Below are positions 1 through 33,905 of a DNA stretch of 33,905 nucleotides, piece by piece (the first letter of the stretch is position 1; the number at the start of each line of letters is the position of its first letter). A program made the translations under genes and the position numbers. The notes beneath the pieces were generated by a model. It searched no databases. It was not told the origin of the DNA and was given only the letters and a program-made list of their open reading frames with translations. The DNA is from Nitrosomonas sp. Nm33 (GTDB taxonomy: Bacteria; Pseudomonadota; Gammaproteobacteria; Burkholderiales; Nitrosomonadaceae): positions 1-33,905 of the forward strand of contig NZ_FNPJ01000030.1 in the NCBI RefSeq assembly GCF_900107265.1, written 5' to 3'.

Positions 1-1
1 G

Positions 2-100
2 GGCCTCACGCCTTGCGAATACATTTGCAAAATATGGACAAAGGAGCCAGAACGATTTAACGTTGATCCTTCCCAGCATACCGTGGGACTAAACATCTAA
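2..100 (+). mobile_element. C-terminal end of an IS481-type transposase (partial at window edge)
   Basis: Reading from base 2, an open frame of 32 codons runs to a TAA at 98-100. The peptide has the look of the end of an IS481-family DDE transposase: a GLTPCEYICKIW stretch, then KEPERF and a closing H-T-V-G-L-N-I. Many members end in GLNT. The catalytic core would lie to the left of the window. I could not identify the inverted repeat of the element after the stop. The call rests on recalled tail motifs only, over 32 residues, so a related integrase-core transposase is possible. Confidence 0.6.
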
Positions 101-315
101 GGGGATTGGGGAAAACATTCCCTATGACATGAGCAATTTTATCAGAGTCTCATTTGGGAGGTATTTATAACGCTGACTGAGGTTCCATAGCGATCAACGG
201 AGATGTGGGGGCTCAGTGGCGTGATGCTGAGTAATTTTGTAGCATTTAGTCTAATTTTATTTATTATCTTGGCGCGCAGGGAAGCAGGATCGGTTATTTA
301 TAAAAATTAGAATAG
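101..315. other. Non-coding stretch between IS end and aroK
   Basis: No coding frame with recognisable similarity is visible. A short hairpin (CTCAG at 212-216, CTGAG at 227-231) is followed by a T-rich stretch and could end transcription from the left. A possible weak promoter for aroK is TTGGCG at 269-274 with a poor -10 at 292-297. In many betaproteobacteria the region ahead of aroK holds the pilMNOPQ operon. Nothing resembling the end of pilQ is seen here. Confidence 0.5.
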
Positions 316-1032
316 ATGAATTTTTTTATGGACTGTTTGGAATCTCTGCGTAGGCGAAAGTATTCCGTTACAATTGTCCTTATGCAATTAATCAAACCAA
401 CTACAAAAAAAAATCACGATGTAAAGTTTTTACAGGGGAATGTTATTCTCGTAGGTATGATGGGTGCTGGAAAAACTACGATTGGTAAATTACTGGCAAA
501 TTACATGGGTAAAACGTTTGTCGATTCCGATCATGAGATTCAACAGCGTACTGGCGTTAAAATTCCTTTGATTTTTGAAATTGAAGGAGAGGTTGGGTTT
601 CGTAGACGTGAAACGGAGGTGTTGCATGAGCTGGTGCAAGCAGAGAATATTGTGCTTGCTACTGGTGGAGGAGCAGTGCTGAGTGCTGAAAATCGTGCTT
701 TATTAAGACAGCATGGTATCGTGGTTTATTTGAGTGCATCCGTGGATGAATTGCAACGAAGAACGCGCTCTGATAAAAATAGGCCATTACTTCAGACAGA
801 GGACTTGCATGCGAGATTAACAGAGCTTCATGCTCAACGCGATGCTCTATATCGCGAAGCAGCGCATATCATTATAGATAGCGGAAAACAAGGGGTGCGC
901 TCTCTCGTACAACGGCTCGCCCGAAAACTGCTTTTCTTCAAATTTAAAAAACTCCGGGCTGAGGCGTTAAATCGAAAAAAAACCGCGATCAAGGCTTATC
1001 AATCAAATAATTATGAATCCCAGAAGGGATGA
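316..1032 (+). CDS. aroK: Shikimate kinase
   Basis: Phosphorylates shikimate to shikimate 3-phosphate with ATP, in the cytosolic route to chorismate and aromatic amino acids. Counting from 316, the Walker A loop GMMGAGKTT is at residues 47-55. The shikimate-binding DSD is at 70-72, the FRRRE arginines at 95-99, the GGG loop at 117-119 and the lid arginine in KNRPLL near 156. At 238 aa it is longer than the usual ~175-190. The first ~41 residues and the last ~35 (very Lys/Arg-rich) lie outside the kinase fold. The start is uncertain: no good ribosome site precedes 316, and an in-frame ATG at 382 would remove 22 residues. aroB follows after 26 bases, so the two are probably co-transcribed. Function is well supported. 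Confidence 0.93.
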   Translation: MNFFMDCLESLRRRKYSVTIVLMQLIKPTTKKNHDVKFLQGNVILVGMMGAGKTTIGKLLANYMGKTFVDSDHEIQQRTGVKIPLIFEIEGEVGFRRRETEVLHELVQAENIVLATGGGAVLSAENRALLRQHGIVVYLSASVDELQRRTRSDKNRPLLQTEDLHARLTELHAQRDALYREAAHIIIDSGKQGVRSLVQRLARKLLFFKFKKLRAEALNRKKTAIKAYQSNNYESQKG

Positions 1033-1058
1033 GTTTTTCCCGAAAATGATTGCTTCAT

Positions 1059-2168
1059 ATGAATGACATGCAGACTGTTAAGGTAGCGTTATTTTCTCCC
1101 AAGCAGGATCGAAGTTATCCCATCCATATCGGTAATGAGATATTAGAGCGGGTAGATTTGATATTGCCTCATTTGCCTCAAAAACGGGTTGCGATTGTAA
1201 CTAATACTACTGTAGCCCCTCTTTATCTGGATAGATTCCGTATGGCGTTAGAGCGGCATGAGGTCTGCTCAATTGCAATTATTTTGCCTGATGGTGAGGA
1301 TCATAAAAATTGGCAAACATTAAATTTGATTTTCGATGCTTTATTGGAGCAACGCTGTGAGCGAAAAACTACCCTGATTGCATTGGGAGGAGGGGTTATT
1401 GGTGATCTGACAGGGTTTGCGGCAGCGACTTATTTGCGAGGCGTACCTTTTATTCAAATTCCTACTACATTACTCGCGCAAGTGGATTCTTCAGTGGGCG
1501 GTAAGACAGGCATTAACCATCCGCTTGGCAAAAATTTGATTGGTGCATTTTATCAACCACGAGTTGTGCTGACAGATAGTAAAACACTTAATACCTTGCC
1601 GGACAGAGAATTGCGTGCCGGCATTGCAGAAGTGATCAAATACGGTCTCATACATGATGCTGATTTTTTTACGTGGTTGGAGCAGAACATTACTGGGTTG
1701 ATTGCGCGCGATGCTGACATTCTAAGTAAAGCCATTTGTCGCAGTTGTGAGATCAAAGCGGAAATTGTTGCCGCAGATGAGCGTGAGAGCGGCATGCGGG
1801 CACTGCTTAATCTTGGCCACACCTTTGGTCATGCAATTGAAAACGCAATGGGTTACGGTGTATGGTTGCACGGTGAAGCGGTTGCTGCGGGCATTATAAT
1901 GGCTGCAGAGCTGTCAAAACAACTAAAATTTATCAATGAAATCGATTTCGAGCGCATACACAGTATATTTCAAAAGGCAGGGCTACCGGTCATTGCGCCA
2001 AAACTTTCTCCAGATGATTACTTGCGATTGATGAAGCTTGATAAAAAAGTAGAAGAAGGGAGAATGCGTTTTATTTTGCTGAAGCGTATTGGTGAGGCGA
2101 TGATGAGTCATGATGTTCCTGCATCAACTTTAAGAGGGACGTTGCTAACTTGTATGGCAAATGAATGA
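1059..2168 (+). CDS. aroB: 3-dehydroquinate synthase
   Basis: Cyclises DAHP to 3-dehydroquinate, the second shikimate-pathway step, using NAD and a divalent metal in the cytosol. Visible signatures are the PDGE segment, the glycine-rich [11 protein letters not shown] nucleotide loop, the [17 protein letters not shown] substrate loop, and metal ligands in [18 protein letters not shown] and LHGEAV. The frame opens at a TTG (1050), but ATG at 1059 gives a 369-residue protein, close to the family norm. ATG at 1068 is also possible, and no strong ribosome site decides between them. The last codons overlap the start of the next gene by 8 bases. Nothing is missing from the active site. Confidence 0.95.
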
Positions 2169-3282
2169 CTTGGCACCTTACGCAGTATCATCTGTTAATT
2201 CGCGCGGACGCCTCATCAAAGAAACACCTCCTGCTGGTCGTAGTGAATTTCAGCGCGATCGTGACCGGGTAATTCATTCAACAGCTTTCCGTCGGCTCGA
2301 ATATAAAACACAGGTATTTGTTAACCATGAAGGTGATTTGTTTCGCACTCGCTTGACACATAGTCTGGAGGTGGCCCAGATTGGACGTTCTATTGCGCGA
2401 AATTTGCAGCTGAATGAGGATTTAGTTGAAGCAATAGCGCTGGCGCATGATCTAGGGCACACACCTTTTGGCCACGCAGGGCAGGATGCTTTGAATGATT
2501 GCATGAAGGAATATGGTGGTTTTGAGCATAATCTTCAGTCTTTAAGAATAGTTGATGTGCTTGAAGAACGTTACGGTGCTTTTGATGGTTTGAATTTGTG
2601 CTTTGAAACCCGTGAAGGCATCCTCAAGCATGTTTCTAGAAAAAATGCCGAAAAGCTGGGTGAAGTAGGAGAGCGTTTTTTAATCAACCAAAGACCTTCA
2701 CTGGAGGCACAGCTTGCCAATTTTGCTGATGAAATTGCGTACAATAATCATGATGTGGACGATGGTTCACGTTCCGGTTTTATTACCTTGTCGCAACTGG
2801 AAAAGATAGAGATATTTTCCAGACACCTATGGCAGGTGAAAAGAGACTATCCGAATATTGATGGCCGACGTTTAATTCATGAAACGATACGTGGCATGAT
2901 TAATAGTGTAGCAACAGATTTAACCCTGCAAAGTAAAAGCAACATTGAAAATGTGCGGCCAGATGGCCTGGATGCAGTGCGATCAGCGGCATACCTGATT
3001 GGATTCAGCGAAAAGATAAAGCAGGAGCAGCAGGAATTAAAAAGCTTTTTGCAGGAGAATCTTTATCGGCATTTTCAAGTAACACGCATGAGTAATAAGG
3101 CGCACCATACGATTAAAATGTTATTCAATGCGTTCAACTCAGATATTCGACTACTACCTCCAGCATATCAGATTAAATTTTCTCAATATGGACATCAGGC
3201 TATTGCTGATTATATCGCGGGCATGACTGATCGTTTTGCAATCAAGGAATATCAACGGTTATTTATCATCAGTGAAAGTTAA
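2161..3282 (+). CDS. dgt: Deoxyguanosinetriphosphate triphosphohydrolase-like protein (HD domain)
   Basis: HD-superfamily dNTP triphosphohydrolase, which splits a dNTP to deoxynucleoside and triphosphate and so trims dNTP pools. The metal site is complete: His67 in RLTHSLEV, His96-Asp97 in HDLGH, and Asp190 in [12 protein letters not shown]. The HTPFGHAG segment that follows the HD pair is typical of the family. At 373 aa it matches the shorter dGTPase-like (type 2) branch rather than the ~500-aa E. coli Dgt. The ATG lies inside the end of aroB (8-base overlap), implying translational coupling. The aroK-aroB-dgt order is common in betaproteobacteria. Exact nucleotide preference cannot be read from sequence. 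Confidence 0.88.
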
Positions 3283-3372
3283 AATTCATTTTTGATGAAT
3301 AACAGAGGATTTTAAATAGATCTATCTGCTACTGATTACTAAGTTGAGTGAATATATAGAGGAGGAATAAAA

Positions 3373-4128
3373 ATGATCTGGTCAAGAATTAATTTATATG
3401 CTTTAGGAATCCTGATAGGGTTACTACATTTTGCAAGCCATGCATTGGCTGGTTTAGAAAATAATGATCTGGTTAATGCAGCTACACGCGGCAGCTTGTC
3501 CCAAGTGAAAGCATTACTTTCAATGTCTGAGAAAAATTATGAAACACGCGATAAGAATATGGCATTGGTAGGTGCAGTGGAGAATGGCCACGAAAGTATC
3601 GTCAAGCTTTTGCTTGACTCTGGAGCAGACGCAAATGTGAAGGCAAAAAATGGCCGGACTGTGTTTATATTGGCTGCGCAGGATAACCGCCTGGGTATCG
3701 CGCAGGCACTACTTGCTGCTGATGCAGATATAAACGCGGTTACCGACAATGGGCTGACAGCATTGATGTTAGCGTCGCAAAGAAATCACCTGGAGATAGT
3801 GCGCTTATCGCTCGAAACGGGTGTTGATGTCAATGCTGCTACAAATGAAGGTGTTACAGCACTTATGTTTGCATCGCAAGTGGGTAACCAAATCGTTGTC
3901 CAGTATTTGCTGCAAGCAAACGCCAATGTTAATAGCCAAGCAAAAAATGGTGCAACTGCGCTGATGCTAGCCGCACAAAATGGCCATCAAGGAGTGACAA
4001 TGACGCTACTTGCTGTGGGTGCGGAAATTAATACTAAGGCAGAAAATGGTGCGACTGCATTATTGCTGGCTAAAAAATATGATCATAAGGGTGTCATTGA
4101 ATTACTTCAAAAAGCAGGTGCCAAATAG
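3373..4128 (+). CDS. Exported ankyrin-repeat protein
   Basis: A 251-residue protein with a hydrophobic signal sequence (residues 9-24) and a likely cleavage after Ala-Leu-Ala (24-26). About six to seven ankyrin repeats of 33 residues fill the rest. The repeats show the usual pattern of a G-x-T-A-L-M-L-A-S helix start and a V-x-x-L-L-x-x-G-A-D-x-N-A end, clearest at residues 93-125, 126-158, 159-191 and 192-224. A strong ribosome site (AGGAGG) precedes the ATG. Ankyrin stacks bind other proteins and are not catalytic, so the periplasmic partner is unknown. It stands alone, 90 bases after dgt. A perfect 8-bp AT-rich hairpin follows the stop. Confidence 0.85.
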   Translation: MIWSRINLYALGILIGLLHFASHALAGLENNDLVNAATRGSLSQVKALLSMSEKNYETRDKNMALVGAVENGHESIVKLLLDSGADANVKAKNGRTVFILAAQDNRLGIAQALLAADADINAVTDNGLTALMLASQRNHLEIVRLSLETGVDVNAATNEGVTALMFASQVGNQIVVQYLLQANANVNSQAKNGATALMLAAQNGHQGVTMTLLAVGAEINTKAENGATALLLAKKYDHKGVIELLQKAGAK

Positions 4129-4150
4129 AGATTATTCTGAGTAATAATCT
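4129..4150 (+). terminator. AT-rich hairpin after the ankyrin gene
   Basis: AGATTATT (4129-4136) and AATAATCT (4143-4150) form a perfect 8-bp stem with a 6-base loop, immediately after the stop codon. The stem is poor in G-C and no clean T-run follows, so it is at best a weak terminator or an mRNA-end stabiliser. Confidence 0.35.
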
Positions 4151-4269
4151 TATGAATTTCTTATTGATTTATCAGCTTGAGTTTGATGGTTTATCTGACT
4201 GTAGTACAACCAAAATGGTATAATTTTCATTAAATTTTTACCTGCCGATAAGAAGGGCAAAACTACTAG

Positions 4270-4929
4270 ATGAATACGCGTGCTTTTACATTAATTGCTT
4301 TATTACTGCTTGCTGGCTGCGGTGAAGGTACATCCCCTGGAACAGATGAATCTTCAACGAGATTCCCGGATGAGATCACTGCCATCAATGAATTGCCTTC
4401 CGTATTTGAAGAAGGATTAACTCCGGAACAAAAGGCTGATTTGCTGAAAAAAATCATGCCAATGGCGGATGATGGATTATCACCTGAAGAACGATTTCTA
4501 AAATTACGCCAGGATGCGGAAGCGGGCGATGCTGAAGCGCAGACTGCTCTTGGTTTCTTGTTCTATTCTGGAGAGGCCATATCCAGGGATGCGACGGGAA
4601 AAATTATGGACTATGACCTTGAATCAGCTGCAGGCTGGTTTCATCGTGCTGCAGAGCAAGGGCATGCGGGTGCCCAATTTAATCTGGGTCTGATGTACGC
4701 CGAAGGTCATGGCGTTCCACAAGATCCCGCCAAAGCAGTGGAGTGGTTTACCAAGGCTGCTGAACAAGGCAACGTGGATGCGCAAAATAACCTCGGTGTC
4801 ATGTATCTGGTAGGCGAGGGTGTGCCTAAAGATATGAATAAAGCGATTGAATGGTTTGAGAAGGCTGCGAAACAGGGAAATGAAGAAGCCAAAGAAAATC
4901 TTAAGGCAATACGAGCCGCGGGAAATTAG
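4270..4929 (+). CDS. Sel1-repeat lipoprotein
   Basis: A 219-residue lipoprotein. Residues 1-16 form a signal peptide ending in the lipobox Leu-Ala-Gly-Cys, so Cys17 should be lipidated. A polar linker follows, then about three Sel1-like (TPR-type) repeats from residue 88 to 204. These carry the hallmark A-Q-x-N-L-G-x-M-Y, G-x-G-V-P-x-D and A-x-x-W-F-x-K-A-A-x-Q-G blocks. The first repeat has an insertion (about 100-118). Sel1 repeats are adaptor surfaces in envelope or signalling proteins, and no enzymatic domain is present. AGAAGGG lies about 12 bases before the ATG. The specific function is unknown. It may act with the preceding exported ankyrin protein, but this is inferred from adjacency alone. 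Confidence 0.85.
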   Translation: MNTRAFTLIALLLLAGCGEGTSPGTDESSTRFPDEITAINELPSVFEEGLTPEQKADLLKKIMPMADDGLSPEERFLKLRQDAEAGDAEAQTALGFLFYSGEAISRDATGKIMDYDLESAAGWFHRAAEQGHAGAQFNLGLMYAEGHGVPQDPAKAVEWFTKAAEQGNVDAQNNLGVMYLVGEGVPKDMNKAIEWFEKAAKQGNEEAKENLKAIRAAGN

Positions 4930-5014
4930 GCTGATATGTCATTTTTTATTGGTTTGTAATCATTCTCAGATATTTCTAATCACAAAGTATTGCAAGGAAG
5001 CATGGAGGGAGAGT

Positions 5015-5245
5015 CTAGAATTTGTTATAAGAGATGACTTCTTTTAAAGGAAGTTGTCCACCACGTGGCCATGCTTCCTTGATTCCCCTGCCAATAGCAA
5101 CAAACATTGAGATCACATGGTCTTCAGGCAGTTTAATCAGTTTTGCGACTGCTTCAAAATCAAATCCATCCATCGGGCAAGAAGCATAACCCATTTCTTG
5201 AGCTGCTAGCATAAGTGTCATTGCTGCCATTCCGCATGAACGCAT
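5015..5245 (-). pseudogene. Truncated nitroreductase-family gene (C-terminal part)
   Basis: The minus strand encodes 76 residues resembling the last third of a nitroreductase (FMN-dependent NAD(P)H oxidoreductase). It has an M-x-L-A-A-Q-E-M-G-Y-x-S-C-P segment, then D-F-E-A-V-x-K-L-I-K-L-P-E-D and a closing W-P-R-G-G. Full-length members are ~180-220 residues and begin with an Arg-rich FMN-binding motif. Nothing like that is found upstream on the minus strand between 5246 and the cytochrome P460 gene. The 5' two-thirds is therefore missing, and the remnant cannot bind FMN normally. It is unlikely to be expressed as a working protein. Confidence 0.7.
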
Positions 5246-5284
5246 TGTTTATATTTGATATAACAAGTGTAATTGATTCTTGCC

Positions 5285-5313
5285 TTGACGCAGTATGCAG
5301 CTCTGTCTACCAT
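5285..5313 (+). promoter_or_regulatory. Candidate sigma-70 promoter of cytochrome P460
   Basis: TTGACG (5285-5290, five of six to consensus) and TACCAT (5308-5313, four of six) are separated by 17 bases. Transcription would begin about 65-70 bases before the P460 start. This is seen by eye and not tested. Confidence 0.45.
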
Positions 5314-5384
5314 TAAAAAAGAGAGCGGTCGTTGTTGATAGCTGTCTTCTGAGTATTCTGATTTAATTACTTTAGGGATTGATT

Positions 5385-5990
5385 ATGTCACAGTTTAAAA
5401 GAACGTTGTTAGGTGTTTTGACGCCATTATTGTTATCTGGTCTGCTAGTTGGCCAGGCAACTTCTGTTGCTGCTGGTCAGCATGATGATCGTCATGAACA
5501 TGGCAGAACAACCTATGCTCATTTCAACAAGGATGGAGAGCTGCTAACACCTAAAAATTACCGTGAATGGATTTTCGTTGGTGCACCTGTGACACCAAAA
5601 GATATGAACGATGGCAATCCAGCATTCCCTGAGTTTCACAATGTGTACATTGATCCTGTTAGCTGGGCACACTGGAAGCAAACTGGAAAATTTCGTGATG
5701 GTACAATTATTGTTAAAGAATTGGTTAGTGTCGGTGCCGAGGAAGCGGCCAGTGGCAATGGTTACTTTCAGGGAGAATACCTCGGCATAGCTGCTACAGT
5801 CAAGGATTCCAAGCGTTTTGCTGATCGATTTAATAACTGGGCATACTTTGGTTTTGAAAGCTATGAAAGCAAGAGCGCAGCCCCACAAACTGATGAATCT
5901 TGCAACACTTGTCATAAAGAAAATGCCGCTGAAGACAACGTGTTTACCCAATACTACCCCGTATTGCGTGCTGGCAAACCTGGAAAGTAA
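5385..5990 (+). CDS. cytL: Cytochrome P460 (periplasmic, distal-glutamate position is Ala)
   Basis: A c-type cytochrome of the P460 family. In ammonia oxidisers these oxidise hydroxylamine and NO in the periplasm. Counting from ATG 5385 (201 aa), residues 1-30 are a signal peptide with likely cleavage after V-A-A. The heme attachment motif CNTCH is at 173-177. Lys111, in the T-I-I-V-K-E-L-V segment, aligns with N. europaea Lys70, which cross-links to the heme and creates the P460 chromophore. In an ungapped local alignment (YLGIAATVKD against YIGLEASVKD, recalled), Ala136 takes the place of N. europaea Glu96. That glutamate is the distal base required for hydroxylamine oxidation. Residues 32-39 are a His/Asp-rich stretch just after cleavage. 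The frame opens six bases earlier at a TTG, but ATG 5385 follows AGGGAT and is preferred. Its own promoter and terminator suggest a single-gene transcript. Confidence 0.93.
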   Translation: MSQFKRTLLGVLTPLLLSGLLVGQATSVAAGQHDDRHEHGRTTYAHFNKDGELLTPKNYREWIFVGAPVTPKDMNDGNPAFPEFHNVYIDPVSWAHWKQTGKFRDGTIIVKELVSVGAEEAASGNGYFQGEYLGIAATVKDSKRFADRFNNWAYFGFESYESKSAAPQTDESCNTCHKENAAEDNVFTQYYPVLRAGKPGK

Positions 5991-6065
5991 GTAAAGCAAC
6001 CTGATAAAGTGATGAGCAGGAGAAAAGGCTTGCTGCAATAATCCTCTCAAAGTTTTAGAAAGAGG

Positions 6066-6119
6066 GGGCATTTTATTCTCAGCGCTTCTCGGTGCAGAAT
6101 AACTTGCCCTTTCTTTTTT
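6066..6119 (+). terminator. Rho-independent terminator after cytochrome P460
   Basis: GGGCA (6066-6070) pairs with TGCCC (6105-6109). Inside it, TTATTCT pairs with AGAATAA across a 2x2 internal loop. The outer stem is followed directly by a T-rich tract (6110-6119). It sits 75 bases after the P460 stop. Confidence 0.7.
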
Positions 6120-6316
6120 AATAAAATTTAAAGAGATTTCATGCAACTCGCTTGTGTTCATGCTGTTGCTTCCTAATTCCATTATCTCCGATCAGAAATG
6201 AGGTAAAGGCAAGTTCGTTAACAGTATTAACAATGTGGCAAGAGGAAGTCGACAAAGTAAATTTTGATTTAAAATTATAATAATATGCAGTTTCTAAAAC
6301 AAAAGGTAGTTAATTA
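6120..6316 (+). promoter_or_regulatory. Intergenic promoter region of the thioredoxin-fold gene
   Basis: No coding frame is credible here. Two overlapping -10-like hexamers, TAAAAT (6270-6275) and TATAAT (6276-6281), lie about 35 bases before the next start. TCGACA at 6249-6254 could serve as -35 for the first, with a short 15-base spacer. The promoter assignment is tentative. Confidence 0.3.
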
Positions 6317-6889
6317 ATGAAAACTAATCAAGCAAATGGAAAAATTTTAGCGCCAGAACTCCAGACAGTCAGTTGGCTTAATACACCTCAACCTATTACA
6401 TTAGCATCATTGCGCGGTAAGGTTGTATTACTCCATGCTTTTCAGATGCTGTGCCCAGGCTGTGTGCAAGTTGGTATTCCTCAGACGCAAAGGATATTCG
6501 AAGAATTCAATTCAGATCAAGTTGCCGTGATTGGCCTCCATACGGTCTTTGAGCATCATTCAGTAATGGGTCGTGAAGCACTTGAAGTATTTGCTTATGA
6601 GTATCGATTGCGTTTTCCGATTGGGATCGATAAGCCGAATGATCAGCATGTCATTCCGCATACCATGATGACTTATCAGATGCAAGGCACACCCACGACT
6701 ATTCTAATCGATAAGACTGGTCATCTGCGCATGCATAAATTTGGTCATGTCAGTGATTTTATATTGGGTGTATCAATAGGTACTTTGCTTGCAGAAGAGG
6801 TCGATGAAACCGAACAGCTACAGTCTGCTCTAAGCAAGCAGAATGAGGCTGAATCTGTAGGGTGTGGGACGGATGGTTGTGCAGTTTAA
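6317..6889 (+). CDS. Thioredoxin-fold (TlpA/redoxin-like) protein
   Basis: A 190-residue redoxin with the resolving motif Cys46-Pro-Gly-Cys49 after a K-V-V-L-L-H-A-F strand. The cis-proline region G-T-P-T-T is near 124-128, followed by the I-L-I-D-K-T-G-H-L hairpin typical of TlpA/AhpC-like folds. No signal peptide or membrane segment is present, so it should act in the cytosol, unlike most TlpA proteins. The tail holds two further cysteines, Cys183 and Cys188, in V-G-C-G-T-D-G-C-A-V, which could form a second disulfide or a metal site. AAAGGTAG precedes the ATG. The substrate is unknown. Disulfide reductase or peroxide-related roles are plausible, and proximity to cytochrome P460 does not show a link. 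Confidence 0.8.
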   Translation: MKTNQANGKILAPELQTVSWLNTPQPITLASLRGKVVLLHAFQMLCPGCVQVGIPQTQRIFEEFNSDQVAVIGLHTVFEHHSVMGREALEVFAYEYRLRFPIGIDKPNDQHVIPHTMMTYQMQGTPTTILIDKTGHLRMHKFGHVSDFILGVSIGTLLAEEVDETEQLQSALSKQNEAESVGCGTDGCAV

Positions 6890-6969
6890 TTGCATATGAA
6901 TTTAGCAGACTCTTTTTTCGCTTACTTCGATTTGGGGGAGTATGGAAAAGTAAATTTCGGAAATTTGAT

Positions 6970-7734
6970 TTAGTAGATATCTTTCCATTTGCGAATTTCT
7001 GTAAAAACACTGAGGGGGTCTGACAGTGTTTTGCCTGAATGCTGGCTAGCAGCATGAATGATTGCTAACTGGTTGCATCGCAAAAAAGGATTTGTCGCTT
7101 TTTCGATGGCTAATGTTGAGGGAAGCGTTGGCATATCGCGCTTTCTTTGTTCTTCTATTTCGATTGCGCGTAGTGCTAAGATTGGATTGTTGGGGTCGAT
7201 AGCCTTTGCAAATCGGACATTGGGCAAGGTGTACTCATGCGTGCAGTAGACAAGGGTTTCATCAGGCAGGCTGGCTAGTTTCTGAAGTGAGGCATACATC
7301 TGTTGTGCACTGCCTTCGAAGATGCGACCACAGCCACAGGCAAATAGGGTGTCGCCACAAAACAATGATTTTTCACCATAATAAGCAATATGTCCTGCTG
7401 TATGACCGGGTATATCCAATACGACCAGATCAAGTGATAACTCCGAGAGATGAACAATATCACTTTCTTTGAGGCCATGCGTAAGCCCAGGAATGTTTTC
7501 ATTTGCAGGGCCATATACTGGCAGAGAATATGCTTGCGATAATGTAACATTGCCGCCAGTATGATCGTTATGGTGGTGTGTATTGAGAATGGCGATGGGT
7601 TGCAATTTCTGCTGCTGAAGATAAGCTAATACTGGTGTTGCACTTCCTGGATCGACAATGGCAGCATAATGCTGGTCGTGAATTACCCAGATATAATTGT
7701 CTTTAAAGGCGCGAACAGGGTAAATATTGAGCAT
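6970..7734 (-). CDS. gloB: Hydroxyacylglutathione hydrolase (glyoxalase II)
   Basis: Hydrolyses S-lactoylglutathione to lactate and glutathione, the second step of methylglyoxal detoxification. It has a metallo-beta-lactamase fold, with the binuclear metal motif T-H-H-H-N-D-H at residues 52-58 (His53, His55, Asp57, His58). A later HTAGHIAYYG histidine, the aspartate in FCGDTLF and the histidine in YCTHEY complete the site. The frame extends upstream, but ATG 7734 (M-L-N-I-Y-P-V) gives 254 residues, the family norm. The extra 32 codons overlap the divergent gene and look non-coding. The 60 bases up to the methyltransferase must hold both promoters. The same divergent pair occurs in E. coli (gloB and yafS). 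Confidence 0.95.
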   Translation of the reverse strand: MLNIYPVRAFKDNYIWVIHDQHYAAIVDPGSATPVLAYLQQQKLQPIAILNTHHHNDHTGGNVTLSQAYSLPVYGPANENIPGLTHGLKESDIVHLSELSLDLVVLDIPGHTAGHIAYYGEKSLFCGDTLFACGCGRIFEGSAQQMYASLQKLASLPDETLVYCTHEYTLPNVRFAKAIDPNNPILALRAIEIEEQRKRDMPTLPSTLAIEKATNPFLRCNQLAIIHAASQHSGKTLSDPLSVFTEIRKWKDIY

Positions 7735-7794
7735 GATGTTTTTTCTCGGTTTAGTAAAAATATATTTATGATAAGGCTGAGCACTAACAGCATC

Positions 7795-8562
7795 ATGACT
7801 CTCTCCGTGCATGCTCAGGCTATGCAGCAATGGTTTGAGACTTCGCTAGGCCAATATTTGCTTGGGGAGGAGCAAAGCTATTTTGATCAAGCAGTTATCA
7901 ATATTTTTGGTTATAACGCTTTGCAAATTGGATTTCCTCAGTTGAATTTTTTACGTACTAATCGTATCCCTTTTCGGTTTCGTCTTGGCATCAGCCCGGG
8001 TGCATCCTTCTATGCGTTACCTGATTTCCTGCCTATCGAAAGTGGCAGTATGGATTTGGTATTGTTACCTCATATATTGGAATTCAATTCTAATCCACAT
8101 CAGATTCTTCGCGAAGTACATCGTGTTTTGATGCCAGAGGGTCATGTCGTGATCAGCGGTTTTAATCCCTTCAGCCTTTGGGGAATGAATCGATATTGGA
8201 AGGCAGCAAGAAATGAATTTCCCTGGTGCGGCCAATTCATCGCATTACCTCGTCTCAAGGATTGGTTGAAGCTGCTCGATTTCGAGATTGTTGGAGGGCG
8301 ACTCGGCTGCTATGCGCCTCCTTTCGGTAAAGAGAAATGGATAAAGCATTTTCATTTTATGGAGGCCGCAGGAGATCGTTGGTGGCCGATTTCCGGTGGC
8401 GTTTATTTCTTACACGCGATTAAGCAAATCCATGGCATGCGTATTATTAAACCTTGCTGGGAAAATAGTTTGTCTACCAAAAGAAAAATTGTGCCTGCGA
8501 CCCAGAAATTCAAAGGCATTGTAAAAGAGCGTAATCACGCTCAACAACCAATCATAAAATAA
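7795..8562 (+). CDS. YafS-like class I SAM-methyltransferase-fold protein
   Basis: A 255-residue Methyltransferase_11-type protein in the same place as E. coli yafS, divergent from gloB and ahead of rnhA-dnaQ. The [13 protein letters not shown] block (85-97) is the post-II strand. The [12 protein letters not shown] helix-turn (105-116) and the following strand are typical of ubiE-like enzymes. The motif I region near 42-49 (A-L-Q-I-G-F-P-Q) lacks the usual G-x-G-x-G, so SAM binding is atypical or lost. The frame opens further left, but ATG 7795 gives M-T-L-S-V-H-A-Q and avoids overlap with gloB. The substrate is unknown. Confidence 0.8.
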
Positions 8563-8582
8563 AATACAAAGAACTGATAAAT

Positions 8583-9083
8583 ATGCAAGATGCTACATGC
8601 GTGGTGGAGATATTTACGGATGGTGCCTGCAAGGGAAACCCGGGCGTAGGTGGATGGGGTGCTTTGCTGAAATACCAAGGGAGTACATGGGAATTATTTG
8701 GTGGTGAAGCAATGACGACTAATAATCGGATGGAATTGATCGCAGCAATTCGTGCATTGCAGGCGTTAGCATCACTGCCAGTTCCAAGGCAATCTTGCGA
8801 AATACAACTCCATACTGATTCTCGGTATGTGCAGAAAGGTATCAGTGAGTGGATACATGCCTGGAAAAATCGGGGTTGGCGTACTGCTGATAGGAAACCA
8901 GTCAAAAATGAAGAATTGTGGAGAGAGCTCGATCAATTGTCACAGCAATATCAAATTGAATGGTGTTGGGTGCGGGGGCATGCGGGGCATGATGGAAATG
9001 AGCGAGCAGATGAACTGGCTAACCAGGGAGTGGAATCAGTGACCACAAGAAAAGGAAACTCAGGCGAAAGGGTGAGTAATTGA
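8583..9083 (+). CDS. rnhA: Ribonuclease HI
   Basis: Cleaves the RNA strand of RNA-DNA hybrids, removing R-loops and primer RNA. All four carboxylates are present: Asp13 in [12 protein letters not shown], Glu51 in NRMELIAA, Asp79 in LHTDSRYV and Asp143 in NERADELA. The catalytic histidine lies in RGHAGHDG (131-138). The W-x-x-x-W-K-x-R-G-W-R basic handle (90-100) is also present. The length of 166 aa fits bacterial RNase HI with a slightly longer tail. The stop overlaps the dnaQ start (TGATG), so the two are translationally coupled. Confidence 0.97.
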
Positions 9084-9787
9084 TGCGGCAAATTTTTCTT
9101 GATACCGAAACAACCGGTTTAGATCCCAAATTGGGCCATCGAATTGTTGAAATAGCCGCTGTTGAAATGTGTAACCGGCAATTGACAGGCCGTCATTTTC
9201 ATTACTATCTAAATCCCGGGCGAGAAAGCGAAGCAAGTGCGTTGCAAATACATGGTCTGACCACTGAGTTTCTGCAAGATAAGCAAAAATTCCGTGATAT
9301 TTGTGCGGCATTTCTAGATTTTATTGAAGGTGCAGAGCTTCTTATCCATAATGCGCCTTTTGATGTAGGGTTTCTTGATCATGAATTAGGGTTGATCAGG
9401 TTACCGCCACTAAAAAATTACTGTACCGAGATTACTGATACTCTCATTATTGCCAAAGAGATTCACCCCGGTAAGCGCAATAATTTGGATGCGTTGTGCG
9501 AGCGTTATCAGATTGATAATTCGAGGCGTACCTTACATGGCGCATTACTGGATGCGGAGCTTCTAGCCGAGGTCTATTTAGCCATGACCAGAGGGCAAGA
9601 AAGTTTGTTAATGGATTTGGATATTGCGCCATTATCGTTTGATACAGCAATCATCGTGGAAAATCTGCATTTGACAGTATTGCCTGCCAATGACAAAGAA
9701 CTTGAATTGCACGAGCGGCAGCTTGAGAATATCGATAAAGAAAGCAAAGGGAAGTGCTTATGGAAACATGTAGCATTCAGCGCTTAG
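9083..9787 (+). CDS. dnaQ: DNA polymerase III epsilon subunit (3'-5' proofreading exonuclease)
   Basis: Proofreading subunit of the replicative polymerase. It belongs to the DEDDh exonuclease family: Asp7 and Glu9 in LDTETTG (Exo I), Asp94 in HNAPFDVGFLDHE (Exo II), and His152 with Asp157 in HGALLDAELLAEVY (Exo III). The I-H-G-L-T segment (57-60) is typical. The length of 234 aa is near the E. coli protein (243), with a C-terminal region for binding the alpha subunit. A TTG three bases earlier keeps the frame, but the ATG at 9083 sharing a base with the rnhA stop is the natural start. Confidence 0.96.
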   Translation: MRQIFLDTETTGLDPKLGHRIVEIAAVEMCNRQLTGRHFHYYLNPGRESEASALQIHGLTTEFLQDKQKFRDICAAFLDFIEGAELLIHNAPFDVGFLDHELGLIRLPPLKNYCTEITDTLIIAKEIHPGKRNNLDALCERYQIDNSRRTLHGALLDAELLAEVYLAMTRGQESLLMDLDIAPLSFDTAIIVENLHLTVLPANDKELELHERQLENIDKESKGKCLWKHVAFSA

Positions 9788-9810
9788 CTCAAAGGGGGGT
9801 GCTCTACATA

Positions 9811-9837
9811 CCATGCTCTACCATGGAATGCTTTTTA
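9811..9837 (+). terminator. Weak hairpin in the dnaQ / aminotransferase convergent gap
   Basis: CCATG (9811-9815) and CATGG (9822-9826) form a 5-bp stem with a 6-base loop. Five bases later comes T5 (9832-9836). TGCTCTAC occurs twice, at 9800-9807 and 9814-9821. It may end dnaQ transcription, but the stem is short. Confidence 0.3.
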
Positions 9838-9856
9838 TAGTTTTCTTTAAAAATTG

Positions 9857-11242
9857 TTAAGTACCGGCTTTTATTCGCAGAGCCTTAGTTGCAAGCGTTT
9901 TACCTAAATCCCAAACTGCAGCAGGACCACGATGTGCATCACGGATAACAGCTTTGGTCGCATCTACTATCCACTTGATATCGGATTCTGTAAGTATGAG
10001 TGGTGGAATAAACTTGACAATATTCATGCCATGCCCTGCTACCTGGGACAGAATACGATGCCGGGAAAATAAGGGGACGGTAATCATTTGCGAGAATAAT
10101 CCCTTGTTAGCCGCTTCTAACATTTTCCAGGACATCCTAAGAGACAGGCTTTGGGGTTCAGTAAATTCTAAGGCAATCATCATGCCTTTTCCTCGAATTT
10201 CCTTCAGGCATTCATATTCTCCGACAAGGGGTTGCAGTGCATCGACAATAGCTTGCCCGGATTGAGCAGATTTTTCGATCAGATTTTCTGATTCCAGTAC
10301 CTCCAGAGTAGCTAATCCAGCGGCCATGGCAAGGTTACTTTTGCCGAAAGTACTGCCATGAACGACAGCGCGGTCCATACGATTGAAAACGCGATCAAAA
10401 ATCCATTCCTTGCAGACTAGTGCGCCGACAGGAACGAATCCTCCCGATAGCGCTTTTGCCATGCAGAGTATATCTGGTACGACTGACCAGTGTTCTACAG
10501 CCCACCATTTACCAGTACGTCCCAGTCCCGTTTGTACTTCATCTGCGATAAATAATGCCTCATAGCGCCGAGTTAGCTCAGCAGCTTGCGGTAAGTAATG
10601 ATCATCTGGTATCCAGACGCCATGCCCTTGTATCGGCTCGGTTATAAAGGCAGCCACATCTTTCTGGGAGAGCGCTTTTTCCAAAGCGGCAAGATCTCCA
10701 AAAGGTACTTCAATAAAGTCTGGCACGAGTGGGCCAAATCCTTGTTTGTAATGGGAATCCCCGGTAGCAGAAAGTGAGCCAAGACTAAGGCCATGATACC
10801 CTCCCCGGCAGTAAACAATTTTGGATTTACCTGTAGCATAACGGCTGAATTTGATCGCTGCTTCGACTGTTTCTGTTCCAGAGTTAGCAAAGAAAACACG
10901 CTCCAGACCTTCTGGACTAATGGCTACCAGCTTTTCTGCTAACATACCAGACAACAAGGAGACATCCAGTTGCACCAAATTGGGAAGATCTGCACTGAGT
11001 ACATCTTTAAGTACTTGGGTGATTTGCGGATGATTGCGCCCTAATGCGAATACTCCGAAGCCGCTTAGTAAATCAAGATAGCGATTGCCTTGATCGTCAA
11101 AAAGATAAGCTCCTTCAGCCTTTACATAATGACGATCAAAGCCTATTGTTTTTAACACCTTCACCATCTGACTGTTAAGATACAGATCGTGTAAGGTGAA
11201 ATTTTCTCTGCCCCGTTGCCGAATGAGTTCCTGAATATTCAT
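9857..11242 (-). CDS. Class III (aspartate-family) aminotransferase, HpnO-like
   Basis: PLP-dependent aminotransferase of 461 residues. Asp234 in F-I-A-D-E-V-Q-T-G-L-G-R contacts the cofactor ring nitrogen, and Lys263 in M-A-K-A-L-S-G-G forms the Schiff base. The ANSGTETVEAAIK phosphate loop is at 119-131. The N-terminal L-H-D-L-Y-L-N and K-T-I-G-F-D segments and the length with a C-terminal A-A-V-W-D-L-G tail resemble aminotransferases annotated HpnO, which make aminobacteriohopanetriol from hopanoid precursors. An ornithine- or putrescine-type substrate cannot be excluded. ATG 11242 is preferred over an upstream in-frame start because M-N-I-Q-E-L-I is the usual beginning and GGAAC precedes it. 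No other hopanoid gene is in the window. The gene is monocistronic and convergent with dnaQ. Confidence 0.8.
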   Translation of the reverse strand: MNIQELIRQRGRENFTLHDLYLNSQMVKVLKTIGFDRHYVKAEGAYLFDDQGNRYLDLLSGFGVFALGRNHPQITQVLKDVLSADLPNLVQLDVSLLSGMLAEKLVAISPEGLERVFFANSGTETVEAAIKFSRYATGKSKIVYCRGGYHGLSLGSLSATGDSHYKQGFGPLVPDFIEVPFGDLAALEKALSQKDVAAFITEPIQGHGVWIPDDHYLPQAAELTRRYEALFIADEVQTGLGRTGKWWAVEHWSVVPDILCMAKALSGGFVPVGALVCKEWIFDRVFNRMDRAVVHGSTFGKSNLAMAAGLATLEVLESENLIEKSAQSGQAIVDALQPLVGEYECLKEIRGKGMMIALEFTEPQSLSLRMSWKMLEAANKGLFSQMITVPLFSRHRILSQVAGHGMNIVKFIPPLILTESDIKWIVDATKAVIRDAHRGPAAVWDLGKTLATKALRIKAGT

Positions 11243-11686
11243 AAACCAAGTTCCGTGACAGAATTGCATGCAAAAAGTTGAAAAAACATGTTTGAATCTT
11301 ATGGAGTCAAAGAGGCTTTTAGTTTAGAGATCTTATCGTGGATGCTTAAATCAAGGGTGGGTATGATGGAAAAAAAACACACTATGAATGTATCTGATAC
11401 TCAGATAATAAAATTTAGGAAAATACGAGGTTTAAAATAGTTAGTTTATTCTGAACAATCAAAAGCGTTTTCTTTTGAGGGTCATGACATTATCCTTGTC
11501 TAGTTATGAAGCTGTCAATATTAAAGTGCTATAAAGTAAAATGTAAACATTAAGCAGTTGAATTGGTTGTACCAGCTAATTTGGTTAATCATAACATCTT
11601 GTCTTAAGCGCTCTTTTTCAGAATCTGTATATATTTTTTGTTAGAATAGCCCTTTATTTTGATTTGTTAATTTTGTGGAGTATTTA
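11243..11686. other. 444-base non-coding region between divergent aminotransferase and ndk
   Basis: AT-rich, with no credible ORF, tRNA or strong hairpin on either strand. It must contain the promoters of both flanking genes. Several partial -10-like hexamers occur (for example TATAAA near 11532 and TAGAAT near 11643), but no -35/-10 pair with good spacing stands out. Confidence 0.5.
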
Positions 11687-12112
11687 ATGGCTTTTGAAAG
11701 AACGTTGTCGATTATTAAACCGGACGCAGTAGCAAAAAATGTTATTGGCCAGATTTATTCGAGATTTGAACAGGCGGGGTTAAAAGTTATAGCTGCACGT
11801 ATGACACATTTGTCCAGAATGGAGGCTGAAACTTTCTATGCAGTTCATCGTGGGCGTCCTTTTTTTAATGATCTGGTGGAATTTATGACTTCTGGACCTG
11901 TCATGGTTCAGGTACTTGAAGGAGAAAACGCTATCAGCAAAAATCGAGAATTGATGGGAGCAACAGATCCCCAAAAAGCTGAGAAAGGGACTATTCGTGC
12001 TGATTTCGCGGAAAATATCGATGCGAATGCAGTACATGGCTCGGATGCAGCCGAGACGGCGGCAGTGGAAATTGCCTGTTTTTTCCCTACATTGGATATT
12101 TATTCACGCTAA
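11687..12112 (+). CDS. ndk: Nucleoside diphosphate kinase
   Basis: Transfers the gamma phosphate between nucleoside triphosphates and diphosphates through a phosphohistidine, balancing NTP and dNTP pools. The catalytic His117 lies in N-A-V-H-G-S-D. The N-terminal [12 protein letters not shown] (4-15) contains the active-site lysine. H-R-G-R-P-F-F and the G-A-T-D-P-x-K-A-x-x-G-T-I-R-x-D-F loop complete the nucleotide site. The length of 141 aa is exactly typical. The start is ATG 11687 behind GTGGAG. The frame opens 12 bases earlier at a non-ATG codon that is less likely. It heads the rlmN-to-der block. Confidence 0.97.
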
Positions 12113-12141
12113 AAATAGTTTGCAGCGATGGTTGCTTGCGT

Positions 12142-13296
12142 ATGAATATGGCTATTAATTTACTTGATTTGGATTCAGCTGGTCTCACGCGTTTCTGCAT
12201 AGATATTGGAGAAAAACCATATCGTGCGAAACAATTGTTGCGTTGGATACATCAACTAGGCATGTCAGATTTTTCTGAAATGAGTGATCTGGCAAAAGCA
12301 TTCCGGGAGAAACTCGCTGCTCTCGCCATTATTCAATCGCCTGAGGTTATTAGTGACCATATTGCTGCAGATGGTACTCGTAAATGGTTGTTGTCAACGG
12401 GTGCTGGAAATGCTGTGGAGATGGTTTTCATTCCTGAAGTTAATCGTGGCACACTGTGCATTTCCAGTCAGGTGGGGTGCGCCCTCGCATGCAGTTTCTG
12501 TTCAACGGGCAGGCAGGGGTTTAATCGTAATTTGACAGTTGCAGAAATCATTGGTCAGTTGTGGTGGGCAAACAAGATGCTCAAAACTGAAAAAGCTCAT
12601 GAAGCTTGTTTTGTCTCAGAAAGTTCTATCCATGGTAGGGCGCACGATCAGAAAAAAGATGCTGGCCGGGCCATCAGCAATGTCGTGCTGATGGGTATGG
12701 GTGAGCCGCTGGCTAATTTTGAGAATGTCGTAACTGCGCTGGACTTGATGCTGGATGATAACACTTATGGCTTATCCAGGCGAAAAGTAACTGTCAGTAC
12801 TTCCGGCCTGGTGCCTGCGATGGATCGGTTGCGCGAGCGCTGTCCCGTTGCGTTGGCAGTTTCTTTGCATGCACCGAATGATCCCTTGCGCGATCAGTTG
12901 GTACCGATTAATAAGAAATATCCAATCAAAATGTTGTTGGCTGCATGTGAGCGTTATCTCCAAGCTGCGCCTAGAGATTTCATTACATTCGAATATGTCA
13001 TGCTTGACGGTGTAAATGACAGTATTGAACATGCTCATGAGTTAGTGCATCTGGTGAAAAAAATTCCTTGTAAATTGAATTTAATTCCGTTTAATTCATT
13101 TATTGGATCAGGTTATAAGCGCTCCTCATTAGAAACGATACGAATTTTTCGTGATGTGTTGATGCAAGCAGGGATCGTTACGACAGTGCGTAAAACACGA
13201 GGTGACGATATCGATGCGGCTTGCGGCCAATTGGCTGGTCAGGTGCTGGATAAAACCCGACGAGCAAGTCGCAGTATCACGAAGGTAGCTGGATGA
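12142..13296 (+). CDS. rlmN: Dual-specificity 23S rRNA/tRNA adenine C2-methyltransferase
   Basis: Radical-SAM enzyme that methylates C2 of A2503 in 23S rRNA and A37 in some tRNAs. The [4Fe-4S] motif is Cys113, Cys117 and Cys120 in [10 protein letters not shown], and the second catalytic cysteine is Cys361 in I-D-A-A-C-G-Q-L. The methyl-carrying cysteine should lie in the same C-terminal part. The SAM-binding V-V-L-M-G-M-G-E-P is at 181-189. Just before it, residues ~148-176 form an insertion absent from E. coli RlmN as I recall it, with one Cys and three His. ATG 12142 was chosen; 12148 is an equally sensible ATG. The stop overlaps pilW by 4 bases. Confidence 0.95.
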
Positions 13297-14084
13297 AAAA
13301 GGCGCTGGCCGGTTTACTAGGAATGTTTGTTGGGGTGGTCACAGGATGTACTCAGCTATCTGTTAAAGAGATGGGGCAGGCTTCAGAAGAAACAAGAAAG
13401 AGAGCTCAACAAAGCGCAAAAATTCATACAGAACTCGCTGGGCAATATTACAATCGTAATCAGTATAGAGTAGCCATAGAGGAAGCTGAAATTGCATTGC
13501 GAGCAAACCCGGATTATGCACCTGCTTATAATGTACTTGGGTTGGTGTATATGAATTTGCGCGAAAATGGACGTGCGCGCTGGAATTTTGAGCGTGCACT
13601 TAAAATAGCTCCGAGCGATTCTGACGTACACAATAATTTTGGTTGGTTTCTTTGCCAGCGCCATCCTGAAGAGATGGATCTGGCGGTGGATCATTTTATG
13701 AGCGCAATAAGAAATCCACTTTACGAAATGCCTGAAAAAACATATTCGAATGCAGGAATTTGTGTGCTTAAACGTGATGAATTTGCACGAGCTAAAGCGT
13801 TCTTTCAAAAAGCCCTGGTAATTCGTCCCAACTATCCACTGGCAGTACTTGGGTTAATCGAGATTGATTTCAAGCGTGGTGATCTCAAAACAGCTAAATC
13901 AAACATTATTTCTTATATGCAAACTTATCCACTTACGTCGGAAAGTTTATGGTTGGCCATTCAAATTGAACATGCAATTGGAGATCACCAGGCTGAGGCG
14001 AGTTATGCTTTTCAGTTACAAAGGCGTTTTCCTGATTCCAATGAGGCGATAGCCCTGCGGGAAGGCAGATTAAATCATGAATAA
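13293..14084 (+). CDS. pilW: Type IV pilus biogenesis/stability lipoprotein PilW (PilF)
   Basis: A lipoprotein with TPR repeats that acts as pilotin for the PilQ secretin in type IV pilus systems. The signal peptide ends at V-T-G-Cys19, giving the lipid attachment site. From about residue 45 on, the 263-residue protein consists of TPR helices. Examples are [29 protein letters not shown] and [11 protein letters not shown]. Position between rlmN and rodZ is the usual one in beta- and gammaproteobacteria. It overlaps rlmN by 4 and rodZ by 8 bases. Its partner pilQ, often found ahead of aroK, is not in the window. Confidence 0.9.
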
Positions 14085-15111
14085 TAGTGATGAAGAGAAG
14101 CAAAAAGTATTTGATACTAGCCTGGAAGAGATCATTTCTTCTGATGGCGGTATTCGCCAAAGTATACCCGCTCAGCTTGATGCGCGTGAAAGTGGGATAG
14201 ATGCGCCTAATAAGAAGTTTGCTGATCACGGAACAAATTCAGGAGAAAAGTTTAATACAGTAACTGGATGCGGGCAGTTATTACGCGTTGAAAGACTAAA
14301 ACGCGGTTTGAGTGTGGGGGAGGTGGCGAGGCGATTACGATTGTCAGTGCAACAAATCAATGCGATAGAGGAAGAAGATTATAGTAAATTTCCTTCCAGC
14401 ACATTTCTTCGGGGTTTCATTCGAAATTATGGTAACTTGCTCCAACTTGATACGAATTCGTTGCTTCGTTTATTAATTCAATCTACTCCGGCACTTGCTC
14501 ATCAAGGTTCTGCAAAGCAGGTAAAAACGATTCCACTGATTCCGTCGAAGCGAGATGGCGGGGGGCGTGGTATATTGTTTCTGACTGTGGTCTTAATTCT
14601 GGCTTTGCTAGGTTACGGCGTATATCAGGGTGGAGATTGGGGTCAGAAGGCAGCCATAAAGAATAGTATTGATGCATCTGCTTCATCTGATTCACAAGCT
14701 GAAAATGGTCAGATCACAAGGGAATTATTGCTGCCGCAGACACCTTCAGCTCCTTCACGCAGTGTAGATACGTTAGAACCCCCAGGGAAGAGATCCTCGG
14801 AAATTGGACTTGCTCCAGTCACGCCTCCTGTGGCTGAGCCTGTTGTGACTGAGGCTGTGGAGAGTAACGAAAAAACACTGCATTTTATTTTTTCCAAAGA
14901 GTCATGGGTTGAAATAAGAGACAGCAATAAAAAAGTTATCTTTGTCAAAATGAATGCCAAAGGTACGGAGCAAGTGATAAAAGGGATACCTCCTCTTTAT
15001 TTGGTGATTGGTAATGCTACTGGCGTTAATCTTACGTACAATAGCAGGTTAATTGATCTAGCTCCCTATACACGAAAAGGCGATAATGTGGCTCGCTTTT
15101 CACTGGAATAG
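14077..15111 (+). CDS. rodZ: Cytoskeletal / helix-turn-helix protein RodZ
   Basis: Inner-membrane cell-shape protein linking MreB to the elongation machinery. Residues 66-135 form the cytoplasmic HTH_25 domain ([22 protein letters not shown] region). A single membrane helix spans about 165-183. A proline/serine-rich linker follows, then a periplasmic DUF4115 domain at ~270-344 with S-W-V-E-I-R-D-S at its start. The order pilW-rodZ-ispG-hisS is highly conserved. A polar 60-residue N-terminal tail precedes the HTH. The start overlaps pilW by 8 bases. The length of 344 aa is close to E. coli RodZ (337). Confidence 0.92.
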
Positions 15112-15161
15112 TCTCTTATTTTGTTCATCAAATTTTTAGTTCTTTTTCAGGTTTTATAGAA

Positions 15162-16406
15162 ATGTCTCAAAACAATATTTCTTCACCACGACGCAGAAGT
15201 ATCGGTGTACGCGTAGGTGCCGTTACGATTGGCGGTGATGCACCTGTCATTGTGCAATCGATGACTAATACTGATACAGCGGATGAAGTGGCTACTGCCA
15301 TACAGGTTGCCCAATTGGCGCGTGCCGGTTCAGAGCTGGTACGGATTACAGTCAATACAGCGGAAGCAGCCAAAGCCGTGCCAGCGATTCGTGCAAGATT
15401 GGACGATATGGGCTGTCATGTGCCATTGGTGGGTGATTTTCATTTTAATGGTCACAAATTATTGACAGCTTATCCGGATTGTGCCAAAGCACTAGACAAG
15501 TATCGCATCAATCCGGGCAATGTAGGTCATGGCAAGAAGCGTGATGAGCAGTTTGCTACGCTGATCGAGACAGCTTGTAAATATGATAAGCCTGTACGAA
15601 TTGGCGTAAATTGGGGCAGCTTGGATCCCGAAATGCTGGCACGCATCATGGATGAAAATGCCAAATCGGCTGAACCGATGGATGCTGGTCAAGTGATGCG
15701 TAAGGCCCTTATTACTTCTGCGTTGGAGAGCGCGGCTAAAGCGGAAGAGCTTGGACTTCCTCGAGATCACATCGTATTGTCTTGCAAGGTAAGTGGTGTA
15801 CAAGATTTGATAGCAGTCTATCGCGAGCTGGCGGACCAATGTGATTATGCGTTGCACTTGGGGCTGACAGAAGCGGGAATGGGATCAAAGGGGATCGTTG
15901 CATCGACTGCGGCATTGTCAGTGCTGTTGTTTGAAGGTATAGGCGATACTATACGGATATCCCTGACTCCTGAGCCTGGAGGAGATCGTGCACGTGAAGT
16001 TATCGTGGCGCAGGAAATCCTTCAGACCATGGGTTTGCGGGCATTTGTTCCACTTGTGGCAGCATGCCCAGGCTGCGGGCGAACGACGAGTACTTATTTT
16101 CAGGAGTTAGCTGAAAGTATCCAGGCTTATGTACGAGAGCAAATGGTCAGTTGGCGTGAGCAATACGATGGAGTAGAAAACATGACGCTCGCGGTGATGG
16201 GGTGTGTGGTCAATGGCCCGGGAGAGAGCAAGCATGCCAATATAGGTATTAGCTTACCTGGCTCAGGAGAAAATCCAGTGGCACCCGTTTTTGTGGATGG
16301 GCAAAAAACGGTTACTCTGAAAGGAGATAACATCGCAGGTGAGTTTCGTCGCATCGTTGATGAATATGTGCGCACCAAATACCCAAAAAAATCAATTCAT
16401 GTCTAA
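15162..16406 (+). CDS. ispG: 4-hydroxy-3-methylbut-2-en-1-yl diphosphate synthase
   Basis: Converts MEcPP to HMBPP in the MEP isoprenoid pathway, using a [4Fe-4S] cluster. The ligands are Cys302 and Cys305 in A-C-P-G-C-G-R-T and Cys348 in [10 protein letters not shown], with Glu355 nearby as the fourth ligand. The N-terminal TIM-barrel half starts with [11 protein letters not shown] and N-R-x-N-P-G-N-V-type phosphate contacts near 116-122. The length of 414 aa is normal for proteobacteria. It supplies precursors for quinones and, if present, hopanoids. Its end overlaps hisS by 8 bases. Confidence 0.97.
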
Positions 16407-17661
16407 TATGATTCAGGCTATTCGGGGGATGAACGATATCCTGCCGGAGGAAACGCATCGTTGGGAGTTTTTCGAGGATACCGTACGCGCTTGGCTGGCA
16501 AGCTATGGTTACCGTAATATTCGTACTCCCATCGTTGAACAAACTGATTTATTCATACGTTCGATTGGTGCAGTGACTGATATTGTCGAAAAAGAGATGT
16601 ACACGTTTGAGGACCATCTTAATGGAGACAGCCTGACATTGCGGCCAGAAGGAACCGCTGCCTGTGTGCGAGCGGTGCTTGAGCATAATCTGCTTTATGC
16701 AGGACCACAGAGATTGTATTACTATGGGCCGATGTTTCGTCATGAACGCCCACAAAAAGGGCGTTACCGGCAATTTCATCAAGTTGGCGTAGAGGCACTT
16801 GGCTATTCAGACGCTGATATTGATGCAGAGCTGATTATTATGGGTGCACGACTTTGGCGTCAGTTGGGTATTTCAGGTGTACGTCTGGAAATTAGTACGC
16901 TTGGAAGTACCGAATCGCGTGCCATTTATCGATCGAGGCTTATTAAGTATTTTGAGCGGCATCAGGATGAGCTGGATGAAGATGCTCGCAGGCGCTTGCA
17001 TAGCAATCCACTACGCATTCTCGATAGTAAAAATCCGCTTATGCGTGAAATTCTGACTGGAGCACCCCGGTTATTGGATGATCTGGATGAGGATTCACTT
17101 CAACATTTTGAAGCGTTGCAACACCTGTTACATGAGCAAGGTATTGATTTTGAGATAAATCCCCGCCTGGTGAGGGGATTGGACTATTACAATCGTACTG
17201 TATTCGAGTGGGTAACCGATAAGCTTGGCGCCCAAGGGACAATATGCGCCGGAGGGCGTTATGATGGCCTAATCGCGCAAATGGGTGGTAAGCCGGCACC
17301 TGCCTGTGGGTTTGCAATGGGGATTGAACGAATTCTTACTTTGATGAGCGAAAGTGAAATTCAAATTCCAAGCCCCACTGTAGATATTTATGTTGTTCAT
17401 CAAGGAGAGATCGCAGCGGGTTTTGCCTGGAAAGCAGCAGAATGGTTTCGGAATGAAGGATTAAATGCCATTTTGCATTGCAGTGGTGGGAGTTTCAAAT
17501 CACAAATGAAAAAGGCAGATGTCAGTGGTGCTCGTTTTGCCGTCATTATTGGTGATGATGAAGCAAAAGAAGGAGAAGTGAGTATCAAACCATTGCGTGA
17601 GGCAACTGAGCAGGTGAGAGTGGGGTTAGTGGAAGCCGGTCCGCTACTCAAACGAATTTAA
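16399..17661 (+). CDS. hisS: Histidyl-tRNA synthetase
   Basis: Class II aminoacyl-tRNA synthetase that charges tRNA-His. Class motifs are visible: I-R-G-M-N-D-I-L-P near the start, motif 2 with [16 protein letters not shown], and the histidine A loops [12 protein letters not shown] and G-G-R-Y-D-G-L. Motif 3 is G-F-A-M-G-I-E-R-I, followed by the C-terminal anticodon domain. The length of 420 aa fits. The open frame extends 60 bases upstream, inside ispG. ATG 16399 (overlap 8 bases) is preferred, with ATG 16408 as alternative. Confidence 0.97.
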
Positions 17662-17690
17662 TCGTTAATTATCTAGACAGACAAAGAAAA

Positions 17691-18338
17691 ATGACAGCTT
17701 ATAATCTGGAAGAACAGGAAAAAATAGATGGGCTAAAATCTTGGTGGGCGACGCATGGTAACACAGTGATTATCATGGTGACGACCGTTATTGCCGCGAT
17801 AGTCGGGACGCAGGCATGGAACTATTATCAAAAACAGCAAACGCAGCAGGCTGCTGATTTATTTGCTGTCTTGCAACAGCAAGTTGAGAAGGGTAGTGAT
17901 CCTGGAAAGATTAATGACGCCGCACATTTGTTGACAGAAGGCTTTCCTGCCAGCGGGTATGCCTCACGCGCAGCACTCATTGCTGCACAGGCAAATGTAA
18001 ATGCTGGTGATAGTCAAACAGCTAAAAGTAAACTGCAATGGGTTCTCGATATGAGTAAGGAGCCAGAGCTAAAGGATATTGCGCGCTTGCGCCTAGCTGG
18101 CATCTTGTTGGATGAGAAAAAATATGAAGAGGCTTTGAGTTTGCTGAATGCTCAGCATGGGAAATCTTTTGATGGGCTTTATGCTGATTTGAAAGGGGAT
18201 ATCCTGGCTGCGTCTGGAAAAATAACAGAAGCACGCATTGCTTATCAACAAGCAATCGATAAATTGAGTGGTGGGAGAAGCGTCTATCAGAACATTGTTC
18301 AGATGAAGCTGGATGCTTTGAGAGAGAACAAGCAGTAA
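17691..18338 (+). CDS. yfgM: YfgM-family membrane-anchored TPR protein
   Basis: A single-pass inner-membrane protein of 215 residues. A short cytosolic start (E-E-Q-E-K-I-D-G-L-K-S-W-W) leads into one membrane helix at about 24-43. The periplasmic region of TPR-like helices shows repeated A-x-x-L-L-x-E and Y-E-E-A-L-S-L-L patterns. In E. coli, YfgM associates with the PpiD chaperone and the SecYEG translocon. The hisS-yfgM-bamB order is the same as in E. coli. The gene begins 29 bases after hisS. Confidence 0.9.
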   Translation: MTAYNLEEQEKIDGLKSWWATHGNTVIIMVTTVIAAIVGTQAWNYYQKQQTQQAADLFAVLQQQVEKGSDPGKINDAAHLLTEGFPASGYASRAALIAAQANVNAGDSQTAKSKLQWVLDMSKEPELKDIARLRLAGILLDEKKYEEALSLLNAQHGKSFDGLYADLKGDILAASGKITEARIAYQQAIDKLSGGRSVYQNIVQMKLDALRENKQ

Positions 18339-18350
18339 ATATTCGTCAAT

Positions 18351-19589
18351 TTGCGTGTGGAGTATCTTTTGTTGCTTAGAGCAGGCACTTCTTTTTTACG
18401 ACGCTTCGTATTATTTGCGGTATTGGTCTTACTGACTGGATGCGCAAGTATGGGTGATTTGGGTATCGGTAATATTGGTGATCTGGGTATCAGTAATTTG
18501 GTTGATCTGCTGAGTAATAAAGATGAAAACGAAGTCGATAAGGAAGAAATTGCAGCATTAAAAGCAGTGCCTGAGATACCGCTATTATGGAAGCACAGTC
18601 TGAATAAGAGCAAGATAGCGGTATTTTCTCCCATTTATGAGAATGGTGCAGTCTATGCCGCTGATGCAAAAGGATCCCTGGTTCGCCTTGATCCTGCTAA
18701 TGGAAAAGAGACTTTGCAGATAGAGACTGAGCATAAATTGTCAGGGGGAGTGGGTGCTGGTCAGGGAACAATTCTGGTTGGAACGTTTAATGGCGAGGTG
18801 CTTGCGTTTGACGAAATAGGTCATGAGCGCTGGAAAACGCGTGTGACCAGTGAAGTATTAAGTCAACCACAGATCGATAGCGGTATGGTCATTGTACGAA
18901 GCGCAGATGGTAGGATTTTTGGATTAGATGCTATTGATGGTAGTCGCAAATGGATTTATCAAGGACCTACTCCTGCGTTGACAATGAGAAATTTTGCCGG
19001 TGTATTAATTTCTCGCGGAGCTATATTTGCTGGATTAACCGGCGGCAAACTAGTGGCAATGAGTTTGTCGAATGGTAATGTAGGCTGGGAGGCGACTGTT
19101 TCGCAACCACGAGGGGTAACAGAGCTGGAACGTATGACGGATATCGCTGGTCTACCTGTTATTGATGATCAACAAGTTTGTGCTGTGGCCTATCATGGTC
19201 GTATCGGTTGCTTTGAAATCAACGATGGTAATCAGATTTGGGCGAGAGACGCTTCTAGCAATGCTGGCCTTGCCATGGATAACAATAATGTCTATGTCAG
19301 TGAAGATAGTGGTGCGGTCGTGGCTTATGATAAAAGAAGTGGAGCCATGATGTGGAAGCAGGCTAAACTGGGTAGCCGTAAATTATCTGCACCCTTGCTT
19401 GTTCGTGGTGCGCTCTTAGCAGTAGGTGATGCTGAAGGTAATGTCTCTTTACTTAGGCGGCATGACGGTAGCTTGGCTGCACGAGCTTCCACGGATGGCG
19501 GCGCGATTTTGAACCGTCCGGAATATATTCCTGATGGTTTTGTCGTGCAAACTTCAAACGGCGGGATTTATGCTTTTGCTGTGCAGTAA
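18351..19589 (+). CDS. bamB: Outer-membrane protein assembly lipoprotein BamB
   Basis: Lipoprotein of the BAM complex that inserts beta-barrel proteins into the outer membrane. The signal peptide ends in L-L-T-G-Cys31 (counting from 18351). After a Gly/Ile/Asn-rich linker the rest is an eight-bladed PQQ-type beta-propeller. Typical blade edges are Y-A-A-D-A-K-G-S-L-V-R-L-D, G-T-F-N-G-E-V-L-A-F-D and R-S-A-D-G-R-I-F-G-L-D. There is no ATG at the front: TTG 18351, GTG 18357 or TTG 18369 must be used, so the start is uncertain by several codons. It follows yfgM by 12 bases and precedes der by 109. Confidence 0.92.
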   Translation: MRVEYLLLLRAGTSFLRRFVLFAVLVLLTGCASMGDLGIGNIGDLGISNLVDLLSNKDENEVDKEEIAALKAVPEIPLLWKHSLNKSKIAVFSPIYENGAVYAADAKGSLVRLDPANGKETLQIETEHKLSGGVGAGQGTILVGTFNGEVLAFDEIGHERWKTRVTSEVLSQPQIDSGMVIVRSADGRIFGLDAIDGSRKWIYQGPTPALTMRNFAGVLISRGAIFAGLTGGKLVAMSLSNGNVGWEATVSQPRGVTELERMTDIAGLPVIDDQQVCAVAYHGRIGCFEINDGNQIWARDASSNAGLAMDNNNVYVSEDSGAVVAYDKRSGAMMWKQAKLGSRKLSAPLLVRGALLAVGDAEGNVSLLRRHDGSLAARASTDGGAILNRPEYIPDGFVVQTSNGGIYAFAVQ

Positions 19590-19698
19590 CGGTTGTTCAT
19601 AATACATTTTTTATACTTTTCACAATAAATTTCAAAATGCTTTTACCCATTGTGGGAGAAAGCATGCATCTTTTCAGTCATTATCATTTCCTGCAATC

Positions 19699-21105
19699 AT
19701 GAAACCTACGCTTGTGCTGGTTGGGCGTCCCAATGTCGGTAAATCAACACTCTTTAATCGTCTCACACGGAGCCGTGATGCCATCGTGGCAGATATTCCA
19801 GGATTGACGCGTGATCGACATTATGGTCACGGCAAGATAGGCGATAAACCTTATATTGTCGTGGATACGGGTGGTTTTGAACCTGTTGTGAAGTCGGGTG
19901 TTTTGCATGCGATGGCCAGGCAGACACTCCAGGCAGTGGATGAGGCGGATGTTGTTTTATTTGTGGCTGATGGGCGGCAAGGATTGATGCCACATGACAA
20001 AATTATTGCTGAACATCTGCGGCAAACTGGCCGCAAAATTCTGCTAGTCGTAAATAAAACTGAGGGCATGCGAACAGCCATCGTCACTTCGGAATTTTAT
20101 GAGCTGGGTTTGGGAGAACCCTGTGCGATTTCAGCTATTCATGGCGATCATGTGGGCGAGCTCATTGAGCTGGCTTTAGCTGGCTTTTTTCCTCAGCAAG
20201 AAGAAATTGAGGAGAGAACGGAAAAATATCCCAAAATTGCTATTGTCGGACGACCCAATGTAGGCAAGTCAACACTGATCAATACGCTGCTGGGTGAAGA
20301 ACGTGTCATTGCCTTTGATCAACCGGGTACGACCCGGGACAGTATTTATATTGATTTTGAGTACCATCAGCACCATTACACTTTAATCGATACAGCAGGC
20401 TTGCGTCGTCGTGGCAAGGTATTCGAGACGATAGAGAAATTTTCAGTCATCAAAACGCTGCAAGCAATTGAGGATGCAAATGTGGTGGTTCTGGTTCTTG
20501 ATGCAAGAAATGATATTTCTGATCAGGATGCGCATATTGCTGGATTTATCCTGGAAACGGGAAGAGCATTGGTCATCGCTATTAACAAGTGGGATGGTCT
20601 GGATGAGTATCAACGAGATGCTGTCAAGCAAGAGATTGCACGAAGGTTTGCGTTTCTTGATTATGCTAAATATCACTATATCTCTGCGTTACATGGAAGT
20701 GGCATAAGAGGACTGTTTCCATCGATTGATGCCGCTTATGCCGCCGCAATGGCTGATCTGCCAACACCTAAACTGACACGCGCTTTACTGGTGGCTGTGG
20801 CAAAACAATCGCCTCCTCGGGGAGGGATGTCTCGTCCCAAATTGCGCTATGCTCATCAAGGAGGATCCAATCCTCCCTTGATCATTGTTCATGGCAGCAT
20901 GCTGGATCATGTGCCAGAAACTTATCGCCGTTATCTGGAAAATACATTTCGTGCAACTTTCCGGCTGGAAGGTACGCCGTTACGAATAGAATTTAGGACG
21001 GGCTACAATCCTTACGCTAATAAAAAACCTGCACCACTGACTGAAGAAGAAGCCAGGCGAGCACATAGCCGGCGACGCCGCAACAGAAAAAAATATGGTC
21101 GATGA
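19699..21105 (+). CDS. der: Ribosome-associated GTPase Der (EngA)
   Basis: Double-GTPase required for 50S subunit assembly. Domain 1 has G1 GRPNVGKST (9-17), DTGG (56-59) and N-K-T-E (119-122), where the last base-recognition residue is Glu rather than Asp. Domain 2 has G1 at 184-192, DTAG (231-234) and a standard N-K-W-D (296-299). A C-terminal KH-like domain follows, ending in a basic tail of Arg/Lys. The length of 468 aa is normal. It is the last gene of the rlmN-to-der block and converges on the next gene with 35 bases between stops. Confidence 0.97.
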
Positions 21106-21140
21106 GATTCATTTGTATTAGAAAGATCGGAATGTATGAA

Positions 21141-24100
21141 TCAAAGGCCAGTCGTTTGTTTCAGAGTCCAGTCACGCAGTGTGACATAATCTGTTTTTCC
21201 GGTGCCTAGGAAAGGTATTTCATCAACAGTTAAAATAGTTTTGGGAATATTCAATTCTCCAATGCCTTGTTTTTGGACATAGTCAATCAGTTCGTTTCGG
21301 TTGGCAGAGGGATTGGTGGTAATGAGGACCAACTGCTCACCTTTTTTGGCATCTGGAATCTGCACAACGGCATGGGTATAAGCAGGCCATAGTTTATGGA
21401 CGTATTCTTCTACCGCAGTCAAGGAAACCATTTCACCGCCGATTTTGGCAAAGCGCTTGGCACGACCTTTAATAAAGAGATAGCCTTCCTCATCCATTTC
21501 GACGATGTCACCTGTGTCATACCAGCCGTTAACTGGTGGCATAACCTGCCCAGGTGAATCGATCAGGTAATAGCCTTTCATGACATTAGGACCGGAAATC
21601 AGTAATTTACCGCCATTTTCAATACCAGGAATTTTTTCCAATTGATAGCTAACGCCCGGCATCAACCGGCCTACCGATCCTGGCCGATGGTGCATAGGAG
21701 TATTGATACTCAAGATGGGCGCCGTTTCGGTTGCACCATACCCTTCGAGAATGCGGATACCAAAATTTTCTAACCATGTACTGCGCGTGCTTTTCCTTAA
21801 TTTTTCTGCACCTGCGAATACATATCGGAGACTGCAAAAATCATAAGGATTAGCATAATGTGCATAACCAGCCAGGAAGGTATCAGTACCAAATAGAAGA
21901 GTGGCATTGGTATCGTACACCAATTCAGGAATAGCTCGATAATGCAGCGGCGAGGGATAAAAAAATGTTTTTATTCCGGATAAAACAGGTAACAGCACAC
22001 CGCCTGTCAGACCAAAGGAATGAAAAATCGGCAAAGCACTGAATACACTATCCGTTGGGGCAAAATCAATAACGGATGACACCTGAAAGCGGTTAGCTTG
22101 TAAATTGATGTGACTGAGCACTACGCCTTTAGGCGCGCCTTCAGAGCCAGAAGTAAATAGTACTACCGCAGGCGCAGCGGCATCGTGTGAAGGGTTAGTA
22201 AAGTGATAAGAAAGCCGCGGAATCCTCCCGGCTAATAATCCCGTCAACTTGTTCCACCAGTGAAGGCGTTTGCGGATATCTTCCAAATAAAGTATTGCGA
22301 TATGTTGCGCTTGTAATCCATCGATTATTTCGGTGAGTTTTCCAACTTCGATGAACTGCCTGGAAGTGAGGACTGATTTGATTTGTGCTAGCTGACACGC
22401 CTCCATCAGATTCTTTTTGCTGACGGAGAAATTTAACATGGCGGGGATGCGACCAAAAGCTTGTAAGGCAAAAAAACTGATCAGTGTGCTGGTCATATTA
22501 GGCAATAACATCCCTACATTTTCTCCTGCTCGGGTAAGCTTGCGCAGATCGTTTCCCAGAATAAAACTGCCGGTGATCAATTGAGCGTAACTTATTGGTC
22601 TGCGTTCAGTATCTTCAGCAATGATATGTTTTTTGCCATGGGTGGCGGTTGCATCCAATAGGGACTGAAATAAGGTTTGCTTGAGCTCATTGCTTTGAAG
22701 CATCATACTTGTCATGATGTCGTAGAGCTTGATCGCAGCAAGACGTTTTCGTTGCTTTCCCTGGATTTGCGATGGAAGATCAAATGATTCAGGCGGCATG
22801 CAGGTAAGAGTGATTTTGGGAAACCACCGAATCCGGATTTTGCCTTTCAGTCGGGAGAACGGAGTGTATTGCGCACCTGAAATACTGATCGGGAGAAGCA
22901 GTGCACCTGATTTGTCGGCAATGATGACGAGGTCTTCACATACTTTCATGAGTAATCCGGTTAGTGTTAGTCTGCCTTCAGGAAAAATGACAACTTTCTG
23001 ACCACTTCTTACTTTATCAATCAATAACTGAGTAGAGTTCGGATTAGCAGGATCAATTGTGATAGTGTCAGCCAGAAATAAAAATGGCCTGATCCACCAA
23101 CGCCGTACTATGTGCGTATTGATGGCAAAACACAGTTGCTCGGGGAGGCTAATGCTTAGCAGAAGAGCATCCAGGAAAGAGAGATGATTGGCAATGATAA
23201 TCGTTTTTTTTTCCGCTTTTGGGTAGTTTTCCAGCCCTTTGACTTCCAGGTGGTAGCAAGTATGAAAAACCCACTGCAGAATGGATCTGATCAAAGTTTG
23301 CGGCAATAGACTGGAAAGGTAGATCGTCATGATAAGACCACTCAGAATCGCGATGGTAAGAAAAACTTCTGTTACAGTGAAATCGCTAGCCTGCATCAAA
23401 CTGAGAGCCATGGCTGATGCCACTATGAATAATGCATTCATGATGTTATTACCAGCAATGATACGTGAGCGATGAGACGCTTCTGAGCAGCGCTGAACAA
23501 GAGCATAAAGTGGAACAACATAGATGCCACCACAAATGGCAATAGCCAGCAGATCCAGCAAAATACGCCAATGTGCAAATGAAGCCAGAAAGGCGATTGC
23601 GCCGATCAGTTCACCTTCTGCTGCTGGCAGGATGCTTTTGCTGGCAAAAAACAGGTCTACTGTAAAGATGGTCATGCCCAGAATAGCCAGTGGAGTATAG
23701 AGCGCCGCAATTTCACTTTTTAGCAACTTATTGCAAAGCAATGAGCCGAGGCCGATGCCAATGGAAAAAAATATCAGCAACAAGGCGGTAACTTGTTCAT
23801 TGCCACCCATAGTCTCTTTCGCAAAAAGGGGAAACTGAGATAAAAAGGCTGTCCCAAACAGCCAGAACCATGAGATACCCAGTATGGAGCGGAATACAAC
23901 CGTGTTCTGACCTATATGTTGAAGGAGGGCGCGAGTCTCATACAATAAGTTGTAACCAACTTTAATTTGGGGTGATGCTGGAAGGGTTGAGGGAATAAAT
24001 AGGCTGAATAACCAACCAGCGAGCGCAGTGATGATGATCAATGCTGCCATGATGGTAATGCCATTCTCAGCCAGAATGAGCAGACTCCCTAGTGTTGTGC

Positions 24101-24578
24101 CAAGTAATAAAGATAAAAATGTGCCTGCTTCAATGAGAGCATTACCGCCAATCAATTCATTATCTTTGAGGTGATCGGGCAGAATGCCATATTTGAGTGG
24201 TCCAAAAAATGCTGACTGGGCTCCCGTTAAAAAAAGGATGCCCAGCATAAAAACTACATTTCCTAGAAAGAAGCCGGCTGCTGCACTACTCATTAGCAGG
24301 ATTTCTATGAGTTTGATGATTCTGATCAGCTTTGCTTTGTCCCACTTGTCTGCAAGCTGACCGGCAGTAGCAGAAAAAAGAAAAAAAGGCAGGATAAAGA
24401 TGCCGGCTGCAAGAGCTACCATGTGTGGGCTAAAGCCAGCATTATCCATCGTTGTATAAGTAATCAGGATGATTAGCGCATTTTTGCAAACATTCTCATT
24501 CAATGCGCCCAGAAACTGGGTGAGAAAAAGGGGCAGAAAGCGTCTGATGGTAAGCAGGTGCCATTGATTCTGATGCAT
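21141..24578 (-). CDS. aas: MFS transporter / PlsC acyltransferase / acyl-ACP synthetase fusion (Aas-LplT type)
   Basis: A 1145-residue three-part protein. Residues 1-430 form about twelve membrane helices of an MFS (LplT-like) lysophospholipid flippase. Residues ~445-600 are a PlsC acyltransferase with the H-x4-D motif at His465-Asp470 and FPEGR at 532-536. Residues ~640-1145 are an AMP-binding acyl-activating enzyme with LFTSGSEGAPKG at 807-818 and a later G-Y-G-A-T-E. E. coli splits these roles between LplT and Aas, which import and re-acylate lyso-phosphatidylethanolamine. Joining all three would couple flipping to repair at the inner membrane. ATG 24578 is preferred over a GTG 17 codons upstream because AGGCG lies before it and M-H-Q-N-Q-W matches the usual N-terminus. 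The gene is divergent from nrdA. Confidence 0.9.
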   Translation of the reverse strand: MHQNQWHLLTIRRFLPLFLTQFLGALNENVCKNALIILITYTTMDNAGFSPHMVALAAGIFILPFFLFSATAGQLADKWDKAKLIRIIKLIEILLMSSAAAGFFLGNVVFMLGILFLTGAQSAFFGPLKYGILPDHLKDNELIGGNALIEAGTFLSLLLGTTLGSLLILAENGITIMAALIIITALAGWLFSLFIPSTLPASPQIKVGYNLLYETRALLQHIGQNTVVFRSILGISWFWLFGTAFLSQFPLFAKETMGGNEQVTALLLIFFSIGIGLGSLLCNKLLKSEIAALYTPLAILGMTIFTVDLFFASKSILPAAEGELIGAIAFLASFAHWRILLDLLAIAICGGIYVVPLYALVQRCSEASHRSRIIAGNNIMNALFIVASAMALSLMQASDFTVTEVFLTIAILSGLIMTIYLSSLLPQTLIRSILQWVFHTCYHLEVKGLENYPKAEKKTIIIANHLSFLDALLLSISLPEQLCFAINTHIVRRWWIRPFLFLADTITIDPANPNSTQLLIDKVRSGQKVVIFPEGRLTLTGLLMKVCEDLVIIADKSGALLLPISISGAQYTPFSRLKGKIRIRWFPKITLTCMPPESFDLPSQIQGKQRKRLAAIKLYDIMTSMMLQSNELKQTLFQSLLDATATHGKKHIIAEDTERRPISYAQLITGSFILGNDLRKLTRAGENVGMLLPNMTSTLISFFALQAFGRIPAMLNFSVSKKNLMEACQLAQIKSVLTSRQFIEVGKLTEIIDGLQAQHIAILYLEDIRKRLHWWNKLTGLLAGRIPRLSYHFTNPSHDAAAPAVVLFTSGSEGAPKGVVLSHINLQANRFQVSSVIDFAPTDSVFSALPIFHSFGLTGGVLLPVLSGIKTFFYPSPLHYRAIPELVYDTNATLLFGTDTFLAGYAHYANPYDFCSLRYVFAGAEKLRKSTRSTWLENFGIRILEGYGATETAPILSINTPMHHRPGSVGRLMPGVSYQLEKIPGIENGGKLLISGPNVMKGYYLIDSPGQVMPPVNGWYDTGDIVEMDEEGYLFIKGRAKRFAKIGGEMVSLTAVEEYVHKLWPAYTHAVVQIPDAKKGEQLVLITTNPSANRNELIDYVQKQGIGELNIPKTILTVDEIPFLGTGKTDYVTLRDWTLKQTTGL

Positions 24579-24695
24579 AGAAATACGCCTGTTAATAATG
24601 AGGGAGATTAATCGATCGTAGTTTCTCACAACATTATCTGTCTTGAAACTTAGGAAAAAGTAGGCGTGTTTGTGGTTAAAACACCTATTTTTGAC

Positions 24696-24723
24696 TTAAA
24701 CCTAAAAGCGGTTTTCAGGTTAA
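24696..24723. repeat. AT-rich imperfect palindrome upstream of the Aas-like gene
   Basis: TTAAACCTAAAA (24696-24707) and TTTTCAGGTTAA (24712-24723) can pair across a GCGG loop, with a bulged C and one mismatch. A flanking inverted pair, AAAGTAGG (24658-24665) and CCTACTTT (24741-24748), encloses it. It could be an operator or an mRNA leader structure, with no known match. Confidence 0.35.
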
Positions 24724-24870
24724 AAGATAATTTGTAATAACCTACTTTGGTAATAGAGTGCTATTTTTTTGTTTCGGTTTTATCTCTATTTCAAACTTTT
24801 TATTTTTTATTTTTTATCAATCTGTTAATTGATCAGAATGTTCCATTTTCTCAAATAATTTATAAATTTA

Positions 24871-24899
24871 TTGACCTGGTACAATAGGTCAGCCATAAT
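24871..24899 (+). promoter_or_regulatory. Sigma-70 promoter of nrdAB
   Basis: TTGACC (24871-24876, five of six) and CATAAT (24894-24899, five of six) are separated by exactly 17 bases, which is the best promoter by eye in the window. Transcription would begin near 24906, about 88 bases before the nrdA start codon. Confidence 0.65.
24872..24891. promoter_or_regulatory. Perfect inverted repeat within the nrdAB promoter (candidate operator)
   Basis: TGACCT (24872-24877), eight bases, then AGGTCA (24886-24891) make a perfect dyad covering the -35 box and spacer. It does not look like the AT-rich 16-bp NrdR box. Position suggests a repressor site, but the protein is unknown. A second, smaller dyad (CTACC 24900-24904, GGTAG 24918-24922) straddles the predicted start of transcription. 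Confidence 0.45.
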
Positions 24900-24928
24900 C
24901 TACCGCTTGCTACAACAGGTAGTATAGT

Positions 24929-24959
24929 AGGGCAACGAAGCTGCCCTTATTGCCCTTAT
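24929..24959 (+). promoter_or_regulatory. nrdA leader hairpin with tandem 9-base repeat
   Basis: AGGGCA (24929-24934) pairs with TGCCCT (24942-24947) around a 7-base loop. TGCCCTTAT is immediately repeated (24942-24950 and 24951-24959), so the same 5' arm could pair with either copy, giving two alternative folds in the 5' leader. Confidence 0.4.
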
Positions 24960-24993
24960 CCTTAACTAACAACAAAAAATAAAAGAGTGACCA

Positions 24994-27858
24994 GTGCTTA
25001 CAGCCGACAGTGAAAATTTAAGCCCAGCGCTGCAAAAGGATTTTTCTGAGATTCCCTCAGCGATGGGTTTGCTGCAATACGCACAATACAAAGTGATTCG
25101 CCGTAATGGTGCGGTGGTTGCTTTTGAGCCCAGCAAGATTTCTGTTGCCATGACCAAAGCTTTTATCGCGGTGGAAGGCGGGCAGGGGGCTGCGTCTGCG
25201 CGGGTGCGTGAAGTGGTGGCACGGTTGACTCAGGATGTAGTGGGTGCACTGACACGACGCCAGCCTGAAGGGGGCACGTTTCATATTGAGGATATTCAAG
25301 ATCAAGTTGAACTGGCGCTGATGCGTTCGGGCGAACATGATGTGGCGCGTTCTTATGTGCTGTATCGTGAGGAGCGCGCGCGTGAACGAGCAAAACAGCA
25401 AGAAAAGCTGGCTGCGGAGAAACAGGCTCCAGTTTTGCATGTATTGGAAAATGGTCGCAGGATTCCTCTCGATATTGCGCGACTGACAGCGCTGGTAGAA
25501 GCAACTTGTGCGGATCTCGGTGAGGCAGTAGATAGCACATTGATCCTTAAATCAACGCTAAGGGATTTATATGATGGCGTGCCAGCAGAAGAAGTCAGAA
25601 AGTCGCTCATTTTGTCGGCACGTTCCTTGATAGAAAAAGATCCCGCTTATAGTTACGTTACGGCGAGGTTGCTATTACACACGATCCGCTTTGAGGTGCT
25701 AGGAGAGGATGTCGCACAAAACGAGATGAAAACTCGTTACGCCGAATATTTTCCAGGCTTTATCAAACGAGGTATCGAGGCAGGATTGCTGGATGAGCGA
25801 CTGGCACAATTCGATTTGGCACGTTTGGCAGAAGTGCTGGATGCAGATCGTGATTTGCAGTTTGGCTATCTGGGTTTGCAGACGCTGTATGATCGCTATT
25901 TTTTGCATGTCAATGAAAAGCGGATCGAGCTGCCGCAGGCTTTTTTCATGCGGGTAGCCATGGGGCTTGCACTTAATGAGATTGATCGTGAGGTGCGTGC
26001 CATCGAGTTCTATCATGTGCTATCAAAATTTGATTTCATGAGCTCGACGCCGACGTTGTTCAATTCGGGTACGTGTCGTCCGCAGCTCTCTTCGTGTTAC
26101 CTGACTACCGTACCAGATAGTCTGGATAGCATTTATGAAGCCATTAAGGAAAACGCCCTGCTTTCAAAGTTTGCAGGTGGACTGGGTAACGACTGGACTC
26201 CGGTGCGGGCGATGGGGGCGCGCATCAAGGGAACCAATGGCAAATCACAAGGTGTAGTTCCTTTTCTCAAAGTAGTCTCTGATACTGCTGTGGCAGTCAA
26301 TCAAGGCGGCAAACGTAAGGGGGCGGTATGCGCCTATCTGGAATGCTGGCACCTTGATGTCGAGGAGTTTTTGGAGCTTCGTAAGAACACCGGTGATGAT
26401 CGCCGTCGTACGCATGATATGAATACCGCGATCTGGGTGCCCGATTTGTTCATGAAAAGGGTGATGGAAGGGAGTGACTGGACACTGTTTTCCCCTTCGG
26501 ATGTGCCAGATCTCCATGACAAGTATGGCAAAGTATTTGAGCAGGCTTATCTTGCTTACGAAAAGAAAGCGATGGAGGGTGAAATTGCCTTGCATAGGAA
26601 GATCCCTGCCCAGCAATTATGGCGGAAAATGCTGACTATGCTGTTCGAGACAGGGCATCCGTGGATTACCTTTAAGGATCCATGCAATATACGCTCCCCT
26701 CAAAATCATGTCGGTGTGGTGCATAGTTCCAACCTTTGTACTGAAATCACGTTGAATACCAACGAGCAGGAAATTGCTGTCTGCAATCTGGGATCGATCA
26801 ATTTACTGGCGCACATCAACGATGGCAAGCTCGATATGGATAAACTCAAGCGTACCATTAACACAGCGATGCGTATGCTTGATAATGTGATCGATATCAA
26901 TTTCTATGCAGTTGCAAAAGCACGTAATGCCAATCTGAGGCATCGACCGGTTGGACTTGGTATCATGGGATTTCAGGATTGTCTGCATAAGCTTGGCATT
27001 CCTTATTCTTCTGAAGAAGCGGTAGAGTTTGCAGACCGATCAACGGAGGCCATCGCCTATTATGCTTATTGGTCCTCCACCGAATTAGCAGAAGAGCGCG
27101 GCTGTTACGCTTCCTATCGTGGCAGTTTGTGGGATCGTGGGATTTTACCTCAGGATTCCCTTGAGCTATTGCGCGAAGAACGTGGTGATTATGTTGAGGT
27201 AGATACTTCAGCCACTCTGCAGTGGGATAAGCTTCGTGCACGCATCAAGAAGCATGGCATGAGAAATTCAAATTGCCTGGCGATTGCACCTACTGCGACG
27301 ATTTCCAATATCGTTGGTATTTCAGCGAGCATCGAGCCTACATATCAGAATCTATACGTTAAATCCAATTTGTCTGGAGAGTTTACGATCGCCAATAAAT
27401 GGCTGGTCAATGATCTGAAGAAAAGTGATCTTTGGGATGAAGTGATGATTGCTGATCTCAAGTATTACGATGGCGCTATTGGCAGAATAGACAGAATACC
27501 TGCAAATATCCGCAACATGTATGCTACTGCTTTCGAAATGGATCCTCGCTGGTTGGTTGAGGCGGCTGCCAGACGGCAGAAATGGATCGATCAAGCGCAA
27601 TCCCTCAATATCTATATGGGGGGCGTCTCTGGCAAGAAGCTCGATGAGGTTTATAAGCTTGCCTGGTTACGAGGACTCAAGACAACCTACTATTTGCGTT
27701 CATTAGGCGCAACGACAGCAGAAAAATCTACAGTACACACCGGTGTACTTAATGCCGTACCAGCCAGTGGCGGCGTAGTTGCAGCAAGCGCTCAGCAGAT
27801 AACGACGGAAATCAAATATTGTGCAATTGATGATCCTGGATGTGAATCGTGTCAATGA
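24994..27858 (+). CDS. nrdA: Ribonucleoside-diphosphate reductase alpha subunit (class Ia)
   Basis: Catalytic subunit of aerobic ribonucleotide reductase, making dNDPs from NDPs. An ATP-cone occupies ~32-125 (K-V-I-R-R-N-G-A-V-V-A-F start). A second cone-like stretch begins near 148 (V-L-E-N-G-R-R-I-P-L). Active-site residues are Cys368 in Q-L-S-S-C-Y-L and Asn580, Cys582 and Glu584 in S-N-L-C-T-E-I. The radical-transfer tyrosine pair is in T-T-Y-Y-L-R-S-L-G. The tail thiols Cys950 and Cys953 lie in P-G-C-E-S-C-Q. The length of 954 aa exceeds E. coli NrdA (761), mainly at the front. The start is GTG 24994; the first in-frame ATG (residue 24) is close enough to the cone to be an alternative. 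nrdB follows 46 bases later. Confidence 0.95.
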   Translation: MLTADSENLSPALQKDFSEIPSAMGLLQYAQYKVIRRNGAVVAFEPSKISVAMTKAFIAVEGGQGAASARVREVVARLTQDVVGALTRRQPEGGTFHIEDIQDQVELALMRSGEHDVARSYVLYREERARERAKQQEKLAAEKQAPVLHVLENGRRIPLDIARLTALVEATCADLGEAVDSTLILKSTLRDLYDGVPAEEVRKSLILSARSLIEKDPAYSYVTARLLLHTIRFEVLGEDVAQNEMKTRYAEYFPGFIKRGIEAGLLDERLAQFDLARLAEVLDADRDLQFGYLGLQTLYDRYFLHVNEKRIELPQAFFMRVAMGLALNEIDREVRAIEFYHVLSKFDFMSSTPTLFNSGTCRPQLSSCYLTTVPDSLDSIYEAIKENALLSKFAGGLGNDWTPVRAMGARIKGTNGKSQGVVPFLKVVSDTAVAVNQGGKRKGAVCAYLECWHLDVEEFLELRKNTGDDRRRTHDMNTAIWVPDLFMKRVMEGSDWTLFSPSDVPDLHDKYGKVFEQAYLAYEKKAMEGEIALHRKIPAQQLWRKMLTMLFETGHPWITFKDPCNIRSPQNHVGVVHSSNLCTEITLNTNEQEIAVCNLGSINLLAHINDGKLDMDKLKRTINTAMRMLDNVIDINFYAVAKARNANLRHRPVGLGIMGFQDCLHKLGIPYSSEEAVEFADRSTEAIAYYAYWSSTELAEERGCYASYRGSLWDRGILPQDSLELLREERGDYVEVDTSATLQWDKLRARIKKHGMRNSNCLAIAPTATISNIVGISASIEPTYQNLYVKSNLSGEFTIANKWLVNDLKKSDLWDEVMIADLKYYDGAIGRIDRIPANIRNMYATAFEMDPRWLVEAAARRQKWIDQAQSLNIYMGGVSGKKLDEVYKLAWLRGLKTTYYLRSLGATTAEKSTVHTGVLNAVPASGGVVAASAQQITTEIKYCAIDDPGCESCQ

Positions 27859-27904
27859 TAATGAATGTAGCAGTACAACTATATAAAGGTAAGGAGGAAA
27901 GAAA

Positions 27905-29083
27905 ATGTTGACATTTGATGATGAACCACTGCAACCTGAAAGCCTCCCCAAAAAAGGCCTGTTAAGCGGAATATCCGATTCAGTTTTGTATTCCCCTGCT
28001 GCAAGCAATACAGCGACAGAACGCCACATTGATCCATCGAATGAAAATTCGATAAAAGATAACCATCGTCGCGTCTCCGTAGAAGATAAGCGCATTATTA
28101 ATTGCAAGTCAGATGTGAATCAACTGGTTCCGTTCAAGTATAAATGGGCATGGGAAAAATATTTGGCGGCTTGCGCTAATCACTGGATGCCGCAGGAAAT
28201 CAATATGAGTCGTGATATCGCGCTCTGGAAAGATCCTAATGGATTGACTGAAGATGAGCGCCGTCTGGTCAAGCGCAATCTTGGTTTTTTTGTAACAGCC
28301 GACTCATTGGCAGCAAATAATATTGTGCTGGGCACTTATCGTCATATCACTAACCCTGAGTGTCGTCAATATCTTTTGCGCCAGGCTTTCGAGGAAGCCA
28401 TTCATACCCATGCTTATCAATATATTGTTGAATCACTCGGACTGGATGAAGGTGAAATCTTTAATGCGTATCATGAAATTGAATCGATTCGCGATAAGGA
28501 TGAATTTTTGATTCCTTTCATCGATACATTGACCGATCCAAAATTTAAAACAGGCACATTAGAAACTGATCAGCAGTTGCTGAAAAGCTTGATTGTATTT
28601 GCCTGCATCATGGAAGGGCTGTTTTTCTATGTAGGATTCACGCAAATTCTGGCACTGGGTAGGCAGAATAAAATGACGGGTGCTGCTGAACAATATCAGT
28701 ATATTTTGCGTGATGAATCCATGCATTGCAATTTTGGCATTGATGTCATCAATCAGATCAAGCTGGAAAACCCCCATCTCTGGACTAAAGCATTCCGCGA
28801 GGAAATTAGCACTTTGATGCAGAAAGCAGTAGAGCTTGAATACCGCTATGCAGAAGATACGATGCCCCGTGGTGTATTGGGATTCAATGCATCAATGTTC
28901 AAAGAATATTTGCGTTTTATTGCAAACCGTCGATGCCAACAAATTGGCCTTGATATTCTTTTCTCAGATGCAAGTAACCCATTTCCCTGGATGTCGGAAA
29001 TGATTGATCTAAAGAAAGAAAAGAACTTTTTTGAGACACGCGTCATTGAATATCAGACGGGTGGCGTATTGAGCTGGGATTAG
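27905..29083 (+). CDS. nrdB: Ribonucleoside-diphosphate reductase beta subunit
   Basis: Radical-generating subunit of class Ia ribonucleotide reductase. The di-iron and tyrosyl site matches E. coli R2. Glu164, His167 and Tyr171 in [10 protein letters not shown] correspond to Glu115, His118 and Tyr122. Asp133 is in T-A-D-S-L-A-A-N-N, and later ligands are in I-M-E-G-L-F-F-Y and D-E-S-M-H-C-N-F-G. The radical tyrosine is present, so this is not a tyrosine-free class Ic protein. The first ~60 residues are a polar extension of low complexity. A strong AAGGAGG precedes the ATG. The length of 392 aa is near the norm. Confidence 0.96.
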
Positions 29084-29089
29084 CATTGG

Positions 29090-29113
29090 CAGCAAATTTA
29101 CTTTTATTTGCTG
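29090..29113 (+). terminator. Hairpin at the end of nrdAB
   Basis: CAGCAAAT (29090-29097) and ATTTGCTG (29106-29113) form a perfect 8-bp stem with an 8-base T-rich loop, 6 bases after the nrdB stop. The following tract (GATAGTTCTTTTG) is only partly T-rich, so this is a probable but not ideal terminator. Bases 29114-29329 hold no gene that I can see. Confidence 0.5.
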
Positions 29114-29329
29114 GATAGTTCTTTTGAAATTTAAGGCCCTATAAATTAGGGGTTCATTAACAATCTAGGAGTAAGCGCGAAAGCAATGATGTAGCACTTG
29201 TCTGCAAGATACAGCTAACTGAGTTATTCGACAGTAATCTCAGGAAATAAGGCTCCGTATCATGCAGGCATGATCAATCTGAATTTTCAGAGATATTGAT
29301 CGTTTTGAAAATTAAGGATGCAATTACTC

Positions 29330-30721
29330 ATGCTAAGAAAAAGAATCTTATCAAACCTCATATTTATACTCACGACCAATATAATACTGGCTTCCTTATC
29401 CATTGCGGCAGAAGCACAGCAAACTTTAGCAAATAATCAAAATACTTCCACCTCTGAAATAAAGCAAGTTTCTGCCCGTTCACATAAGCATTTAGATGAT
29501 TTATGGGTACGTATACGTAGGGGGTTTACCCTCGCTGATATGCGAAGCCAGGAAGTACGCCATAACGAGAATCATTTTACCCGTCATCAAAAAGATATTG
29601 ATCATATCGTGGAGCAAAGCAGGCGCTATTTGTTTCATATTGTGGAAGAAGTGGAGCGACGTGGTATGCCAACTGAGATTGCACTTATTCCTATTGTGGA
29701 AAGCGCCTTTAATCCGCTGGCTTATTCTAGCCACCATGCTTCAGGTCTTTGGCAGCTTATTCCTTCTACAGGTAAGGCATTCGGTCTTGAACAGAACTGG
29801 TGGCATGATGAGCGGCGCGATGTCGTTGCTGCTACACGAGCTGCCTTGGACTATCTGCAGAAGCTTTATAAAATGTTTGGTGATTGGAGGCTGACGCTGG
29901 CCGCATACAATTGTGGGGAAGGCGCGCTAAAAAGATCCATAGATGAAAATCATAAAGGAAATGGACGGGTTAATTTCCGTAAACTAGAGTTACCCTCTCA
30001 AACCAAAGATCAGGTTGCCAAAATTATCGCGGTAAGAAACATTATTGCTAATCCAGAAAATTTTGGTGTCGAACTTAAACCGCTTCCTAATCGACCTTAT
30101 TTTGAGCAAGTTGAAATTAATGAACATATTGATGTGAAGCTGGCAGCTGAACTTGCCGATGTGCCAGAAAATGAATTCACCGCACTTAATCCAGCCCATC
30201 GTAGACCTATCATCAGAATTGATGATTCACCCCGTGCTCTTTTGTTGCCGGTTAATAAAGTAAAAACCTTCGTAACTAATCTCGAAAATTACGATAAGTC
30301 ACTTGTTTCTTGGCGAGTTTATCGGATAAAAAAAGCCAAAACTGTTGAAGATTTGTCAAGAAAATACGGGGTCACTGTAACCGAACTTGCAGAGATCAAT
30401 GGTATTGCCGAAAATGGTACTGTGAGAAAGGGGCAAATTTTATTAGTTCCTCGCGATAAGAAGAAAAGCAGAGGAGATGATTATCTGGCACAAAATAGCG
30501 AAAATGATAAGCGTAATGCTTCCTCGTTATTGGATAATCAGATTACCTATGTAGTCAGGAAAGGCGATACGTTATACGATATTGCCAGGCGCTATGGCAT
30601 CGGTATAAAAGAAATCAAATCATGGAATGGCAATACTGAGCGCCTTTCCATTGGTCAGGAACTTACTCTCAGACTGATTAACTTAAATAAAATTTATTTA
30701 ACTGAAAATTCTTATGAGTAA
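29330..30721 (+). CDS. mltD: Membrane-bound lytic murein transglycosylase D with LysM repeats
   Basis: Cuts peptidoglycan glycan strands, leaving 1,6-anhydro-muramyl ends. A signal peptide spans 1-29 (likely cut after A-E-A), with no lipobox, so it is not a lipoprotein like E. coli MltD. The SLT domain covers ~100-230, with catalytic Glu124 in I-P-I-V-E-S-A-F-N-P, then S-G-L-W-Q-L-I-P and A-A-Y-N-C-G-E-G. Two LysM peptidoglycan-binding repeats lie near 327-370 and 408-452. The second has the classic Y-V-V-R-K-G-D-T-L-Y-D-I-A start. ATG 29330 is preferred, since AAGGA sits 11 bases ahead; ATG 29318 directly abuts it. It is convergent with the aminopeptidase, with 12 bases between. Confidence 0.92.
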   Translation: MLRKRILSNLIFILTTNIILASLSIAAEAQQTLANNQNTSTSEIKQVSARSHKHLDDLWVRIRRGFTLADMRSQEVRHNENHFTRHQKDIDHIVEQSRRYLFHIVEEVERRGMPTEIALIPIVESAFNPLAYSSHHASGLWQLIPSTGKAFGLEQNWWHDERRDVVAATRAALDYLQKLYKMFGDWRLTLAAYNCGEGALKRSIDENHKGNGRVNFRKLELPSQTKDQVAKIIAVRNIIANPENFGVELKPLPNRPYFEQVEINEHIDVKLAAELADVPENEFTALNPAHRRPIIRIDDSPRALLLPVNKVKTFVTNLENYDKSLVSWRVYRIKKAKTVEDLSRKYGVTVTELAEINGIAENGTVRKGQILLVPRDKKKSRGDDYLAQNSENDKRNASSLLDNQITYVVRKGDTLYDIARRYGIGIKEIKSWNGNTERLSIGQELTLRLINLNKIYLTENSYE

Positions 30722-30733
30722 AGTTAACTCCAA

Positions 30734-32197
30734 TCAGCTTGTAAGAAATTTTTGCAGAAAGGCTATTGACCAGGCAACGCCAAAACCTGTGATGTCGGTT
30801 CCAACGGCACCGAGGCCACCTTTATGATTGCATGCAGAGAGATCCATATGTAGCCAGGGCACCTCGTTGACGAATCGACTGAGGAAGCGGGCTGCCAGGA
30901 TATGATCAAAATCGCTCTCCAGCGTGCATTGTTTGATATCAGCAATTTTGCTTTCAAGATCAGCTTCGTAATCAGTATCCATAGGAAAAGCACAAATACG
31001 CTCACCACTTGATTTTCCAACAGCCAGCGCCTTCTGGATAAGATGCTCGCGATTACTGAAGATACCACTATAACGTGATCCCAGCGCGGTATAAAGACTG
31101 CCTGTTAACGTTGCAAAATCAATAATCAAATCAGGTTCTTGTTTTTCTGCCAAGGTCAGCGTGTCAGCAAGTACCAGGCGACCCTCTGCATCAGTATGGA
31201 TGATTTCTATCGTGGTACCATTTAATGCCGTAATGACATCGTTTTGCTTGTAAGCACGCGGGCTAATATGATTTTGTGCAATAGCCAACCAGCAATCGAT
31301 GTTAATGGGTAAATCGGCTCGAGTTGCCGCCAATAACACACCTAATGCAACCGCTGAGCCATTCATGTCCTCGTGCATACCATGCATGAAACGCGCAGGT
31401 TTTAAATTGTGGCCACCGGTATCGAAGCAAATGCCTTTCCCGACTAGCGCAATGGTTTTATTCGTTTTTTTTCCATTGCTTCGCTGTAAATGTACGATGG
31501 CAGCATCTTCGGTATCACTTCCCTGAGCTACCGCAACAAATGCGCCTGCACCCAGTTTGCGAAGTGTCGCTAAGTCATATTCTTCATATTTCCAATTTTC
31601 ATTATTCGCGAGCTTTTCAATTTGCTCGCGATAAGTTTTAGGTGTTAGTTCATTAGGCGGCAGCCCAGTCAGTCCGCGCGCGAGCAAGTTTCCTTCCGCC
31701 TGAGCGCGTAACAGTAAGAAATGGTCAGGGTCTTCGTATCCACACAAAACGATCGACTCGAGAGGTTTTCTCTCAGGCCTAAGTTTACGCACGGGTAAAA
31801 CTGCACCATTGATCCAAGTGACATAGACTGCTAATTTTGCCAAGAGCTGCTTTTGATGCGCACTGCCATGAACCGATAGGTGAATCTGGGTAGGTCCTTC
31901 TTCCAATAGCAATTGCAAAGCCTTGCGAACTATGGTGTGTTGCTCAAAGATAGATTTATTAAAATCCACCATCACCCAGGTACAGAGCGTACCATTTTGC
32001 AAATTGGCACAGACGGGTATTTCATTAATCTCACATAATTGCATCTCGCGTCGAAGCAGTAATGCTTTGAGCGCATATTCGCCAGGCAGACTCATTTTGC
32101 TAGGTAGTTTTTCTAGCTTGGGAAGAAGAACTAGAATGTGCGTGGCTTTAACAGATTCATCAATCGGTAAGTTATTTTGTAAAAGTGTTGCAAGCAT
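30734..32197 (-). CDS. M17 (leucyl) aminopeptidase family protein
   Basis: Cytosolic metallo-aminopeptidase removing N-terminal residues from peptides. All canonical M17 residues are present: Lys254 and Asp259 in V-G-K-G-I-C-F-D-T-G-G, catalytic Lys266 in L-K-P, Asp277 in H-E-D-M-N-G-S-A, and Asp336, Glu338 and Arg340 in H-T-D-A-E-G-R-L-V-L-A-D. The length of 487 aa is normal. The N-terminal domain (1-160) is divergent, so this may be a PepB- or PepA-like paralogue rather than PepA itself, hence no symbol. ATG 32197 follows AGGA. An upstream TTG adds five residues and is unlikely. It is divergent from thyA across 96 bases, where ATTATA (32228-32233) reads as a TATAAT -10 on the minus strand. 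Confidence 0.9.
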   Translation of the reverse strand: MLATLLQNNLPIDESVKATHILVLLPKLEKLPSKMSLPGEYALKALLLRREMQLCEINEIPVCANLQNGTLCTWVMVDFNKSIFEQHTIVRKALQLLLEEGPTQIHLSVHGSAHQKQLLAKLAVYVTWINGAVLPVRKLRPERKPLESIVLCGYEDPDHFLLLRAQAEGNLLARGLTGLPPNELTPKTYREQIEKLANNENWKYEEYDLATLRKLGAGAFVAVAQGSDTEDAAIVHLQRSNGKKTNKTIALVGKGICFDTGGHNLKPARFMHGMHEDMNGSAVALGVLLAATRADLPINIDCWLAIAQNHISPRAYKQNDVITALNGTTIEIIHTDAEGRLVLADTLTLAEKQEPDLIIDFATLTGSLYTALGSRYSGIFSNREHLIQKALAVGKSSGERICAFPMDTDYEADLESKIADIKQCTLESDFDHILAARFLSRFVNEVPWLHMDLSACNHKGGLGAVGTDITGFGVAWSIAFLQKFLTS

Positions 32198-32293
32198 CAG
32201 AATTCCTGACAATATAGTTAGCCGTATATTATATCTGCTATCCTAACGATATTTAGCATGGTTTTTTATTACCGCTTCATTTGTTAATTTTTC

Positions 32294-33088
32294 ATGCATC
32301 AATATCTTGAACTTGTGCGGCATGTGCTCGAGTACGGCCATCAGAAGTCTGATCGTACCGGTACCGGCACGCTGTCTATTTTTGGCTATCAGATGCGCTT
32401 TGATCTGGCACGGGGTTTTCCGCTGGTCACGACCAAGAAGTGTCATTTAAAATCGATTATCCACGAATTGCTATGGTTTCTGCGTGGTGATACCAACATT
32501 ACCTATCTCAGGGAAAATGGTGTCTCCATTTGGGATGAATGGGCTGATGCAAACGGTGATCTAGGTCCCATCTATGGCCATCAATGGCGCTCCTGGTCAA
32601 GCCCGGGGGAGGAGTCAATTGATCAAATCTCACAGGTTATCGAGCAAATCAGGAAAACCCCTGATTCAAGGCGGATGATTGTCTCTGCCTGGAATGTGAA
32701 TGATCTTGATAAAATGAAGCTGGCACCCTGCCATGTGTTGTTTCAGTTTTATGTCGCAAATGATAAGCTTTCCTGCCAGCTTTATCAGCGCAGCGCGGAT
32801 ATTTTTCTCGGTGTGCCTTTTAATATTGCTTCTTATGCGTTGCTGACCTTGATGATTGCGCAAGTCTGTGATTTAAAGCCAGGTGATTTTGTGCATTCGT
32901 TTGGCGATGCGCACCTTTACCTGAATCATCTTGAGCAGGCTCGGGAGCAATTAGGGCGTGAACCAAGAAAGCTGCCAACCATGAGGATCAATCCATTGGT
33001 CAGAGATATTTTTGATTTTAATTATGAAGATTTTACGCTGGATAATTACGATCCCCATCCAGCTATTAAAGCCCCGGTGGCAGTATGA
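32294..33088 (+). CDS. thyA: Thymidylate synthase
   Basis: Methylates dUMP to dTMP with methylene-tetrahydrofolate, releasing dihydrofolate. The nucleophile is Cys146 in [10 protein letters not shown]. Arg21 and the Arg126-Arg127 pair (D-S-R-R-M-I) bind the phosphate, and Asp169 and Asn177 contact dUMP. The length of 264 aa equals E. coli ThyA, and no insertion is present. No clear ribosome site precedes the ATG. The stop overlaps folA by 4 bases (ATGA). The product dihydrofolate is the substrate of the next gene. Confidence 0.98.
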
Positions 33089-33594
33089 CATCACGCCGTT
33101 TATCCATTCTGGCTGCCATGGCCACTAACCGTGTAATCGGTCGAAATAATGCGCTTCCCTGGCATCTCTCAGCTGATCTCAAGCGCTTCAAAGCGCTTAC
33201 TATGGGGCAGATCATCATCATGGGACGGAAAACCTATGAATCGATCGGCAGGCCGTTACCAGGGCGTATCAATATCATCATCAGCAGACAGCCAGAATTT
33301 TTGATTCCGAACGCGATAGTAACCTGCTCGATTGAAGAAGCATTAGCAGCATGCATGCCTTATCAGGATAGAGAAATCTTCATCATCGGCGGCGCAGATC
33401 TTTACCAGCAGACGCTGGCGCATTGCCAGCGCCTTTATCTTACCGAGGTCCAGCAAGATTTCGAAGGAGATGCCTTTTTTCCGGAATTCGATCGTAACGA
33501 ATGGTATGAATCGTCACGTGAAATCCATAGGTTGGAAGATGGGAGCAGACTGGAATACCATTTCGTGGTGCTCGAGCGCAAAATGGCTTCATAG
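33085..33594 (+). CDS. folA: Dihydrofolate reductase
   Basis: Reduces dihydrofolate to tetrahydrofolate with NADPH and is the trimethoprim target. Typical features are A[17 protein letters not shown] (start to residue 28), the proton-donor Asp31 in [23 protein letters not shown], and the later I-I-G-G-A-D-L-Y. The length of 169 aa is normal for the chromosomal enzyme. It is coupled to thyA by a 4-base overlap, so it is a resident chromosomal gene and not a resistance cassette, despite the attC-like element behind it. Confidence 0.97.
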
Positions 33595-33641
33595 AATTAG
33601 AATTGGGGGTTTGAGTAACTTAATGTTTAATTTTACTACGA

Positions 33642-33713
33642 CCCCAACGACCAAGCTGTGCGGCGCAAACGAAGCGCAGCGTAGTTTGCGTCCGAACGAG
33701 CGCCTTGTTAGCG
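33642..33713 (-). repeat. Integron attC-like recombination site
   Basis: Read on the minus strand, the element begins CGCTAAC (33713-33707) and ends GTTGGGG (33648-33642). These ends pair in six of seven positions. Inside, CGG-A-CGCAAAC pairs with GTTTGCG-CCG, leaving one extra-helical A. The loop T-A-C-G-C-T-G-C-G-C-T-T-C resembles those of many attC sites. Its 72 bases fit the usual size range. The end boxes deviate from the RYYYAAC/GTTRRRY consensus, so activity is uncertain. It lies just 6 bases after the stop of the truncated minus-strand ORF, which is how a gene cassette is built. Confidence 0.6.
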
Positions 33714-33719
33714 AGCCTT

Positions 33720-33815
33720 CTAAATTTCTGGCTTGAGCTGACCATCTCTCAATGCCTCAAGTGCATGCAACCTGCCTTCAAACTCATTTTCGCTCAAAAG
33801 ACCTTTTCTAAATAT
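33720..33815 (-). pseudogene. Truncated cassette-type ORF with SHOCT-like C-terminus
   Basis: On the minus strand a frame ends at TAG (33722-33720) and reads back through G-L-L-S-E-N-E-F-E-G-R-L-H-A-L-E-A-L-R-D-G-Q-L-K-P-E-I. It resembles the short SHOCT C-terminal module (G-x-I-T-E-E-E-F-x-x-K-x-x-x-L), found at the end of many small proteins. Continuity is lost within a few codons towards the IS630 element, where an in-frame TGA appears. The IS insertion has probably removed the front of the gene. The boundary near 33815 is approximate. Confidence 0.5.
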
Positions 33816-33849
33816 AGCCAATCACATATAAATTGATTATAATTTGTGA

Positions 33850-33905
33850 ATGACCTATCCAGTATCATTTCGCCGTAAGGTATTATCCGTTCGAGAGAAG
33901 GATGG
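33850..33905 (+). mobile_element. N-terminal start of an IS630-type transposase (partial at window edge)
   Basis: From ATG 33850 the frame reads M-T-Y-P-V-S-F-R-R-K-V-L-S-V-R-E-K-D and runs off the window. This is the typical start of IS630/Tc1-mariner transposases (M-x-Y-S-x-D-F-R-x-K-V-L), ahead of an HTH domain. A TATAAT at 33836-33841 could be its -10. IS630 elements insert at TA; the exact left end was not located, but should lie in the 33810-33830 AT-rich stretch. Only 18 codons are visible, so the family call is moderate. Confidence 0.6.

Follow-up and report, generated by a model that had tools for sequence, protein, structure and literature searches.

Cytochromes P460 provide a route from hydroxylamine to N2O, and comparative genome papers treat their genes under the single name cytL in the passages available to us (PMC4940428, PMC10472526, PMC3764937). 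The window analysed here, a whole stretch of 33,905 bp (positions 1-33,905 of contig NZ_FNPJ01000030.1, Nitrosomonas sp. Nm33, GCF_900107265.1, forward strand), contains such a gene with alanine at the position of the catalytic distal glutamate, which raises the question of why a cross-linked heme is kept without its reaction. The answer that we favour, with a little better than even confidence, is that the gene would encode an exported, periplasmic Ala-type P460 that is kept by selection, that from homology is not a hydroxylamine oxidase, and that presumably binds NO. The features concerned are as follows.

5285..5313, + strand: predicted sigma-70 promoter TTGACG-17-TACCAT, conserved upstream of the Ala-type gene (44/46 upstream stretches)
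5385..5990, + strand: Ala-type cytochrome P460 gene, 201 aa, orthologue of NsP460 of Nitrosomonas sp. AL212 (phmmer to 6amg, 7.5e-82; PF16694, 4.2e-30; tree)
5385..5474, + strand: likely Sec signal peptide region, about residues 1-30, end approximate (from reading the sequence alone)
5625..5627, + strand: Phe81 codon, aligning with the distal cap Phe76 of NsP460 (alignment column; cap role from PMC11928373)
5637..5639, + strand: His85 codon, aligning with His80 of NsP460 and Arg44 of N. europaea CytL (alignment)
5715..5717, + strand: Lys111 codon, position of the heme cross-linking lysine (NsP460 Lys106, CytL Lys70; K106L column of 6w6n)
5790..5792, + strand: Ala136 codon, position of the catalytic distal carboxylate (NsP460 Ala131, CytL Glu96; A131E/A131Q column)
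5901..5915, + strand: CxxCH heme c attachment motif, Cys173-His177 (sequence)

The PF16694 domain of the protein scores 105.1 bits against a cut-off of 27, which places it in the cytochrome P460 family. Among solved structures those of the AL212 P460 are closest to it, and it is a full-length orthologue of NsP460 (6amg), with 106 of 157 residues identical from AL212 residue 40 on and with the Lys, Phe cap, His, Ala and CxxCH all shared. An AlphaFold model of middling confidence finds its best matches in 6amg and 2je2. The open reading frame and the match to the AL212 structures rule out a chance alignment or a mis-set reading frame. The preliminary description had pointed to Lys111 and the CxxCH motif, and both are present in the sequence; Lys111 sits in the NsP460 K106 column, so the protein is not a cytochrome c'-beta, a type defined by having no Lys at the cross-link position. 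Ala136 occupies exactly the column marked by the AL212 A131E and A131Q mutant structures, which bears out the claim of alanine at the distal-glutamate position, and the protein thus lacks the distal carboxylate of catalytic P460s (Glu96 or Asp102 type). The pairing of Ala136 with CytL Glu96 holds as a column, CytL having one extra residue between Lys and Glu; the spacing given for the AL212 protein was right, the alignment being gap-free from Lys111 to Ala136. N. europaea CytL (NeP460; 2je2, 2je3) has Glu96 and Arg44 where the window protein has Ala136 and His85. The window protein also differs from NsP460, in carrying extra acidic residues (E52, E119, E120, E183 and others).

Our account of NsP460 follows the review PMC11928373, the primary papers being Smith 2019 and Smith and Lancaster 2018. 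According to the review, NsP460 is cross-linked and its hydroxylamine oxidation stays at background; the A131E variant reaches about half the activity of N. europaea CytL, and A131Q, A131L and A131D remain at background. Hydroxylamine is bound with a Kd of 8-18 mM and ferric NO with a Kd of ~8 uM, and the potential is low, at -424 mV. The precedent given in the preliminary description (alanine, a cofactor that forms, inactivity until glutamate is present) agrees with this account. PMC6427953 puts NsP460 forward as a half-way house and tallies other residues in 144 P460 sequences; among the paper listings and passages covered there was no survey of the distal residue, which is no proof that none has been made. 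Orthology and the pocket residues together make hydroxylamine oxidation unlikely for the window protein, and the conclusion that it is not a hydroxylamine oxidase is well supported by homology to a protein that shares the cofactor residues and proved inactive when assayed, in a host that has a separate Glu-bearing CytL. The role proposed in its place, binding of NO or hydroxylamine, would survive in its first half only: a hydroxylamine-binding role is implausible because the Kd of NsP460 is too weak, and the affinity for ferric NO favours the other.

The host belongs to the N. communis group of ammonia oxidisers, with AMO and cytochrome c554 genes, and its genome holds three PF16694 genes. Besides the window gene, contig C68 carries a CytL orthologue (L002) with Glu in the motif DYIGLEASVKDS (E 6.3e-108 to 8gar); this is the second, Glu-bearing copy for which a search had been suggested, and it, not the window gene, is the host orthologue of NeP460. 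The third gene (L003, contig C110) is c'-beta-like and has Met in the Lys column and Ala in the distal one, the same two residues that Table 2 of PMC11928373 lists for N. europaea c'-beta (CytS, 7s5o), whose clade lies apart from the window protein. PMC4940428 gives two cytL genes to N. communis Nm2 and says the same of AL212; the genome that fits Nm2 (G002) has one Val-type and one Glu-type P460. Is79 (G017) has two PF16694 matches, one Ala-type and one c'-beta-like, and no third.

The five nearest relatives of the window protein have Ala (L005, L007, L009) or Val (L006, L008) at the distal site, which rules out a sequencing quirk or a lone mutation in Nm33; the Val of L006 (G072, Nm34) and L008 (G002) is a natural bulkier variant. 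Among the best 80 of 130 relatives, the closest named ones are N. communis mag.23 (92%), N. communis Nm44 (90%) and Nitrosomonas sp. Nm34 (90%). In the same set the 61 top loci (L165-L225) belong to the Ala clade, one of them in pieces, L242 from a Nitrosomonas MAG has Glu, and all 18 of the remaining, more distant loci have Lys and Glu (12 titled as groups outside the host family, 6 only as Gammaproteobacteria or bacterium). Across 85 Nitrosomonas genomes the Ala/Val type is found in 68, a count that takes in the broken copies of G005 and G084, and the Glu type in 27; 19 genomes have both and 9 neither, several of these 9 being incomplete. Within the same family the Ala type occurs in at least 9 genomes of genus g3 (Nitrosospira, Nitrosovibrio) and at least 8 of genus g4, partial counts that derive from 35 places from other genera among the matches listed; at least 14 c'-beta-like places lie within the genus. 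The Ala type is therefore no oddity but old and widespread in Nitrosomonas. No relative was confirmed among viral contigs, and a viral origin was rejected.

Masking of the Lys and distal columns leaves the 48 Ala/Val rows in a single clade (100/97), in which the window protein groups with 6amg, away from the Glu rows; this is the P460-family tree, with the distal residue mapped, that had been proposed as a check. Four fragments, and rows more than 90% identical with the same residues, were left out of the trees. In the KF-rooted tree the Ala/Val clade is nested within a series of Glu rows. Support is low at some of the backbone forks (31/29, 37/0), and the data do not reject a tree that unites all Glu rows (AU p 0.312), so Glu is favoured, short of proof, as the older state. 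The ancestor of the Ala-type clade, which spans the host family, was probably a P460 that had the catalytic Glu. Within it Lys changed to Leu once (four Nitrosospira rows, L126, L127, L130 and L131; 100/97). From its strain and Leu105 we infer that L131 (also L222) of Nitrosospira sp. NpAV is NpCP-beta, which PMC11928373 names a cytochrome c'-beta and whose Leu105Lys mutant gains the cross-link. NpCP-beta shares the distal Ala with the window protein and differs from it in having Leu for Lys (residue 105 by our own count) and no cross-link. The origin of this 'c'-beta' thus seems to lie within the Ala clade of P460s and to be separate from that of CytS, and a series Lys+Glu, Lys+Ala, Leu+Ala can be read on the tree.

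Among 83 distinct Ala-type sequences the distal site is Ala with Lys in 77, Ala with Leu in 4 and Val in 2, with no acidic residue in any, and Lys is retained in 79. All four Ala codons are used at this site in the 77 Lys-Ala sequences (GCT 41, GCC 17, GCG 13, GCA 6). For pairs with dS of 0.15-1.0, and from about AL212 residue 45 on, the median dN/dS is 0.046 in the Ala-type clade (108 pairs, range 0 to 0.306) and 0.040 in the Glu clade (26 pairs); the window gene gives 0.046-0.075 against five close relatives. By entropy among 151 columns the distal site ranks 38th and Lys 49th, so that both are well conserved and others more so. The low dN/dS, the conserved Lys and the lack of an acid at the distal site therefore indicate a gene that is selected without the carboxylate.

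If the window protein behaves like NsP460, its Lys-heme cross-link would form, NO and, weakly, hydroxylamine would bind, and hydroxylamine would not be oxidised. The signal peptide region makes export and periplasmic heme attachment likely, and in the periplasm the protein would bind NO from the nitrification pathway, leaving the oxidation of hydroxylamine to NO/N2O to the presumed HAO route and the separate Glu-bearing CytL. We infer the NO-binding role because the retained Lys needs a reason and because the cross-link of CytL keeps the axial His from being lost to NO (PMC5872139); selection may have kept the Lys since it would stop NO from driving off that His, so that NO binding stays reversible. 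In N. ureae Nm10, CytL makes up 0.08% of the proteome (PMC5960693), and this protein is presumably Ala-type, as the Nm13 gene (L201) is. According to PMC4940428, N. ureae and Is79 release NO massively and do not re-consume it, for which reason the Ala-type protein fits badly as a strong NO scavenger; the result does not single out P460, because both also lack annotated NO reductases. The same strains gave more N2O than others in aerobic hydroxylamine oxidation, which the authors tie to NO release and regard as abiotic; by themselves these data are compatible with N2O formation by the Ala-type protein. N. communis showed strong linear anoxic N2O formation from hydroxylamine (PMC4940428), for which its own Glu CytL would be a fitting candidate. 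By our own reasoning, a potential as low as that of NsP460 should hinder formation of the ferrous NO form under the aerobic conditions of the periplasm. Two further points count against the favoured reading, namely that four Nitrosospira members persist without the Lys and that AL212, too, is credited with two cytL copies.

The gene would be made constitutively and as a single gene, the latter from the 326 bp gap; a terminator-like site was not found directly 3' of it. The TTGACG-17-TACCAT pattern was present in 44 of 46 upstream stretches (45 of the 61 named Ala-type loci, mostly those matching from residue 1, and the window), against a mean of 0.7 and a maximum of 4 in 200 first-order resamplings. 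In a pattern search on one strand and without shuffles, no FNR or NsrR site was common to the 46 stretches. Upstream of the window gene the best FNR match departs from the pattern at 3 of its 10 fixed bases, and the full NsrR pattern is off by 6; the NsrR half-site pattern has one mismatch there, the sole such case among the 46, and NO control of the gene is unsupported, though conceivable. No partner operon is evident among the neighbours, a redoxin gene being common to 17 of 62 loci. Genes for gloB, a methyltransferase, RNase H and a dnaQ-like exonuclease lie near the Ala-type gene in 40 of the 62 loci (among the best 80 of 130 relatives); some of the other 22 are short contigs or come from other genera. 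Seven of eight Glu-only genomes have a gloB match and keep the redoxin-gloB-methyltransferase order, with no P460 match better than E 0.13 up to 0.6-0.9 kb past the redoxin gene. G005, which has a Glu CytL, holds a broken Ala-type copy in place with gloB beside it, and the copy of G084 is in two pieces, possibly through an assembly fault. The pattern at this syntenic site looks like vertical descent with losses.

Some other reaction, peroxide- or NO-dependent for example, that needs the cross-linked heme and no distal carboxylate is a possibility that we rate as rather unlikely. It would suit the strong purifying selection and the retained Lys; formation of the cross-link is itself peroxide-dependent in relatives (PMC11928373), and the lack of NO re-uptake reported for Is79 and N. 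ureae is in its favour, but the neighbouring genes offer no candidate substrate or evident partner. That the protein has remained a hydroxylamine oxidase, drawing its carboxylate from another residue (Glu119 or Glu120, for instance) or acting under special conditions, is improbable. The acidic residues missing in AL212 and the N2O that Is79 and N. ureae form in hydroxylamine oxidation (PMC4940428) speak for it; the background activity of NsP460 and the failure of A131D, A131Q and A131L to restore activity, which mark the position as demanding (PMC11928373), speak against it, as does the Glu CytL already in the host. We give almost no credence to a decaying relic of a former oxidase, which could claim the copies of G005 and G084 and the P460-free site of seven Glu-only genomes (the eighth has no gloB match), but is contradicted by the intact frame, the low dN/dS against close relatives and the conserved promoter, cap, Lys and CxxCH.

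Taken beyond this locus, the NO-binding reading would make the commonest P460 of Nitrosomonas a dedicated non-oxidase whose cross-link selection maintains for NO handling and not for hydroxylamine oxidation, in a clade recording a route from Lys+Glu through Lys+Ala/Val to Leu+Ala, so that cytL counts need splitting; we hold this wider claim tentatively, at somewhat below even. If true, it would lay out a stepwise route from enzyme to cross-linked binder to uncross-linked c'-beta-like protein (the NpAV gene), and 'cytL' tallies in comparative N2O work should be split by distal residue. In most Nitrosomonas genomes (68 of 85) the P460 belongs to the type whose tested member showed no activity, and because this type is widespread and can share a genome with a Glu gene, surveys lump two kinds together when they count every such gene as the same enzyme. 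One residue then gives an annotation rule. The AL212 biochemistry was known already; what is added is how widespread, old and constrained the Ala type is, a modest advance that brings no new kind of protein.

Several further observations concern the surroundings and the wider family. Upstream of the P460 gene, an ankyrin-repeat gene (3373-4128, + strand) and a Sel1-repeat gene (4270-4929, + strand) are adjacent and occur in 7 and 9 of 62 loci. The interval from the Sel1 gene to the P460 promoter contains the C-terminal part of a nitroreductase (5033-5245, - strand; PF00881 positions 117-167 of 167, E 1.9e-14), a remnant with no full-length frame there. The gene adjoining P460 on the other side (6317-6889, + strand) encodes an AhpC/TSA-redoxin protein and is the one found beside gloB in the seven Glu-only genomes without P460 there. 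A further kind of PF16694 gene keeps the cross-link Lys but has Phe in the distal column and lacks it in the cap column. In 21 of the 24 loci with such a gene, identical rows counted once, it comes second, behind a Glu-type P460 gene of the same strand (L087, L134, L226, L233, L236, L237 and others, from Beta-, Gamma- and Alphaproteobacteria); a literature search gave no fitting title for this pair. The stop-to-stop frames of the paired genes mostly abut or overlap, those of L241 being ~0.6 kb apart, and the conserved pair possibly encodes two subunits.
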